Assembly (NCBI GenBank): GCA_003818205.1
Contig: RPRQ01000001.1
Location: 62,001 to 126,000, forward strand
DNA: 64,000 bases
DNA from: Bacteroidales bacterium
GTDB lineage: Bacteria > Bacteroidota > Bacteroidia > Bacteroidales > Tenuifilaceae
Reading direction: 5' to 3'
Shown here: positions 1 through 64,000 of the stretch, one piece after another
Numbering within the stretch: position 1 is the first letter of the stretch
How the letters are laid out: each line of letters starts with the position of its first letter
Program-made: the position numbers and the translations under genes
Notes under the pieces: model-generated
The model's database searches: none
The model's input: the letters and a program-made list of their open reading frames with translations, nothing else
Told to the model about the DNA's origin: nothing

Positions 1-996
1 CAGGTCAAGAATATCGTTAATAAGTGTAAGTAAGCTATTCCCGCTCGATTCAATGGAATTGATATAATCCTTTTGGGTCTGGTCAATAATAGTGTATCTT
101 AACAGTTCGGTATATCCCAATATTGCATTTAAGGGTGTGCGTATGTCGTGGCTCATGTGGGCAAGAAACTCGCTTTTTGTCCTGTTCGCCTCTTCGGCTT
201 CGTATTTTGCCTCCTCAAGGTTTATGTTAATTTCTTCAAGCTGTCTTGTTCTTTCTTCCATTCTCATTTCAAGATCATTAATTAGCTTGCGGATTTCTTC
301 TTCGGCTCGTTTTCGTTCTGTAATATCTTTTACTATACCGTCGTAGGAAACGAGGTTTCCATTTGCATCATATTTAGGGATAACAGTATTGCAAACCCAT
401 CGGATTTCACCATTTTTACAAACAATACGGTGCTCGACAGGAGGTAATTCTATTTTTTTAAATATTTTTGAGAATTCATCGGCTACTCTTGCTCTTTCTT
501 CGGGAACAACCATGTTAATCCATAGATATGGGTTTATCATAAATTCTTTTGGCGAATACCCGGTAACCATTTCGCAAGATTCATTGTGAATTGTTTCAAC
601 AACCTCCCCATCTCTTACAATGGCAGTATATTGGTAATCGGTAAGGTATTTAGCAATGGCTTTATAGCGTTCTTCGCTTTCTTCTGCTATTTCTCGAACA
701 TTGTCAATATTCTCCTCATTTCTTTCTGTTTGTATAACCCCAGATAGGGCAATGTTTGTAGAATTATCAAAGGTTTTAGTGCAATTATTGCATCGATAAC
801 GCTTTAGGCCTTTATAAATTCTGGGACTATTGGTATCGGTGCTTTTGCAGTAGGGGCAAATTTTTACATTTTCTTTATTTAGGTCATTCCGAACGTCTGC
901 CAATTGAGGGTTTGCTTGATAATCTGATCCTAGGAGGTTGTATAGCTCAACCTTTTTTTCAATGCTAAGACCCTTTATTACATCTGGTAGTTTCAT
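1..996 (-). CDS. Sensor histidine kinase with N-terminal transposase-type zinc ribbon and PAS domain (3' end outside window)
   Basis: The ATG lies at 996 and 332 codons are open to the window edge. A short helical start (MKLPDVIKGLSIEKKVELY) leads into a zinc ribbon with CPYC (Cys47, Cys50) and CNNC (Cys69, Cys72), spaced as in the N-terminal ribbons of IS1595/IS1-type transposases. A PAS/PAC domain follows at about 113-230 (GYSPKEF, ending DITERKRAEEE), then a coiled coil and the HisKA box FLAHMSHDIRTPLNAILGY with phospho-acceptor His283. The ATPase domain must lie beyond position 1. There is no signal peptide or membrane segment, so it should be a cytoplasmic two-component sensor. The signal and partner regulator are unknown. 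The kinase call is firm. The ribbon could bind DNA, bind metal for sensing, or be structural. Confidence 0.9.
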   Translation of the reverse strand, partial: MKLPDVIKGLSIEKKVELYNLLGSDYQANPQLADVRNDLNKENVKICPYCKSTDTNSPRIYKGLKRYRCNNCTKTFDNSTNIALSGVIQTERNEENIDNVREIAEESEERYKAIAKYLTDYQYTAIVRDGEVVETIHNESCEMVTGYSPKEFMINPYLWINMVVPEERARVADEFSKIFKKIELPPVEHRIVCKNGEIRWVCNTVIPKYDANGNLVSYDGIVKDITERKRAEEEIRKLINDLEMRMEERTRQLEEININLEEAKYEAEEANRTKSEFLAHMSHDIRTPLNAILGYTELLRYTIIDQTQKDYINSIESSGNSLLTLINDILDL

Positions 997-1876
997 AGCT
1001 GTTAATATCAACGACTATTAAGGAGATGACTAGTATCGTGTCAATTGTATTCTGACGCTAAAAAAAGGAAAAATTTTTATATCGCTGATGGGTAACCCAT
1101 TGGTTAAAAAAACAAATCAGCTCATATTTGACATAACGCTAGTACTCTTTTTCACGGTTTTACCTGATTTTTTTCTAAGCTGAGCTATACGAGCGAATCG
1201 AAGTAACGCTTTACTTAGGAATGATCCCCGACATAGAAAATGTTGGATTTCACCATGAGTAATAACTCCTGAAGTTATACTAAATTAGTACATTTTTACT
1301 TTTGGTTCAGAGAGCGCTCCATCTTTTACTAGTTCTTTTTTAGGTGATGAAAAAAAGACCATAAATAACAGTTAAATGTAAACAAAAATAACCTATACGG
1401 TCAATCGATATCAATGATATACATCATCATAACAAAAAAAAAACGATGTAGAGTTTAATGGCTAATCAAATACTTCTACATTGAATTCGTACATTTAGTA
1501 CAACCCGGGTGGGCAAAAGAATAGGATACTAATCCTTTATAAACTGGATTTGGAGTTATATCAGAAACTGTTTAAATTTCATTTGTTTAAAAAACTTTTT
1601 TAAAATTTAAGGCTTTAATTAACAACCTTGTAGTACCAAATTTTCGCAAAAGAAAAGTACCAGTTTAGGAAAAGGAAAAAGCCTTCAACTTTGAATTCGC
1701 AAAACTCAAAAGATATGAAGGCATTAATAGATTAATCCTAGCCTTATTTTAAGCCCTGGGGTTGCTTTTTGTATTCCCTTTTTATTACCAATTATTTGCC
1801 AATATTTTTCTATATTAGTACTAACTTTTATTTAGGTGTCAATTAATTAATAATGAATCAATAACATTTATAACTT
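997..1876. other. Gene-free AT-rich stretch
   Basis: About 880 bases lie between the divergent kinase start and the first MITE copy. No plausible coding frame, tRNA or known RNA was seen. The only structure noticed is an inverted pair near 1680-1730 (GCCTTCA ... TGAAGGC). It holds the upstream regions of the kinase and possibly of the WG-caspase gene, but no clear promoter was found. Confidence 0.5.
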
Positions 1877-2090
1877 AACGTGAGTTCGATCTAATAATAC
1901 ATATTATGTCGTTATTTATTAGTGCTTTAATGCTAATATTATGATTTTGGAATACTGGAATGATGGAATATTGGGGTTTCTTCTAACTTTTTCTTTCCAA
2001 TATTCCACTTTTCCATCATTCCATTTTCCCCAATAAAACAAAGCATTGATAATACAGCATTTAAATTGTTTCTTACGTCGAGCTGACGTT
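1877..2090. repeat. MITE-like element, copy 1
   Basis: A 214 bp element whose ends are inverted repeats (AACGTGAGTTCGAT at the left, CGAGCTGACGTT at the right). It is flanked by a perfect 5 bp direct repeat AACTT (1872-1876 and 2091-2095), as expected for a target-site duplication. The interior has an imperfect hairpin of GGAATGATGGAATATTGG type. It contains no ORF. Related copies are at 14189, 29224, 39178 and 57883. This copy lies just upstream of the WG-caspase gene. Confidence 0.75.
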
Positions 2091-2135
2091 AACTTAGTAG
2101 GTTAAATCAAGTATAAAATCTTAAAAATACGAGCC

Positions 2136-4880
2136 ATGGTTAAAGCATATAAAAAACTCTTGCCCATTCTTTTCCTGAGTATGACGTTACACTCCATTGC
2201 CCAAAAGAGCTACAAACCTGTTATCGATTACTTATATACCTATCAATTTTCATTTCCTGCAAATGGATTATCATCAGTAGTGAAGGATGGGAAATACGGT
2301 TTTATCGACCAAACAGGTAAACCAGTTGTTGATTATAAATATGATCATTCTTATGGTTTTTCAGATAATGGATTAGCCATGGTAACTATGAATGGCAAGT
2401 GGGGGTTGATTAATAGTACAGGATCAGAAGTTCTTGGATGTTACGAATATGGTAGTATGTTTGCTGGTTTTCACAAAGGTCTAGTTCAAGTTACAAAAAA
2501 TTGGAAATATGGTTATATTGACCGAAGTGGAAAACTAATTATTGATTGTCAGTTCGACTATGCATCATCGTTCTCCGACAAAGGTCTAGCGTGTGTCAAG
2601 AAGAATGGCAAGTGGGGCTATATAGATATTACAGGGAAGATGATTATTCCCTACCAATTTGATTATGCTTACGACTTCGAAAACGATTTAGCATTGGTTT
2701 TGAAAAATGATAAGTATGGCTTCATCAACATTATTGGTAAACTAGTAATCGATTGTGTGTACGATGATGCAAAGAATTTTTGGGAGAATGGATTTGCTAA
2801 GGTTAAGAAAGATGGGAAGTTAGGTTGGATAGATAAAAGCGGAAAAATATTCCTTGATGATGTAAAGGATTTTTCTGAGAATGGTCTTGCAGTGGCTCGA
2901 AAGGGAGATAAATGGGGTTTCATTAAAAGGAATGGAAAGACAGCAATTGATTACCAGTTTAATGGTGCGTTTGATTTTTCGCAGAATGGACTTGCTGCAG
3001 TAAAAAAGGGCGAGAAGTGGGGATTTATTAATGAAAAAGGCGATGTTGTGATTGATTATCAATTTAATGGTGTTACAAGTTTCGCTCCAAACGGTATGGC
3101 AGGTGTTAATAAGGATGGTAAAAGAGGATATATTAATCAAACTGGAAAATTTGTAATATCCGATTCTCAGTACGAAACAGTTGCGATGTTCTCGCTTAGC
3201 AATTGGGCATTTGTAAAAAAGAATGGGAAATGGACCTATATCGACCAAACTGGCAAGGAGATAACAGGTTACATGTTTGATGAAGTTATTAGATCTTACC
3301 CCAATGAGTTTTCCAAAATAAAGAAGGATGGGAAATTAGGTTTTATTGACCCAACCGGAAGGATATTAATTAAATGTCAGTTCGATGATGTGCGCAGCTT
3401 CATCAATGGATTGTGCGCAGTTCAGAAGGGAGGGAAATGGGGTTATATTGATGAGCAAGGTAATTTGGTTGTCAATTATCAGTTCGAAGATGCGGGGATT
3501 AAGTCAAATAATGGGTTGATATGTGTGAAAAAGAATGGAAAGTGGGGGTGTGTAAAACAGGTTAAACCAATGGATGATATTGCCAACTATGTTAAAACGG
3601 AGATAGGTAAATGGCAACAGAAAGGTAAGTATGAAACATCCGATGCATATACAGCAAGGGTTACAGAAGAAAACTCTAGAAAGAAAGTTGAGGAATTAAT
3701 GTATCTGGCAACGCAAAATATTGCACCAAACTATTGCGATTGGAAATCAATAATAAATGAGTACGATCCCGATAACCAAACATTTAAAGTAGATATTGGG
3801 GGTTTGTCATCAATCTACGTAAAAGTACCAGTAACAGAAGCTGAAGCTTTTGATACATCAGCAAACAAGCTGCAATTCTCCAATATTCAATACGCGCTTG
3901 ATTCGGAGGGGAATGTTTTCCTGCAAAAGGCAACTATTAATAACCCAGCTAATGAAAAGTCCTATGTCTATTCATCAACCGATAACGCTACATTTGCCTA
4001 CACACAGCTCAATATCAACCTCGATCCTTTAAAGTTAAACGTACAAACTGCTTCAAATACCCAATCGGTTAACACCGAAACTAAAACCATTACAGTGGGT
4101 CAGTCGGATGTTGATGTGAATATACCTACAAACCCACAAACCAACGACAAGACGTTTGTAGTAATCATTGCCAATGAGAACTACCAAAAGGAGGTCAAAG
4201 TAAAATTTGCTTCGAATGATGGCAAGGTTTTTAAGCAATACTGCGAGAAAACGCTTGGAATTCCATCTCAAAATATACATTTAGCCGTTGACGCTACCTT
4301 CGGCAATATGAAATCGGAAATAAAATGGATAGCTGATGTTATAGCAGCCTATAATGGTCATGCGAAAGTAATCTTTTTTTATGCCGGACATGGTATGCCC
4401 AATGAAACAGATAAATCTTCATACTTACTGCCTGTAGATGGATTTTCATCAGACTTTGAGACTGCCATCAAGCTGAACGATTTGTATAGCCGTTTAACAG
4501 CAAATCCCGTTCAGGAAGTTACTTTCATAATGGATGCTTGCTTTAGCGGTAGTGCGCGCGATAATGGGATGCTTGCTGAGGCGAGGGGCGTAAAGATTAA
4601 ACCTAGAACTGAGGTGTTGAATGGCAATAGTATTGTTTTTAGTGCTGCAACAGGCGATGAGACAGCTTATCCTTACACAGCAAAGCAGCATGGTTTGTTT
4701 ACCTATTTTCTTCTAAAGAAACTACAAGAAACTAAGGGGGATGTTACTTACAAGGATTTATTCGATTATATCAAAACAAATGTTGGACAACAATCTGTTG
4801 TTGTGAATCAAAAATCGCAAACGCCACAATTACAGACAAGTAAAAACTTGCAAGAGTGGGAGACGATGAAGTTGAAGTAA
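2136..4880 (+). CDS. Secreted WG-repeat protein with C-terminal caspase (C14) domain
   Basis: A 914-residue protein that begins with a signal peptide (cleavage near SIAQ, residue 22). Thirteen WG repeats of the form KxGxIDxTGK...YxFD fill about residues 25-480 and probably form a solenoid or propeller-like binding region. A linker of about 200 residues follows. Residues about 680-905 form a caspase-like domain: catalytic His752 in FYAGHG and Cys802 in MDACFSG, with the usual fold order (VVIIANENY near the start). This looks like an active bacterial metacaspase-type protease, exported to the periplasm or surface; the substrate is unknown. It stands alone between a MITE and a convergent terminator-like hairpin. 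WG repeats often serve for protein binding, so they may choose the target. Confidence 0.9.
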   Translation: MVKAYKKLLPILFLSMTLHSIAQKSYKPVIDYLYTYQFSFPANGLSSVVKDGKYGFIDQTGKPVVDYKYDHSYGFSDNGLAMVTMNGKWGLINSTGSEVLGCYEYGSMFAGFHKGLVQVTKNWKYGYIDRSGKLIIDCQFDYASSFSDKGLACVKKNGKWGYIDITGKMIIPYQFDYAYDFENDLALVLKNDKYGFINIIGKLVIDCVYDDAKNFWENGFAKVKKDGKLGWIDKSGKIFLDDVKDFSENGLAVARKGDKWGFIKRNGKTAIDYQFNGAFDFSQNGLAAVKKGEKWGFINEKGDVVIDYQFNGVTSFAPNGMAGVNKDGKRGYINQTGKFVISDSQYETVAMFSLSNWAFVKKNGKWTYIDQTGKEITGYMFDEVIRSYPNEFSKIKKDGKLGFIDPTGRILIKCQFDDVRSFINGLCAVQKGGKWGYIDEQGNLVVNYQFEDAGIKSNNGLICVKKNGKWGCVKQVKPMDDIANYVKTEIGKWQQKGKYETSDAYTARVTEENSRKKVEELMYLATQNIAPNYCDWKSIINEYDPDNQTFKVDIGGLSSIYVKVPVTEAEAFDTSANKLQFSNIQYALDSEGNVFLQKATINNPANEKSYVYSSTDNATFAYTQLNINLDPLKLNVQTASNTQSVNTETKTITVGQSDVDVNIPTNPQTNDKTFVVIIANENYQKEVKVKFASNDGKVFKQYCEKTLGIPSQNIHLAVDATFGNMKSEIKWIADVIAAYNGHAKVIFFYAGHGMPNETDKSSYLLPVDGFSSDFETAIKLNDLYSRLTANPVQEVTFIMDACFSGSARDNGMLAEARGVKIKPRTEVLNGNSIVFSAATGDETAYPYTAKQHGLFTYFLLKKLQETKGDVTYKDLFDYIKTNVGQQSVVVNQKSQTPQLQTSKNLQEWETMKLK

Positions 4881-4881
4881 A

Positions 4882-4958
4882 AAAGTACTTAAAGTGCCTA
4901 AAATGCCTAGAGTTTGTGGAAATACTATAGGCACTCCAAGTACACAGTACTTTAGGCA
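4882..4958. terminator. Inverted repeat between convergent genes (bidirectional terminator candidate)
   Basis: The arm GTACTTAAAGTGCCTAAA is matched imperfectly (about 16 of 18) by TATAGGCACTCCAAGTAC 25 bases later, and a second partial arm AGTACTTTAGGCA follows. It fills the gap between the stop codons of the plus-strand caspase gene and the minus-strand TPR gene, so it probably ends both transcripts. The arms share the GTGCCTA wording of the 18304-18359 hairpin. Confidence 0.5.
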
Positions 4959-4962
4959 ATTC

Positions 4963-5238
4963 TTAATGGTTAAGCAAATCAGGATTTCTGAATGAAATTA
5001 TACTGTTAATCATCTCAATGGAGGCCTTCGCTTCGCAATGATTGGGGTCGATATCAACGGTTTTATGAAAATCGTTCAGGGCTGCAATCATATCTCCCTT
5101 CATTCGGTGCACCTTCCCTCTATGAAACCATGCGTTAGCATTCAATTTATCTTCATTTATCGCTTGGGCTAGGAAACGCTCTGCTTTGTCGATATTCCCC
5201 TCGGAGAGGTGTTGAATTCCATATTCAAGGTTGTTCAT
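4963..5238 (-). CDS. Small TPR-repeat protein
   Basis: A 91-residue protein when started at the ATG at 5238 (MNNLEYGIQHL). A GTG start at 5262 would add eight residues and is less likely. Two TPR-like helix pairs are visible (GIQHLSEGNIDKAERFLAQA and AWFHRGKVHRMKGDMIAAL), followed by a short helix. TPRs mediate protein contacts; no enzymatic motif is present and there is no signal peptide. It lies 30 bp downstream of nadD on the same strand and is probably co-transcribed with it. The partner is unknown. Confidence 0.7.
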   Translation of the reverse strand: MNNLEYGIQHLSEGNIDKAERFLAQAINEDKLNANAWFHRGKVHRMKGDMIAALNDFHKTVDIDPNHCEAKASIEMINSIISFRNPDLLNH

Positions 5239-5268
5239 TCGATGTGGTTTTGAAAATAACACGCAAGG

Positions 5269-5853
5269 TTAAGGCTTTGTTCGATACAATCCTAAATCGT
5301 TGATGTATTCCAAAATGTATTCGGGCAAATAGCACTGCACATTTTCGCCATCCATAATTAATTGCCTTATTTGGGTTGACGAATAATTTACAAGTGGTGC
5401 ATTGATAATTTTTATCGGGTACTTCTTTGTTAGCTCATCCGTATTACTACCTTCACGTGGATATATAAGGATTTTATTGTTATAAAGAAGATCATCATAG
5501 TCTTTCCACTTGGTGATGGAATCCATCGAGTCGGAGCCAAGGATAATATAAAAGGTTCTATTCGGATATTTTATTTTCAACTCTTTTATGGTATCGACTG
5601 TGTATGATGGCCGTGGCATGCTCATTTCAATATCGCAAACCATCATCCTGTTTTCATTGAAAGGGATAGCCCTTTTCACCATCTCTAAGCGATGGTGATC
5701 GGGCGCAAGCGAATCTTTATCCTTTAATGGGTTTTGAGGGCTTACAACAAACCAAATTTCGTCAACTTCAGTAAAATCGACGATATAGTTGGCGATAGCG
5801 AGATGCCCCTTATGGAATGGGTTGAATGAGCCGAAGTATAAGCCTGTTCTCAT
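5269..5853 (-). CDS. nadD: Nicotinate-nucleotide adenylyltransferase
   Basis: This 194-residue enzyme adenylates nicotinate mononucleotide to deamido-NAD in NAD biosynthesis in the cytoplasm. The nucleotidyltransferase motif GSFNPFHKGHLAIA (residues 8-21, with the HxGH-type signature) and the C-terminal SSTQIR motif are both intact. Length is normal for the family. The ATG is at 5853. Upstream lie REP repeats and the RAYT gene, then yicC. In many Bacteroidota yicC, gmk and nadD are adjacent; here gmk is absent between them. Confidence 0.95.
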   Translation of the reverse strand: MRTGLYFGSFNPFHKGHLAIANYIVDFTEVDEIWFVVSPQNPLKDKDSLAPDHHRLEMVKRAIPFNENRMMVCDIEMSMPRPSYTVDTIKELKIKYPNRTFYIILGSDSMDSITKWKDYDDLLYNNKILIYPREGSNTDELTKKYPIKIINAPLVNYSSTQIRQLIMDGENVQCYLPEYILEYINDLGLYRTKP

Positions 5854-5909
5854 TATTTTATTTTGTACATTTGATCTAAGCCTTGAATTACAATAGTTAA
5901 AATTCTGTC

Positions 5910-6487
5910 ATCCCTTCGGGATTCTAGCTGTTAAGTTGTTTATTTGTTATAATCGTATCACCCCTTCGGGGTTTCTATTTGTCAGATAGTTCGCTAATTT
6001 ATAATTATTTCATCCCTTCGGGATTTTTTTTTGTTAGATTGGTTGCTAAAGATTAATCATATCATTCCTTCGAGATTCTAGCTGTTAAGTTGTTTATTTG
6101 TTATAATCGTATCACCCCTTCGGGGTTTCTATTTGTCAGATAGTTCGCTAAGTAATAATCATATCATTCTTTCGGGATTCTAGCTGTTAAGTTGTTTATT
6201 TGTTATAATCATATCACCCCTTCGGGGTTTCTATTTGTCAGATAGTTCGCTAAGTTATAATTATTTCATCCCTTCGGGATTTTTTTTTGTTGTTAGATTG
6301 GTTGCTAAAGATTAATCATGTCATCTTCCAGCTGTTAAGTTGTTTATTTGTTACAATCATACCACCCCTTCGGGGTTCTACCTATGTGTTCTTTCGTTAA
6401 CAAGCAATAAATAACCCGATTAAAAGCCCGAAGGGCTGATATAATTGTAGTGTTTTACAAACCATTATCATTTAACCCCGAAGGGGT
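5910..6487. repeat. REP hairpin array 1 (downstream side of RAYT)
   Basis: About eleven short hairpins are spaced roughly 50 bp apart. Two unit types alternate: ATCCCTTCGGGAT, followed by a spacer with TAGCTGTTAAGTTG, and ACCCCTTCGGGGT, followed by a spacer with TTTGTCAGATAGTTCGCT. Clear stems are at 5910, 5960, 6012, 6114, 6216, 6268 and 6364. Decayed ones are at 6064 and 6166. Inverted-orientation stems are at 6425 and 6475, the last inside the RAYT coding region. The stems have the TTCG tetraloop typical of REP elements. This is probably DNA mobilised by the adjacent transposase. Confidence 0.9.
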
Positions 6488-6955
6488 GATATTATCTTCA
6501 TCCCAATCAAATAGATATTTTTCATCATATTCAATTTCAAATTGCTTCAAGAATTCTATATATTCTTCCTTGAAGGTTCTCTTGCGATGATGTTCTTCTT
6601 GTTTTAAAATGTATTGGTAAACATTTTCAATCTGGGATTGTGAATATGAGAATGAACCAAAACCTTCTTGCCATGAGAACTTTCCCCTAACAAATTTTTG
6701 GCTGTTGATAAAATTGCTAGAGTTATTTTTTAAGTCTCTTACTAAATCTGATAGAGCCATAGAAGGTTTTAAGCCAATGAACAAATGAACATGATTAGAA
6801 ACCCCATTAACGATTATCGATTTTTGATTCTTACCCTTTATAATGCCTGCCATGTACTTAAAAACTTCTTCTCTCCAAGGTTTTTGTAAAATATTTTGTC
6901 TGCCATTTACCGCAAACACTACTTGGATATAGATTTGAGAATATGTTCCAGCCAT
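6455..6955 (-). CDS. REP-associated tyrosine transposase (RAYT, Y1/IS200-like family)
   Basis: A 166-residue HUH-type single-strand nuclease. The metal-binding His-x-His motif is HVHLF (His55, His57), and the catalytic tyrosine lies in IENVYQYILKQEEHH (Tyr115 most likely, Tyr113 nearby). Family members cut and join REP hairpins on single-stranded DNA. It lies between two arrays of CCCTTCGGG hairpins, which are probably its substrates. Its last residues (ITPSGL, then NDNGL and stop) are encoded by a REP unit at 6475-6487, so the native C-terminus has probably been replaced by a repeat. The ATG at 6955 gives a family-typical N-terminus. Confidence 0.9.
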   Translation of the reverse strand: MAGTYSQIYIQVVFAVNGRQNILQKPWREEVFKYMAGIIKGKNQKSIIVNGVSNHVHLFIGLKPSMALSDLVRDLKNNSSNFINSQKFVRGKFSWQEGFGSFSYSQSQIENVYQYILKQEEHHRKRTFKEEYIEFLKQFEIEYDEKYLFDWDEDNITPSGLNDNGL

Positions 6956-7008
6956 ATTTTTAGAGGTATAGTTTTACCCGCAATTTATCATTTTCTAGAA
7001 AATATGTC

Positions 7009-7227
7009 ACCCCTTCGGGGTTTCTATTTGTTTGATAATTCACTAAGTTATAATCATATCACCCCTTCGGGGTTTCTATTTGTCAGATAGTTCGCTAAGT
7101 TATAATCATATCATCCCTTCGGGATTCTAGCTGTTAAGTTGTTTATTTGTTATAATCGTATCACCCCTTCGGGGTTTCAATTTGTCAGGTAGTTCGCTAA
7201 GGTATAATTATTTCATCCCTTCGGGAT
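7009..7227. repeat. REP hairpin array 2 (upstream side of RAYT)
   Basis: Five hairpins start at 7009, 7061, 7113, 7163 and 7215, with the same two unit types and spacers as array 1. The order is C-type, C-type, T-type, C-type, T-type. The array fills the gap between the RAYT start and the yicC stop. A degenerate GC-rich piece (GCCTGCCTGTC, about 7264) follows. No gene or clear promoter is visible in 6956-7299. Confidence 0.9.
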
Positions 7228-7299
7228 TCTAGCTGTAAAGTTGTTTATTTGTTGTTCGTTGATGCCTGCCTGTCTTGTTCGTAAACTGAAAGGGGATGT

Positions 7300-8178
7300 T
7301 TAAAGAATATTCAGCGATTGTTCCTTAATCTTCTCCAGCTCATCCTTCATGAGTACAACAAACTTTTGCATCTCGGCCTGGCTTGCCTTCGAGCCCAGGG
7401 TATTGATCTCACGACCCATTTCTTGAAGGATGAATCCGAGCTTACGTCCAACAGGATGAACCTCATTTACTGTATTAATAAAATATTCGCAATGGTTACG
7501 AAGTCGAACTTTCTCCTCGGTAACATCCATCTTTTCTAGATAGTATATAATCTCCTGCTCAAACCTATCGTTATCAACCTTTACATCTTTTCCAAGTTTT
7601 TTAAGGCCTTCTTGCAGTTTGACTTTAACCGTCTCCAAGCGTTGCTTTTCAAAAGGTTCAATTTTAACGAGTAGCTCCTCAATTAATAGAACACGTTCAG
7701 TAATATCTTTCTCAAGGGCTTTGCCCTCTTGCTCCCTGAAAAGAATCATTTTATCGATTGCAGCGTTGATGCATTCAAAAACCGCTTTCCATTCATCATC
7801 GGTTACCTCAACCTTCTCAATTTTCAGAACATCGGGTAAACGTAGTATCGTTTGAAATACTGGTTCGTTGGATAATGAGATATTACAATCTTCAGAGATT
7901 GCCTCAATTTGTTGATAGTACGATTTGAATATGCCTGCGTTGATGGGTGCGGCAACGTTCTCCTGCTTATCATCGTAGCTTATGTAAAAATCAATCTTTC
8001 CACGAATTAGCTTTGATGAGAGTAGGTTTCGTATGTCATACTCCCTATCGCGATAAATCATAGGGGTTTTAACGTTTAAATCGAGCTGCTTACTGTTCAG
8101 CGATTTTACCTCAACGGTAATACATTTACCGTTGAACTGAATTTCGGCTTTCCCAAAACCGGTCATTGATATTAGCAT
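7300..8178 (-). CDS. yicC: YicC/YloC family endoribonuclease
   Basis: A 292-residue protein with the family hallmarks: N-terminal MLISMTGFGKAE, the SLNSKQLDLN segment, and the C-terminal DUF1732 region with FILQEMGREINTLGSKA. Family members are cytoplasmic endoribonucleases with a role in RNA turnover. Length is normal and the ATG at 8178 matches the conserved start. A TAAATTTG box lies 20 bp upstream on the minus strand. In related genomes gmk and nadD follow directly; here the REP/RAYT block intervenes. Confidence 0.93.
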   Translation of the reverse strand: MLISMTGFGKAEIQFNGKCITVEVKSLNSKQLDLNVKTPMIYRDREYDIRNLLSSKLIRGKIDFYISYDDKQENVAAPINAGIFKSYYQQIEAISEDCNISLSNEPVFQTILRLPDVLKIEKVEVTDDEWKAVFECINAAIDKMILFREQEGKALEKDITERVLLIEELLVKIEPFEKQRLETVKVKLQEGLKKLGKDVKVDNDRFEQEIIYYLEKMDVTEEKVRLRNHCEYFINTVNEVHPVGRKLGFILQEMGREINTLGSKASQAEMQKFVVLMKDELEKIKEQSLNIL

Positions 8179-8197
8179 GGTAACTGTGTTTATTTAG

Positions 8198-8230
8198 CAA
8201 ATTTAGTTTTTTTTTAGAGAGTTTGACCAA
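8198..8230 (-). promoter_or_regulatory. Putative Bacteroidota-type promoter of yicC
   Basis: On the minus strand a TTGG element (8227-8230) precedes TAAATTTG (8198-8205) by 21 bases. This matches the TAnnTTTG -7 box and TTG -33 spacing of Bacteroidota promoters. Transcription would start only a few bases before the yicC ATG. Confidence 0.4.
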
Positions 8231-8258
8231 CCCATTGAGCAATCTCTTTATTTTGGGT

Positions 8259-9629
8259 TTATACAAGATCCTCTGTTATCTCTTCAGGTTTGATGCGAGT
8301 TACAGCTTTATCCTTCCAATTACCTGTTTTATAGTATATATATGATCCTACCGTACCAACAAACCAAGCAATGGGTATTGACCACCAAATACCCTCTTCG
8401 CCTAGACTTGTATGCTTGCTCAGGAAGAAGGCAAGAGGAATTCTGATAAGCCACAGGGAGAATAGCGTTATAAACATTGGTACTAACGTTGCTCCCGCTC
8501 CCCTGAGCATTCCGTTGAAGGTGAACATTGTAGAAAAGAATATATAAAAAAGACTAACGATGATCAGATACTTATGGCCAACCCTTACCACTTCGGGGTT
8601 ATTGGTGAAAATGGTCATCAGGTTATCGCCCCAAAAAATCACAATAATTGTAATTATTAGGCAAAAAGCAGCCGACATCAAAAATGTTGCTCTCAAGCCC
8701 GCTCTAATCCTTGAAAACTTATTTGCTCCCAAATTTTGCCCTACAAACCCCGACAGGGCAGCGGAGAAGTTCATGGCGGGTAGTACTGCCAGCTGATCGA
8801 TTCGCATGGCTGCTGAATACCCAGCAATTACAATAGTTCCATAAGTATTTACGATTCCCATTAGCGCCATACCCCCTAATCCAACAAATGTTTGCTGAAT
8901 TCCAGTTGGTAAGCCAATCCTGACGCTTTGCCAGAAAATGAGTTTGTTGAAATGGATATCTTTCAGGTTAAAACGAATGATATGATGATTCCGATTTAAG
9001 TATATGATTGCAGTCGCAAATGCAATAATTTGTGAAATTACTGTAGATAAAGCTGCTCCAGCCACTCCCCATTTGAATACTAGAATGAAAAGAAGGTCGA
9101 GCAAAATATTAATAAAAACAGAGATAATCAGAAAGTAGAGGGGTGTTTTTGAATCGCCTATTCCTCGAAGTATTGCTGATGTTCCGTTAAAACCAAACAT
9201 TACCACTAGACCCGAAAGGTAGATGTTGAGGTAAGTTTTTGCATCGTGCATCAGCTCAGGGGGTAGCTGTAGAAGATTAAATAGCCAACCACTGCTAAGA
9301 ATACCAACGATGGAGAGGATGATGCCCGCAAAAAAGAGAAATATATTGATGGTATCGGAAGTCTGTCGAACCTTTTCGTAGTTTTTAGCACCGAAATACT
9401 GCGCTATCACTACCGAAGCCCCAATCCCGAACCCGATTATAAGTGCGATGAGCGTGAAGATGATAGGCATTGATGCACCAACCGCAGCTAACGCTTTTTC
9501 GCCAAGGTATTTTCCGACGATAACGCTATTTACCACTTGGTAAAGCTGTTGGAATACATTTCCAAGCAGCATCGGAACTGCAAATTGAAATATCAGCTTG
9601 GCCTCGTTACCCTCAGTTAAATCTTTCAT
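8259..9629 (-). CDS. MATE family efflux transporter
   Basis: A 456-residue inner-membrane antiporter with about twelve hydrophobic segments in two related halves. The opening FAVPMLLGNVFQQLYQVVNSVIVGKYLG and the matching FNGMLRGAGATLVPMFI in the second half are typical of MATE proteins. Members of the family expel drugs or metabolites in exchange for sodium or protons. The substrate cannot be told from the sequence. The ATG is at 9629. The gene is monocistronic and divergent from the lipoprotein/C70 peptidase pair. Confidence 0.93.
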   Translation of the reverse strand: MKDLTEGNEAKLIFQFAVPMLLGNVFQQLYQVVNSVIVGKYLGEKALAAVGASMPIIFTLIALIIGFGIGASVVIAQYFGAKNYEKVRQTSDTINIFLFFAGIILSIVGILSSGWLFNLLQLPPELMHDAKTYLNIYLSGLVVMFGFNGTSAILRGIGDSKTPLYFLIISVFINILLDLLFILVFKWGVAGAALSTVISQIIAFATAIIYLNRNHHIIRFNLKDIHFNKLIFWQSVRIGLPTGIQQTFVGLGGMALMGIVNTYGTIVIAGYSAAMRIDQLAVLPAMNFSAALSGFVGQNLGANKFSRIRAGLRATFLMSAAFCLIITIIVIFWGDNLMTIFTNNPEVVRVGHKYLIIVSLFYIFFSTMFTFNGMLRGAGATLVPMFITLFSLWLIRIPLAFFLSKHTSLGEEGIWWSIPIAWFVGTVGSYIYYKTGNWKDKAVTRIKPEEITEDLV

Positions 9630-9741
9630 TCAAAAAATTCAGAGTGCAAAGGTGGGTATTTTTATCGTACTTTAATAACTGGAAAATTGACTAGCGGTTT
9701 AAAATATTTGTCAACATTAATGTAAAGTAATTTTTATCTTT

Positions 9742-9749
9742 TATCTTTG
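9742..9749 (+). promoter_or_regulatory. Putative -7 box for the lipoprotein/C70 operon
   Basis: TATCTTTG fits TAnnTTTG and lies 37 bp before the start codon. A TTTG at 9707-9710 is too far upstream (31 bases) for standard spacing, so only the -7 element is supported. Confidence 0.3.
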
Positions 9750-9786
9750 TTAAGGCAGATGGTTTCTATCATATAATTCTTTTTAG

Positions 9787-10386
9787 ATGAGATTCAGTAA
9801 TTCTATATTAGTACAATTATTCTTTTTAGTAATGTTTTTTAGTTCGTGTATTGTACACAGGAATAATAATGTTCAGAAGAAAAGAAATGACGAGGTAGTT
9901 CAAATTACCCAAAAAGAATTACCCCAAATACTTAAAAAGATTCCTTTAGGCTATGAAGAAAATTATGGTTTTCATAATAGGGAAGAACTTCAGAATGCAT
10001 TAGCTGGAAAGCCTTTTAATTGTTATTCTTTAATTGATAATGAATTGAAGAGTACATCGACGTTTAGAATTCCAATAACGGTTGAACAAGAGTTTAGAGC
10101 ACTGGCTACAGTAGAATACATCAAAGATACACTTCATGTTGTGGACTTTGGGGCTAATGTTTTGGCAAAGGAGATACAAGCTGTTTGTAATGAGAATTCT
10201 AATATGGTTTTTCTGGGTATTTTAAGAATCTATAGCATAAACAGCGATTTTCTCGTTATGACGGAAGGGCAACAAGACTTCTTCATCCCCTTAACATCCG
10301 CAAAAATGTACTTGAAAAATAATAATTTTTCAAGTATCGAAAAATATTATACTAAAGATCAAATCATTAATATTATAAAAAGATGA
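9787..10386 (+). CDS. Lipoprotein of unknown function, coupled to a C70 peptidase
   Basis: A 199-residue protein starting with a lipoprotein signal peptide (lipobox FFSSC, Cys21). The remaining part is polar and shows no domain I recognise; it predicts mixed alpha/beta. Its stop overlaps the start of the papain-like gene by four bases (ATGA), so the two are translationally coupled. A membrane-anchored partner, chaperone or inhibitor of the secreted protease is a reasonable guess from this arrangement, but nothing in the sequence proves it. Confidence 0.75.
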   Translation: MRFSNSILVQLFFLVMFFSSCIVHRNNNVQKKRNDEVVQITQKELPQILKKIPLGYEENYGFHNREELQNALAGKPFNCYSLIDNELKSTSTFRIPITVEQEFRALATVEYIKDTLHVVDFGANVLAKEIQAVCNENSNMVFLGILRIYSINSDFLVMTEGQQDFFIPLTSAKMYLKNNNFSSIEKYYTKDQIINIIKR

Positions 10387-11501
10387 AAACAAAAATTTTA
10401 TTGCTATCATTAATTTGCATGTCCATTAGTAATGCTTTAATATCACAAGTTTTACCAGTAAAACAAGTTACTCAAGAGCAAAACCAATGGTGTTGGGTTG
10501 GTACTTCAAAATGTATTTTGGATTATTATAATTACCCAATTCAACAATGTGAAATTGCAGAATATACAAGAACCGTTGCTTCATGGCATAACTTTGGAGC
10601 TCAGGGCTGCTGTGCAAATCCATCAGGAGCCTGTAATTATTGGAATTATAACTGGGGTCAGGTAGGTAGTATTCAAGATATTTTAGTTCACTTCGCTAGT
10701 ATACAGAATTCTGGAATGACAGCATTGAACCAGAGTCAGGTTCAGACAGAGATTAACAATTGGCATCCGTTTGTTATCAGGTGGGCATGGACTACTGGAG
10801 GAGGTCATTTTATTGTTGGGCATGGTATAAATAGTGGATCACTTTATTATATGGATCCATGGTCTGGCGAGGGGTTTAAAATAGCAGCCTATGATTGGGT
10901 GATCTCTAATGCTGATCACTCATGGACGCATACAAATGTCCTATTAACTAATCCAAAAGTTTTATTGATCTCAAACAGTACCCTTACAATTGCTTCATCA
11001 GCAAATAGTGCTAAAACATTTGATATCACTTCAAATATTAACTGGACAGCATCAAGCAATCAAACATGGTTAACCGTTAGCAATGCTAGTGGTGCAGGGA
11101 ATAAAACGATTACCCTTACAGCTACTGCAAATTCTACAGCAGATAGGGTTGCAAATGTTACTATTTCAGGAACAGGCGCACCAACCCAAACGGTAGTAGT
11201 AACCCAAAGCGGTGGTTCAACAGGTGTCGATATTGTTGATAGTAACGATAATATAAATGTATATCCTAATCCTAGTAGTGGCAAGTTTACCATTGGTTTA
11301 AGTAATTGCAACGGGGAGAATCCAACCATAAGAATTACAAACTCAATCGGTACATTCGTTAAGGAGATAGCCCTTGTTAACTTACCTGATAAATATGAAC
11401 AGGAAGTTGATTTAAGCGGCATGGCTAGCGGGGTGTATTTTATTGCCATTCAAACGAGTAAGGCGAAAATAATTAAGTCAATAGTTTTATCAACCCATTG
11501 A
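10383..11501 (+). CDS. Secreted papain-like peptidase (C70 type) with BACON and T9SS sorting domains
   Basis: A 372-residue exported protein. The signal peptide ends near SNALISQ (about 22). The catalytic domain (25-190) carries QNQWCWVGTS with Cys37, GGGHFIVGHG with His142 and YYMDPWSGE with Asp158, matching the C70 (AvrRpt2-like) papain fold. Extra cysteines in GCCANPSGACNY may form disulfides. Residues about 196-276 form a BACON domain (WLTVSNASGAGNKTITL), and 285-372 form a type 9 secretion C-terminal domain (NVYPNPSSGKF ... YFIAIQ). The enzyme is therefore probably sent through the T9SS to the cell surface or medium. It is coupled to the upstream lipoprotein and ends at a strong terminator. 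Confidence 0.9.
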   Translation: MKTKILLLSLICMSISNALISQVLPVKQVTQEQNQWCWVGTSKCILDYYNYPIQQCEIAEYTRTVASWHNFGAQGCCANPSGACNYWNYNWGQVGSIQDILVHFASIQNSGMTALNQSQVQTEINNWHPFVIRWAWTTGGGHFIVGHGINSGSLYYMDPWSGEGFKIAAYDWVISNADHSWTHTNVLLTNPKVLLISNSTLTIASSANSAKTFDITSNINWTASSNQTWLTVSNASGAGNKTITLTATANSTADRVANVTISGTGAPTQTVVVTQSGGSTGVDIVDSNDNINVYPNPSSGKFTIGLSNCNGENPTIRITNSIGTFVKEIALVNLPDKYEQEVDLSGMASGVYFIAIQTSKAKIIKSIVLSTH

Positions 11502-11525
11502 TTTTTAAATTGATTGTCGTTTAAT

Positions 11526-11560
11526 AAAAAGAGGCTTGTATTGGTAAAAGCCTCTTTTTT
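11526..11560 (+). terminator. Rho-independent terminator after the C70 peptidase gene
   Basis: The stem AAGAGGCT / AGCCTCTT with a 12-base loop is followed by a run of T. It lies 25 bp after the stop codon. The A-run on the opposite side means it may also work for tnaA, which ends 40 bp away on the other strand. Confidence 0.85.
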
Positions 11561-11599
11561 GTTGTATAAGAAAATATTCTTCCGTAAAGTAGAGAATCT

Positions 11600-12973
11600 T
11601 TAAGCCCTTTCTAGCTCTACAGTGAAATGGCGCATAATCGGTGCTTCCCTGCTTATTTTTACCCCTTTGGTTATTTGAGCACGACGTTCAAAAACATTAC
11701 CCAGCGCAACGGCAATAACATCCATATGGTTATTGGTATAAACCCTACGAGGTATTGCAAGCCTTAAGAATTCGAGTTTTGGGTAACGATTTTCGCGGGT
11801 TACAGGATCACGGTCAGCCATAATTGCTCCAATCTCAACGCCGCGAATTCCTGCCTCAAGGTAAAGCTCAATGGCTAGGGTTTGAGCTCTAAATTGTTCC
11901 TTTGGGATATTGGGTAATACCTTATTGGCATCAACAAAAATGGCATGACCACCAGATGGGAATTGAAAAGGAACACCAAGTTCGGTTAAACGTTTTCCTA
12001 GGTATTCAACCTGCTTGATGCGTGTTTCGAGGTAGCTGAACTCGGTGCCCTCATCGAGCCCAACCGATAGTGCATTCATATCACGCCCTGCCATGCCACC
12101 GTAGGTAACATAGCCCTCGAACATGATGTTGAATTTTGAGCACTGCCTCCAAAGCTCCTGATCGCGCATGGCAATAAATCCACCGATGTTAACAATTGCA
12201 TCCTTCTTGCTGCTCATGGTCATAGCATCGGCGTAGGAGAATATCTCACGAACAATTTCTTTTATGGTTTTATTCTCGTAGCCTTTCTCCCTTACCTTGA
12301 TGAAGTAAGCATTTTCAGCAAATCGGGCGGAATCGAAAACAACCATTTTACCGTACTTCTTGGCTATTTTATGGGTCTCCCTCATGCACTCCATCGAAAC
12401 GGGCTGACCACCTGCTGTATTATTTGTAATTGTAACAATTACGAATGGGACTTTTGCCGCATTCTCCGAAAGGAATTTATCCAGCTTCGCTGGGTCAACG
12501 TTACCCTTGAAAGGATGGTATAGCTCTGTATCTGTAGCCTCATCAATGGTACAGTCCACAGCGTATGCCTTGCGGAATTCGATATGCCCCTTAGTGGTAT
12601 CGAAGTGTGAGTTACCCGGAACAAGATCGCCTTCCTTTACAAGTACCGAGAATAGTACGTTCTCCGCTGCACGTCCTTGATGGGTAGGCATAAAGTGTTC
12701 GAAACCAGTTATATCATTGATGGCCTTTTTCAGGTTGTAGTAGGACGATGCGCCTGCGTAGCTCTCATCGCCAAGCATCATTGCTGCCCATTGGCGATCG
12801 CTCATTGCGCCAGTTCCAGAGTCGGTTAGCAGATCAATAAAAACCTGATTGCTTTTAAGGTTGAATAGGTTGTATTTTGCCTCCTTTATCCACTGCTCAC
12901 GCTCTTGGCGGGTGCTACGATAGATAGGTTCAACCATTTTGATTTTATACGATTCGGCAAATGGTAGTTCCAT
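11600..12973 (-). CDS. tnaA: Tryptophanase (tryptophan indole-lyase)
   Basis: A 457-residue PLP-dependent beta-eliminating lyase that splits tryptophan to indole, pyruvate and ammonia. Visible family features are FIDLLTDSGTGAMSD, PTHQGRAAENVLF, the PLP site MTMSSKKDAIVNIGG (Lys257) and SARFAENAYFIK, which is closer to tryptophanase than to tyrosine phenol-lyase. The C-terminal RLAIPRRVYTNNHMD is shared by both. Tyrosine phenol-lyase remains possible, because the two enzymes differ at few sites. The ATG at 12973 agrees with the family start MELPFAESYKIK. It lies downstream of the prenyltransferase gene with 316 bp between. No TnaC-like leader with tryptophan was found. Confidence 0.88.
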   Translation of the reverse strand: MELPFAESYKIKMVEPIYRSTRQEREQWIKEAKYNLFNLKSNQVFIDLLTDSGTGAMSDRQWAAMMLGDESYAGASSYYNLKKAINDITGFEHFMPTHQGRAAENVLFSVLVKEGDLVPGNSHFDTTKGHIEFRKAYAVDCTIDEATDTELYHPFKGNVDPAKLDKFLSENAAKVPFVIVTITNNTAGGQPVSMECMRETHKIAKKYGKMVVFDSARFAENAYFIKVREKGYENKTIKEIVREIFSYADAMTMSSKKDAIVNIGGFIAMRDQELWRQCSKFNIMFEGYVTYGGMAGRDMNALSVGLDEGTEFSYLETRIKQVEYLGKRLTELGVPFQFPSGGHAIFVDANKVLPNIPKEQFRAQTLAIELYLEAGIRGVEIGAIMADRDPVTRENRYPKLEFLRLAIPRRVYTNNHMDVIAVALGNVFERRAQITKGVKISREAPIMRHFTVELERA

Positions 12974-13189
12974 AAGACGATTATTTTTTAAGAAATGAAT
13001 ACTATGGTTATTAGTAAAAAAGAAGAAAATGATGGATAAAGTGAATAGGCTAGAAGGTATCCCTATCCTTGATATTGCGGAATACCGATTTAGAGGTAAT
13101 TGTGTATGGAATCTGAAGTTTCATTAAAAATCTTAGATTTCTTTAACTTCGTAAAAGTAGGCTAAATGAGAAATAAAAGCAAGAAAACT

Positions 13190-13261
13190 AATGGAATGTT
13201 GGAAAAATGGTTCTGCTTTCACTTCTTTTTTGCAATAATTCATTTTTCCACCATTCCATTT
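13190..13261. repeat. Inverted repeat of GGAATGnTGGAAAAATG type in the 316 bp tnaA leader region
   Basis: Arms AATGGAATGTTGGAAAAATG (about 13191-13210) and its near-perfect complement (about 13241-13260, 19 of 20 pairs) enclose 30 bases. The same wording forms the interior hairpin of the MITE copies, but here there are no MITE ends. The rest of 12974-13289 holds only short reading frames and no recognised element. Confidence 0.65.
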
Positions 13262-13289
13262 CAATCGAATTATAATAGATATTTTTGAC

Positions 13290-14162
13290 TTAGAGCAGAA
13301 AGTTAAGGATATTAAAAATTGCAAAGATGATACTTGCAAACCCATTAGTGGTTGCAAATGCAAGGTTAACCCGTTTAATATCCTTTGGACTTACAATAGA
13401 GTGCTGATAAACAAGTAGCACGATAAAGATTATTGCTCCAGCCCAATACCAAATGCTAGCATTTAGGTAATAACCGACAAGCAGCGTCAAGAGTGCTGTA
13501 AATATATGAAAAGCAACAGCTACTCTTAATGCGTTCTTTAAGCCAAGTGCTGCAGGAATCGATTTTAACGATTCGTTTTTATCAAACTCTTCATCCTGCA
13601 AGGAGTAGATAATGTCAAAACCGCTAACCCAGAATAGCACTATTAATGAGTAAAGAATTGGGATAAGATCAAACCTTCCGGTTACTGAAAGATAAGCGCC
13701 TATGGGTGCAAGCGATAGGCCTAAACCCAGCACTAAATGGCAAAGAATGGTCCAACGCTTTGTAAAGCTATAAAGCAGTATAACCGCAAGGGCAATAGGA
13801 GATAGGTAGAAAACAAGATCGTTGATAAACCAAGTGGTTACGATAAACAGGATTGAGTTTAGAATGATAAAGAGCAATGCCGATTTTGCAGATATTATAC
13901 CTTTTGGAATTTCTCTTTCCGCAGTTCTAGGATTTTTTTTATCAATATAACGATCAACCAATCGATTAAAGCTCATGGCTGCATTTCTGGCAAGAACCAT
14001 ACAAAGAATAACTAATACAAGAAGTTGCCAGCTAAAATTAGCGGGAGCAGTTTTATAGGCTAACGATATACCAATTAGCGCAAATGGCATAGCGAAAATG
14101 GTATGGCTAAACTTAACCAACGACAGATAATTTTTAAACTTAGAACCGTTTGAATTGTCCAT
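13290..14162 (-). CDS. UbiA-family polyprenyltransferase (MqnP-like)
   Basis: A 290-residue integral membrane enzyme from the ATG at 14162. A TTG at 14186 sits in the MITE flank and is unlikely to be the start. The two aspartate-rich motifs of the family are NRLVDRYIDKKNPRTA and DIIYSLQDEEFDK, with about eight membrane helices. UbiA enzymes attach polyprenyl chains to aromatic acids. In futalosine-pathway bacteria the MqnP member prenylates 1,4-dihydroxy-6-naphthoate for menaquinone. The sequence form (SHTIFAMPFALIG, SGFDIIY) suits MqnP or UbiA; MenA is less likely. The 5' flank has been invaded by a MITE. Confidence 0.85.
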   Translation of the reverse strand: MDNSNGSKFKNYLSLVKFSHTIFAMPFALIGISLAYKTAPANFSWQLLVLVILCMVLARNAAMSFNRLVDRYIDKKNPRTAEREIPKGIISAKSALLFIILNSILFIVTTWFINDLVFYLSPIALAVILLYSFTKRWTILCHLVLGLGLSLAPIGAYLSVTGRFDLIPILYSLIVLFWVSGFDIIYSLQDEEFDKNESLKSIPAALGLKNALRVAVAFHIFTALLTLLVGYYLNASIWYWAGAIIFIVLLVYQHSIVSPKDIKRVNLAFATTNGFASIIFAIFNILNFLL

Positions 14163-14188
14163 GAAAGATAAAGTAAAACGTAACAAAT

Positions 14189-14474
14189 AACGTGAGTTCG
14201 ATATAATAATGCATGTTATATCGCTATTAATTAATACTTTAATGCTAATATTATGTTTTTGGAAGACTGGAAGACTGGAATATTGGGATTACCTCTAACT
14301 TTTTTCTTCCCTGTCTGCCGACTTTGCTCCGCTGAAGCTATGCGAAAGCGATGCAGGCAGGCAATATTCCATTTTTCCATCATTCCCTGCCTACCGGCAG
14401 GCAGGCATTTTTCCCAATAAAGTAAAATACTGATAATATAGCATTTAAATTGTTTTTTACGTCGAACTGACGTT
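14189..14474. repeat. MITE-like element, copy 2
   Basis: A 286 bp element in the same orientation as copy 1, with ends AACGTGAGTTCGATATAA and its counterpart TTACGTCGAACTGACGTT, flanked by AAAT on both sides (14185-14188, 14475-14478). It has been enlarged by two GC-rich palindromes: about 14309-14362 (CTGTCTGCC ... GCAGGCAGGC with a longer centre) and 14386-14407 (CTGCCTACCGGCAGGCAGG). It lies in the leader of the prenyltransferase gene. Confidence 0.8.
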
Positions 14475-14486
14475 AAATAATGAATG

Positions 14487-14494
14487 CAAAGGTA
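14487..14494 (-). promoter_or_regulatory. Putative -7 box for the prenyltransferase gene, separated from it by a MITE
   Basis: The minus strand reads TACCTTTG, a good TAnnTTTG match. No -33 element is evident. If used, the transcript would run through the whole MITE before the start at 14162, giving a leader of more than 300 bases. Confidence 0.3.
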
Positions 14495-14606
14495 ATGGGT
14501 TAACTCTTTTTTCAGGTATTTACTATTAAAAAAGTACAGCTGTTTACAATAACAGCTTAATTTGCTAATGGTTTAGCGTAAAATAAGTTTTGGTTTATTA
14601 ATAACC

Positions 14607-14614
14607 TATTTTTG
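14607..14614 (+). promoter_or_regulatory. Putative -7 box for the TPR kinase operon
   Basis: TATTTTTG matches TAnnTTTG and lies 52 bp before the ATG at 14667. A TTTG at 14589-14592 is closer (14 bases) than the usual spacing, so the call is tentative. Confidence 0.3.
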
Positions 14615-14666
14615 TAGTACATTTTCTGATTAATTGACGTTATATTAGTGAACATTTTTAAGCTTG

Positions 14667-16907
14667 ATGATTCCATTTGTTCGAAATAGAACCATTCTAC
14701 TATTAGTTGCAATGCTATTCACAGCGAACCTAGTAGCTCAAACTACTCTTGATAGCCTTGAAGCATCTGCAAATAGAGCAATTGGGGAGGAGAAACTTGA
14801 TCTACTTCTACGGTTGAGTGAAAGTTATATCAGCATTAACCCCGATAGAGCCCTTGATTTTGGTCTTCAGGTTTTAGTTCAATCTAAGAAATTGGGTAAA
14901 CCATTGCAGGAGGTGCAGGCGTTATTTATAATGGGAAAAGCGAACTTTAAGATTGCTAATATAGAGAATGCGCTTAGGTACTACAATAGAGCCTTAGGTC
15001 AATTCGAGAGGTTCAACATGCGAAAGGAGCAGGCGATTGTTCTTATCAGTCTTTCAGAGGTATATGATTATTTGCGAAATCCCGAAATGGCTTTAATCTT
15101 CCTTGAGCGTGCTTACCTGCTCGCTGTTCAATTAAAAGATTACCCTCTACAAATCAATGTTCTTATGAGCATTGGTAATGTTCACATTAAAAAGGGAAAC
15201 TATAAGAGTGCAATCGTTCAGTTTTCAAAGGTATTGCAAATAATTGGCAATGGAAACCTAACCTCTGAGCAACGTTCTGTTAAAACGACCTGTTTCAATA
15301 AAATTGGGCTTTCATATAAAAACTTAGGCGAATTTCAGCAAAGCCTTGAGGCCTATAAGAAGTCATCGAAACTTGCTTTAACCTATGGCGATTCATTGGA
15401 GTTTGGTATAGCACAGCGAGAAATTGCCCTTTCGTTTTATCTTGTCCAAAGAATGGATAGCGCCTTGATATACTATACAAAGGCTTTATACATCAGCTCA
15501 GCTTTAAAAGATTCTTTAGAAGGAATTAATGCAATGCAGGGTTTAGGTGATGTTAACTTTGAGGTTGAAAAATTCGATCAAGCAAGATATTATTATAATA
15601 GGCAGCTAAATATCTCTGAAAAGATTAATAATATTCAGGGCATTGTAACTAGCCTTGTAAAAATATCACGATGCTACTACGTTTCGGGTGAATATCCAAC
15701 CTCTACCAACTACCTGAACAGGGCCTTGGCTATAGCGAAGGGTGAGAATTTGTATTCAACAGCAGCAGATGTATATCAGTATTTATCGCTGATAAGCGAA
15801 TCGGAGGGGCGTTATCGCGATGCCTTGGCATTTTATAAGCTTTGGGCTGATATTCGCGATTCGATTTATAGCGAGGAGAGCGGAGAGAAGCTTGCAAAAC
15901 TTCAAATCATTTATGACATAAGCCAAAAAGAGAAAGAGAATGAGATTTTAAAGCAGGGGAGCGAAATTCAGAAACTCGAATTGTCGAAGAATAGGTATCG
16001 AAGCGTAATCCTTATCGTGGTTGTGATTACCTTTTTTGTATTAATAATTTTTCTTGTTTTCCTTTACCAGTCAAAGCACAAGGAGGTTCGGAAGCAGCGT
16101 GAGGCAGAGCAGCGAATTGTTGAGATTAATAAGGAACTCGAAAAACGGATGATTCAGGAGATAAAGAAGCAGGAGAAGCAGCAGCAGCTTCTCTCCCAAA
16201 AATCGAAGCTCGAATCGCTTGGAACCCTCGCAGCTGGAATTGCCCATGAAATTAATCAACCACTTGGGGGTATATCCATGGGGCTTGATAATATTTTGCT
16301 AAAGGTTAACGATAAGAACTATACCGAATCCTATATAAAGGAGAAAATCACAACGCTGTTCGACAATGTTGATAGGATAAAACGCATTATCGATCATATC
16401 AGAATCTTCTCCCGAACTCAGAAACCCAACACCCTTGAAAGGGTGAATGTTAACGATGTGATTTCTAGCGCATTGTTAATGGTTAGCGCACAATATCAAA
16501 CCCATAGCGTTAACATTGACGTTAAGTTTGCACGAGAGGAATGTTATATTTATGGAGATAAGTTCAAGCTCGAACAGGTTGTGCTAAACCTCTTGTCGAA
16601 CGCCAAACATGCTGTTGACGAGAAGGAGAAGCAGCATATCGAGGGCTATCAGAAGCTGATTATCGTTAAATCGTGGGTAACCGATCAAAACGTGAATTTT
16701 AGCGTTAGGGATAATGGAATTGGTATTCATGCTGATATACTTGAGAAGATTTACGACCCATTCTTTACCACTAAAAATGAGGAAAAGGGGACAGGGCTTG
16801 GACTTTCAATTGCATATGGTTTTATAAAAGATATTCTCGGCGAGATTCGGGTGGAAAGTAATCTTGGCGAGTTTTCTGTTTTCGAAATAGCTATTCCAAA
16901 AAGTTAA
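14667..16907 (+). CDS. Sensor histidine kinase with periplasmic TPR repeats
   Basis: 746 residues from the ATG at 14667 (a TTG directly before it is less likely). A signal peptide (about 1-24) is followed by roughly eight TPRs to residue 410 (ENALRYYNRALGQFERF, DSALIYYTKALYISSAL). Then come a membrane segment (about 445-466), a coiled coil rich in Lys/Glu/Gln, a dimerisation box LGTLAAGIAHEINQPLGG with phospho-acceptor His527, and an ATPase domain (LLSNAKHAV, RDNGIGI, GTGLGLSI). Family members sense signals through periplasmic TPRs and phosphorylate a regulator. The NtrC-type regulator starting 5 bp downstream is the obvious partner. The stimulus is unknown. Confidence 0.92.
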   Translation: MIPFVRNRTILLLVAMLFTANLVAQTTLDSLEASANRAIGEEKLDLLLRLSESYISINPDRALDFGLQVLVQSKKLGKPLQEVQALFIMGKANFKIANIENALRYYNRALGQFERFNMRKEQAIVLISLSEVYDYLRNPEMALIFLERAYLLAVQLKDYPLQINVLMSIGNVHIKKGNYKSAIVQFSKVLQIIGNGNLTSEQRSVKTTCFNKIGLSYKNLGEFQQSLEAYKKSSKLALTYGDSLEFGIAQREIALSFYLVQRMDSALIYYTKALYISSALKDSLEGINAMQGLGDVNFEVEKFDQARYYYNRQLNISEKINNIQGIVTSLVKISRCYYVSGEYPTSTNYLNRALAIAKGENLYSTAADVYQYLSLISESEGRYRDALAFYKLWADIRDSIYSEESGEKLAKLQIIYDISQKEKENEILKQGSEIQKLELSKNRYRSVILIVVVITFFVLIIFLVFLYQSKHKEVRKQREAEQRIVEINKELEKRMIQEIKKQEKQQQLLSQKSKLESLGTLAAGIAHEINQPLGGISMGLDNILLKVNDKNYTESYIKEKITTLFDNVDRIKRIIDHIRIFSRTQKPNTLERVNVNDVISSALLMVSAQYQTHSVNIDVKFAREECYIYGDKFKLEQVVLNLLSNAKHAVDEKEKQHIEGYQKLIIVKSWVTDQNVNFSVRDNGIGIHADILEKIYDPFFTTKNEEKGTGLGLSIAYGFIKDILGEIRVESNLGEFSVFEIAIPKS

Positions 16908-16912
16908 CCTTT

Positions 16913-18289
16913 ATGGAGAATTTAAAAATTCTTGTACTTGATGATGAACGAGTTTTTCGCGATGAGATTAAAGAGTTTCTCGAAACCGATGGTTTTGAGG
17001 TTTATTTAGCCGCAAAACCATCCGCAGCATTCGATGTTCTAAGGCAAGCCGAAATAGATATCATGATCCTCGATCTTAAACTTCCTGAGATGGACGGTAT
17101 TTCTGTTCTTCAAAAGGTAAAGGAGCAATATTCTGATGTTGAGGTGATAATGATTACAGGGCATGGCGATATGGATGCTGTTATTCAAGCCATGCGGTTT
17201 GGTGCCGTTGAGTTTTTCCCAAAACCATTCCGTTTAATCGATATGAAAGCGGCTATACAGCGTACCAAGCGATACATTAATTTAAGCATTAAGTATAAGG
17301 AGGTTGAGCATTCGTACGCATTGGTCTCGAAGGAGCTTAGGGAGAGCGTTGGCTATGAGATAATGGGAAACAGTAAAGCCATTCGGCAGGTGGTTGACCT
17401 AATGTCGAAGGTGGCTAAAGCGGATACTACTTCAGTTCTAATTACAGGCGAAAGCGGAACCGGGAAGGAGCTTGTTGCGAGAGGTATCCATTACCTCAGC
17501 TCGCGCAAGAATGCCTATTTCCATGCGGTAAACTGCTCAGCAGTGCCCGATTCCCTTTTCGAGAGCGAATTTTTCGGGCACAAGAAGGGTGCATTCACCG
17601 GAGCGAACGAGGAGAAGATCGGTTGGTTCGAAATTGCGAACGGAGGAACACTATTTCTCGATGAGATTGTTGATATGCAACAACCCATGCAGAGTAAGCT
17701 GCTTAGGGTTTTGGAGGATAAGAAGATTCGACGTATTGGAGCGAATAATGATGTTTCGGTTGATGTACGTATTATTGCTGCCACAAATCAGAATATTCAA
17801 AAGCTTCTAGAGGATAGTAAGTTCAGGAACGACCTTTACTATAGGTTGAACTCATTCGAAATTTTTATACCACCACTTCGTGAAAGGAGGGAGGATATTC
17901 CAATTCTGCTCGACTACTTCCTAAAGCTGATGTCGCAGCGGTTAAATAAGAAGGTCCCCTCTGTTGATGCCTCGGTAGTTAAAGCATTAACGGCTTACCA
18001 TTTTCCTGGAAATGTAAGGGAGCTAAGGAATATGGTTGAACGTGCGCTTATTTTGAGCGATGGGGGAAAGCTGTCGCTTCGATTCTTTGCGGGATTACCC
18101 ATGGTGGAGGATGAAATATTGCACGACCAAGAAGTCGATGAGCAGTACGATTTGGATGAAGCCGAAAAACGATTAATAGTAAAGGCTTTACAAAAAACCG
18201 ATTATAAGAAGGTAGAGGCAGCTCAGCTATTGAATATTACCCGTCAATCGCTCGATCGCAGGTTGGAGAAGTATGGGATAGATTTTTGA
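16913..18289 (+). CDS. Sigma-54-dependent response regulator (NtrC family)
   Basis: 458 residues: a receiver domain with Asp10-Asp11 and phospho-acceptor Asp54 (MILDLKLPEMDG), an AAA+ domain with Walker A GESGTGKE, the sigma-54 contact loop GAFTGA, Walker B GTLFLDE and the arginine-finger region, and a Fis-type helix-turn-helix at the end (AAQLLNITRQSLDRRLEKYG). It should open sigma-54 RNA polymerase promoters when phosphorylated by the kinase 5 bp upstream. No clear -24/-12 promoter was found in this window, so the targets are unknown. All signature motifs are intact. Confidence 0.95.
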   Translation: MENLKILVLDDERVFRDEIKEFLETDGFEVYLAAKPSAAFDVLRQAEIDIMILDLKLPEMDGISVLQKVKEQYSDVEVIMITGHGDMDAVIQAMRFGAVEFFPKPFRLIDMKAAIQRTKRYINLSIKYKEVEHSYALVSKELRESVGYEIMGNSKAIRQVVDLMSKVAKADTTSVLITGESGTGKELVARGIHYLSSRKNAYFHAVNCSAVPDSLFESEFFGHKKGAFTGANEEKIGWFEIANGGTLFLDEIVDMQQPMQSKLLRVLEDKKIRRIGANNDVSVDVRIIAATNQNIQKLLEDSKFRNDLYYRLNSFEIFIPPLRERREDIPILLDYFLKLMSQRLNKKVPSVDASVVKALTAYHFPGNVRELRNMVERALILSDGGKLSLRFFAGLPMVEDEILHDQEVDEQYDLDEAEKRLIVKALQKTDYKKVEAAQLLNITRQSLDRRLEKYGIDF

Positions 18290-18303
18290 TGCTACTGAAC
18301 CAA

Positions 18304-18359
18304 AATAGGCACATTAGAGCACAATAGAAAATCCACCAATGTGACCTAGTGTGCCTATT
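18304..18359. terminator. Inverted repeat between convergent genes (terminator candidate)
   Basis: A perfect 10 bp pair AATAGGCACA / TGTGCCTATT separated by 36 bases lies between the convergent stops of the regulator and the macrodomain gene. It lacks a long T-run, so it may end transcription in another way or be an insertion. Confidence 0.45.
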
Positions 18360-18366
18360 GTGGTGA

Positions 18367-18876
18367 TTATTTTTGAATTATCTTCTCCCTATAAATCTCA
18401 TAATTCTCCTCATCGAAGCAAACGAAAATTACCTTTTTAGGAAGCGCATTTTTTGAGATATAGCCTCTTACCGCATTTACTGCAATCTCAACAGCCGATT
18501 TTTTAGGGAAGCCGTAAACACCTGTACTGATATTCGGGAAAGCAATAGTTTCAACGCCATGACTTGATGCAAGTTTTAAACTATTCTGGTAAGCACTTCT
18601 GAGTAAATCGATCTCATCCTTGTAACCACCATTCCAGATAGGTCCAACGGTGTGAATAATGAATTTGACCGGGAGCAGATAACCTTTGGTTATTCGAGCT
18701 TCACCTGTAGGGCATCCTCCAATTTTTCGGCACTCATCAAGAAGTTCTTCTCCTGCGGCATCATGGATTGCACCATCCACACCACCGCCTCCAAGAAGAC
18801 TTTCGTTGGCAGCATTTACAATGGCATCAACATTAAGTTTTGTAATATCACCTTGAATTACTTCGATAGAACCCAT
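18367..18876 (-). CDS. Macrodomain protein, O-acetyl-ADP-ribose deacetylase type
   Basis: A 169-residue single macrodomain. Ligand-binding loops are intact: [23 protein letters not shown] (split as NAAN and [10 protein letters not shown]) and the SGVYG-like ISTGVYGFP. It matches the YmdB/MacroD class that hydrolyses O-acetyl-ADP-ribose and removes ADP-ribose from proteins. Cytoplasmic. No ADP-ribosyltransferase lies nearby, so a general housekeeping role is likely. It lies downstream of pheT on the same strand, with a hairpin in between. Confidence 0.92.
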
Positions 18877-18916
18877 TGCTTTTTCTTAACAATTATAATC
18901 GGTTTTGATTTTTAAA

Positions 18917-18978
18917 CGCGATGACAGAAAGCCACAAAGTTCTTTTGATCACATGGCGACTTTGTGTCGTAGCGTTTA
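18917..18978 (-). terminator. Imperfect hairpin after pheT
   Basis: The segment reads TTTAAACGC, GCCACAAAGT, then ACTTTGTG and AGCGTTTAA, forming a long imperfect stem in the gap between pheT and the macrodomain gene. It resembles the CACAAAG-type intergenic repeats elsewhere in the window. It may terminate pheT. Confidence 0.35.
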
Positions 18979-18982
18979 ATCC

Positions 18983-21436
18983 TTAACGTATCTGAGCCCC
19001 TAACTCTTTTCCGAAAACCTCAATCAGGGTATTCATCGTCTTATCAATCTGAACATCGGTAAGGGTTTTGCTCTCGTCCATTAGGATAAAGCTAACGGCA
19101 TATGATTTCTTATTCTCACCTAAGTTTTTACCCTCATAAACATCAAATAGATTAACCCTCTTTAGCAGTTTTCGTTCGGTTGCAAAAGCTAACTTTTGAA
19201 TTTGACCGTATGTAATATTTTTATCGAGCAGAAGCGCTAAATCCCTCTTAACCTCAGGAAATTTAGGTAGTTCCTTATAAACTATTTTCATGTTTACTGA
19301 ATGGTCAAATACGAGATTCCATTTGAGCTCGGCAAAGAAAACCTCAGCCTTTAAATCGAACGATTCAAGAATATTTCTGTTAACCAAACCAAAGGTTACC
19401 AACGGTTTATTCTTTAAGGAATAAGATAATCCGTATTCGAAAATATCCGATGGAGCATCCTCAATGGTAAGGCTATCGGTATCGATTCCAAATCGGGCGA
19501 GGATAGAATGAACATAACCCTTAATGGTGTAAAAATTTGCCGCTTGTGGTTTTTGAATCCACGATTCAGCCGTTTTTTCGCCTGCAAGCCAAATACCTAA
19601 CCTTAAATCTTCGCTATACGATTTCAAGGGTTTTTTAGAACGATCTGCATCAGGGCTGAACTTATAGCAGTTCCCAAACTCGTAGAGTTTAAGGTTTAGG
19701 TTTCGATGGTTAGTATTACGTTGTACCGATTCCAATCCACCGAAGAGTAAGGTTTGACGCATACCGCTGAGGTCGTTACTTAAAGGGTTCATTATCTGAA
19801 CGGTATTCGCTACGGGGTATGTGTTAAGGTCTTTGTAGTACGATAATTTAGTTAATGAGTTACACATCGTTTCGTTGAAACCATTCGAAGTCAGATAATC
19901 CGAAATCAGATTGATGATTTGATGGGTATCGGGCTTCTTCGAGTAGCTTAAGGTGCTATTCACCTTTTCGGAGAATTCAACGTTATTGTAACCATATATA
20001 CGAAGTATTTCCTCAACAATATCTGCCTCACGCTGAACATCAACACGGTATGGAGGTACGGCGAGTTGCAAACTTTCATTATCCTCCTTAACTACTTTTA
20101 TCTCCAAACCCTCTAGTATCTTTTTTATGGTGCTAAGGGGAATCTCTTTGCCAATAAAGGTTGTAGCTCTTTTCAGGTTGTATTCGACCTTGAAATCTTC
20201 AACAGGCTTGGAATAAACATCAACGATTTCCGATGAAATCTCACCACCTGCAACCTCTTGGATTAGTATCGCTGCGCGTTTCAATGCCCAAAGAGTGATA
20301 TTAGGATCGGTTCCACGCTCAAAGCGGAATGATGCATCCGTGTTTAAGCCGTACCTACGAGCAGTTTTACGAACCGATATGGGGTTGAAGCAAGCAGCTT
20401 CGAGGAAAATCTTAGTTGTAGTTTCGGAGACCCCTGATTTTAAACCACCGAAAACGCCAGCAATACACATGCCCTGTTCGGTATTACAAACCATTAAATC
20501 CTCAGATGAAAGCTTACGCTCATTGCTATCGAGGGTTACGAAGGGTGTTCCTTCGTTTAACGTTTTTACAATAACCTTGTTTCCAGTAATTTCATCAGCG
20601 TTGTATGCATGGAGGGGTTGACCGATTTCATGAAGAACAAAGTTAGTTACGTCAACCACATTATAGATTGGATTAAGACCAATCGATTTTAGTTTTTTCT
20701 TAAGCCATTCAGGTGATGGCCCAATTTTGATATTCGAAATGGTGACGCCAGAAAACCTTGAACACAGCGTTGGGTCAACAACTTCAACAGGTATATAAAA
20801 CTTGTTATTATCAATTCTGAATGATTCAACCGATGGCTTAACCGCTTTGGTAGGTTTTTCGAGGTTAAGATATGCGGCTATATCACGTGCTACACCATAG
20901 TGCGATGCAGCATCGATACGGTTTGGGGTTAAGCCAATTTCGAAAATATAATCATCCTCAATTTTAAAGTAATCCTTTGCTGGGGTACCAACAACAGCTG
21001 ATTGGTCAAGAACCATAATCCCTGCATGGGAAGTTCCTAAACCTAGCTCATCCTCGGCGCAAATCATCCCTTCGGAGAGTTCACCTCGTATCTTCGCTTT
21101 CTTGATAACAATTTCCTGATCGTTGAAGTATAGCTTGGCTCCAACAGTTGCTACAGCCACCTTTTGCCCTTGGGCAACGTTGGGTGCACCGCAAACCACA
21201 TGTAACGGTTCGTTAAGCCCAATGTTTACGGTTGTTTTACTTAATTTATCGGCATCGGGGTGCTTCTCACAGGTAAGCACTTCACCGATTACAACACCTT
21301 CAAGTCCACCCTTAACGGTTTGATGTTTTTCAATGCTCTCAACCTCAAGGCCAATGGAAGTTAATATTTGAGCAACCTTTTCGGGTTCAATATCAATTTT
21401 GATGTACTCTTTAAGCCAGCTATAAGAAATTGTCAT
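18983..21436 (-). CDS. pheT: Phenylalanine-tRNA ligase, beta subunit
   Basis: 817 residues, normal for the family. Domains in order: tRNA-binding OB fold (about 40-150, VVIGEVLTCEKHPDADKL, VVCGAPN), the B3/B4 editing region, B5 (about 405-475), the synthetase-like core, and the C-terminal FDX-ACB domain (FPEVKRDLALLLDKNITYGQI). With PheS it forms the heterotetramer that charges tRNA-Phe in the cytoplasm. pheS is not in the window, which is common in Bacteroidota. The ATG at 21436 gives the conserved MTISYSWLKEYI start. Confidence 0.97.
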   Translation of the reverse strand: MTISYSWLKEYIKIDIEPEKVAQILTSIGLEVESIEKHQTVKGGLEGVVIGEVLTCEKHPDADKLSKTTVNIGLNEPLHVVCGAPNVAQGQKVAVATVGAKLYFNDQEIVIKKAKIRGELSEGMICAEDELGLGTSHAGIMVLDQSAVVGTPAKDYFKIEDDYIFEIGLTPNRIDAASHYGVARDIAAYLNLEKPTKAVKPSVESFRIDNNKFYIPVEVVDPTLCSRFSGVTISNIKIGPSPEWLKKKLKSIGLNPIYNVVDVTNFVLHEIGQPLHAYNADEITGNKVIVKTLNEGTPFVTLDSNERKLSSEDLMVCNTEQGMCIAGVFGGLKSGVSETTTKIFLEAACFNPISVRKTARRYGLNTDASFRFERGTDPNITLWALKRAAILIQEVAGGEISSEIVDVYSKPVEDFKVEYNLKRATTFIGKEIPLSTIKKILEGLEIKVVKEDNESLQLAVPPYRVDVQREADIVEEILRIYGYNNVEFSEKVNSTLSYSKKPDTHQIINLISDYLTSNGFNETMCNSLTKLSYYKDLNTYPVANTVQIMNPLSNDLSGMRQTLLFGGLESVQRNTNHRNLNLKLYEFGNCYKFSPDADRSKKPLKSYSEDLRLGIWLAGEKTAESWIQKPQAANFYTIKGYVHSILARFGIDTDSLTIEDAPSDIFEYGLSYSLKNKPLVTFGLVNRNILESFDLKAEVFFAELKWNLVFDHSVNMKIVYKELPKFPEVKRDLALLLDKNITYGQIQKLAFATERKLLKRVNLFDVYEGKNLGENKKSYAVSFILMDESKTLTDVQIDKTMNTLIEVFGKELGAQIR

Positions 21437-21482
21437 TGCTATAATCTTTTAAAATCCGATAATCGTTTCATTTTAGAACAAG

Positions 21483-21490
21483 CAAAAGTA
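21483..21490 (-). promoter_or_regulatory. Putative -7 box for pheT
   Basis: The minus strand reads TACTTTTG, a match to TAnnTTTG, 46 bp before the pheT start. No convincing -33 element was seen. Confidence 0.3.
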
Positions 21491-21540
21491 AGAAAAAAAG
21501 AGGTTATATGAGTTAGCGATAATGAATTTAAACAGTTTAA

Positions 21541-21573
21541 TTTGAAGCGCTCAGCAATAATTGTATATGTTTG
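21541..21573 (+). promoter_or_regulatory. Bacteroidota-type promoter for the first M28 peptidase
   Basis: TTTG (21541-21544) and TATGTTTG (21566-21573) are 21 bases apart, as in the -33/-7 consensus. The start codon is 43 bp further. This is the best-formed promoter seen in the window. Confidence 0.55.
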
Positions 21574-21616
21574 ATTTGAATATTATACTACCTTTAAATA
21601 ATAATACAAGCAAATT

Positions 21617-23116
21617 ATGAAGAGAATCTTTTTACTATTTCTACTCTTGTTATGGTTTGTTTTATCGAAATCGCAGGCACAGGACTCCTTGTTAATCGGT
21701 GCTATTGAATCAATAAAAAGTGATGATCTTAAAGAGATTGTTTACACCTTAGCATCACCAAAAATGGAAGGTAGAGGAGTTGGAACGGAGGGTATCCAGA
21801 AGGCTGCGAGTTACATTACAAATTTTTTTCGGGGTAATGGTATTGGTTACTTACCCGCTTTGAATGGCTATGAACAGAAAATCGATTATTCTTATCATCG
21901 TTTAGAAAAACCCATTGTTAAGATTGGGAGAGTGAGTTGTACTGAATACTCTGATTATATAGGAGCGATATCAACCATTAGCAGCAATAGGGCTCTTGGA
22001 ATTGTTATTGTTAAAAATACTTCACTTGATTATATTCAAGAATTGGATGTAAAGAATAAAGTAATCCTGATTTTAACTTCGGATATCTTTTTCGTCAAGA
22101 AACCTCTTTACGACGTATTGATAAAAAAAGGGTGTCGTGGAGTAATTCTTTGTAATCCAAGCAATAAGAATGAATTTAAAGATTTATGCAAGATTTATTC
22201 AACGAGAGAAGGGGCGAAGAAAGATAAGTATAAAGTATCCTTTTCAGGAAGCGTATTGAAAACCGATAGCTTAATTAAAAGTTTAAAGTTTAAAAATTAT
22301 TATATCTCTACATTATTGGTCCCACCTAGAATATTATCAAAAATTTTAGGTCTAGATATAAAAACAATTATTAAAAGATTAGACTCTAAGGGGGTGGATA
22401 GCACTCTATTTAAAACGGCGAAAGCCGGAATATCGGTAAAACGAGAATTAATTGAGGGTAGTCAAATATCGAATAATGTACTGGGATTTATTGAGGGCAG
22501 TGAGAAAAAGGATGAAGCAATAGTAATCTCTGCGCATTATGATCATATGGGAACTGAAGCTGGACGAATAATGTATGGTGCCGATGATAATGCATCGGGG
22601 GTAGCAGCAGTTCTAGAAATTGCTGAGGCTTATTCAATAGCGATAAAAAACGGGTTTAAACCAAAACGTTCCATCATCTTTGCGGCTTTTACTGCTGAAG
22701 AGGTTGGCTTGCGGGGCTCATTTTTTTTTGTAAATAAAATTGAAGATTTTAATTTAAAGCTCATCGTTAACCTAAATGCCGACATGGTTGGCCGAGGTGA
22801 GGATAGCCGAATGGAGTTAAATAGTAAGGTTAAAAAGGTTTATGCTACAGCAGAAAGAAAAGATTCATTACTAATAAAAAAAATAAAGCAGATTCGTTTG
22901 GGTCAGGATAGTTTACGGTTGGACTACTCATCCACAGATAAATACTCTTCAGATCAAGCCAGTTTTATGCAGAAAGGGTATCCGGCAGTATTATTTTTTA
23001 GAGGTCTGCATCCCGATTATCATACCGAACGCGATACCCCCGATAAACTTGATTACATAACAATGGAGCGTGTTGCACGATTAATTTTTAGGTTATCAAT
23101 GGAGTATTCCAAGTAG
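21617..23116 (+). CDS. Exported M28 family zinc peptidase
   Basis: A 499-residue aminopeptidase-like enzyme with a signal peptide (about 1-22, ending KSQAQ). A PA-like inserted domain precedes the catalytic part. The metal ligands and catalytic acid of M28 are visible: SAHYDHMG, YGADDNASG, FTAEEVGLRG, LNADMVGRG and the C-terminal YHTERDTPDK. It probably trims peptides in the periplasm or outside. It is followed 104 bp later by a second M28 gene; the two share layout but only moderate sequence, so duplication was old. Confidence 0.92.
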   Translation: MKRIFLLFLLLLWFVLSKSQAQDSLLIGAIESIKSDDLKEIVYTLASPKMEGRGVGTEGIQKAASYITNFFRGNGIGYLPALNGYEQKIDYSYHRLEKPIVKIGRVSCTEYSDYIGAISTISSNRALGIVIVKNTSLDYIQELDVKNKVILILTSDIFFVKKPLYDVLIKKGCRGVILCNPSNKNEFKDLCKIYSTREGAKKDKYKVSFSGSVLKTDSLIKSLKFKNYYISTLLVPPRILSKILGLDIKTIIKRLDSKGVDSTLFKTAKAGISVKRELIEGSQISNNVLGFIEGSEKKDEAIVISAHYDHMGTEAGRIMYGADDNASGVAAVLEIAEAYSIAIKNGFKPKRSIIFAAFTAEEVGLRGSFFFVNKIEDFNLKLIVNLNADMVGRGEDSRMELNSKVKKVYATAERKDSLLIKKIKQIRLGQDSLRLDYSSTDKYSSDQASFMQKGYPAVLFFRGLHPDYHTERDTPDKLDYITMERVARLIFRLSMEYSK

Positions 23117-23142
23117 AAGTAATATTTTTCGGATATAATTTG

Positions 23143-23150
23143 TAGCTTTG
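23143..23150 (+). promoter_or_regulatory. Putative -7 box for the second M28 peptidase
   Basis: TAGCTTTG fits TAnnTTTG and lies 70 bp before the start codon. No clear -33 box. Confidence 0.25.
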
Positions 23151-23220
23151 GTATATAAAAAATCACTAATAAAGAAGTTGAACATAGTTTATTTTTTAAT
23201 TAAAAAAAATAATTTAAAAA

Positions 23221-24786
23221 ATGAAAAAAACGATTTGTATCACCCTCTCTTTTTGCATCTTTTTGGTTGGAAATATCTTTTCTCAGAAAAAAGTTGAACA
23301 AGGTATAAAACAGATTACACCTGAACTCCTAAAGCAGTATATCGACTATCTTGCCTCCGATTCCATGAAAGGGCGAAATACGCCAAGCCGTGAGCTCGAC
23401 CTAGCGGCTGATTATATTGCTAATGAATTTGAATTAATGGGTGTTAAAAAGGTTAATGGGTCTTACTTTCAGAATATTCCCTTTTGTTCAAAGAACCTTA
23501 ATGTTAACAAAAGTTATCTTAAAATTTCATTCGGTCAGGATAGTAAGAGCTTTAATCTTAAAACCGATTTTACACCTTTCGAAATGACTGCCGATACAAT
23601 GGTGAAATCTTCACTAGTTTTTGCTGGATATGGAATTACTGCACCTGAGTATAAGTATGATGATTACAAGGATATTGATGTTAAAGGTAAGATAGTTCTT
23701 GTAATGAAACATGAACCGGGTGAGAAGGATTCAAAATCGCCTTTCGATGGAGTAACGGATACGAAGTACTCTCTTATATTTGATAAACTTGAAAATGCAA
23801 AGCAGCATGGTGCCATTGGGCTACTTGTGGTTACCGATCCTCTGAACCACATCATGTTAACCCCTCAAGGATATCCTTGGCCAAGCCTTTCGAAGTTTAT
23901 GCCTCAGGATAATATACCTATTGAAATGTGCGTTAATGAAATGCTAATTCCTTTTGTACAGGTCGGTGATGCTGTAATAAAATATCTATTTGGAAGCGTT
24001 GACTCTTTAAAAAAAATTCAGAAGAGAATTGACACATCAAATTCTCCATTATCATTTAATCTAAATAGTTCAGATTGCGAATTATCAACGAAACTCGATA
24101 TCAAAAATATAATCGCTAAGAATGTTGTTGGTTTTATTGAGGGAAAAGATTCAAAGCTAAAGAACGAGTTATTGGTCATTGGCGGTCATTACGATCATGT
24201 GGGGTATATGAAAAATCATAAGGATGGGGAAGATTATATCTTCAATGGAGCCGACGATAATGCATCGGGAACAGCAGGGGTTATGGTAACGGCTAAAGCA
24301 TTCGCATCGATGAAAGTTAAACCGAAGCGGAGCATCCTTTTCATTCTTTTTGCAGGAGAAGAAAAAGGGCTCTACGGATCCAAGTACTACTGCGATAATC
24401 CATTATTCTCTACTGCTAAAACTGTTGCAATGCTGAATATGGATATGATTGGTCGTAATGGGAATGATTCAATTGAACTCGAAGGCGTTTTGTTGAACCC
24501 AGCGCTAAACCGGATTATTGTCAAGGAGAACAGAAAGGTTGGTTTAAAGGTTGTTGACCCAACTGAGGATATGTATGCTCGGAGCGATCATTATAATTTC
24601 TATAAAAAGGGTATATCATCTATGGGCTTTACTTCGGGCTTACATAAGGACTACCATACGGTAAGGGATAACCCCAATGTAATTAACCATTTTAAGGTGG
24701 CTCAAATTACAAAACTTGCATTTCGAACTGCTTGGTTTGTTGCCAATGATAAGAAGTACTACTCTATTGTAAAGAAAAAAAAGTAG
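23221..24786 (+). CDS. Exported M28 family zinc peptidase with PA domain
   Basis: 521 residues. Signal peptide 1-21 (GNIFSQ). Residues about 115-290 form a PA domain (VFAGYGITAPEYKYDDYKD, IVLVMKHEPGEKD). The catalytic part has GGHYDHVGYM, NGADDNASGTAG, FAGEEKGLYGS, LNMDMIGRNG and the final YHTVRDNP. All five zinc-binding positions are present. It probably releases N-terminal residues from peptides outside the cytoplasm. The third M28 gene at 29643 has the same PA arrangement. Confidence 0.93.
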   Translation: MKKTICITLSFCIFLVGNIFSQKKVEQGIKQITPELLKQYIDYLASDSMKGRNTPSRELDLAADYIANEFELMGVKKVNGSYFQNIPFCSKNLNVNKSYLKISFGQDSKSFNLKTDFTPFEMTADTMVKSSLVFAGYGITAPEYKYDDYKDIDVKGKIVLVMKHEPGEKDSKSPFDGVTDTKYSLIFDKLENAKQHGAIGLLVVTDPLNHIMLTPQGYPWPSLSKFMPQDNIPIEMCVNEMLIPFVQVGDAVIKYLFGSVDSLKKIQKRIDTSNSPLSFNLNSSDCELSTKLDIKNIIAKNVVGFIEGKDSKLKNELLVIGGHYDHVGYMKNHKDGEDYIFNGADDNASGTAGVMVTAKAFASMKVKPKRSILFILFAGEEKGLYGSKYYCDNPLFSTAKTVAMLNMDMIGRNGNDSIELEGVLLNPALNRIIVKENRKVGLKVVDPTEDMYARSDHYNFYKKGISSMGFTSGLHKDYHTVRDNPNVINHFKVAQITKLAFRTAWFVANDKKYYSIVKKKK

Positions 24787-24863
24787 TTTTGTTATATTAG
24801 TGTGGATTAAGGATTGAACTTTTACAAAATGACAAAAGCCTTTGTGAGCCTTAGTGTCTTAGT

Positions 24864-24923
24864 GCCTTCGTGGCAAAACAAATATATGCCACAAAGGCTC
24901 AAACCTGCCTGCCGGAAAGCAGG
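24864..24923. repeat. CACAAAGGC-type hairpin with nested GC palindrome
   Basis: GCCTTCGTGGCA (24864-24875) pairs with TGCCACAAAGGC (24887-24898), 11 of 12. It is followed by CCTGCCTGCCGGAAAGCAGG (24904-24923), which interrupts a run that would otherwise read CTCAAAGGCACAAGG. The 304 bp gap 24787-25090 contains nothing else that I can support; a 65-codon frame through it is not credible. Confidence 0.6.
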
Positions 24924-25090
24924 GGCACAAGGTTATACCAAAATTATATTTTTATATTGCAGAAATATAGCATATTATAAAATTTCAGATTATGGACTTT
25001 TCTACCCTTAATTCGCATTATTGATATCAGTATAAAAATCTAAGAAAAAACTATATTACTATCACTAAATAATAACCTAAAAATTGAATC

Positions 25091-25942
25091 ATGAAGAATC
25101 TATTTATTAAACAAGCAATGGTATTATCGCTTATCGTTGTTAACTTTTTTGCCTATTCACAGGATGCCGCTTTGCTTAAGTATAACTTTGTTAAGGGAAA
25201 AACCTATGTTATTTTCAGCCAATTAGACAATATTGTAACCCAAACGATGGGTGGACAGGAAATTAAAATTGAAGCTGGGATTTTATCAAATAGCGAAATG
25301 CTAGTTGAGGGAATAGACGATAAAGGCAATATTACATTGCTAGCAACCTTAAAAAACGCAAGCATTAGCACCAAGATACCAGCAATGGGTAAGGATACAA
25401 CAATGAATTTTAGTAATTTAGATGAGCAGCGAAGAGTTGTACTTTCATCAACGGGGAAGCAAATAGCTTCTGTGAATCTTAATGAGGAGAAAGTGCAAAA
25501 GATGATTAGCTCAATTAATCAGTTTACTAGACTTCAAAACTTACCCGGAAAAGCATTAAAGATTGGTGAAAAATGGAATGATAAATTGATTGATTCCACT
25601 AAAGCTTCGCAGCAAAACCCTGTAAATATGGTTGTAACTACCGATATGGAATATACAATTGTTGGTAAGGAGCTAAAGGATGGTGTTGAACTTCTTAAAA
25701 TTGCTAATTCAGGTGCCATGTCTATTACCGGTCAAGGTAACATGCAGGGGATGGAGCTATACGTTGAAGGAACGGGGAAAAGCGAAGGCTTTTCTTATTT
25801 CAACCCTAAAGCATCAATGGTTGTTAATACCGAAGCGAATATTGAAATGGATATGTCAATTGCGGTAACTGGCCAGCAGAATATGACCATGCCTATGAAC
25901 CAAAGCATGAAGGCCATTGTTAAAATCGAAGAGAAGAAGTAA
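25091..25942 (+). CDS. Exported protein of unknown function (DUF6263-like)
   Basis: 283 residues with a signal peptide (about 1-24, FFAYSQ). The rest is beta-rich and lacks catalytic motifs: LLKYNFVKGKTYVIFSQLDN at the start, LNLPGK-like and GEKW in the middle (LPGKALKIGEKWND), and a Met-rich tail (QQNMTMPMNQSMKAI). The layout resembles a group of Bacteroidota exported proteins labelled DUF6263. Its role is unknown. It is flanked by a repeat region and a terminator, so it is probably monocistronic. Confidence 0.75.
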   Translation: MKNLFIKQAMVLSLIVVNFFAYSQDAALLKYNFVKGKTYVIFSQLDNIVTQTMGGQEIKIEAGILSNSEMLVEGIDDKGNITLLATLKNASISTKIPAMGKDTTMNFSNLDEQRRVVLSSTGKQIASVNLNEEKVQKMISSINQFTRLQNLPGKALKIGEKWNDKLIDSTKASQQNPVNMVVTTDMEYTIVGKELKDGVELLKIANSGAMSITGQGNMQGMELYVEGTGKSEGFSYFNPKASMVVNTEANIEMDMSIAVTGQQNMTMPMNQSMKAIVKIEEKK

Positions 25943-25958
25943 GGCTGAAATTAAGTAT

Positions 25959-25999
25959 TAACAGGTTGTTGGCGGCCAAAGCTGGCAACCTGTTTTTTT
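25959..25999 (+). terminator. Rho-independent terminator
   Basis: Stem AACAGGTTG / CAACCTGTT with a 17-base loop, followed by seven T. It ends the DUF6263-like gene. Confidence 0.85.
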
Positions 26000-26014
26000 G
26001 TAAATAAATATGCT

Positions 26015-27280
26015 ATGAGAAAAATCGCTATTATCACCATGCTACTTCCTCTCGCTGGATGGGCTCAATCTTCTTTAACGGATGAATTTCAGGCTCGAAG
26101 AGAAAAGGTTCTTTCGATGCTAGATACTTCACAAGTAGTCGTTCTTAAGGCAATTAACGCTTCACCCCTCGCAAACGAGTATATTCAGGATCATAACTTC
26201 TTTTACCTAACGGGTATTAATTCACCTGCAAATACCTTATTGATTTCGTCAAAGGGGATAAAGGTTGGAGCTAAGTATAGAAATTCGATTATCTTTTATT
26301 CAGATTTAGATGATGTTAAGAATATTAAGCTTGGGCAGAATGATACAATATTACAAAGTGCTGAGCTCAGAGCCATTTTTAGTAAACTATTACCTGTTAT
26401 TAGTAAGCTATACTATTCTGCCCCCGATTTGGTTTTAGTAAACGATTGGCTTACCGATAAAGCCTACTTCATGGATCGGGAGATGAAAAATAGGATGAAG
26501 ACTTTGTTTCCAAACCTTAAATTGGAATCGGCTGATTATTTTATCGGAAAGCTCCGTTCAATTAAATCGGAACAGGAGATAAATTACATTAGAAAGGCTA
26601 CAAATATTACTGTTGATGGGCTAATTGCTGCAATGAGACTTGCTAAACCGAAGGTTTGGGAGTACGAATTACAAGCAGCAATTGAATACGAATATACTCG
26701 GCAAGGCGCAATGCTAAGAGGGTTTCCGAGCATTATTGGTTCAGGTCTGAATAATCTTATTTTACACTATAGCGATAATACTCGCCAAACACAGAATGGA
26801 GACCTTATTGTTATGGATGTTGGGGCTAAGTATAAAGGGTATAGCAGCGATATTACTCGTACTATACCAGTTTCGGGAAGATTTACCGATGCTCAGAAAG
26901 AAATTTATTCAATGGTCCTTCAGGTGCAAAAAGAGGTCATTGCCATGATAAAGCCAGGGCTCTCAAAGGATGAACTGGAAAAGGCAGCGAGAAACGCCTT
27001 TAAGAGGTTAGGCTACGAGAGCTATTTTATTCATGGGCTATCGCATTCTGTTGGGCTTGATGTGCATGATTTTATGGCTGAAAGGGTATTGAGGCCTGGA
27101 ATGGTTATCACCATTGAGCCTGGGCTTTACTTTAGCCCAAATGATAAGGCTGCCCCTGAGCGGTTTAAAGGATTTGGGGTTCGAATTGAGGATATAATCC
27201 TTGTAACCGAGAATGGGTATGAAATCCTTTCGAAGAACGCTCCAAAAGAGATTGAGGAGATTGAGCGGTTGATGAAGTAG
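26015..27280 (+). CDS. Exported Xaa-Pro aminopeptidase (M24B)
   Basis: 421 residues. Signal peptide about 1-17 (LAGWAQ). An AMP-N domain (20-150, EYIQDHNFFYLTGI) precedes the pita-bread catalytic domain. Metal ligands are visible: VMDVGAKYKGYSSDITRT (two Asp), GLSHSVGLDVHD (His), TIEPGLYF (Glu) and VRIEDIILVT (Glu). Such enzymes remove a residue in front of proline. Most bacterial copies are cytoplasmic, so the signal peptide indicates a periplasmic role alongside the M28 peptidases. Confidence 0.93.
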   Translation: MRKIAIITMLLPLAGWAQSSLTDEFQARREKVLSMLDTSQVVVLKAINASPLANEYIQDHNFFYLTGINSPANTLLISSKGIKVGAKYRNSIIFYSDLDDVKNIKLGQNDTILQSAELRAIFSKLLPVISKLYYSAPDLVLVNDWLTDKAYFMDREMKNRMKTLFPNLKLESADYFIGKLRSIKSEQEINYIRKATNITVDGLIAAMRLAKPKVWEYELQAAIEYEYTRQGAMLRGFPSIIGSGLNNLILHYSDNTRQTQNGDLIVMDVGAKYKGYSSDITRTIPVSGRFTDAQKEIYSMVLQVQKEVIAMIKPGLSKDELEKAARNAFKRLGYESYFIHGLSHSVGLDVHDFMAERVLRPGMVITIEPGLYFSPNDKAAPERFKGFGVRIEDIILVTENGYEILSKNAPKEIEEIERLMK

Positions 27281-27360
27281 AAATGATAAAATGGAATACA
27301 AATGTTTTTTGTTTATTACCTTTAATACTCGGACTTCGTAATATTTGTTGTTATAACATT

Positions 27361-27948
27361 ATGGTCAGAATTCTACGAAATATCTTTGAGCTATCCTTAA
27401 TCTTCAGCATCGTTGCTTCCTGTGGTAACACGATGACAGCGGATGGAAAGCATTCTCCTAAAACTGAGGTGGATTCATTAATAAACAATCCAGTTGACTC
27501 CGAGGATAGGTTTATCGATCTTGGTTTTGAGTTAATGAAAGATGAAAGTATTGGAGACATCAAGTTAGGTATTCGATCAAAACTAATTATCGAAATGCTT
27601 GGTGAACCTGAGGAGAAGTCAGAATCAGTATTATGGGGTGCCGATGGTGAATATCATCAGCAATGGAAATATACAAAAAATGGGATAGAGCTGGATATTA
27701 TAGGAGAAGTTGATACTGCTCTTGTGGTTAATATGATAACAATTAAATCCCCATGTGAACTGAAAACGAAAAGAAAAATTGGAGTTGGCAGCAGTATTGA
27801 AGAAATTCAGCTGGCATATCAAAAAGAGATAAACCATTCATCTTCAGCCCCTGAAACCATTGTGGCAGGAACAATTTATGGTGGAATTATTTTCAATATT
27901 GAATGTAGAAAAGTGACATCGTTTTTTATTGGAGCAAGTGCCGACTAA
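27361..27948 (+). CDS. Small lipoprotein of unknown function
   Basis: 195 residues from the ATG at 27361, which gives a clean lipoprotein signal (lipobox IVASC). An upstream ATG at 27283 would add 26 residues that spoil the signal, so I prefer the inner start. The mature part has two similar segments (IGDIKLGIRSKLIIEMLGEP and IGVGSSIEEIQLAYQKEIN) that resemble a SmpA/BLIP-like repeat or a similar small alpha/beta fold. Function is unknown. Confidence 0.7.
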   Translation: MVRILRNIFELSLIFSIVASCGNTMTADGKHSPKTEVDSLINNPVDSEDRFIDLGFELMKDESIGDIKLGIRSKLIIEMLGEPEEKSESVLWGADGEYHQQWKYTKNGIELDIIGEVDTALVVNMITIKSPCELKTKRKIGVGSSIEEIQLAYQKEINHSSSAPETIVAGTIYGGIIFNIECRKVTSFFIGASAD

Positions 27949-28060
27949 TTAAAATAAGTTACTGGTAATAATAAAATTAATAGATTTTCGAACGAATAAT
28001 ACGCATACTTCCCTCCCCCCCTTTTTTACATCAAATTCACGATTAGTTAATACCGCTGAA

Positions 28061-29218
28061 ATGGAATTTTTTAAACGATCTATAAACTTTAATAATATTA
28101 CAAAGCTTGTCATCGCTTCAATTGTGCTTAAAATTGTGTATCTCTTTTTTGCATACTTTACCATTGGTAATTCGTCAACCCTTTCAATTGATGGGTATAT
28201 TGATATCACTAAAAGAAATGATACCGGATGGTATGAAAAGATAGCAACCAATTGGTATCCAAAAATTACCGATGTAAAGGATTTAGGGTACAACAATGGT
28301 CCGGATTTTAAGCAAAGCGAATGGGCATTTTTTCCTTTATACCCAGCCATGAATAGGGTGTGCATTAAATATTTGAATATTGATTTTAATACTAGCGGTT
28401 TTTTTTGGACATTGATTTTTTCGACTCTTGCATTTATCGGTTTTTACAAATTCTGTGAATTTTATTTGAACGATAGTAAAAAAGCATTATACATTAGTCT
28501 CGTATTCATGCTGTTTCCATTCCATTACTATTTCTCGATGATGTACACCGAAGCCATATTTTTCACTTTTCTAATTTTCTCCTTTATATCAATTCATACG
28601 GGTAAATATAAATACATTCCCCTATTAATTGTACCATTAGTTTTGATTCGACCCAATGGCGTAATTGCGCTAGTACCTCTCTACTTCTATTATTTGGAAA
28701 GGAATGGCATATTATCTAAAAAGCATTTTAACCTCTCATTGCTACTCAGCAGGAGGATAATCTTACAATCTTTCCTTTTTCTTTCAGGGGCCATCGTTTT
28801 TTTATTGTATTGTGTTTATCAAAAATATATGACAGGGTATTATTCTGCTTTTAGTATTGCCCAAGCAGGGTGGTATAAGGAATTTATGTTTCCATTATTA
28901 GCCCTTTTTAGGAGAAGCGATTTTGCTTCACAGTTTAATTCCGTTTATACCATTGCAATTATTTTACTCTCAGTATTCTCATGGAAAAGGTTTTCAATCA
29001 GTTTAAATATATTAATATGGACCACTATCCTGTTGCCTTTGTGCTCAGGTTCAGTTACCTCTATGCCGAGATACATTTCTGTAATATTTCCAATTTCACT
29101 AATTATTGGGGAATGGATGTATTCATCAAAAATAAAATATTCAGCGCTCTCTCTACTGCTAGTGCTCCAGCTATTCGTTTTTTATTACTGGTTAATTTAT
29201 CATCCCTTTAGCTATTAG
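28061..29218 (+). CDS. Integral membrane glycosyltransferase, PIG-V/mannosyltransferase-like
   Basis: 385 residues with about nine membrane helices. After the first helix the loop has DTGWYEKIATNWY and, later, EWAFFPLYPAMN, the signature of the PIG-V-like GT-C family that uses a polyprenyl-phosphate sugar on the outer face of the membrane. The acceptor is unknown; a cell-surface glycan or lipid is likely. No signal peptide other than the first helix. It is monocistronic, and a MITE starts 6 bp after the stop. Confidence 0.8.
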   Translation: MEFFKRSINFNNITKLVIASIVLKIVYLFFAYFTIGNSSTLSIDGYIDITKRNDTGWYEKIATNWYPKITDVKDLGYNNGPDFKQSEWAFFPLYPAMNRVCIKYLNIDFNTSGFFWTLIFSTLAFIGFYKFCEFYLNDSKKALYISLVFMLFPFHYYFSMMYTEAIFFTFLIFSFISIHTGKYKYIPLLIVPLVLIRPNGVIALVPLYFYYLERNGILSKKHFNLSLLLSRRIILQSFLFLSGAIVFLLYCVYQKYMTGYYSAFSIAQAGWYKEFMFPLLALFRRSDFASQFNSVYTIAIILLSVFSWKRFSISLNILIWTTILLPLCSGSVTSMPRYISVIFPISLIIGEWMYSSKIKYSALSLLLVLQLFVFYYWLIYHPFSY

Positions 29219-29223
29219 TAAAT

Positions 29224-29535
29224 AACGTGAGTTCGATATAAAATACTTGTTATATCATTATTTACTAGGGATTTAATGCTAGTATTATGTTTTTGGAAGA
29301 TTGCCTGCCTGCCGGTAGGCAGGGAATAATGGAACTGGAGCGATCCGGCAACTGCCGGACGACGAAGTCAATATTGGAGTTACTTCTAACTTTTTTCATC
29401 CCTGTCTGCCCTGCCTACCCTGCCTACCGGCAGGCAGGCGACAGGCAGGCAATATTCCATCATACCATTTTTCTCCAATAAAGTAAAATACTGATAATAT
29501 TGCATTTAAATAGTTTCTTATGTGGAACTGACGTT
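29224..29535. repeat. MITE-like element, copy 3
   Basis: 312 bp, same orientation as copies 1 and 2, flanked by AAAT on both sides (29220-29223, 29536-29539). It has a GC palindrome at about 29303-29323 and a compound one at 29401-29450. It also has one arm and part of the other of the GGAACTGGAGCGATCCGG hairpin (29331-29358) that is complete in copy 4. It fills most of the 424 bp gap before the third M28 gene. Confidence 0.8.
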
Positions 29536-29642
29536 AAATAATTTGTGCTTTTTTTAACTTTCTTGTTTCTCAAATTAATACTTTTTGCATAAAGTGAGTC
29601 TATATTCATGAAACCATTAAACATAACCTAAAAGTGATTTAA

Positions 29643-31274
29643 ATGAAAAGTCTCTACTATTTACCTGCATTACTATTGCTCCTTGTGGGGTGCAATCAGA
29701 AAAGCGATTATCAACAAGCAGAGGATCAAATTTCTGAAAAAGATTACCGATCCATGGTCAGCGTGCTGAGTGCCGATGAGTTTGAGGGAAGAGTACCAGG
29801 AACCATTGGCGAAGAGAAAACGGTCGCATATTTAGCCGATGAGTTCAAAAAGTTAGGCTTGAAACCTGCTTTCAACGGGAGCTACTTTCAGGACGTTCCG
29901 CTTATCGGTTTTACAACGAAACTTGTTGAAAACCCAGTGATAGTTTCAAAGAGCGGTAAATTTGAACTGAAGAAAGAGAGCGATATCACTGTAACCAGCG
30001 TTAATAAGAAGGATGATGTTATTCTAGCCAATTCCGAGATGATTTTTGTAGGTTATGGCATAACCGCACCTGAGCTGAATTGGGACGATTACAAAAATAT
30101 TGATGTTAATAACAAGGTAGTGATTGTAATCCTTGGCAACCCTAAGGAGAATAGCGTTTTTAATACTAAAGGGGTAACATCTTATGGTAGGAGAGGTTAT
30201 AAATATCTAGAAGCAGCAAGGCATGGTGCGGCAGGTGTTGTCGTTATTCATATTGAGCGAGAAATAGGATATCCATTCAGTATTCTAGTGAATAAACCCA
30301 AAAAGGTTAGCTTTTACTCACCAGATGCACTTGCTCAAAATAAGCATTGCGACTTTGAATCGTTAATTCCAGAGGATGTTACCATGAATTTGTTTAATCA
30401 CTTTGGGTTAGATTTTAGGAAGTTATTCATTTCAGCAGGTACAACAGATTTTAAACCAGTTGTTTTAAACGCAAAGTTCAATGCTAGGCTAGCATGTACA
30501 AACCGTGAGTTAACCTCTAAAAATGTAGGTGCAATATACGAAGGGACAACCTTAAAGGATGAGTGCATCGTTTTTACAGGCCATTGGGATCACCTGAGGA
30601 TCACAACCCCCATCAACAACGATTCAATTGTTAATGGAGCTGTTGATAATGGCACAACCATTGCATGGATGTACGGCATCGCCAAAGGGTTTACTGCATT
30701 AAAAGAAAAACCAAAACGCTCTATTCTTTTCCTTGCCCCAACGGCTGAAGAGCATGGGTTGTTAGGCACGCATTTCTATTGTGCTAACCCTGTGTTTAAA
30801 ATGGAGAATACCGTTGCTAACTTTAACAACGATTTAATGATTCCAATGGGAAGAATGAAAGATGTAATGATTACAGGTTTCGGATATTCCGATTTAGATA
30901 CATACGTTGAAAATGCTGCCAAGGAACAGGATCGTTATATATGTGATGATACGCACCCTGAGCGCGGTATGTTTTTCCGTTCCGACCATTTAGCCTTTGC
31001 CATGAAAGGAGTACCTGTAATGTATGGTAGAGGTAATGTTGATAGCCGTCAGTATGGTAAGCAGTGGGCCGATAGCGTTGAACTGAAGTATGTTAACGAG
31101 ATATACCATCATCCTGCCGATAATTACGATGAAAAGACTTGGAATGTTGAGGGTTTAATGGAGGATACCAAGCTATTCTTTAAGGTAGCCTATAAGCTTA
31201 GCAACGAATCAACCTTTCCGCAATGGAATGATGGTATTGAGTATAAGGCGATAAGACAAAAACAGGGTAGGTAA
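29643..31274 (+). CDS. M28 family peptidase, lipoprotein
   Basis: 543 residues. Lipobox LLVGC (Cys17) anchors it to a membrane. A PA domain occupies about 120-290 (IFVGYGITAPELNWDDYKN). The zinc sites differ slightly from the other two M28 proteins: TGHWDHL, NGAVDNGTT, PTAEEHGLLG, NNDLMIPMG and YHHPADNYDE. All ligands seem present. It probably digests peptides at the cell surface. It is monocistronic and ends at a terminator. Confidence 0.92.
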   Translation: MKSLYYLPALLLLLVGCNQKSDYQQAEDQISEKDYRSMVSVLSADEFEGRVPGTIGEEKTVAYLADEFKKLGLKPAFNGSYFQDVPLIGFTTKLVENPVIVSKSGKFELKKESDITVTSVNKKDDVILANSEMIFVGYGITAPELNWDDYKNIDVNNKVVIVILGNPKENSVFNTKGVTSYGRRGYKYLEAARHGAAGVVVIHIEREIGYPFSILVNKPKKVSFYSPDALAQNKHCDFESLIPEDVTMNLFNHFGLDFRKLFISAGTTDFKPVVLNAKFNARLACTNRELTSKNVGAIYEGTTLKDECIVFTGHWDHLRITTPINNDSIVNGAVDNGTTIAWMYGIAKGFTALKEKPKRSILFLAPTAEEHGLLGTHFYCANPVFKMENTVANFNNDLMIPMGRMKDVMITGFGYSDLDTYVENAAKEQDRYICDDTHPERGMFFRSDHLAFAMKGVPVMYGRGNVDSRQYGKQWADSVELKYVNEIYHHPADNYDEKTWNVEGLMEDTKLFFKVAYKLSNESTFPQWNDGIEYKAIRQKQGR

Positions 31275-31327
31275 GAAACCAATGAACGATTACTATACAA
31301 CGTTATAATAATCGAAAATCTATCCAT

Positions 31328-31361
31328 AAGGGAGATCATAGTATCTCCTTTGTTTTTTTAT
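31328..31361 (+). terminator. Rho-independent terminator
   Basis: GGAGAT / ATCTCC with the loop CATAGT, extended by AAG/CTT pairs and followed by seven T. It ends the M28 lipoprotein gene. Confidence 0.75.
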
Positions 31362-31395
31362 GTAAAAAATCAAATAGTCAGCAACTTATTGATAA

Positions 31396-31532
31396 CTCAC
31401 GGGTTAGCCCGTGAGCTGATGAGAATAAATACTTTTCATTAATTTCTATAAATTGTTAACCAAATTCACTTTATACAATCTTTCTTTCAGTATTTCTCTG
31501 TGTCCCTGTGCCCCTGCCTGCCGGCAGGCAAG
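31396..31532. repeat. Short palindromes upstream of the Tricorn-like gene
   Basis: CTCACGGG-TTAG-CCCGTGAG (31396-31415) is a perfect hairpin. A GC palindrome CCTGCCTGCCGGCAGGCAAG (31513-31532) interrupts a CTGTGTCC...TCTGTG repeat. The 351 bp gap 31275-31625 otherwise has only the terminator above. Confidence 0.6.
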
Positions 31533-31625
31533 TCTGTGTTTAAAAAGATACTAATTGTAGATCAAGTTCACTTTAAACTATTTTGCACTTATCGAATCAA
31601 AAATAATATCCTAAAAAATATATCT

Positions 31626-34600
31626 ATGAAAAAAATTAAAACAGCTATCAAAGCATTAAGCCTAATGATTTTGGTATTTGCAGGTACTACTGCATTTGCT
31701 CAAAATCCGATGATGCAATACCCCGATATTTACGAAAACACCATCGTATTTGTTAGCGGAGGTGATATTTGGAAAACATCAGCCGATGGCGGAGAAGCAA
31801 ACCGATTAACCTTTAGCGATGGGCACGAAAATTTTCCGAAATTTTCTCCAAATGGCAAATTAATCGCCTTTACCGGTGAGTACGATGGTAATTCCGACGT
31901 TTACACTATGGATGTTAATGGTGGAAATATTACCCGGTTAACCTATCATCCCGGCACCGATGAGGTAATTGGTTGGAATCGGATCAAGAATAAGATTATG
32001 TTTACCTCAGGCAGGAACAGTTCATCAAGGTACACTAAAATGTATCTTATATCCCCCGATGGTACTGGTCTTGAGGAGATGATTATGTACGATGCTGCCC
32101 GCGGGAGTTTTTCTCCCGATGGATCGAAGATTGCCTTCAATAAGGATGCGCAGGATAATGCTACATGGAAACGCTACAAGGGCGGAAGGGCTCAAGAGAT
32201 TTATATCTATGATTTAAAAACTAATGAGGAGACTAACATTAGCAATTACGATGGTGCAGATCAATTTCCAATCTGGATTGGCGATAAAATTTATTTCAAC
32301 TCCGATAGGGACAGAGTACTGAATATCTACGTTTATGATACAAATACAAAGAAAATTGAACAGGTAACCAAGCATACCGAGTACGATGTTCGCCATCCGA
32401 ACGATGGAGGAAACAGTATTGTTTACGAGGTGGGTGGCGATATCTGGAAGCTCGATATTGCAACCAAGGAAACAAAGAAGGTACCCATTCAAATCTTGAC
32501 CGACATGGAGGAGACCCGTCCGTTCATGAAGGATTTCAGCCAGAATATTCAAGGGATTGATATTTCCCCATCGGGGAAAAGGGCGTTGCTGGTTGCTCGC
32601 GGCGAGGTGTTTACAGTACCTCAAACCGATGGGCCAACTCGTAATATTTCCAATAATTGCGGTGCAAGGGATAAGGATGCAGTTTGGTCGCCTGATGGCA
32701 AATGGATTGCTTATCTATCCGATAAAACGGGTGAATACGAAATCTATGTAGTGAACCCAAATGGTAAGGAGGAAGCCATTAAGCTAACCACCCATACCGA
32801 TGGTTATCGGCATACCCTTAAATGGTCGCCCGATAGCAAAAAAATTGCTTATACCGATCAAACCCTTACCCTTTACTATATCGACGTTGCAACAAAAGCC
32901 ATAACCAAAGTTGACAAAGAGGAATTTGAGAATGTTGATGTTTCGCAGGATATAAAATCTATTTACGACTACTCTTGGTCGCCCGATAGCCGCTTTATCT
33001 CCTACTCCAAGATGAATAAGGATTTCATGTATCAACTTTACGTTTACTCGCTCGAAACAAAGGCTATAAATTGCCTTAGCAATGGTTTATTCGGCGATTC
33101 TAACCCTGTTTTCACCAAGGATGGCGATTATATCATCTTCATATCAAATCGCCGATTTGAGCCAACCTATTGCGATATTGAGTGGGAGTTGGTCTATCAA
33201 AAGGTTGCAGGAATTTACGCCATTGCGCTAAGAAAAGATGTTAAATCAATCCTTCCATACAAGAGCGATGAGGAGCTTGCTGCCGAAGCAACAATCAAAA
33301 CGACTCCATCAACACAGGTTCGGTTCGACTTTGATGGCATCACCAATCGTGTTGAGGCTTTACCATTAAAGAAAGGAAACTACAGGAATCTGTCGCTGAA
33401 TGGCTCTTCGCTATTCTACTTGAATGCCAACGAGGGGAGTTTCAACCGTTTTGAGGTGGGTAGTCATGGACCAATGAATCTTTACGTCTATTCATTCAAT
33501 AAAAGGAAGGAGAGTACCATCGTTGAGGAGATTAACAGCTATAGGCTATCGTTCGATGGCGAGAGCATTATCTATCAAAATGATAATGGCGTTTCAGTTA
33601 TTCCATCGAGCGGTGGGAGTGGTGTCCCGCTAAAACTTACCGCAGTCAAAATCTGGTATGAGCCCGTTAAGGAGTGGAAGCAAATTTTCGATGATGCGTG
33701 GCGTATGGAGCGCGATTACTACTATGAGCCCAATATGCATGGTCAGGATTGGAATTTATTGAAGGGGAAGTATGGTAAACTGGTCGAAAGGGCATCCTCT
33801 CGTCAGGATTTGACTTTCATTATTGGTGAGCTGATCGGCGAGCTGAATACATCACACACCTACGTATATGGCGGCGATAGCAAGCGCAAGGCTGATAGGG
33901 TAAACGTTGGAATGCTTGGTGCCGATTATCGGGTCGATTTAACCAGTAATCTTTACCAGTTCAGCAAGATATACAAGGAGAGGGACTGGTCGCGCGAAAC
34001 CTGGCCACCTTTGGCTAAACCGGGTATCAATATCAATGAGGGCGAGTATCTTCTCAAGGTTAATAATGTTGATGTTAAGGCGAATAAGGAGGTTTACAAC
34101 TACTTCGTCGGATTAGCTGGGAAGCAGGTTACCCTAACGGTTAACTCAAAACCAACGCTCATTGGAGCACGTGAAGTGGTTGTTGAGCCAGTGAGCAGCG
34201 AAAGTAATATTCGCTATATGGATTGGCTTGAATCCAACCGTTTAGCGGTTGATAAAGCATCCAACGGTAAAATCGGATATATCTACATGCCCGATACCTG
34301 GAATGGTTCGGCTACCGATTTTCCAAAGTACTTCTACTCGCAAACCAAGAAAGAAGGGATAATCCTCGATGGTCGTTTTAACGGTGGGGGGCTAGATCCT
34401 GAGGTATTCCTACAAAGATTATTGAAAAAACCTCACGGTTTTTGGACTCGCCGTAACTCCGTTGACCAAACCATACCATTCCTAGCCGTTCAGGCCAATA
34501 TGGCGATGATTACCAATCGTTATGCCGGTTCTGGTGGCGATGAGCTGCCTTACGAATTCCAGTGGAATAGGATGGGCCCTGTAATTGGAACTCGTACGTG

Positions 34601-34868
34601 GGGAGGACTGGTTGGCGTATCGATGTTTATCAGCCTTATCGATGGTGGTGGTCTTACCGCCCCCGATTACCGAATTTACAACGAGAAGGGCGATTGGGTG
34701 GTTGAGAACACGGGCGTTACCCCCGATATTATAATTGATGTTGACTCTAAGAAATACTCCGAGGGTTATGATACCCAGCTGATGAAAGCTGTGGATGAGG
34801 TAATGAAAAAAATCAACGAGAACCCCCGTAAATGGCCTATTCACAAACCATTTCCTGTGGATAAATAG
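31626..34868 (+). CDS. Exported Tricorn-like S41 protease
   Basis: 1080 residues from the ATG at 31626, which starts a signal peptide (ending TTAFAQ). A longer frame from 31500 adds 42 residues that cover a repeat and would hide the signal. Two beta-propellers of TolB/PD40 type (about 30-640, FSPDGSKIAF, WSPDGKWIAYLSD) precede a core domain with His744 (LNTSHTYVYGG), a PDZ domain (about 790-870) and the S41 part with nucleophile Ser969 (RYAGSGGDELPY). The order is that of Tricorn, which degrades oligopeptides. The propellers probably select substrates. In this organism it is likely periplasmic. Confidence 0.92.
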   Translation: MKKIKTAIKALSLMILVFAGTTAFAQNPMMQYPDIYENTIVFVSGGDIWKTSADGGEANRLTFSDGHENFPKFSPNGKLIAFTGEYDGNSDVYTMDVNGGNITRLTYHPGTDEVIGWNRIKNKIMFTSGRNSSSRYTKMYLISPDGTGLEEMIMYDAARGSFSPDGSKIAFNKDAQDNATWKRYKGGRAQEIYIYDLKTNEETNISNYDGADQFPIWIGDKIYFNSDRDRVLNIYVYDTNTKKIEQVTKHTEYDVRHPNDGGNSIVYEVGGDIWKLDIATKETKKVPIQILTDMEETRPFMKDFSQNIQGIDISPSGKRALLVARGEVFTVPQTDGPTRNISNNCGARDKDAVWSPDGKWIAYLSDKTGEYEIYVVNPNGKEEAIKLTTHTDGYRHTLKWSPDSKKIAYTDQTLTLYYIDVATKAITKVDKEEFENVDVSQDIKSIYDYSWSPDSRFISYSKMNKDFMYQLYVYSLETKAINCLSNGLFGDSNPVFTKDGDYIIFISNRRFEPTYCDIEWELVYQKVAGIYAIALRKDVKSILPYKSDEELAAEATIKTTPSTQVRFDFDGITNRVEALPLKKGNYRNLSLNGSSLFYLNANEGSFNRFEVGSHGPMNLYVYSFNKRKESTIVEEINSYRLSFDGESIIYQNDNGVSVIPSSGGSGVPLKLTAVKIWYEPVKEWKQIFDDAWRMERDYYYEPNMHGQDWNLLKGKYGKLVERASSRQDLTFIIGELIGELNTSHTYVYGGDSKRKADRVNVGMLGADYRVDLTSNLYQFSKIYKERDWSRETWPPLAKPGININEGEYLLKVNNVDVKANKEVYNYFVGLAGKQVTLTVNSKPTLIGAREVVVEPVSSESNIRYMDWLESNRLAVDKASNGKIGYIYMPDTWNGSATDFPKYFYSQTKKEGIILDGRFNGGGLDPEVFLQRLLKKPHGFWTRRNSVDQTIPFLAVQANMAMITNRYAGSGGDELPYEFQWNRMGPVIGTRTWGGLVGVSMFISLIDGGGLTAPDYRIYNEKGDWVVENTGVTPDIIIDVDSKKYSEGYDTQLMKAVDEVMKKINENPRKWPIHKPFPVDK

Positions 34869-34885
34869 TTTCAAACTGATAAAAG

Positions 34886-34928
34886 CAATAAACCCCATTG
34901 AGTTTGGCTGCTTCATTGGGGTTTATTT
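34886..34928 (+). terminator. Terminator-like hairpin
   Basis: AATAAACCCCATTGA pairs with TCATTGGGGTTTATT across a loop of about 12 bases. It is symmetric with A and T on the flanks and ends the Tricorn-like transcript. Confidence 0.75.
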
Positions 34929-34961
34929 GCAATTGAACAACCGTAAACAAAAACCAAACCA

Positions 34962-36578
34962 ATGAAAAAGATTGCTCGAATCACTTTTTTATTAATGGGA
35001 ATCACATTTCTTGAACTATTTTCAGGTTATGCCTGTACAAATTTTATAGTAACTAAGGGTGCGTCATCAACAGGCTCTGCCTACCTATTTTATAGCTGCG
35101 ATGGTGAATTCCTCTATAAATTGCGTTTAAAACCTGCGAAAACTTTTGGTGCTGACGAATACATCACCTTTGGAAGTAACAAGATAAAACAGGTTCAGCA
35201 GACCTACAGTGTTGTGGGTAACCATATCAACGAATACCAATTGGCTATCGGCGAGACTACTTTTACTGGCCGTGAAGAGCTGATTTCAACTAAAAATTTC
35301 CTCGATTACTGGGATTTAATTGGGCTCACTCTTCAGCGGTCAAAAACAGCCCGCGAGGCCATTAAGGTTATGACAGACCTTGTTGAGGAGTACGGCTATG
35401 CCAGTGAAGGTGAATCATTCTCAATTGTTGACCCCAATGAGGCGTGGATACTTGAAATGATTGGTAATGGAAGTAATGGTAAAGGGGCTAATTGGGTGGC
35501 AATAAGGATACCCGATGGAATGGTAGCCGCTCATGCAAACCACGCTCGTATCGGAACATTTCCATTGAACGACCCCGAAAACTGCCTATACTCCAAAGGT
35601 GTTATCAATTTTGCCATCGAGAAAGGGTACTACAACCCAAAATTGGGTAAGCCGTTTGAGTTTAACAATGCGTACGATCCTGCTAATGCGGAGAAACTTA
35701 AATACTCCGAAACTCGGGTTTGGTCATTGTTTCGAAGGGTTGCCCCATCGTTAAATTTGTCATTCGATTTTCATCGTGGCTTAACCGATATACCTTACCC
35801 GCTCTACATTAAGCCCGATAAGACGTTAAGTACATTGGATGTATTCGGATTAGTTCGCGATCATTACGAAGGGACTCCATTCGATATGACCCAAGGCTTA
35901 GCTGCAGGACCCTACAACACTCCACAACGTAACCGTCCTTTGCCATTTTATGTCGATAGCGTGAAGCACTCTTGGGAGCGACCAATTTCCACCTATAATG
36001 CTTCCTTCTCGTTTGTTGCACAGCTTAGGTCGGGTTTATCCCGCGAAGTTGGCGGTCTGCTCTGGTTTGGCTTCGATGATTCCTATTTTACCTGTTATAC
36101 CCCGTTGTACTGCTCTATCAATAAACTTCCCGAAAGTTTTGGCAAAGGGGAGGAGAATAAATTCTCGCGCGAATCGGCATGGTGGGTCTTCAACTTCGTG
36201 TCGAACTATTCCAATCTAATCTATAGGGATATGGTGAAGGATATGCAAAACGTTCAGTTTGGCTTAGAGAATGGCTTTGTTCAGAGGCAGGATTCTGTTG
36301 AAAATATTGCGATTGACCTTTTGAAGAGCGATAAAGGTAAAGCCATTCAATTTTTAACAGAAACTAGCGTGGGTGCAGGAAACAAGGTTATTAAGCAATG
36401 GCAGGACCTTGGTGACCTCCTGATTGCTAAATATAACGATGGTTATATACGTGATTCAAAAGGCGATACAAAGAATAATGGCTACCCGAAGGAGTGGTAC
36501 AGAAGGGTTGTAAATGACGAGCCTGAAAAATACAAAATTAAGGACGCTTCAAAGGAGAATCAGGTAAAGTCTTTGTAA
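34962..36578 (+). CDS. Exported C69 family dipeptidase
   Basis: 538 residues. The signal peptide ends immediately before Cys25 (SGYA-CTNFIVTKGAS). Cleavage exposes this cysteine as the N-terminal nucleophile of the Ntn-hydrolase fold, as in family C69/U34. FSIVDPNEAWILEMIG and HANHARIG are typical conserved blocks. These enzymes split dipeptides. The reading as a lipobox is less likely, because Cys25 is the catalytic residue in the family. Transcribed after a terminator, so it has its own promoter. Confidence 0.92.
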   Translation: MKKIARITFLLMGITFLELFSGYACTNFIVTKGASSTGSAYLFYSCDGEFLYKLRLKPAKTFGADEYITFGSNKIKQVQQTYSVVGNHINEYQLAIGETTFTGREELISTKNFLDYWDLIGLTLQRSKTAREAIKVMTDLVEEYGYASEGESFSIVDPNEAWILEMIGNGSNGKGANWVAIRIPDGMVAAHANHARIGTFPLNDPENCLYSKGVINFAIEKGYYNPKLGKPFEFNNAYDPANAEKLKYSETRVWSLFRRVAPSLNLSFDFHRGLTDIPYPLYIKPDKTLSTLDVFGLVRDHYEGTPFDMTQGLAAGPYNTPQRNRPLPFYVDSVKHSWERPISTYNASFSFVAQLRSGLSREVGGLLWFGFDDSYFTCYTPLYCSINKLPESFGKGEENKFSRESAWWVFNFVSNYSNLIYRDMVKDMQNVQFGLENGFVQRQDSVENIAIDLLKSDKGKAIQFLTETSVGAGNKVIKQWQDLGDLLIAKYNDGYIRDSKGDTKNNGYPKEWYRRVVNDEPEKYKIKDASKENQVKSL

Positions 36579-36914
36579 ACTAAAGGTTTGAATTGTAGGT
36601 AGAAATGGTGATCCTAATTTGAGTAGCCGTTTTTGTTTATGCTATTGAATCGAAAGATTTATTAACTTTAGGTATAATAGACAAAAATGGTCATTTTATT
36701 TAGACGATTCCTTTAAGGGATAAGCATGTTGGCTGACGAAAATGTCAAGCAATAGGTTGTCTTGGGCAGCCCATTGATATTTTCAGAAGCCCATTATGCC
36801 TTCAAAAGCTCATCTATGGATTTCATTAGTCTTTATGCAACGAATTTGGATTGAGTTTCGCTTGTTCTTACAATTAAAATATTACATGTATCTCTGTTTA
36901 AACTTGACTGGATA
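36579..36914. other. Intergenic stretch without recognised gene
   Basis: About 340 bases after the C69 gene with no plausible frame, hairpin or repeat family member. Together with 37065-37215 it makes up most of the gap before the TauE-like gene. Confidence 0.5.
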
Positions 36915-37064
36915 ATGCTCTCAATTGCTTGTTTGATCGGCTCAATACTATTATTAATAAAGGCTATTACATTTCATAGCTGGAGTCATAATACGTTAAA
37001 TGATACTATAAAATCTTTAAAGATCAAAAACAAGAAAATAAAGCCTAACGAAGTGAAACAGTAA
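36915..37064 (+). CDS. Possible small membrane protein (49 residues)
   Basis: An ATG-initiated frame of 49 codons: a hydrophobic stretch (LSIACLIGSILLLIKAI) followed by a basic tail (KSLKIKNKKIKPNEVKQ). The pattern suits a single-pass small membrane protein. There is no ribosome-binding site and no homology that I recognise. It may equally be chance in AT-rich DNA. Confidence 0.25.
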   Translation: MLSIACLIGSILLLIKAITFHSWSHNTLNDTIKSLKIKNKKIKPNEVKQ

Positions 37065-37215
37065 TAAGGGTTATAGTGGTATGCGAAGCTAACCCATTTC
37101 AGGTTCTTTAACGGATACAGATGAAGCCAGAGCTCTTCAACATTTCTTTGTGCGAAAAAGTTTTATTGTTTAAACAATTTCAATAAGTTTGTAAGTAATT
37201 GTATAAAAAAGTGAT

Positions 37216-38091
37216 ATGATAATTATTCTTAAAGCCATACTCGGCTTGATGACAACTTTCTTCGGTTTCTATTATATCAAAGACGCCTTAAATAAAAGAA
37301 AAACCTTTTCGAATAAACCCTGGTCGGGTCTATTCGGAACAGGTTTTATTACAAACTTCTTCGATACGCTTGGAATCGGGAGTTTTGCTCAGCAAACGGC
37401 AATATTTAAATTTTTTAAGCTGGTTGACGATAGGATTATCCCAGGCACAATGAATGTGGGTAATACCATTCCTACAGTTGCTCAGGCATTTATATTTATG
37501 ACAGCTGTTGATGTTGATACCTTAACCCTAGTTTCAATGTCAATTGCAGCTCCGATTGGCGCAGTGCTGGGTGCAGGGGTTGTAGCCCGAATGCCTCGTC
37601 GTAGGATTCAGATGGGCATGGGAATTGGGTTAATGGTTGTTGCGCTTATCATACTTGCCGGTTTGCTTAAACTTCTGCCTTTAGGGGGCGAGGCAATAGG
37701 TCTAACAGGTTGGAAATTGGTGGTTGTTATCGCCATGACCTTTATTTTTGGTGCGCTCCAAACAATCGGCATTGGGTTTTATGCCCCCTGCATGGCCATG
37801 GTATTTGCGTTTGGGATGCATCCGCTAACCGCTTTCCCTATTATGATGACTGCTACCGCCATGCTTATGGCCGCTGGGGGTTCGAGGTTTGTTAAAGAGG
37901 ATGCTTATGATCCTAAGACTGCCATTGCGCTTACCATTGCTGGTGTGGCAGGAGTATTCTTAGCTGCTTATGTTGTAAAATCGCTCCCGCTAATTATTCT
38001 GAAATGGGTGGTTTGCGTAGTTGTACTATACACTTCAATATGGATGTTCAGGTCAGCAGCTAAGCCTGATAAAGTTTTTATTGCGGTATAA
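37216..38091 (+). CDS. TauE/SafE family permease
   Basis: 291 residues with about eight membrane helices. The family repeats are visible (GTGFITNFFDTLGIGSFA in the first half, FIFGALQTIGIGFYAPCMA in the second, with glycine-rich turns). TauE/SafE proteins move sulfite, sulfoacetate or other small organic anions. The substrate is not evident. No sulfur gene lies nearby. It is followed by a PD40 lipoprotein 46 bp later, perhaps in the same transcript. Confidence 0.88.
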   Translation: MIIILKAILGLMTTFFGFYYIKDALNKRKTFSNKPWSGLFGTGFITNFFDTLGIGSFAQQTAIFKFFKLVDDRIIPGTMNVGNTIPTVAQAFIFMTAVDVDTLTLVSMSIAAPIGAVLGAGVVARMPRRRIQMGMGIGLMVVALIILAGLLKLLPLGGEAIGLTGWKLVVVIAMTFIFGALQTIGIGFYAPCMAMVFAFGMHPLTAFPIMMTATAMLMAAGGSRFVKEDAYDPKTAIALTIAGVAGVFLAAYVVKSLPLIILKWVVCVVVLYTSIWMFRSAAKPDKVFIAV

Positions 38092-38137
38092 TTATTGTAT
38101 CTGCTATTCAGGTTGTATAAGTTAAAAAAGAAAAATT

Positions 38138-39022
38138 GTGGATGTGAATCGATTTTTTCTTGCGCTACTAACCCTTACAATTTACAGCTGTAAGGACGCT
38201 ACAAATGAATCAGATACTATTCAATTCGACCAACCGCTTAAAGTTGAGGTGATGGGTTACAGCGATGATATTATGGAGCCCTTCCTGTCGAGAGGAGGGG
38301 ATACCCTTTTTTTTAATAATAGTAATGACCCATCTGTAAATACGAATCTACATTTTGCTGTAAAGGTTGACGATTTGAAATTCACCTATATAGGTGAGGT
38401 TCGGTTTGCTAACACCCCATATCTCGATGGAGTACCTTCGGTAGATAATTCCAATAGATTTTTCTTCGTTTCAACACGTAGCTATGGGCAATCCTTATCA
38501 ACCATTTATTGTGGAATTTTTAGAAAGGATAGCTTAACGAACGTGGAATTGGTTCAGAGTATTTCAAAGAATATGAGCGGATGGGTTAACTTTGATGCGG
38601 AGATAAGTAGGGATGGTAACTACCTTTTCTTTGTTGATGGGCGGTTCGATGAAAATGGAGGTCCCTATGAAGCAGATTTTTATTTGGCTAAAAAGGAGAA
38701 CGGAGCGTTGAAGAGAGTTCTGGATAACTCTACCTTCATAAATGTTAACACTTCAGCTCTTGAGTATGCTGCCTGCTTATCGTCCAATATGCTTGAGCTA
38801 TACTTTACAAGGGTATCAGTGCCATTTTCGGCAACATCTGAACCACAAATTTTTGTAGCAATAAGAAGTTCGAATAACACCCCATTTGGTAAGCCTTACA
38901 AAATTAATAGTATTAGCGGTTTTGTTGAAGCACCTACCATTTCTCCCGATAATCGGATGATATACTATCATAAAAAGGAGGGTGGTAAATATGTCCTTTA
39001 TATGGTTCGAAAGAGTGAATAA
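38138..39022 (+). CDS. PD40/TolB-like beta-propeller lipoprotein
   Basis: 294 residues from a GTG at 38138. Lipobox IYSC gives a lipid-anchored protein. Several PD40-like blades are visible (EPFLSRGGDTLFFNNS, GVPSVDNSNRFFFVSTRS, DAEISRDGNYLFFVDG, PTISPDNRMIYYHKKEG). Such propellers usually bind ligands or partners. Function is unknown. The start codon is the only one that gives a complete signal peptide. Confidence 0.78.
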   Translation: MDVNRFFLALLTLTIYSCKDATNESDTIQFDQPLKVEVMGYSDDIMEPFLSRGGDTLFFNNSNDPSVNTNLHFAVKVDDLKFTYIGEVRFANTPYLDGVPSVDNSNRFFFVSTRSYGQSLSTIYCGIFRKDSLTNVELVQSISKNMSGWVNFDAEISRDGNYLFFVDGRFDENGGPYEADFYLAKKENGALKRVLDNSTFINVNTSALEYAACLSSNMLELYFTRVSVPFSATSEPQIFVAIRSSNNTPFGKPYKINSISGFVEAPTISPDNRMIYYHKKEGGKYVLYMVRKSE

Positions 39023-39177
39023 AGTTGAATTGCAATAAATTTAGTTTTTATAACATTGGTCAAGAGTGGCGAGTAGAACTTGATGTTTCTTTAGTGATTT
39101 AGTATCTTCATGGCTAAGAATTGATTTCCCTCAAAGCTTCAAGAAATCTCCAACGCATTTACAGCTCTTAGCTAAAT

Positions 39178-39432
39178 AACGTGAGCTCGACGTAAGAAGC
39201 AACTTAACTACTTGTTTATTATCATTATATTCTTAATGATTAATTGGAATAGTGGAAAAATGGAACTGGAGCGATCCGGCAACTGCCGGATCGCTCCAGT
39301 TCCACTGTTCCCTGCCTACCCTGCCTACCGGCAGGCAGGCGGCAGGCAGGCATCATTCCAATTCCAAATCAAAAATTTGTAACAAATTACATATTAGAGC
39401 ATTACCACTATTTCTTAGATCGAACTCACGTT
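39178..39432. repeat. MITE-like element, copy 4 (inverted) with a 42 bp perfect hairpin
   Basis: 255 bp in inverted orientation, ends AACGTGAGCTCGACGTAA and TTAGATCGAACTCACGTT, flanks AAAT (39174-39177) and AAAC (39433-39436). Inside are a compound GC palindrome (39311-39351) and a perfect hairpin at 39262-39303 with 20 bp arms beginning GGAACTGGAGCGATCC and a two-base loop. The rest of the gap (39023-39561) has only a decayed CTTAGTG-type repeat. Confidence 0.8.
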
Positions 39433-39514
39433 AAACTAGAATTTTAGTACTATAAAGTTCATCAAGCATATGCTCCCATTTATGGATTCAATCTATTTTT
39501 TTGAATAGAGCAGA

Positions 39515-39544
39515 TTTGATGAAAGTTGAAAAACTTTTATATTG
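39515..39544 (+). promoter_or_regulatory. Putative promoter of the propeller kinase operon
   Basis: TTTG (39515-39518) and TATATTG (39538-39544) are 19 bases apart, close to the TTTG/TAnnTTTG pattern but one T short. The start codon follows 17 bp later. Confidence 0.35.
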
Positions 39545-39561
39545 CCCCAAATTGATTAGCA

Positions 39562-42500
39562 ATGAAATCATTATGGGCAATAGTTTTTCTTCTATTTTTA
39601 CTGCCATTTGCTAGTAATTCCCAAATTAATCATGACGGAATTCCTTTCTATGATTTCTATCCAATTGATGCCTATGGGTTGCCTCAGGAAACATGGTGCA
39701 TTAGTGAGGATCACAGAGGATTTATCTATGTTGCATCCAATAAAGGGTTGCTAGAGTTCGATGGGAGCAGCTGGAGAACATACGCCACCGATAATAATAG
39801 CGGAGTTAGAACTGTTTGCGCTCAGCCATCGGGGCGAATATACGTTGGGGCGGTTCAGACTTTCGGCTATTTCGAGCCTGATCGTAAAGGCTTTCTTGAA
39901 TATAAATCATTATGCCCACTACTGAAGGATCAAGAGCTCGATTTTAGCGATGTATGGCAGGTTAAGGAGTGTAATTCGTATATCTACTTTCATACCATGC
40001 TCAAACTTTTTAGGTATGACCCAAAGGATAACTCGTTGGTTACTATCGAATCAAAAACAGATTTTCAGCTAATGGGTTGCATCCAGAATGAGCTGTACGT
40101 CGGGCAGGGAAGCATTGGTTTGTGTAAGGTTGTTGATAATAGCGTGGTGCTTGTTCCTGGGGGCGATTTCTTTAAGGATAAGATCATCTACAATATCCTA
40201 CAGTACGATAACGATAATATTTTGGTTTCCGATAAATTCCATTTCTATATCTTTAATTTAGCCAAGGGTTCTCTGAATAAGAAGCTCACCAATTTGTTTA
40301 CCAAAAACTTACCATTTACAGATGAACGTTTCTATATTATTTTTAGAGTTAGAGGCGATAGGTTTGGCATTGCAACATTGAATAGAGGCGTTTATTTATT
40401 AAATAAGGATGGCTCTTTTCAAAAACAATTTAGTATCGATAATATCCTCCCTTCCAATGTTTCGTTTTATGGCATGGAATCAAGAAATGGGAATATTTGG
40501 ATTGGTCTTGATAATGGTGTTCTGAAAATCGAAAACGCATCACCCTTTTCAAAGCTTGAGTACAATAGGAAGAACCTAATATCGATAAATTCCATTGCTA
40601 AATTTCGGAATTCTTTATTTTATAGCTCAAACATGGGGCTGTTTACCAATTCTATGGATGATAAACTGAAGAGGAAAGGTAATGATTTTACCCAAACTAG
40701 CAGGTTTAATTTCAGATACTTGGCCCTTTCATATTATCAGGATATTAAGAACAGTAGCGATTCATCGCTTCTTGTTTCCACCGAAGAGGGGATATTTATT
40801 GTGAAAGATAATGTATCGAAGCCGTTAACCAATAAGATAGTGTTTCTTAAGGCATTACAGTCGAAGCAAGATCCTAAAATTATTTTTTTAAGCAGTAATA
40901 AAGGGTTAGCGATTCTAAAGTACCCATCGTATAAGTTCTCCGACGTACTCTATATCCCTCAGGTAAAAAGTGTAGTATTAAATATTATTGAGGATAGTTC
41001 GGGTAATGTTTGGGTGAGCACAAGCACCGATGGGTTTTATTATCTTCAACGGAATAACGATAAGTTCAAAGTATTATACCACTTCAAGCAAACCGGGGAG
41101 AAGAGTAATATTGATTATGCCTATCTGCAAAACAATAGCATAAAATATATTTATAAAAACAGGTTATATTCCTTCAACCTGAAAAATTACCAAATAACTG
41201 ATTGTCAAGGCATCCTGCCAGAGCTGCTTCAATGTAAGGCCTTATCATTATTGTATCAATACAACGATAGCACTTTGTGGTATTTTTACCTCAATGAGCA
41301 AACCCAAATCCCTTGTCAGATAATCGGAAACTATTACCCAAACTATAATTCAGTTTTTAGAAGGCTAAAAGGGCTTGGAATTCAGAATGTGTATCAGGAG
41401 TCAACCAATAAGGCGTGGTTTGGAACATCGAATGGGGTTATTTGCGCACAGAATTTTATCGAAAGCGAAGTGAATAAACGAAAACCTGTTGTCTTAATCC
41501 GAAAAATTAGCGTAAACAACGATTCAATTATATACAATGGTTCAGGAAATACCGGGGGGTATCAGTTTTTATTGGGAGATAGCATTGCCACCATTCGGCA
41601 AAACTTAACCTATTCTGGAAACGGAATAAGCATAACGGTAACATCACCTTTCTTAATTGCTGAAACCAATAATCAGTATAGCCATTTTTTGAAGGGATAT
41701 CAAGAAAAATGGAGTGAATGGGGGAGTTCCAATAGCTTTGATTACAAGAATCTCCCTGATGGAAGTTACACATTCTATATTAAAACACGTAACGTATTTG
41801 GTGCTGAAAGCGATTCGGTTGTCGTTAATTTTATTATAACCCCTCCATGGTACAGAACCATATACACTCATCTTGCTGGAATTCTATTGCTTACCTTTAT
41901 CATTATGTTCATTATCAGTAGGGTTCAGAAAAAGCATAAGGAGGAGACGTATAAGCTTGAGAATATTATCACTCAACGAACGTCTGAGATTAATAATCAG
42001 AAAACGAAGATAGAGTCGCAGACAAAGCTTTTAGACATCTCGAATAAGAGTATTCAGCAGCTTTCGGTTGTTGCGCAGGAAACCGATAACCCGGTAATAA
42101 TAACAGATGTTAACGGTGAAATTGAATGGGTGAATAAAAGTTTTTATCGCTACTTCGATTACACAAGTGAGGATAGGGTGAAGTTCTCGCAGCTATGTTT
42201 CGATGTTGACATAGAAGAAAAAATATATTCAAGTATTCAGCAAAAGAATCCGATCTCATTCTCGGGTCAGTTTGTAACCAATATCAAAGATGACATTTGG
42301 TTTCAGATTACGATTAACCCGATTAAGGATGAGCATGATGACGTGGTTAATATTATTATTGTTTGCTCTGATATAACCGATGTGGTCGAGCTGAACAAAA
42401 CCCGCGATTTAATTATCTCTGTAATAACCCACGATCTCAAATCTCCCCTGCTGGGCTTCAAGATGATGGCGAAGAGCCTATCGGATAATATTTCGAAGAT

Positions 42501-43056
42501 TGAGAAGAGTAAACTACAGGAATGGGTTACCTCCATGCACGATAACTCATCGGACATTTATGAATTGGTCGAAAACCTGACCAAATGGTTTAAGTCGCAA
42601 CGGGGTATGATCACATTTTTGCCCATTCATCTGGATTTGCAAATAACGGTCAACGAGGTTTTTTCAATTTTTGAACCACAGGCTACAACCAAAGGAATAC
42701 GATTAGTTAATTTCATAAAGGATGGAAGTACCATTTTTGCCGATGAGAATATGCTTCGTACTATTCTTCGAAACCTTTTATCTAATGCGCTAAAATTTTC
42801 CGAAATGGGCATTGTTTGCATAACTTCTGAGGAGAATGAGAATGAGGTAATTATATCGGTCACCGATGAGGGGGATGGGTTTGATAATCAGACCAAAACT
42901 AAGATTCTCTCTAGCGATTATACCGAGGGCTTTGGTTTGTTGATATGTAAGGATTTTCTTCAGAAAAACGGTGGGCGATTAATGATCGAAAGTAACTCCG
43001 AGGGCTCCACCATCAGCTTTGCCCTACCTAATCTTATAAAGCAAAAAGATTTGTAA
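39562..43056 (+). CDS. Propeller-type sensor histidine kinase (Y_Y_Y, PAS, HisKA)
   Basis: 1164 residues. Signal peptide (about 1-20), then a large two-component-regulator propeller (about 30-680, ISEDHRGFIYVASNKGLLEFDG, NIWIGLDNGVLKIE), a Y_Y_Y domain (about 690-765, WSEWGSSNSFDYKNLPDGSY), one membrane helix (about 772-790), a coiled coil, a PAS domain (about 835-940) and a kinase core with His957 (SVITHDLKSPLLGFK) and an ATPase domain (LLSNALKFSE). The layout is that of HTCS sensors of glycans or other exported nutrients, but without the receiver and AraC parts. Those roles are taken by the separate regulator that starts 1 bp downstream. Confidence 0.93.
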   Translation: MKSLWAIVFLLFLLPFASNSQINHDGIPFYDFYPIDAYGLPQETWCISEDHRGFIYVASNKGLLEFDGSSWRTYATDNNSGVRTVCAQPSGRIYVGAVQTFGYFEPDRKGFLEYKSLCPLLKDQELDFSDVWQVKECNSYIYFHTMLKLFRYDPKDNSLVTIESKTDFQLMGCIQNELYVGQGSIGLCKVVDNSVVLVPGGDFFKDKIIYNILQYDNDNILVSDKFHFYIFNLAKGSLNKKLTNLFTKNLPFTDERFYIIFRVRGDRFGIATLNRGVYLLNKDGSFQKQFSIDNILPSNVSFYGMESRNGNIWIGLDNGVLKIENASPFSKLEYNRKNLISINSIAKFRNSLFYSSNMGLFTNSMDDKLKRKGNDFTQTSRFNFRYLALSYYQDIKNSSDSSLLVSTEEGIFIVKDNVSKPLTNKIVFLKALQSKQDPKIIFLSSNKGLAILKYPSYKFSDVLYIPQVKSVVLNIIEDSSGNVWVSTSTDGFYYLQRNNDKFKVLYHFKQTGEKSNIDYAYLQNNSIKYIYKNRLYSFNLKNYQITDCQGILPELLQCKALSLLYQYNDSTLWYFYLNEQTQIPCQIIGNYYPNYNSVFRRLKGLGIQNVYQESTNKAWFGTSNGVICAQNFIESEVNKRKPVVLIRKISVNNDSIIYNGSGNTGGYQFLLGDSIATIRQNLTYSGNGISITVTSPFLIAETNNQYSHFLKGYQEKWSEWGSSNSFDYKNLPDGSYTFYIKTRNVFGAESDSVVVNFIITPPWYRTIYTHLAGILLLTFIIMFIISRVQKKHKEETYKLENIITQRTSEINNQKTKIESQTKLLDISNKSIQQLSVVAQETDNPVIITDVNGEIEWVNKSFYRYFDYTSEDRVKFSQLCFDVDIEEKIYSSIQQKNPISFSGQFVTNIKDDIWFQITINPIKDEHDDVVNIIIVCSDITDVVELNKTRDLIISVITHDLKSPLLGFKMMAKSLSDNISKIEKSKLQEWVTSMHDNSSDIYELVENLTKWFKSQRGMITFLPIHLDLQITVNEVFSIFEPQATTKGIRLVNFIKDGSTIFADENMLRTILRNLLSNALKFSEMGIVCITSEENENEVIISVTDEGDGFDNQTKTKILSSDYTEGFGLLICKDFLQKNGGRLMIESNSEGSTISFALPNLIKQKDL

Positions 43057-43057
43057 A

Positions 43058-43735
43058 ATGGAAAAGATAAGAATTTGTATTACCGATGACTCTCAGATGT
43101 TTTGCTATGGGATTAGGAGCATCCTTGAAGTAAAAAAACGCTTTGAGATTGCCGAAGCATCTTCGAGCAGCGAGCTTTTCAGCTTACTGGAGAGCGGCAC
43201 AGTGCTACCTCAGCTCATACTTCTCGATGTTAGGCTTAAAAGAACAGGTTCTTTGAATGGAATTCAGATTACGCACGAAGTAAAGAAAAACTATCCAAGC
43301 ATAAAAATTATAATCCTCACGAGTTATGATGAAAGTGAAGTGCTAAAAGAGGCGGTTGAAGCTGGTGCCGATGGTTTCTTGCCCAAGGAGGCCGTGGCAG
43401 AGGAGCTCATTGAAGCCATCGATAGCGTTTTAAATGGTCAGAACTATATGGGCAAGACCATTCCGTTCCATGCTATTAGCTACGCCTTTAAGAAGCAAAC
43501 CAAGAAATTAGACCTATTGACAAAGACAGAAAAAAGCGTGTTCTTCATGATTTGCAGAGGTCTAGTGAATAGCGAAATTGCGGATAACCTCCACATAAGC
43601 ATACACACCGTTGAAACCCATCGGAGTAATATCAAGAGTAAACTATTGATAAAATCTGATATTGAGTACCTAAAAATTGCCATCGAGGAGAATGTGGAGG
43701 AGATAATGAAGCTGTATAAGATTCGGAAAAGTTAA
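43058..43735 (+). CDS. NarL/LuxR-type response regulator
   Basis: 225 residues: receiver domain with Asp10-Asp11 and phospho-acceptor Asp57 (LLDVRLKRTG), and a LuxR-type helix-turn-helix (LTKTEKSVFFMICRGLVNSEI ... HISIHTVETHRSNI, split here). It starts one base after the propeller kinase and is its likely target. The operon may control the papain-like gene 180 bp downstream, but no binding site is evident. Confidence 0.94.
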   Translation: MEKIRICITDDSQMFCYGIRSILEVKKRFEIAEASSSSELFSLLESGTVLPQLILLDVRLKRTGSLNGIQITHEVKKNYPSIKIIILTSYDESEVLKEAVEAGADGFLPKEAVAEELIEAIDSVLNGQNYMGKTIPFHAISYAFKKQTKKLDLLTKTEKSVFFMICRGLVNSEIADNLHISIHTVETHRSNIKSKLLIKSDIEYLKIAIEENVEEIMKLYKIRKS

Positions 43736-43842
43736 TCCTTGTTACCTTTTTATCTATCTTTCATAAAATCAATTGTTTAAAAAATAGTCAGGAGTTTTCA
43801 CTACAAAAAATCATGTTTTCATCATGGTAAAATAGCAATTAC

Positions 43843-43877
43843 TTTGAGGTCTAGGGATGATCATTTCATCAACTTTG
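43843..43877 (+). promoter_or_regulatory. Weak promoter candidate for the papain-type gene
   Basis: TTTG (43843-43846) and CAACTTTG (43870-43877) are 23 bases apart; the second deviates from TAnnTTTG at one base. The start codon is 35 bp downstream. Confidence 0.25.
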
Positions 43878-43912
43878 TGGTGATTTTAAAACCTAACTAA
43901 ATTTTATTACCT

Positions 43913-44764
43913 ATGAAAACAAATTTTAAATGGTATGCCCTATTCATGGCAATCGGATTTGCAGTTGTATTCTTTGCTTGTCAAAAAGATGATGTATTGC
44001 TAGCTCCCGAAACCGATCCTCAAATAGCTCAAGACGAGGATTTCTCAAGATTTTTGGGTTGCGAACTCACTCCAGCAGATGAGTATGCAAAAATTGATTT
44101 AGCGAAAGATTTGCCAGAACCAACCGTAAAGGGTAGAGTAGTTCTTAGCACTCCTCCAATCGGAAATCAGGGCAATGAGGGTTCTTGCGTTGCTTGGGCA
44201 TCAGCTTATGCTGTTAGAAGTATTCTAAAACATGCACAATCTGGCGGTTCTTATAGCACAAGCACAAACATCTTCAGCCCTGAGTACGTTTATAATCAGA
44301 TTAAGCTTGGTTCTTGCTCAGCTGGTTCATATCCAACTACAGCACTAAACCTAATTAAAAGTCAAGGTGTTTCTACCTGGGCGGTAATGCCTTATAGCTC
44401 AACCAATGGTTGTAGTATACAACCCAATTCAACTCAGAAGGCAAATGCTGCTAACTACAAGATTTCTTCCTATTCTCGCATAACTATTAGCACAAGCAAC
44501 CTTAAAGCGTATATCAATAGCGGTAAAGCAATTATGGTTGCTGGTCCAGTTGATAATGCATTTATGAATTTAAAGAACACAGTTCTTAAAACCTGCTCTG
44601 GTTCAGGTGGTGGACATGCTTATGCAGTTGTTGGTTATGACGATGCTTACAGCGCATTTATCGTTCAGAACAGCTGGGGAACAAGTTGGGGAGTTAGCGG
44701 TTTTGGCTATATCTCGACAAGTATTATTACTCGTTTGTGGACAGAAGCTTATATCATGAACTAG
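43913..44764 (+). CDS. Papain-type (C1A) cysteine protease, lipoprotein
   Basis: 283 residues. Lipobox VFFAC (Cys23). After a pro-like segment (24-75) the papain domain shows the oxyanion Gln86 and nucleophile Cys92 in NQGNEGSCVAWASAYA, His235 in GGGHAYAVVGYDD and Asn253 in QNSWGTSWG. The catalytic set is complete. It is anchored to a membrane facing outward and probably digests protein at the surface. It is one of three papain-like proteins in the window; the others, at 10383 and 52958, have different architectures. Confidence 0.93.
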   Translation: MKTNFKWYALFMAIGFAVVFFACQKDDVLLAPETDPQIAQDEDFSRFLGCELTPADEYAKIDLAKDLPEPTVKGRVVLSTPPIGNQGNEGSCVAWASAYAVRSILKHAQSGGSYSTSTNIFSPEYVYNQIKLGSCSAGSYPTTALNLIKSQGVSTWAVMPYSSTNGCSIQPNSTQKANAANYKISSYSRITISTSNLKAYINSGKAIMVAGPVDNAFMNLKNTVLKTCSGSGGGHAYAVVGYDDAYSAFIVQNSWGTSWGVSGFGYISTSIITRLWTEAYIMN

Positions 44765-44782
44765 TTCAAAACCATATAGTTT

Positions 44783-44815
44783 AAAGAGGCGGATTATAAC
44801 GATCCGCCTCTTTTT
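44783..44815 (+). terminator. Rho-independent terminator
   Basis: AAGAGGCGGAT / ATCCGCCTCTT with a 6-7 base loop and a T-run. Strong terminator 18 bp after the papain-type gene. Confidence 0.9.
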
Positions 44816-44947
44816 ATTGCAGTTCAGCAATCTAAATCCTTATTCTATTTGAAACAACTATACAGTAGATTTTTTTTTGCTTTCTAAACCAGCTAAGTCA
44901 ATATTGTAATTCATTATTAACCGAGAAAAAAAATCTAAATTCAATAG

Positions 44948-45105
44948 GTAGCAGCGATGCTGCTTCTAGTTAAAATATAATCATCTATTCTACAAATAGT
45001 TCGCAGCAATGCTGCTTTTTAAAGTCGCAGAGCGATGACCTATTTGTAGTAATTCTTATTATAACGAAAATCAAGCCCCGTTAGGCCTGCCTGCCGGTAG
45101 GCAGG
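44948..45105. repeat. REP-like hairpin cluster of GCAGCnATGCTGC type with a nested GC palindrome
   Basis: Two hairpins GCAGCGATGCTGC and GCAGCAATGCTGC, with CTACAAATAG between, are followed by GTCGCAGAGCGATGACCTAT. A further unit starts GCCCCGTTAGG and ends GGTGACCTAT; between these halves sits CCTGCCTGCCGGTAGGCAGG (45086-45105). The rest of 44816-45402 has no gene; a CTTTCAG...CTGAAAG hairpin lies near 45247-45271. Confidence 0.65.
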
Positions 45106-45402
45106 GGTGACCTATACATTGAATGTAGTAATATCAAGTATTTCATAAATTAGTAATATTTTAGTCGGTCAATAGTGATTGTAATTGTTTTCTAAAATTA
45201 AGGATGCAATGTCGTTTAATTAAGGATTTTTATAATTGACGCTTTCAGGTCTTCCGACTCTGAAAGGTCAATCAAGTTGGTTAACCTGTCAGCGTTTTAT
45301 CAACCTAAAGTAAACGACATTGAATAAGGATGAGCCCAATCACTAAAATTCTTATTGCGGCTTCGTTGGATTTGAATATCTTTGCTGTCAACTGTTATTG
45401 CG

Positions 45403-46224
45403 ATGGAGAATAGCTCAGAGGAAAGAAAACCTATAATACTGGTTACCAACGATGATGGATTTCGTGCCAAAGGGATTGAAGCGTTAATCGAAATGGTTAA
45501 GCCTTTCGGGAGGGTTATTGCTGTTGCCCCCGATGAGGGCAATTCAGGGATGTCGCATGCTATTACCATTAAAACGCCATTAAGGCTTAAACGGCGAAAA
45601 CGTACCGATGATGTTGAACTCTACTCGGTGAATGGTACTCCCGTTGATTGCGTAAAGCTAGCCATGAATCAGCTTTTCCATATACCACCCGATTTAATAG
45701 TATCGGGGGTTAACCATGGGTCTAACTCATCGGTAAGCATCTTCTACTCGGGTACAATGGCAGCAACCATCGAGGGTTGCCTTTACAATATTCCATCCAT
45801 TGGCTTTTCGTTACTCGATTATACTAGCAACCCCGATTTCAACGCTGCTGTCCATTTTGGCCAAAGCATTGTTCAAAACGTTTTAGAAAAAGGGTTAATG
45901 ACAGGTACATGCCTTAACGTTAACATTCCTGTTCTGAGAATTGATGAAATCAAGGGGGTTAAGGTTTGCAGGCAGAACAGCGGGATTTGGAAGGAGGAGT
46001 TCGATAAACGCTCCGACCCACGTGGGCAGGAATATTTTTGGCTAACTGGCTATTTCCATAATAATGAGCCCGATGCAACCGATACCGATGAATGGGCTTT
46101 GGCAAATGGGTACATATCGATTGTGCCCATAACCATCGATCTTACTAGATATCAGGAATTAGAAAGGTTGAGAACATGGAATTTTACTATAAACGATAAA
46201 AAATATGCTACAAAAAATCGATAA
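45403..46224 (+). CDS. surE: 5'-nucleotidase SurE
   Basis: 273 residues from the ATG at 45403 (a TTG at 45382 is less likely). Metal site VTNDDGFRAKGI, APDEGNSGMSH and SGVNHGSNSS are the SurE signatures. SurE removes phosphate from nucleoside 5'/3'-monophosphates and short polyphosphate in the cytoplasm. It overlaps the next small membrane gene by 20 bp, so it forms an operon with that gene and lpxB. Confidence 0.95.
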   Translation: MENSSEERKPIILVTNDDGFRAKGIEALIEMVKPFGRVIAVAPDEGNSGMSHAITIKTPLRLKRRKRTDDVELYSVNGTPVDCVKLAMNQLFHIPPDLIVSGVNHGSNSSVSIFYSGTMAATIEGCLYNIPSIGFSLLDYTSNPDFNAAVHFGQSIVQNVLEKGLMTGTCLNVNIPVLRIDEIKGVKVCRQNSGIWKEEFDKRSDPRGQEYFWLTGYFHNNEPDATDTDEWALANGYISIVPITIDLTRYQELERLRTWNFTINDKKYATKNR

Positions 46225-46498
46225 GTTTTGGATCGGACTTGTACTCGGATTAATTGTACCCACCATTACGCTATTAGTATTCTATTTTGTTGCCTACTCA
46301 AAGAATAGTAATATTACGTACTACGAAATGATTATGGTAAAGAGTCTTTTCTCCAAGGTGTTGAGCCTAGCAGTTATTCCAAGCGCAGGGGTATTCTTCC
46401 TATTCGTTTGGGCTAACAGGCTAAATGCCGCAAAGGGTGTTTTAACCGCCACTTTTATTATCGCTTTGTTTGTTTTTGGTATAAAAATCTTTGGTTAG
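46205..46498 (+). CDS. Small membrane protein between surE and lpxB
   Basis: 97 residues with three hydrophobic segments (IGLVLGLIVPTITLLVFYFVA, split by loops; SLAVIPSAGVFFLFVW; TATFIIALFVFGIKIF). No known domain. The 20 bp overlap with surE and the 28 bp gap to lpxB suggest co-expression. Similar small membrane proteins stand in this position in other Bacteroidota. Role unknown; an accessory part in lipid A supply is only a guess. Confidence 0.8.
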   Translation: MLQKIDKFWIGLVLGLIVPTITLLVFYFVAYSKNSNITYYEMIMVKSLFSKVLSLAVIPSAGVFFLFVWANRLNAAKGVLTATFIIALFVFGIKIFG

Positions 46499-46526
46499 GT
46501 TTAACCTCAATTTACTGATTGATTAG

Positions 46527-47648
46527 ATGAAGTATTATATTGTTGCAGGTGAAGCATCTGGCGATTTACACGCATCGAATCTAATGCGTGGGATCAAAAA
46601 AAAGGATTCGAACGCTGAGTTTCGTTTTTTTGGTGGCGATTTGATGAAAGCCCAAGGGGGTACTCTCGTTAAGCACTACCGTGAGATGGCTTTTATGGGT
46701 TTTATCGAGGTATTGATGAATATTAGGTCAATTGCCCAGAACCTAAAAGCCTGCAAGGAGGATATTATTACCTACAAACCCGATGTAGTTATTCTGGTTG
46801 ACTATCCTGGTTTTAATCTTCGCATTGCCCGATTCTCAAAGGAGTCGGGGTTTAAGGTATTCTACTACATAGCTCCGAAGGTTTGGGCATGGAAGGAATC
46901 AAGGGTTAAGATTATCAAGAGGTATGTCGATCAACTTTTTATCATCTTTCCATTCGAGATAGAGTATTTCCGAAATCATTCCATCGAGCCAATTTTTGAG
47001 GGTAATCCATCCATCGATGCTATAGCTTTTAAGTTGAATAAGGATCAAACGTTCAACGATTTTGTAAAGCAGAATAGCCTGCCCGAAAAGCCAATTATTG
47101 CTCTAGTTGCGGGTAGCCGAAAGCAGGAGATTAAGTATAACCTACCCCAAATGCTGAAGATGGTTGAAAAGTTTCCCGATTACCAATTTGTTATTGCTGG
47201 TGCGCCATCGCTTAACCTTAGCGTTTACCAGCAGTATATAAACGATACCCCTGTTTCAATTGTATATAATCAAACCTATCAGCTATTTAAGCATAGCACG
47301 TTAGCATTGGTAACCTCTGGGACGGCTACATTGGAATCGGCTTTACTCGATACCCCTGAGGTAGTTTGCTATAAGGGAGGCTTGTTATCCATGCTTATCG
47401 CATGGATTGTCATTAAGGTTAAGTATATTTCGCTGGTAAACCTCATTATGAATCGCGAGGTGGTTACCGAACTTAAACAGTATGATCTGAATCCCTCCCG
47501 ATTGTATAAGGAGACGTCAACCCTGCTACCGGGTAACCCTAAACGTAATGAGATGCTTAACGATTTTTCAAAGTTAAAAGAGGTCTTAGGTGGTGAGGGT
47601 GCATCGGAGCGAGTTGGCGCAAGGGTTGTGAGTATTTTAATGAACTAA
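46527..47648 (+). CDS. lpxB: Lipid-A-disaccharide synthase
   Basis: 373 residues, GT19 family. Signature blocks are VAGEASGDLHASNL at the start, MGFIEVL, YIAPKVWAWKESR and LVAGSRKQEIKYNLP. The enzyme joins UDP-diacylglucosamine and lipid X to form the lipid A disaccharide on the inner face of the cytoplasmic membrane, so the organism makes lipopolysaccharide-type lipid A. Length and start are normal. It is followed 13 bp later by the SpoIID-like gene. Confidence 0.96.
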   Translation: MKYYIVAGEASGDLHASNLMRGIKKKDSNAEFRFFGGDLMKAQGGTLVKHYREMAFMGFIEVLMNIRSIAQNLKACKEDIITYKPDVVILVDYPGFNLRIARFSKESGFKVFYYIAPKVWAWKESRVKIIKRYVDQLFIIFPFEIEYFRNHSIEPIFEGNPSIDAIAFKLNKDQTFNDFVKQNSLPEKPIIALVAGSRKQEIKYNLPQMLKMVEKFPDYQFVIAGAPSLNLSVYQQYINDTPVSIVYNQTYQLFKHSTLALVTSGTATLESALLDTPEVVCYKGGLLSMLIAWIVIKVKYISLVNLIMNREVVTELKQYDLNPSRLYKETSTLLPGNPKRNEMLNDFSKLKEVLGGEGASERVGARVVSILMN

Positions 47649-47661
47649 TCTTGAATTTGCA

Positions 47662-48873
47662 ATGAATAGGATTATCTTATCGGTTTTAGGTTTTTTGCTT
47701 AGCACTAATATTTATTCACAGAAAGTTGGCATTAGCCTTTTTAACGATTTAAACTTAAATACTGTTCTTATTACTCCAACCGAGGGTAGCTATAAATTGA
47801 TAACCGCTAAGGGTGAAATTAAACTTTTAACCGATCAGATTATTTACCTGAGCAAAATTGGCGATTCTATACTTGTTCGGGATGCAAACTCTAACCTTGG
47901 AACATGGGCAAGGGTATCCATAGTTGGTCAAACCGAGGAGGATGTTATCAGGGTTAAACCCATTCTTCCATCCTTTCCTGCTAGGAAGTATAACGATAAT
48001 CTCAGCTTTTATGTGGAGTTCAATCGGTTGATGACCATTAACATGATTGACCGTGAGAAGTACATTGCCTGCGTTGTTGAAGCCGAGGCGGGTCCAAATC
48101 GGGAGGAGGAGTTTTACAAAGCACAATCGTTGATTGCAAGGACTTTTGCTATGGGTCATCTGGAGAAGCACAAAGGCGAGGGCTTTAATCTTTGCGATGG
48201 AACGCATTGCCAAGCATATAAGGGAATTATTGGATTTGATAGGAGTATTTACGAAGCTACACTTGCAACTGAAGGTGAGGTTATTGTTGATACATCAAAG
48301 CAGTTTATAACCGCTGCGTTCCACTCCAATTGTGGAGGTTTTACAGCCAATTCGCAGGATGTGTGGCTAACCTCAAAACCTTATCTCGTGTCGGTTGAGG
48401 ATAAGTATTGTACGAGTTCCCGAAATGCCAGTTGGGAGGTTACCATTACGCTTAGGAACTGGAAAATATTTCTTCAATCCAAAGGGGTAGATACTACGCT
48501 AATTGCTGATGTTAAGCAATATAGTTATAAACCGAAGTTTCGTCCTGCTTATTATCCGATATTAAATCAGAAAATTCCGATGACTCAATTCCGAAGCTAC
48601 TTCGGGCTTCGTTCTGCGTATTTCTCTGTTCAGGTTCATAAAAACGAGGTGAGGCTAAACGGTCGTGGTTACGGTCATGGTGTGGGTTTATGCCAAGAGG
48701 GTGCAATGCAAATGGCTATGAGGGGTTGGAAATACGATAAAATAATATACTATTACTATAAAGGGGTAAGAATTGTGAATATTGCTGAAGTTGCCCTATC
48801 AACGCCAATTATTGATGGCGATTTTGATAAAAAAGACACAGTAAAGGTTGACGCAGTAAAGATTATTCAGTAG
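47662..48873 (+). CDS. SpoIID/LytB domain protein
   Basis: 403 residues with a signal peptide (about 1-19, NIYSQ). The SpoIID domain covers about 110-370: YIACVVEAEAGPN with the likely catalytic Glu, ARTFAMGHLEKHKG, FHSNCGGFTAN and the C-terminal GRGYGHGVGLCQEGAM. SpoIID proteins are lytic transglycosylases that act on peptidoglycan lacking stem peptides. A non-sporulating Gram-negative member probably works in cell-wall turnover. It is in the same transcript direction as lpxB and gldF, with short gaps. Confidence 0.9.
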   Translation: MNRIILSVLGFLLSTNIYSQKVGISLFNDLNLNTVLITPTEGSYKLITAKGEIKLLTDQIIYLSKIGDSILVRDANSNLGTWARVSIVGQTEEDVIRVKPILPSFPARKYNDNLSFYVEFNRLMTINMIDREKYIACVVEAEAGPNREEEFYKAQSLIARTFAMGHLEKHKGEGFNLCDGTHCQAYKGIIGFDRSIYEATLATEGEVIVDTSKQFITAAFHSNCGGFTANSQDVWLTSKPYLVSVEDKYCTSSRNASWEVTITLRNWKIFLQSKGVDTTLIADVKQYSYKPKFRPAYYPILNQKIPMTQFRSYFGLRSAYFSVQVHKNEVRLNGRGYGHGVGLCQEGAMQMAMRGWKYDKIIYYYYKGVRIVNIAEVALSTPIIDGDFDKKDTVKVDAVKIIQ

Positions 48874-48899
48874 TATTTTTCATTTTTAATTAATAATCG

Positions 48900-49631
48900 A
48901 TGTTTGCAATATTTGTAAAAGAGGTTAGTGGTTTTTTTTCATCGTTAAGCGGTTACATTGCAGCAGCATTATTCCTTGTTATTAACGGGCTTGCTATTTG
49001 GGTGTTCCCTGGTGCAATGAATATTCTAGATAGCGGTTACTCAACACTTGAGACCCTTTTTGTTATTGCCCCTTGGGTATTCCTATTCCTCGTTCCTGCA
49101 ATTACCATGAAAACCTTTGCCGAGGAGAAGAAGAACGGTACAATTGAGCTACTGCTTACCCGTCCAATCAGCGATTTAAATTTAGTGCTTGGGAAGTATT
49201 TCGCATCGGTATTACTTGTTCTGCTTATATTGATTCCTTCTCTAACATTTTTTCTATCCATATACCTTTTAGGTAGCCCTGTTGGCAATATCGATACTGG
49301 GGGTACTTGGGGATCGTTTATCGGCCTGTTTTTTCTTGCCGCAGGTTATGCTGCCATTGGAGTTTTTTCGTCGAGTTTTACCGATAATCAGATTGTTTCG
49401 TTTTTGCTAGCCATTGTTATCTCGTTATTCTTCTTTAGCGGATTCGAATCCATTGCCTCGCTTGGAGCTTTTTCCGAATTTAAATATTTTCTTGTTCAGC
49501 TGGGTATTAACGAGCACTATAGCTCGATGAGCCGTGGCGTTATCGATACCCGCGATGTTATCTATTTTGCTTGTCTCTCAACATTTTTTATCATTGCAGC
49601 TCGCATCAAAATTCAAAGCAGAAAATGGTAA
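48900..49631 (+). CDS. gldF: Gliding-motility-associated ABC transporter permease
   Basis: 243 residues with six membrane helices of the ABC-2 permease type. The opening EVSGFFSSLSGYIAAALFLVI and FAEEKKNGTIELLLTRPIS are typical of GldF. GldF and GldG form an ABC transporter needed for gliding in some flavobacteria; the ATPase GldA is encoded elsewhere. Non-gliding Bacteroidales also carry it. The gap to gldG is 18 bp. Confidence 0.92.
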   Translation: MFAIFVKEVSGFFSSLSGYIAAALFLVINGLAIWVFPGAMNILDSGYSTLETLFVIAPWVFLFLVPAITMKTFAEEKKNGTIELLLTRPISDLNLVLGKYFASVLLVLLILIPSLTFFLSIYLLGSPVGNIDTGGTWGSFIGLFFLAAGYAAIGVFSSSFTDNQIVSFLLAIVISLFFFSGFESIASLGAFSEFKYFLVQLGINEHYSSMSRGVIDTRDVIYFACLSTFFIIAARIKIQSRKW

Positions 49632-49649
49632 ATCTAATTTGCTTTTAAC

Positions 49650-51350
49650 ATGCCACATCAAGAAAAGAAAAGAAATATAGTTCAGCTAATAGTATCAATT
49701 ACAGCGATAATCTTCATCAGCTACATCTCAAGCATTATTTATTGGCGAATCGATTTAACCTCTGAAAAACGATACACCCTATCAACGGTTACAAAGAATA
49801 CCCTAAAGGGGTTAAAGGATGCTGCTTACATCAAGGTATTCTTGGATGGTGATATGCCCATTGGCTTTCAGCGAATGCAAAAGTCGCTAAAGGAAACCCT
49901 CGATGAGTTCAGGGTTTATGCTGGTGAAGATATTCAATATGAGTTCATTAACCCTTCAGAGAGTACAGACCCCAAGGTTCGGGATGAGCTATTTAAAGAC
50001 TTAATCGATAAGGGCCTACAACCAACCAATGTTCAGGTTAACGAAAAGGATGGTGGTAAGGCTCAGAAACTGCTCTACCCTGGTTGTATTATCTCATATT
50101 TGGGTAAAGAGATTGCGATCAATCTGCTTAATAATAACCCTGCCCTTTCGGGCGATGAGAATATCAACTTATCCATTCAGAACTTTGAGTTCTACTTAGT
50201 TGATGCCATTATAAAGTTAAGTACCGAAGAGCTGCCCAAACTTGCTTTTCTCCTTGGGCACGGTGAATTAGATCAATACGAATCGGGCGATATCGATAAA
50301 AATTTATCGGAATACTACGATACGTATAGGGTAGAGATGAATGGCGATATCGCTGCGCTTGATCCTTATAAAATTGTAATCATTGCGGGGCCAATCAGCC
50401 CTGTTCCCGAGGCCGATAAACTAGTAATCGATCAGTACATTATGAAAGGGGGTCTAGTGCTTTGGTTGGTCGATCCTGTTTCAGTAAGCGTCGATAGCCT
50501 TTCGCAGGGAGCAACCACATTGGCTAATATTAATCAGCACAACCTCGACGATCAGCTATTCCGTTATGGGGTTAGGTTAAACCCATCGTTAATTCAGGAT
50601 TTACAATGCGCTTTCATACCTGTCAACACTTCTCTGCCAGGTCAGGAGCCAAAATTTGTTGCTTCTCCTTGGGTTTACTACCCGCTTTTATCAGCATCGG
50701 GGGGTAACCCGATTACACGAAACCTGAATATGATCAAAGCGCAATTCATTAGCCCAATCGATACGGTAGGTGGAAGTGATGATGTGAAGAAAACCATATT
50801 TTTAACCACATCGCCGAGCTCACGAACCCTGAATGTGCCGCTATTCGTGAACTTGGGCGAGATAAATAGAAGCCCTCTGGAACGAGAGTTCAGGCATTCC
50901 AATATTCCTGTTGCCCTTCTGCTTGAGGGAACTTTTAAATCGGTATTTCAGAATAGGCCCTTATCAAAGCTGAATCATGGAAAACCCTTTGATTTCAAGC
51001 CAATAAGTGAACCTACTAGGATGATTGTTGTTTCTGATGCAGATATCATCAAAAACGATGTTCGCCATCGACCCGATGGTGCTTTTATATCACCTTTGGG
51101 GTACGACCGCTATACCAAGAAAACATTTGGTAATAAGGATTTGGTCATGAACATGGTTAAGTACCTTGATGACGATCGCGGCTTGATGAGCCTGAGAACT
51201 CGCGATTTTAAACTTAGGATGCTCGATAGGAAGAAGATTACCGAATCGAGGATTGCATGGCAGCTATTTAACCTTATAACACCTTCGGTAATTCTTATTA
51301 TTGCTGGATTGGTATGGCTTTACATCAGAAAGAGAAAATTTACACGATAA
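49650..51350 (+). CDS. gldG: Gliding-motility-associated ABC transporter auxiliary component
   Basis: 566 residues. One N-terminal membrane helix (about 11-30), a large extracytoplasmic part with the ABC-auxiliary domain (about 40-330; LPKLAFLLGHGELDQ, VVIIAGPISPVPEADK), and a C-terminal membrane helix (SVILIIAGLVWLYIRKRKF). It matches GldG in length and layout. It works with GldF in the cell envelope. The gene normally next in the cluster (DUF4340-like, at 55002) is displaced by 3.65 kb of accessory DNA. Confidence 0.92.
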   Translation: MPHQEKKRNIVQLIVSITAIIFISYISSIIYWRIDLTSEKRYTLSTVTKNTLKGLKDAAYIKVFLDGDMPIGFQRMQKSLKETLDEFRVYAGEDIQYEFINPSESTDPKVRDELFKDLIDKGLQPTNVQVNEKDGGKAQKLLYPGCIISYLGKEIAINLLNNNPALSGDENINLSIQNFEFYLVDAIIKLSTEELPKLAFLLGHGELDQYESGDIDKNLSEYYDTYRVEMNGDIAALDPYKIVIIAGPISPVPEADKLVIDQYIMKGGLVLWLVDPVSVSVDSLSQGATTLANINQHNLDDQLFRYGVRLNPSLIQDLQCAFIPVNTSLPGQEPKFVASPWVYYPLLSASGGNPITRNLNMIKAQFISPIDTVGGSDDVKKTIFLTTSPSSRTLNVPLFVNLGEINRSPLEREFRHSNIPVALLLEGTFKSVFQNRPLSKLNHGKPFDFKPISEPTRMIVVSDADIIKNDVRHRPDGAFISPLGYDRYTKKTFGNKDLVMNMVKYLDDDRGLMSLRTRDFKLRMLDRKKITESRIAWQLFNLITPSVILIIAGLVWLYIRKRKFTR

Positions 51351-51565
51351 TTATTAAGGCATCGTTGACTTGAAAATATCTTCAACCTCAATCGATTTCT
51401 GCCGAATTTTAAATTTGTAGTTAGTTAAGTTTTTGCTAACTTGGCTTTCATTCAGCGTTGTATGGCTATGGGAGATTATCTTCCTGTGTGGTTCTGCTGC
51501 ATAGCTGTTTGCACAAGGATATTTGATAGCAATTATCGCCAAACGACTTAACTGCCAATGAAGTA
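51351..51565. other. Junction between gldG and the accessory block
   Basis: 215 bases without a credible gene. A 30-codon frame at about 51465-51555 is not convincing. This is the left boundary of the inserted block. No att site, tRNA or clear repeat pair with the right boundary was seen. Confidence 0.4.
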
Positions 51566-52330
51566 ATGATAAAGAAAGAACGACTAAGCTCAAATACGCT
51601 TTTTAATTTTACATCCGAAGCAAAGTATTTTTATTTGAAACTACAAAATGGATTTATTCCAAGATTCTATTTAGAAGACCTTTCAATCTTATTCAACAAA
51701 TCAGGAGCTGAATTTAAAAACGCATTTCCAATGGTTTGCTTTTGCGATATTCCTATCTCCCAGTTAAAGGATCATATGTGGATTTATGGTAAGTTTGGTA
51801 TTGGATTAACGAAAGAATGGGGAATAAAAAACAAATTGAACCCAGTATTGTATTTACCATCCTCCGAGTCTCAAATTATTGAACAGCTCACTTTGCTGCT
51901 TTCCAAGCTTAAAAAAATTGAAAAAACAGCAACTCCTGAAACAAAAGGTAGTTTGGTTGATTTGGAGTTTCATTTGTATCATATTCTGAGATACTGTAAA
52001 CTTTATCAAGGGAAGCAGGGTGATGACTTTTTAACTTTTTACGATGAGAAGGAGTGGCGCTACCTACCAGTAGTATCTGAATCGGATGATTACTTTTATC
52101 TTGCTGAAAAAGATTACAATAACTTACATGAAAGAGATATAGCGAATTCAACGATGCTTACTAAAAAGATAGATTTTCAGACAGAGGATATTAAGTATTT
52201 GGTAGTTCCCGCAAAAAAAGATGTTGATGGTTTAGTTAATTTTTTAACTAGCGAAACTAAATTTAATGCAAATCCGTTAGAGCTAGTAAGACGTATAATT
52301 ACAGTAGAAGAGATTGAAAATGATTTCTGA
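51566..52330 (+). CDS. AbiGi-like abortive infection protein
   Basis: 254 residues. The N-terminal half follows the AbiGi family pattern: LFNFTSEAKYFYLKLQNGFIP (residues 12-32), MVCFCDIPISQL and HMWIYGKFGIGLTKEWG, then NPVLYL. The C-terminal half has FYDEKEWRYLP, as in proteins that carry this domain. In lactococcal phage resistance AbiGi is the antitoxin partner of the nucleotidyltransferase toxin AbiGii. No AbiGii gene is next to it here, so it may act alone or with the neighbouring unknown genes. It is followed by an inverted repeat. Base composition is more AT-rich than gldG. Confidence 0.75.
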   Translation: MIKKERLSSNTLFNFTSEAKYFYLKLQNGFIPRFYLEDLSILFNKSGAEFKNAFPMVCFCDIPISQLKDHMWIYGKFGIGLTKEWGIKNKLNPVLYLPSSESQIIEQLTLLLSKLKKIEKTATPETKGSLVDLEFHLYHILRYCKLYQGKQGDDFLTFYDEKEWRYLPVVSESDDYFYLAEKDYNNLHERDIANSTMLTKKIDFQTEDIKYLVVPAKKDVDGLVNFLTSETKFNANPLELVRRIITVEEIENDF

Positions 52331-52344
52331 AATTGTAACTATTC

Positions 52345-52535
52345 ACCACGGAGACACTGACCTGCCCGCCGAGCCTTGGCAGGCGGGGATCACAGAGTTT
52401 TCTTTTAGCAATTGTTTTACAAGTAACAGAAAAGAATCGGGACATAACTTGGCAAACTGGTTTATGGCATGCAATACCAATATTTTTTTGAATAATCATC
52501 TCTGTTTGTTTCTGTGTTCTCTGTGTCTCCGTGGT
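52345..52535. repeat. 191 bp element with 13 bp inverted ends and nested GC palindrome
   Basis: ACCACGGAGACAC (52345-52357) and GTGTCTCCGTGGT (52523-52535) are perfect inverted copies. Between them lie the palindrome CCTGCCCGCCGAGCC...GGCAGGCGGG (52361-52387) and unremarkable AT-rich DNA. It occupies most of the 349 bp gap after the AbiGi gene; the remaining 52536-52679 shows nothing. Confidence 0.65.
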
Positions 52536-52679
52536 TTTCTTGTTTTTTATTTCTTCTAAAGCTGAATAGTTACCTGAAATTAAATTGATAAGATTAGTTG
52601 GAAATTATCCCAAATGGTATTACATTTGCTTACTGTTTTTGTAAACGAGATTAAAGTAATTTAAAATCAATTAGTTATA

Positions 52680-52886
52680 ATGAAGGTCGCTGTCCTTACG
52701 CATGAAGTTGTTGACAATAAGCTAGTTTTCAATGTTGAAAGGCAGGTTGAAGAAAAATCGTTTGATGAACTTGATGCACAAGGAAAATTCAGTGAAAATT
52801 TAAAAACTTTAAATATCCAACGATTTATTATTAGAAAAAGTAAGGAAATTGATAAAGTGTCATTGAATAAAGAGTTTAGAAGATAA
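52680..52886 (+). CDS. Small protein of unknown function
   Basis: 68 residues with a clear ATG, mixed charge (MKVAVLTHEVVDNKLVFNVE, then KSFDELDAQGKF and a basic tail KSKEIDKVSLNKEFRR). No motif recognised. It is followed immediately by a strong terminator-like hairpin and then by the 590-residue gene. Its position suggests a regulator or antitoxin-sized partner, but this is inference only. Confidence 0.5.
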   Translation: MKVAVLTHEVVDNKLVFNVERQVEEKSFDELDAQGKFSENLKTLNIQRFIIRKSKEIDKVSLNKEFRR

Positions 52887-52903
52887 TCCTAGCACTATAA
52901 ATT

Positions 52904-52938
52904 TAAAAAAAAGAGCCCCATTTTTGGGGTTTTTTTTT
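52904..52938 (+). terminator. Terminator or attenuator before the papain-like gene
   Basis: An A-run, GCCCCA, a short loop, TGGGG and nine T. It lies between the 68-residue gene and the start of the papain-like gene, 20 bp before the latter. It either separates two transcripts or attenuates one. Confidence 0.7.
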
Positions 52939-52957
52939 GAGAAATACTGTTCCCTAA

Positions 52958-54730
52958 ATGTCGAGTACGAATAAAAACAAGTTTGAAGTTTTTCCAGTAG
53001 AGAATGACGAAGAGTTTGCAAAATACTTAGCAGAGTGCTTGACCTACCCTAACGTTAAGGTTGAAGAAAAAATAGAAAACAGATTCCACTTTAAATACTT
53101 TCTAAACTACTTGTGGAAAGATGCTGACGGATTGAAAGCTCAAACAATCTTACTTGAAAAGGATTATACAAGCGCATCCTATCTGGGCGATTATATAAAC
53201 TACTATGCACATTGCTATAGGCCTTATTTGAAGAAGTGTAGGAGGGTTCACTTTTTCAGAGAGAAGTTCGATGACAATACATTTGTTAGAATGCTAACAG
53301 ATAGCAAATGCGAGTATGATAAAAATTGGAAATCTTACTTGGGATATATTGTCGTGAAGCCTTTGCCTAAGGGAGTAATTGGTGCAACGCTTATAAAGCC
53401 GTACGATAAAAAAGATAAACGATTCTACACTGCAAAACGAGACTATTCTGTAAATTTATTCGGTAAAACGCTAAATATCGAATCTCTTCCATATCAGGAA
53501 CAGGATGGAATAGTAGGATCTTGTGCCAGTTCAGCGTTATGGTTTGCGTTTCAAAAAACGAGAGAATTATTTCACACTTCCGTTCCCAATCCAAGCGATA
53601 TAACAATCTCAGCAGGTTACGACTCCTTTCACACAGGTAAAAGTTTTCCAAGTAATGGGTTAGAAATTTCTCAAATCTGCATGGCTGTTCATGCAATCGG
53701 TTTGATTTCTGAGCTGAGAGTATCATCGGAATACATATCTGACAACAAATGGCTAAAATCATTTGTATATGCTTATTCCCGAATGGGTATCCCTATTCTT
53801 ATGGGTATGGATATTGAAAAAAGAGGAGAACACCTGATTACAATAAACGGATATAGGTTTTCTCATACCAAAAAGAAAACAAAGAGGATTAGTAAAATTG
53901 ATCTTGAACTTCAGAGTAATGAGATTATCAAGTTCTATGCCCATGATGACCAAACAGGACCATTTTCAAGAGTTGAATTTGTAAGTAAAGGATATCAATT
54001 TAATACCTCATGGTGGGATAATATAAATTCAGAAATTGGGTTAGGTGCAAATGCTATTTGTATTATAGTTCCGCTTGTTAATACAATTAAAGTAACTTTT
54101 GAGAATATTCTAGAGGAGGCTACAATCTTAGATTTTGTTTTTGATATGCACATTGAACTAAAATTTACTTGGGATATTTATCTTATCGAAAGCAATAAAT
54201 ACAAAGAAGAAATAAGATCAGAGTTAATTAAGAATGATAAACAATACAATAGCTGTGCAGCTGAAATACTATTTGAATCCTTACCTAAATATGTTTGGGT
54301 TGCAAAAGCATATATAAGAAATGGGGATAAGGATTATCTTATTTTTGATTTGCTTTACGATGCAATAGATGTAAATTATAAAAAAACACCCTTTTTTACA
54401 AATATTTACAATTCATCATTCAAAGAAACACTTGATAGATTATCTATTCGGGACGAATTCTCAATATTTAAAAAAACCATAACATCAGAGGATAAAAGGG
54501 CTGACTTATACACCATTTTGACCGAAGAGCAAACGGTCTTAAATTCAATAGAATCAGTTCAGGAAGAACTTCAGAAGAATTCATTACCTACAAATACGAC
54601 TGCTATCATTGCAGAGATTAATAAAGATGGTGTTTCAAAGGCTAAGGTTGAAGAGGCAATTGTAGAAGAAATCAGCAAGATAAAGAACAAGTTGACCGAC
54701 TTTAATAAAGATATTGACGAAAGAATTTAA
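52958..54730 (+). CDS. Unfamiliar papain-like protein in accessory block
   Basis: 590 residues, no signal peptide. The N-terminal region (1-150) is alpha/beta with FRYFLNYLW-like and SYLGDYINYYAHCYRPYL segments. Then comes SYLGYIVVKPLPKGVIGATLI and a papain-like core: LPYQEQDGIVGSCASSALW with Gln180/182 and Cys189, GEHLITINGYRF with His292, and FYAHDDQTGPFS with Asp330/331. These can form a Cys-His-Asp centre. The C-terminal part (about 380-590) has no known domain and ends in a coiled coil (EEQTVLNSIESVQEELQKN). I know the motif group from unannotated bacterial proteins but no assigned function. Its company with AbiGi points to defence. Confidence 0.7.
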   Translation: MSSTNKNKFEVFPVENDEEFAKYLAECLTYPNVKVEEKIENRFHFKYFLNYLWKDADGLKAQTILLEKDYTSASYLGDYINYYAHCYRPYLKKCRRVHFFREKFDDNTFVRMLTDSKCEYDKNWKSYLGYIVVKPLPKGVIGATLIKPYDKKDKRFYTAKRDYSVNLFGKTLNIESLPYQEQDGIVGSCASSALWFAFQKTRELFHTSVPNPSDITISAGYDSFHTGKSFPSNGLEISQICMAVHAIGLISELRVSSEYISDNKWLKSFVYAYSRMGIPILMGMDIEKRGEHLITINGYRFSHTKKKTKRISKIDLELQSNEIIKFYAHDDQTGPFSRVEFVSKGYQFNTSWWDNINSEIGLGANAICIIVPLVNTIKVTFENILEEATILDFVFDMHIELKFTWDIYLIESNKYKEEIRSELIKNDKQYNSCAAEILFESLPKYVWVAKAYIRNGDKDYLIFDLLYDAIDVNYKKTPFFTNIYNSSFKETLDRLSIRDEFSIFKKTITSEDKRADLYTILTEEQTVLNSIESVQEELQKNSLPTNTTAIIAEINKDGVSKAKVEEAIVEEISKIKNKLTDFNKDIDERI

Positions 54731-54989
54731 TGGAAATGAATTTACCTCCTATTTATCTTTGCTTGTCAAACCTACAAGAATTGCAATTAAAATCATAATA
54801 AACCGAAAATTAGATAGTGGAACAGTGCAGACAGTAATATCTAAAAAAGATTACAGCAATCTGAATCGACACCAAATTTCAATGAACATTAGAAACTTAC
54901 ATAACAAGGTCTTGATAGAAATGATCGATGAATACCTCTTGAACCGAAGGATAGTATCATTGTCGTTTCGTAAGTTTGGACCGATTTAA
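54714..54989 (+). CDS. Possible small basic protein overlapping the papain-like gene
   Basis: 91 codons from a TTG at 54714, overlapping the previous stop by 17 bp. The sequence (VKPTRIAIKIIINRKLDSG, then NRHQISMNIRNLHNKVL) is basic and regular enough to be real, and no ATG is available near the start. A TAAGTTTG box lies within its last codons, so part of this DNA may be a promoter for the next gene instead. No homology recognised. Confidence 0.35.
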   Translation: MTKEFNGNEFTSYLSLLVKPTRIAIKIIINRKLDSGTVQTVISKKDYSNLNRHQISMNIRNLHNKVLIEMIDEYLLNRRIVSLSFRKFGPI

Positions 54990-55001
54990 GGAGTTTAAGC
55001 A

Positions 55002-56009
55002 ATGACGTTTACTCATCTCATTCGAAAATACATTTGGCTTATAGCTCTTTTAGCTATTGCATCCTATTTGTATTTCTTTCGGTTCTGTTCAGCTTCAATA
55101 AGTCCATCTAACAAGGAATTTGCAGTTACCGATACATCTAGCATTACCAATATTACCATTGGCAACGATTCAACTTTAATAAAGTTAAACCGAACCAACA
55201 AGGGTTGGATACTAAACGATAATTATAAAACTAGGAGTGAGGCGATTAAGGCGCTTATGAACGTTATTGTTCGTATTGATGCTAAATCTCCAATTCCTAA
55301 AACGGTGAACGATAGCCTAACATCAGCTCTTGAATCAAATGGGATAAAGGTTAATATTTATAATGGTGAAAGTTTCTTAAAAGGGTACTCCATCCTTGCA
55401 ACTCAAACCTATAAATTGGGTACAATAGGGAAATTGAATAGCTCTGAAATAGCATTCGCTCTTCAGCTCGTTGGTTTTAAAGGAGATGTTGCTTCTCTTT
55501 TCGTTCTCGACCCTGACTATTGGAAAAGCAATAGGCTTTTCATAGCCGACCTAAGCCAAATTGCTCGTATTGATGTTGAGATACCTAACGCTCCTGAAAA
55601 ATCGTTCGCCGTTTCGCTCGACAATGAGGGGATTCATCTAAAAGCCACATATTTCGATAGAAGCATTGAAAAGTTCGATACCACAGGTCTTGCTCGATTT
55701 ATATTTAGTCTTACCGATCTTTCGTTCGAAAAATTGTTAAGTAAGTCGTCAGCCGAGGAGCGGGCTGCGATTGTAATGTCTCAACCCGAGCAAATTTTTA
55801 CAATAACCCTGGCCAGTGGCATAAAGTTAGTCCTTAAAACCTACCCAATCCCTGTTGATGAGTACAGGGATGAGTTTGGTCGAACCGTTAAGTTCGACCT
55901 AAATCGATTGTACATCTCATTTAACAACGATGCAATTATTGCCATAGCGAATTACACCGTGTTTGACCCTGTGCTCAAGGACTTATCATCTTTTCGATTG
56001 AAAAACTAA
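55002..56009 (+). CDS. DUF4340-like protein associated with the gld ABC transporter
   Basis: 335 residues: a short cytoplasmic start, one membrane helix (about 9-27), and an extracytoplasmic part with regular beta strands (FAVTDTSSITNITIGNDST, KLNRTNKGWILND). The form resembles DUF4340 proteins, which often follow gldF and gldG and precede dnaN in Bacteroidota. AAGGAG lies about 9 bases before the ATG, one of few Shine-Dalgarno-like sites here. It probably works with GldFG in the envelope. Confidence 0.75.
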   Translation: MTFTHLIRKYIWLIALLAIASYLYFFRFCSASISPSNKEFAVTDTSSITNITIGNDSTLIKLNRTNKGWILNDNYKTRSEAIKALMNVIVRIDAKSPIPKTVNDSLTSALESNGIKVNIYNGESFLKGYSILATQTYKLGTIGKLNSSEIAFALQLVGFKGDVASLFVLDPDYWKSNRLFIADLSQIARIDVEIPNAPEKSFAVSLDNEGIHLKATYFDRSIEKFDTTGLARFIFSLTDLSFEKLLSKSSAEERAAIVMSQPEQIFTITLASGIKLVLKTYPIPVDEYRDEFGRTVKFDLNRLYISFNNDAIIAIANYTVFDPVLKDLSSFRLKN

Positions 56010-56188
56010 ATTTACCTTTGTCCTTATGGGTAAAATTTGTATTATTGGTACTTGAAATTAATTAAGCAATATCTTTGGTTTTCAAGGATAAAGAGTTAGG
56101 TAGTTGTTTTTTTAGATGATCGACGTTCATACTATTTGCTTGATATAGGAGAAAAGGAATTGTATCTTTGCACAATAAAAGTTTGAAT

Positions 56189-56455
56189 ATGCCTACGCTA
56201 TCGATGTTTTTTGGGATAATCGTTAGAATGTACTATGCTCCAAGCGAACATAATCCGCCGCATATTCATGTTTATTACCAAGATAGTACTGCCGTAATTG
56301 GAATAAATAATGGTGATACGATTCAGGGAGATATACCTCCAAAACAATTAAAATTAGTTTTAGCGTGGATTGAAATACATAAGGATGAGTTAATGGCTAA
56401 TTGGAAGCTATGCCAGAATGGTGAGAAACCTTTTGCTATTGAACCACTTAAATAA
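56189..56455 (+). CDS. DUF4160 domain protein
   Basis: 88 residues from the ATG at 56189 (a TTG at 56168 is less likely). Signature: MPTLSMFFGIIVRMYYAPSE, then HNPPHIHVYYQ, PPKQLKLVLAWIEIHKDELMANW. This is the DUF4160 family, which usually stands next to DUF2442. The two are regarded as a toxin-antitoxin-like pair from their linkage; biochemical function is uncertain. The gene is 6 bp from the DUF2442 gene. Confidence 0.85.
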   Translation: MPTLSMFFGIIVRMYYAPSEHNPPHIHVYYQDSTAVIGINNGDTIQGDIPPKQLKLVLAWIEIHKDELMANWKLCQNGEKPFAIEPLK

Positions 56456-56461
56456 TAGAAA

Positions 56462-56698
56462 ATGTATTTAGCAGTTAAAGCAGTTGAACCAATTAATAAT
56501 TTTAAGCTTTTACTTACATTTGAGAATGGAGAGAGGCGACAATTTGATATGAATCCATTCTTAAACAAAGGCATATTTAAGGAACTTAGTGAGGTGGAGT
56601 TATTCAATACTGTTCATTTGAGTTTTGATACCATAGAGTGGGATAACGAAGCAGATATTGATCCTGAAACTCTTTATAAATTAAGCGAAAAGATATAA
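56462..56698 (+). CDS. DUF2442 domain protein
   Basis: 78 residues: VKAVEPINNFKLLLTFENGE, RQFDMNPFL, and IEWDNEADIDPETLY, the last being the DUF2442 hallmark. It is paired with DUF4160 and was probably translated from the same message. It lies 42 bp before dnaN. A TA-like partner is the usual interpretation of this family pair. Confidence 0.85.
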   Translation: MYLAVKAVEPINNFKLLLTFENGERRQFDMNPFLNKGIFKELSEVELFNTVHLSFDTIEWDNEADIDPETLYKLSEKI

Positions 56699-56740
56699 TT
56701 TTCAGCAATAAAACTAAATAATCATTAAAAAATATAACAG

Positions 56741-57871
56741 ATGAAATTCGTTGTTTCAAGTACCGAACTGTTAAGTCATCTTAGCATTGTAAGCAGGGTA
56801 ATTAGCAATAAGAATACCTTACCAATTCTCGATAATTTTCTTTTCAAGCTCGAAGGGAACGAGCTTGAGATAACCGCATCGGATTTGGAAACCACGCTAT
56901 CCACCCGACTTCACCTTGAGAATGTTCAGGAGGATGGAGCAGTTGCTATCCCTTTCCGTATTTTGGTCGATACCCTTAAAGAGTTCTCCGAGCAGCCTTT
57001 AACCTTCGATATCAATCAATCAAACTTGGGTATTGTCGTACATTCCGAGAACGGTCAGTTTAATATTGTTGGTCAGCCCGCTGAGGATTTTCCTGTTCGT
57101 GCAGAGCTAAAACCAGAACGTAAGGTAACCGTTAAGGTTCCTACCGAGGTTCTGCTGAATGGCATCTCAAAAACCATATTCGCAACTGCCGATGATGAGC
57201 TTCGCCCTGTAATGAACGGTATTCTATTGGAGTTGGCTCAGAATAGCCTCACCTTCGTTGCCTCCGATGCTCACAAATTGGTTAGGTATCGCCGTAAGGA
57301 TGTTCAGTCGGATTCCGATTCATCATTCATCCTCCCTAAGAAACCCGCATCGTTGCTAAAGAATATCCTTGGTAAGGAGAGCGGAGCGATTTCACTTGAG
57401 TTCGATGATAAGAATGCCCTTTTCACTATGTCGAACTACACTATGGTTTGCCGTTTGGTTGAGGGTTCATATCCAAACTACAACTCAGTAATCCCTGCCG
57501 ATAATCCAAATAAATTATCTGTTGATAGGGTCGAACTTTACAATGCGCTACGCCGTGTTGCCGTATACTCAAATCAAGCAAGTAACCTGATTAAGCTTAC
57601 ATTAGGAGGTAATCAGCTAACCGTTTCGGCTCAGGATCTCGATTTCTCGATTTCCGCATACGAAAGGCTTAAATCGCAATACGATGGCGATGAGATGGAG
57701 ATTGGGTTTAAATCGGTTTTCTTAATAGAAATTCTTGCCAATATTTCAACATCCGATGTAGTGCTTTCGCTTTCCGATCCTTCAAGAGCTGGTTTAATCT
57801 TCCCATTGGTTAACGAGAATCCCGATGAGGAGATTCTTATGCTCTTGATGCCAATGATGATTAGCGCATAA
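56741..57871 (+). CDS. dnaN: DNA polymerase III subunit beta (sliding clamp)
   Basis: 376 residues in three clamp domains. MKFVVSSTELLSHLSIVSRVI, NKNTLPILDNF, DDELRPVMNGIL and the hydrophobic C-terminus EEILMLLMPMMIS match the beta clamp. Two copies encircle DNA and hold the replicative polymerase. dnaA is not in the window, and no DnaA-box cluster was seen, so this is not an oriC neighbourhood. A MITE lies 11 bp after the stop. Confidence 0.97.
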   Translation: MKFVVSSTELLSHLSIVSRVISNKNTLPILDNFLFKLEGNELEITASDLETTLSTRLHLENVQEDGAVAIPFRILVDTLKEFSEQPLTFDINQSNLGIVVHSENGQFNIVGQPAEDFPVRAELKPERKVTVKVPTEVLLNGISKTIFATADDELRPVMNGILLELAQNSLTFVASDAHKLVRYRRKDVQSDSDSSFILPKKPASLLKNILGKESGAISLEFDDKNALFTMSNYTMVCRLVEGSYPNYNSVIPADNPNKLSVDRVELYNALRRVAVYSNQASNLIKLTLGGNQLTVSAQDLDFSISAYERLKSQYDGDEMEIGFKSVFLIEILANISTSDVVLSLSDPSRAGLIFPLVNENPDEEILMLLMPMMISA

Positions 57872-57882
57872 TTATTATAAAT

Positions 57883-58121
57883 AACGTCAGTTCGATGTAA
57901 GAAACAATTTAAGTGCTATGTTATCAGTATTTTACTTTGATGGGAGAAATGGAATAATGCCTGCCTGTCGGCAGACAGGGAAGAAAAAAGTTAGAAGAAA
58001 CCCCATTATTCCACTATTCCCTGCCTACCGGCAGGCAGGCATCATTCCAATACCATATGATAAACTTGTAACAAATTACAATTTAGAGTATTAATATCAT
58101 TTTTTAAATCGAACACACGTT
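57883..58121. repeat. MITE-like element, copy 5 (inverted)
   Basis: 239 bp, inverted orientation like copy 4, with ends AACGTCAGTTCGATGTAA and AAATCGAACACACGTT, flanked by AAAT on both sides (57879-57882 and 58122-58125). Two GC palindromes sit symmetrically inside (57959-57980, GCCTGCCTGTCGGCAGACAGG; 58019-58040, CTGCCTACCGGCAGGCAGG). It stands between dnaN and the exonuclease gene. Confidence 0.8.
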
Positions 58122-58134
58122 AAATAGATAATTT

Positions 58135-58240
58135 AAAGGCTGTTTCAGAATAACAGATTTTTGTCAGTAAAAATGAATTTGAAGATTTGCTACTTGAAAG
58201 TATCGTTTTTACTGAAAAATGGATTTTGAATCAGCCTTTT
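58135..58240. repeat. Long-range hairpin upstream of the exonuclease gene
   Basis: AAAGGCTG (58135-58142) pairs with CAGCCTTT (58232-58239), and inner segments such as AGTAAAAATG and GTTTTTACT can also pair. It ends 38 bp before the exonuclease start. It could be a processed leader or a terminator. Confidence 0.35.
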
Positions 58241-58277
58241 ATCATTCACTTAATTTAAGTTTTAACAAACCCATCAG

Positions 58278-59045
58278 ATGAAGCTGAACATAAAGAATCC
58301 CATTGTTTTTGTTGACCTTGAAACAACAGGTATTGATATTATCAAAGACCGAATTGTTGAGATTGCTGTGCTAAAGATTCATGTTGATGGCAAGGAGGAG
58401 ATGAAGGTTCGAAGGGTAAACCCCGGAATGCCAATTCCACCCGAAACTACAGCAATTCACGGAATTAGCGATGAAGATGTTAAGAACGAACCTACATTTA
58501 AGGAGATTGCGAAGTCGTTGGTTCAGTTCATTGAGGGGTGCGACTTTGCAGGATTTAACTCCAATAAATTCGATTTCCCGTTATTAGCGGAAGAGTTTCT
58601 TCGGGCGGATATCGATTTCGACCTTAAAAAGCGCAAGTTTATTGATGTTCAAACTATCTTTCATAAAATGGAGAAGAGAACACTCGCAGCGGCTCTTAAA
58701 TTTTATTGTGAGAAGGAATTGGAGAATGCGCATAGCGCAGGTGCTGATTCAATGGCAACCTATGATGTTCTTAAAGCTCAGCTCGATCGATACCCCGATC
58801 TGAAAAATGATGTTGACTACCTCGCCGATTACAGCGCTCAAACCCGTAATGTTGACTTTATCGGAAGAATCATTCTCGATGAGAATGGGGTAGAGGTATT
58901 CAACTTTGGCAAGCACAAGGGTAAATCGGTTGTTGGGGTATTGGAAAAGGAATCGAGTTACTATGCTTGGATGATGAACGGTGAATTTCCGCTATATACC
59001 AAGCGGGTTCTTACAGGGATATACCTAAAAATGAAGCAGAAGTAG
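58278..59045 (+). CDS. DnaQ-like 3'-5' exonuclease
   Basis: 255 residues. Exonuclease motifs: FVDLETTG (DxE, residues about 12-19), FAGFNSNKFDFPLL (motif II), and HSAGADSMAT (motif III). After the catalytic domain lies a second domain with FNFGKHKGKSVVGVLEKE, as in DUF3820/exodeoxyribonuclease X-like proteins. It may proofread DNA or degrade single strands. Located next to dnaN in many Bacteroidota. Confidence 0.92.
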   Translation: MKLNIKNPIVFVDLETTGIDIIKDRIVEIAVLKIHVDGKEEMKVRRVNPGMPIPPETTAIHGISDEDVKNEPTFKEIAKSLVQFIEGCDFAGFNSNKFDFPLLAEEFLRADIDFDLKKRKFIDVQTIFHKMEKRTLAAALKFYCEKELENAHSAGADSMATYDVLKAQLDRYPDLKNDVDYLADYSAQTRNVDFIGRIILDENGVEVFNFGKHKGKSVVGVLEKESSYYAWMMNGEFPLYTKRVLTGIYLKMKQK

Positions 59046-59113
59046 ATTTTTTGTAATAAAAGTATTTAACTCTTTGATTACCTCTGTTTTCGGTGATCCT
59101 CTGTGTAATAATA

Positions 59114-60013
59114 TTAGGGAAGAATAACCTTTAATCCTTTAGGAACAATTTTAATTTTAATCTTCTTACCCATCTCACAGGGCTCACCATCGTAATGGAC
59201 AACCCCTGCTTTTTTCCTTTTAAGTACAATCTGCTGAGCCTGTTCGGTGTGCATTAGCGAACTTTTATCAATTTTCTTTGCAAATAATCGAATTCCAATA
59301 CCAGGAGCCCTATATAGGCGGAAAGGGGATAGAATGCAAATATCTAATCTCCCATCTTGAATATCAGCTTTTGGTGAAATATAGGCGTTGTTCCCATACT
59401 GTGAAGCATTTGCTACTGTAATAAGGAATGCTCTTGTTTTAAGTTTACCAATTTTATCAATTTTTAGCTTATACTTCTTAGGCTTATAGTTGAAGAAGTC
59501 GGAAATGGTTACTTTAATATAAGTGAGAAAACCCCTGCCTTTATTTTTTGCAAACTCATTCCCAATGTGAGCATCGAAGCCTACACCGCAGGTACAGAAG
59601 AAAGGTGAGCCGTTAATCCTACCATAGTCAATTGCCTCAACATTCCCACGGTTTATCAGCTTCATGGCCTTCTCTATGTTGATAGGAATTCTCAGATGGC
59701 GGGCAAGTCCATTGCCTGAACCTATAGGGATTATTCCAAGAATACCCTCTGAATCAACCAATGCTTTAGCAATCTCATTAACCGTTCCATCCCCACCAAC
59801 GGCAACGAATTTGTTATACCCTTCTGCCATCTTAATCGGAACAATTCCTGTTGCATCACCCCTAAAACGGGTAACGTGTATTTCAGCCTCATACCTCGAA
59901 TGGTCTAACAGTTTAAGGATTTGTTCCGCTAAATTATCCTTCTTCTTCGTCCCTGATATTGGGTTGATTAGGAATAATATTTTTTCTTTCGGCATCGTAT
60001 TTTGTACGCTCAT
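59114..60013 (-). CDS. Diacylglycerol kinase family lipid kinase
   Basis: 299 residues. Nucleotide site AVGGDGTVNEIAKAL and the following IIPIGSGNGLARHLRIP are diagnostic of the YegS/DgkB family. C-terminal DGEPCE motif present. These cytoplasmic, membrane-associated kinases phosphorylate diacylglycerol or related lipids. It is divergent from the LTA-synthase-like gene; that enzyme class releases diacylglycerol, so a recycling link is possible. ATG at 60013. Confidence 0.92.
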   Translation of the reverse strand: MSVQNTMPKEKILFLINPISGTKKKDNLAEQILKLLDHSRYEAEIHVTRFRGDATGIVPIKMAEGYNKFVAVGGDGTVNEIAKALVDSEGILGIIPIGSGNGLARHLRIPINIEKAMKLINRGNVEAIDYGRINGSPFFCTCGVGFDAHIGNEFAKNKGRGFLTYIKVTISDFFNYKPKKYKLKIDKIGKLKTRAFLITVANASQYGNNAYISPKADIQDGRLDICILSPFRLYRAPGIGIRLFAKKIDKSSLMHTEQAQQIVLKRKKAGVVHYDGEPCEMGKKIKIKIVPKGLKVILP

Positions 60014-60036
60014 TTTCGATGATCATTAAAACGCCC

Positions 60037-60044
60037 CAAAGATA
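60037..60044 (-). promoter_or_regulatory. Putative -7 box for the lipid kinase gene
   Basis: The minus strand reads TATCTTTG, matching TAnnTTTG, 23 bp before the ATG. No clear -33 element. Confidence 0.35.
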
Positions 60045-60264
60045 CACATCTACTTTGAGTTGTAAAATAGCAGATATTAGGTAAAATGAATATGAAGCCC
60101 TATAATTCTGTAACCTTCTCCTTCACCATCTTCTTGCTAGAGTGGATAAAGGGTTATATATTTGTTAATTCTAAAATATTGTGAAAGCATTCAAGTGTTT
60201 ATATATCAATAGATTATTCGAATGTTGCAATGTTTAGTCTAAAAATTTAACCTATATAATACCT

Positions 60265-62202
60265 ATGAAATTAGGATTGAACAACCGATTTGGAGGTATT
60301 CTCCTTTTGTATTTTATTTTTATCATCGTTTCGTTTATAAGTAGAACAGTACTTTTAAGCATGTCATTTCACGATGTTAATCTTGGAATCGGAGGCATAT
60401 TCTGGGCTTATGGGGTTGGCCTGTTTTTCGATACCGTTGCGTTTTCATATTTTATGATTCCTTATGTGCTGTTCACAACCTTTATTTCATATAAACTATA
60501 TAGTTCAAGATTATACAAGTGGCTAACATTTGTTTTTTACTTTATTACATTCTATATTTTCCTTTTCAATGGTGTTTCGGAGTATTTCTTTTGGGAGGAG
60601 TTTGGGGTTCGTTACAATTTTATAGCTGTTGACTATTTGATTTATACTACTGAGGTTATTGGTAATATTCAAGAATCATATCCAATGCCTGCCATATTAA
60701 TGGTGTTAACAATTTCATCCTTGGCTTTAACCTATTTTGTTTATAGGAAAGATATAATAAAACAATTTTTACTGGTAAAAACCACTTTACGCAATAGAAT
60801 AGCAATCGGTGCGATTTTGCTCATATTACCTGTGGTGTCATTTATATTCGTAAGCTATTCTTGGGCTGAAAAAACGAATAATCGATACAATAATGAGTTA
60901 GCCAAGAATGGTGTATATTCCATTTTTGCTGCGTTCCTTAACAATGAACTCGATTATAATATGTTCTACAAAACACAGCCTAACGAGGCGAGTTTTGCTC
61001 AATTACGCTCAATACTAAAAACCGAAAATAGTGAATATCAATCTGCTGATTTGTATGATATTTCTAGGGTAGTTAAAGGAGGTGAAGGGGAGGAGAAGAG
61101 GTTCAATGTTATAATGATTACCGTTGAAAGCCTAAGCGGAGAGTTCCTTGAATATCTGGGTAGTAAACGTGGTAAAATTACACCTTACCTCGATTCGCTT
61201 TCAAACAGCTCGTTATTTTTCACTAATATGTATGCCACCGGAACACGGACAATATGGGGGCTTGAGGCTGTTGCGCTATCTGCACCTCCAAAACCTGGTC
61301 AAAGTGTAATAAAAAGACCCAATAGCGAGAACATGTTTTCTCTAGGTCAACTATTTAAAGCCCGTGGTTATGAGCTTAAGTTTGTTTATGGGGGCAATGG
61401 ATATTTTGATAATATGAACTATTTCTTTGAGAATAATGGTTACCAAATTATGGATAAACGTTCGATGGAGGATAGTGAAATTACCTTTGCTAATGCTTGG
61501 GGTGTATGCGATCAGGATCTTTTCACAAGAGTGATTAAAGAGGCAGATATGTCCTATGCTGAAGGTAAACCATTTCTAAACCTTGCGATGACTACCTCGA
61601 ACCATCGTCCATTTACTTACCCCGATGGGTTTATCGATATTAAATCACCTGGTGGTAGGGTAGGTGCTGTTAAGTATTGCGATTATGCTATTGGAGAATT
61701 AATCCAAAAAGCGAAAACCAAACCTTGGTTTAACAATACAATTTTTGTAATAGTTGCAGACCATTGTGCTGGTAGCGCTGGACAAACTGAACTCCCTGTT
61801 CTCGAATATCAAATTCCCTGTTTAATTTATAACCCAAACCTAATTCCACCTCAAAGGGTTGATAAATTGGTTAGCCAAATCGATTTGGGACCAACCCTGC
61901 TTGGGCTTATGAACTGGACCTATAAAAGTAAGTTTTTTGGGAAAGACATTCTGAAGATGACCCCTGCCGATGAGCGTGCGTTTATAGCGAACTACCAGAA
62001 ACTCGGATTTATTAAAGATGATCGGCTTACCATTCTAAGCCCTCAGCAAAAGGCGAGTTTTTACAAATTTAACCGTTTAACAGGCGAAATGATTGAACAA
62101 TCGGGTGACGATGAGCTATTGAAAGAAGCAGTTATATTCTATCAATCCGCTAGTTATGTTCAGAAGATGAAATTGAATAAATGGGAGGCGGGATGGAAAT
62201 AA
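60265..62202 (+). CDS. LTA-synthase/phosphoglycerol-transferase family sulfatase-fold enzyme
   Basis: 645 residues. Five membrane helices (about 7-200), then an extracytoplasmic alkaline-phosphatase-like domain. Metal and nucleophile sites: IMITVESLSGEFL (Glu), NMYATGTRTIWG (nucleophile Thr in TGTRT), SNHRPF and VADHCAG. In Gram-positives this family polymerises glycerol phosphate from phosphatidylglycerol. In Bacteroidota it probably adds phosphoglycerol or phosphoethanolamine to surface glycans. It overlaps the PAP2 gene and likely forms an operon with it. Confidence 0.9.
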   Translation: MKLGLNNRFGGILLLYFIFIIVSFISRTVLLSMSFHDVNLGIGGIFWAYGVGLFFDTVAFSYFMIPYVLFTTFISYKLYSSRLYKWLTFVFYFITFYIFLFNGVSEYFFWEEFGVRYNFIAVDYLIYTTEVIGNIQESYPMPAILMVLTISSLALTYFVYRKDIIKQFLLVKTTLRNRIAIGAILLILPVVSFIFVSYSWAEKTNNRYNNELAKNGVYSIFAAFLNNELDYNMFYKTQPNEASFAQLRSILKTENSEYQSADLYDISRVVKGGEGEEKRFNVIMITVESLSGEFLEYLGSKRGKITPYLDSLSNSSLFFTNMYATGTRTIWGLEAVALSAPPKPGQSVIKRPNSENMFSLGQLFKARGYELKFVYGGNGYFDNMNYFFENNGYQIMDKRSMEDSEITFANAWGVCDQDLFTRVIKEADMSYAEGKPFLNLAMTTSNHRPFTYPDGFIDIKSPGGRVGAVKYCDYAIGELIQKAKTKPWFNNTIFVIVADHCAGSAGQTELPVLEYQIPCLIYNPNLIPPQRVDKLVSQIDLGPTLLGLMNWTYKSKFFGKDILKMTPADERAFIANYQKLGFIKDDRLTILSPQQKASFYKFNRLTGEMIEQSGDDELLKEAVIFYQSASYVQKMKLNKWEAGWK

Positions 62203-63245
62203 ATATGAAATCTGCTTACATCCCTCAATTTTTCTGTATTGTATTCATACTATTTCTATTACTGATTGTTAATCAAAGCAATGCGAGTGAAAGAAGGGAT
62301 ACGCTTGTTTATAGACCGTACCGAGATACGGTTAAACTGGCTAGGGCTCAGGTTTATGAGTTAAATAATTCTACCTCTTTACTATATTACAAACCAAGGG
62401 CTTTTGAGTTTGCACGGAATGTACCATCCGATTTTGTTAGGTTTTTCAAAATCAGCTTTCGAAAGAATAACTTACCTAAATTAGGAATCATCCTAGGTGG
62501 AACGGCTATTTTAATTGCATACGATCAGCAGATTTTAGATGCTACACAACAATTTGGAAGGTATTTGAATATCGATCCCGAAAGAAAATCAAAGAACGTA
62601 TTAGACCTGAAATTGGGCGGCTTTAGGGTGCCGCTGCTGGATATTCCCCAAAACCTAAACTCCACGATCTACTTTATTGGTGAGGGTTGGCCGAGTATAG
62701 TCATCGCAGGTAGTTTCTATGGGTATGGGGCTATTGCTAAGGACTACCGAGCCCTTCAAACATCATCGCAATTGGCCGAGATGTTTATTACGCTTGCCGT
62801 TACCACGCAATTTATTAAACGCATAACTGGTCGTGAAAGCCCTTTTCAAGCAACCGAGAGAGGAGGGAGATGGCGACCATTCCCTAATCCTGGGGAATAT
62901 CAAAAGAATGTGTCGCACTTCGATGCATTCCCTTCGGGGCACTTGGCAACGGTAATGGCTACAATAACAATTCTATCAGGTAATTACCCTGATAACCGGT
63001 ACATTAAACCTGTTGGATACTCCATTATGGGCTTGGTGGGCTTTTCGATGATGAACAACGGTGTTCACTGGATTAGCGATTACCCCCTTGCGTTAGCCAT
63101 TGGTTATACATACGGGAAAATTGCAGTTTCCCGAGGGCATATGGTTTTACCCAAAAGGCTTTCGGGTTTTGCAAACTCCTCTACCATAATGCCTATTCTT
63201 ATTGGAAAGGATGGTTTTGGGCTGAGCTATAGATATACTTTTTAA
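62193..63245 (+). CDS. PAP2 family phosphatase
   Basis: 350 residues from the ATG at 62193; an ATG at 62205 is also possible, while 62181 is less likely. A signal-like N-terminus (to SNASE) and several hydrophobic helices frame the PAP2 motifs: KRITGRESPF, FPSGHLATVM (PSGH) and GVHWISDYPLALAIG (His and Asp of motif III). The substrate is probably a lipid phosphate in the envelope. It overlaps the LTA-synthase-like gene by 10 bp, which suggests that the two act on related lipids. Confidence 0.9.
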   Translation: MEINMKSAYIPQFFCIVFILFLLLIVNQSNASERRDTLVYRPYRDTVKLARAQVYELNNSTSLLYYKPRAFEFARNVPSDFVRFFKISFRKNNLPKLGIILGGTAILIAYDQQILDATQQFGRYLNIDPERKSKNVLDLKLGGFRVPLLDIPQNLNSTIYFIGEGWPSIVIAGSFYGYGAIAKDYRALQTSSQLAEMFITLAVTTQFIKRITGRESPFQATERGGRWRPFPNPGEYQKNVSHFDAFPSGHLATVMATITILSGNYPDNRYIKPVGYSIMGLVGFSMMNNGVHWISDYPLALAIGYTYGKIAVSRGHMVLPKRLSGFANSSTIMPILIGKDGFGLSYRYTF

Positions 63246-63254
63246 TCAAATTGT

Positions 63255-63262
63255 TATATTTG
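63255..63262 (+). promoter_or_regulatory. Putative -7 box for the FAH gene
   Basis: TATATTTG matches TAnnTTTG and lies 19 bp before the start codon. No -33 element at the usual distance. Confidence 0.3.
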
Positions 63263-63281
63263 TTCAATAAATGGATACGCT

Positions 63282-63893
63282 ATGAAAATCATCTGTATTG
63301 GTCTGAATTACATGGATCATATCCGGGAGATGAACAATCCTATCCCCGAGGTTCCTGTTTTCTTTCTTAAACCTGATTCGAGCATAATTCGGAATAATAA
63401 ACCCTTTTTCTATCCAGAATTCACCAACGATTTGCACTACGAGCTGGAGGTGGTACTGAAAATTAATCGGCTGGGGCGTAATATCAGCGAAAAATTTGCT
63501 CATCGCTACTTCAGCGAAATTGGTCTAGGTATTGATTTTACGGCTCGTGATCTTCAACGATTATGCAAGGAGAAAGGAATGCCCTGGGAGATGTCGAAGG
63601 CATTTGATGGAGCTGCCCCAATCAGCGAGTTTGTGTCAAAGGGAAAGTTCAACGACTTAGGCAATATCCGATTCAGGCTCGAAAAGAATGATGCGATTGT
63701 TCAGAAGGGCACGACAAGCGATTTGGTTTTCAAATTTGATAGTATAATATCCTATGTATCAAGGTTTATAACACTTCGAACGGGTGATCTTATTTTCACA
63801 GGTACCCCTGTGGGCGTTGGTCCTGTTCAAATTGGTGATAGGTTAAAGGCTTATTTAGAGGATGAGCTGATGCTCGATTTCTTCATCAAATAG
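63282..63893 (+). CDS. Fumarylacetoacetate hydrolase family protein
   Basis: 203 residues, a compact single-domain FAH fold. Motifs: [30 protein letters not shown] (metal-binding Glu), [10 protein letters not shown] (Asp) and [14 protein letters not shown]. Small members act as acylpyruvate hydrolases or oxaloacetate tautomerase/decarboxylases; the substrate here is undefined. Cytoplasmic. Its stop overlaps the convergent flavoprotein gene by 8 bp. Confidence 0.93.
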
Positions 63894-64000
63894 ATTCAAG
63901 CACCTGTTTTGCCGAGGATTCGCCTGCTAACCATCCTGTTGAGAAGGCAATTTGAAGATTATAGCCACCCGTATTCCCATCAACATCGATAACCTCCCCT
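63886..64000 (-). CDS. HI0933-like flavoprotein, C-terminal end (5' part outside window)
   Basis: The last 38 codons of a minus-strand gene: [20 protein letters not shown] then [17 protein letters not shown] and stop at 63886. The GE-x-DVDG-x-TGGYN-x-Q segment is the FAD-binding tail of the HI0933/BaiN-type NAD(P)/FAD-dependent oxidoreductases. Function beyond flavin binding is not known from this piece. Confidence 0.85.

Follow-up and report, generated by a model that had tools for sequence, protein, structure and literature searches.

A subclass 1.2 Y1 transposase gene within a ladder of conserved hairpin units: a candidate REPtron-like system

Insertion sequences of the IS200/IS605 group carry one subterminal hairpin per end, with LE and RE on the same strand. 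For class-2 proteins (RAYT/TnpA_REP), the passages cited here describe the REPtron logic, including a case with a 5-bp REP and local pile-up of repeats (Nunvar 2010, PMC2817692; Corneloup 2021, PMC8266576). TnpA_Y1 subclass 1.2, as defined in the cited parts of the survey by Quentin 2018 (PMC6006769), is recognised by the motifs Y---Q--HH and WQ, with the HUH consensus tabulated as DH[IV]H; its members are ~150 aa long with a conserved C-terminal tail, occur in low copy number, stand near the IS200 transposases and come mostly from Bacteroidetes and Cyanobacteria. The same parts of the survey give "no" under REP in the table for this subclass and describe its genes as generally without IS200-type terminal structures. 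The automatic REP search reported there required, besides GTAG/GTGG, that 7-20 nt of basal stem be paired, so that 5-bp units without a GTAG/GTGG head, such as those described below, would escape it. CGTC-tagged REPs, as presented in the cited parts of Di Nocera 2013 (PMC3733652), have an unpaired CGTC head (TGTC in many), A-T first pairs, stems of 8-9 bp and loops of 4-5 nt, with Bacteroidetes among their hosts, and CGTC repeats were not found to flank any transposase gene. RayT genes of Chryseobacterium are named in the part of PMC11194056 consulted, which does not mention repeats. A literature search of titles and abstracts and of open-licence PMC found no report of hairpin repeats for the subclass 1.2 group; in the literature consulted here, in which the survey gives "no" REP, a REPtron-like system is not described for these proteins.

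The window, by which we mean the whole stretch of 64,000 nucleotides analysed, contains a Y1 transposase gene (Table 1) whose product also matches the NCBIfam IS200 model (59.8 bits) and carries the motifs NHVH, WQ and YILKQEEHH. The initial annotation called this protein a RAYT, a label that fits in spirit but not in wording: the Y motif ending in NP of class-2 RAYTs is absent, with Q--HH in its place, and among the 426 hairpins aligned from this and related loci (see below) GTAG or GTGG stands within 2 nt of the hairpin in 1 case on one strand and in 0 on the other. By motif, the window protein is a member of TnpA_Y1 subclass 1.2 and not a classical class-2 RAYT, and Y---Q--HH, WQ, low copy number, a host among the Bacteroidetes and proximity to IS200 are all features that it shares with this subclass. 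The genome contains 7 matches to the transposase, the other six being 33-59% identical to the window protein, in keeping with the low copy number and divergent copies of subclass 1.2. The HUH motif NHVH, rather than the consensus DH[IV]H, is shared by the window protein and 10 of 81 sequences; invariant in 50 aligned sequences are H55, H57, W95, Q96, Y115, Q119, H122 and H123. A search of PDB sequences with the protein gave no match. In its AlphaFold model (pLDDT 83.7), the nearest solved folds are the TnpA proteins of ISDra2, IS200 and IS608 (Z ~15 over 104-109 residues, rmsd 2.0-2.8), and TnpA_REP 4er8 is less near (Z 10.2, rmsd 3.5).

Around this gene, at 5910-7227, lie 14 perfect hairpins (stem 5 bp, TTC/GAA loop 3 nt), and three further units are decayed (6064 and 6166) or truncated (~6320), in good agreement with the "about sixteen" hairpins that had been noted on both sides of a Y1 transposase. 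A scan for perfect stems of at least 4 bp, with at least 3 G-C pairs and a TTC/GAA loop, returned 15 hairpins in the whole 64-kb window, 14 of them in this interval, against a random expectation of 0.38 on average and 2 at most (50 order-1 Markov sequences as long as the window). With a positional unit model, 15 places in the window scored at least 20, all within 5895-7229, and five shuffles gave 0. The stems are of the types ATCCC-TTC-GGGAT and ACCCC-TTC-GGGGT, plus one AGCCC. The initial description of two alternating types holds in that ATCCC and ACCCC alternate along much of the array, but the orientation of both is identical. That the two types serve as left and right ends, as in BIMEs, was rejected for the window on account of this single orientation; inverted pairing is found between units across the gene. 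The step from unit to unit is 50-52 nt, and a few ~20-nt spacers recur as well, so that identity reaches 98% between 52-nt stretches and is 88% and 72% for 247-nt blocks. All upstream and most downstream units share one orientation; inversion is confined to the pair at 6425 and 6475, on the 3' edge of the gene. In what follows, > denotes a unit read hairpin-then-box that points along the gene, and < the reverse. Two matches to Rfam in 5200-7800 (E = 0.31 and 0.35) stayed below the gathering score, which no family reached. Predicted folding of the unit (DNA parameters) gave -4.0 and -3.7 for the two strands; both fold about equally well, and either may be the active one.

Table 1. Transposase gene and hairpin units in the window (positions count from its first nucleotide)
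Feature	Coordinates	Strand	Remarks
Outermost upstream unit	7200..7229	-	hairpin 7215-7227, ATCCC type, directed at gene
Upstream unit	7148..7177	-	hairpin 7163-7175, ACCCC type
Upstream unit	7098..7127	-	hairpin 7113-7125, ATCCC type
Upstream unit, second from gene	7046..7075	-	hairpin 7061-7073, ACCCC type
Gene-proximal upstream unit	6994..7023	-	hairpin 7009-7021; box partly decayed; directed into gene
Gene for a 166-aa Y1 (HUH) transposase with a single catalytic Tyr	6455..6955	-	PF01797, 82.5 bits
Inverted unit within gene 3' end	6473..6502	+	hairpin 6475-6487; encodes NITPSG near C-terminus; directed into gene
Second inverted unit	6423..6452	+	hairpin 6425-6437, AGCCC type; directed into gene
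Downstream unit	6349..6378	-	hairpin 6364-6376
Truncated downstream unit	6311..6348	-	box and spacer retained, hairpin gone
Downstream unit	6253..6282	-	hairpin 6268-6280
Downstream unit	6201..6230	-	hairpin 6216-6228
Downstream unit, stem decayed	6151..6180	-	stem 6166-6178; positional model score 20.3
Downstream unit	6099..6128	-	hairpin 6114-6126
Downstream unit, stem decayed	6049..6078	-	stem 6064-6076; repeat family D3, 81%; without scored positional-model match
Downstream unit	5997..6026	-	hairpin 6012-6024
Downstream unit	5945..5974	-	hairpin 5960-5972
Outermost downstream unit	5895..5924	-	hairpin 5910-5922

Among relatives we identified 244 places with the pattern, of which 223 encode a relative, and retained the best 80 of the 223, all from named genomes; judged by title, Bacteroidota make up most of these, Chloroflexi, Ignavibacteria and others a few. 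Hairpins within 1 kb of the gene were present at 77 of these 80 named homologues (best 80 of 223), and no unit was found within this distance at L099 (at a contig edge), L110 and L129. Counting stems of at least 5 bp with 4/5 inner pairs G-C and a loop of 3-4, the 80 loci contain 293 hairpins in 106,505 bp within 700 bp of the gene and 57 in 325,040 bp more than 1.5 kb away, a density beside the gene about 16 times that farther away. The 80 loci and the window together (81 loci) have 513 hairpins within 1 kb, of which the 426 with the seven common stems were retained and 87 dropped. EM alignment of the 426 revealed that a 12-nt box is conserved beside the hairpin, always on one side, the typical unit being A-ACCCC-GAA-GGGGT-GACATGATTATA, where the first stem position is A or G and the second C, T or G. 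GNA loops occur in 304 of the 426; when the opposite strand is read, 303/426 have T[GTA]TC immediately 5' of the hairpin, and TGTC stands 5' of 109/426 across the 81 loci. So as to avoid the circularity of hairpin-based selection, we also searched with the box alone, ignoring the hairpin, and obtained 241 boxes near the gene (1.59 per kb) and 24 far from it (0.073 per kb). All five stem pairs form at 183 of the 241 near boxes and at 0 of the 24 far boxes, and the fourth stem pair at near boxes is C-G in 115, T-A in 68 and G-C in 21. In a separate set of 29 loci found in relatives by the protein alone, 27 of them with a recognisable gene, there were 80 hairpins in 29,976 bp near vs. 5 in 26,290 bp far; at least two hairpins were present at 17 of the 27 loci, one at 3 and none at 7.

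We compared the occurrence of unit and gene across genomes with a unit model (R1) built from 61 sequences, 16 of 77 loci having been excluded because they were near duplicates or belonged to other stem classes, and a protein profile (A2) built from 50. Both were applied to one set of 149 genomes from the class, the window genome among them. The R1 unit was present in 19 of the 26 genomes with a protein match at E ≤ 1 × 10−70, in 9 of the 62 with a weaker match and in 2 of the 61 without a match at E ≤ 1 × 10−20. The difference between genomes with close homologues and those without a match is highly significant (Fisher p = 1.6 × 10−11, for a cut of 1 × 10−70 chosen after the lists had been inspected and with some R1 training loci possibly among the searched genomes), as is that between any match (28/88) and none (p = 7 × 10−6). 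Repeats equally common without the gene would have told against the initial annotation; they are far from equally common there, and its assignment of the repeats to the transposase gains from these counts as well as from the units beside 77 of the 80 homologues. The R1 unit is absent from 7 of the 26 genomes with close homologues, in which other stems may serve. One of the two R1-positive genomes without a gene (G104) retains a gene fragment of 52 residues; in another genome, G016, from an earlier set of 60 relatives, we counted 45 units and no protein match, and the 7 of its 11 unit-bearing contigs that were compared contain no gene remnant. Units can thus outlive the gene or occur without it. 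The units of G016 (L169-L179) form clusters, several of them as alternating inverted pairs.

The arrangement of units around the gene is regular. Over the 81 loci, the unit nearest on the 5' side is directed into the gene in 55 of 65 cases and its 3' counterpart in 49 of 57, and where units lie on both sides, both are directed inward in 34 of 44 (>>gene<<). The inward 5' hairpin ends 8-16 nt ahead of the start codon in 21/55, and the inward 3' hairpin starts 4-10 nt past the stop codon in 21/49. Adjacent units have the same orientation in 230 cases vs. opposite orientations in 74, with a median step of 51 nt between same-orientation neighbours, and the number of units per locus reaches 19. A minimal form, with two inward units per side and no others within 1 kb, occurs at five loci (L070/L072/L078 and L075/L081). 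At one locus (L204 486-627, G065:C46), units follow each other every 28 nt without a spacer, as opposed to the usual 50-nt ladder.

Stems differ between lineages and between paralogues. When the stem class (A- vs. G-start) was placed on the protein tree for the 78 labelled loci, two changes were required, whereas 200 shuffles of the stem labels required at least 8 (mean 11.4). Within the window genome, the paralogue at C37 is accompanied by ACGCC stems, that at C109 by GCAGC/GCCGC and that at C56 by the longer GACCTC, with boxes that appear similar by eye; paralogues at C76 and C119 have GCCCT-type stems, where a similar box is not apparent by eye. No repeated flanking hairpin was found at the C30 paralogue (L009 1414-1857, Y---Q--HH), which belongs to a different lineage. 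As judged from these comparisons, stem type tracks the protein tree, and paralogues in one genome bear different stems.

In the window genome the free units are largely confined to the locus. Exact copies of the two cores number 9 and 5, of which 8/9 and 5/5 are at the window locus, and the 34 unit-model matches comprise 14 at the locus, 1 on C47 and 19 in a MITE-like family. The initial annotation had read the array as recent or continuing REP amplification; amplification across the genome was rejected here, as the exact cores are local and most other matches lie inside a MITE. The C47 match belongs to a solo array (L006 1457-1586) of three units ~50 nt apart, one strong and two weak, without a transposase gene. 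The 19 matches of the family, which is ~330 bp long, are spread over 17 contigs (L151-L167) and consist of inward-facing units inside the element, which terminates in inverted repeats (GGGTCTGCTGATTAAG) where it is better preserved; the family looks like a DDE-type MITE that bears units, not like single REP jumps.

Other genomes hold dispersed units. In 12 isolate genomes selected as gene-bearing, unit matches were found in all, from 3 to 72 per genome. Nine unit regions of Flavobacterium sp. ZT3R18 were compared, one of which (L201) duplicates the array of the gene locus and was set aside; of the other 8, L198, L202 and L208 are clear gene-less >>..<< quartets, L197 and L207 are quartets with one decayed member, L199 and L200 have a single unit per side, and L203 has two outward units. 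In Ancylomarina, two gene copies that are 96% identical lie on one contig, each adjoined by a gene-less derivative that keeps both gene edges. In one relative (L212), two gene copies stand 2.2 kb apart (264-722 and 2924-3382), each with its own flanking units. A Dyadobacter genome contains long tandem >< ladders. Long ladders of tandem >< modules were seen in G071, with periods of ~373, 218 and 210 nt (L196, L194 and L195). Alternating unit orientation occurs in G016 and G071, whereas in the window the stem types alternate within one orientation.

The gene neighbourhood is common to related species. We estimated dN/dS for 13 pairs, one of which (L111/L114) consists of two copies within one genome, and obtained 0.03-0.20 in 12 of them, dS being saturated in the 13th. 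Because dN/dS is low and synteny is common to species, the gene looks as if it were kept by selection rather than being an active IS. Variation of the array, which the initial annotation had proposed to look for between strains, was compared here between species, and it was borne out in part: array size differs in the syntenic trio L061/L062/L063 (9, 4 and 9 units), but the arrays are unchanged between the syntenic loci of L070/L072/L078 and of L075/L081. In the window, the array lies between what we take to be a nadD-like gene on the left (5269..5853, minus strand) and a presumably yicC-like gene on the right (7300..8178, minus strand). In all four sister-genus genomes compared, a gene that we take to be gmk (guanylate kinase) sits between these two. 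Neither a protein search nor PF00625 found gmk in the window genome (assembly 98.98% complete; as a control, PF00625 recovered gmk from 10 of the 14 known genomes searched), nor was a gmk remnant found in the window, where the gap spans 5854-7299. A true loss or replacement of this normally essential gene is possible, though no more likely than an assembly that collapsed the similar ladders surrounding gmk. Also in the window, at 2136-4880, is a 914-aa protein that by eye has WG-type-like repeats followed by a caspase-like peptidase domain.

We consider it likely that the locus is a REPtron-like system, in which a subclass 1.2 Y1 HUH protein is flanked by copies of its own putative recognition unit. 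The unit, its spacing and inward orientation, the stem pairing, the lineage specificity, the link to the gene and the gene-less copies are all documented at the level of sequence. By analogy with known HUH proteins, the Y1 protein would bind the folded unit in single-stranded DNA, and its tyrosine would nick near the folded unit with part of the box as a guide, so that T[GTA]TC may hold the role of the GTAG guide in RAYT repeats. If the protein now and then copies or joins units, local ladders such as that of the window would result, as would the dispersed gene-less quartets of some genomes. The window ladder itself probably last grew by local tandem duplication, because 52-nt stretches of unit plus spacer recur at up to 98% identity, and slippage alone can also yield ladders. 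Mobilisation in trans is not visible in the window genome, since its free units are almost wholly local.

Other explanations have to be weighed against a REPtron-like system. That the >>gene<< block is an ordinary mobile IS of the IS200 group, with the units as its ends, the quartets as MITEs and the ladders as repeated adjacent insertions, would suit the gene pair of Ancylomarina with its derivatives, the paired genes of L212 and the minimal >>gene<< forms within 1 kb at L070/L072/L078 and L075/L081. We nevertheless regard it as unlikely, given that the six other matches in the window genome are far from identical and have other stems wherever their hairpins are repeated, that synteny is kept across related species under strong purifying selection, and that the ends formed by the units are inverted, as opposed to the LE and RE of IS200/IS605, which lie on the same strand. 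Slippage returns in the view that the ladder is passive satellite DNA produced during replication and unconnected with any activity of the protein; the near-identical stretches and blocks within the locus and the tandem >< ladders of Dyadobacter speak for it. It leaves unexplained, however, why box and hairpin are conserved beside one gene family in many genera and why stem class tracks the protein tree, and we find it hardly credible.

The close approach of many hairpins to the start and stop codons invites a regulatory interpretation of the link to the gene: the units would be RNA elements, whether attenuators, terminators, protectors of 3' ends or, over the start codon of the transposase, an autoregulatory site. 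Units in both orientations, on both sides of the gene and in numbers of up to 19 per locus argue against this, as do the dispersed quartets that sit apart from the gene and the absence of any Rfam family reaching its gathering score in the interval searched; nor would terminators be expected to have a conserved box and lineage-specific stems. An origin as RNA elements appears quite improbable to us.

If the REPtron-like reading is correct, it bears on the domestication of transposases and on the host roles of RAYT-like proteins: a family nearer to IS200 than the known RAYTs, and surveyed as repeat-free in the parts of the survey cited above, has repeats in nearly all of the close members examined. 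The pairs of paralogue and stem within single genomes would offer a ready-made specificity code that is testable in vitro with short oligonucleotides, and the gene-less quartets a direct means of finding out if these proteins are still active in moving DNA. More tentatively, in a generalisation that may well fail, we suggest that subclass 1.2 proteins could be a widespread class of domesticated single-strand nucleases with a separate stem code for each protein and a shared T[GTA]TC-guide box, which maintain and spread >>..<< quartets and form an evolutionary and mechanistic link between IS200/IS605 and RAYTs, their specificity being rewritten by joint change of stem and protein; in its boldest form, the transposase reportedly missing from TGTC/CGTC REPs would come from these proteins or their kin.

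Compared with IS200/IS605 (IS608, ISDra2), the present system has the nearest solved fold and hairpins at the gene edges, and differs in its several inverted units and in a gene that is syntenic under purifying selection. Several near-identical full copies, typical of IS200/IS605, are not seen here, copies in the own genome being at most 59% identical, with the two 96% copies of Ancylomarina as the exception. The inverted gene-less groups of palindromes between genes in some genomes resemble REPINs and BIMEs, from which the two units per side (>>..<<) and the lack of a free dispersed population in the window genome set the system apart. As far as these features go, the unit is similar to the CGTC-tagged REPs in its head (TGTC), its A-T first pairs and its occurrence in Bacteroidetes, and dissimilar in its stem and loop (5 bp and 3 nt vs. 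the longer ones described in the cited parts of PMC3733652); for CGTC itself, a single strand gives the few cases within 2 nt of the hairpin foot (2 of 426). The entry "no REP" for subclass 1.2 in the cited table of PMC6006769, which is descriptive and not definitional, does not extend to the loci studied here, with their units at 77 of 80. From the RAYT REPtrons, as they appear in the passages cited, the system differs in a protein class with Q, not NP, after the Tyr, in the 12-nt box with T[GTA]TC instead of a GTAG head, and in the regular ~50-nt ladders of one orientation, the double (quartet) ends and the mostly Bacteroidota hosts. With the same REPtrons, on the same passages, it shares a Y1 gene flanked by inverted palindromes (34 of 44 two-sided loci), a repeat type of its own for each gene, the joint evolution of protein and repeat, and repeats that are sometimes heaped near the gene; a 5-bp REP has a precedent in the Marinomonas REPtron Mb (PMC2817692, PMC8266576). 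On these features, the present case lacks the NP of the class-2 Y motif and the GTAG head, but works like a REPtron.
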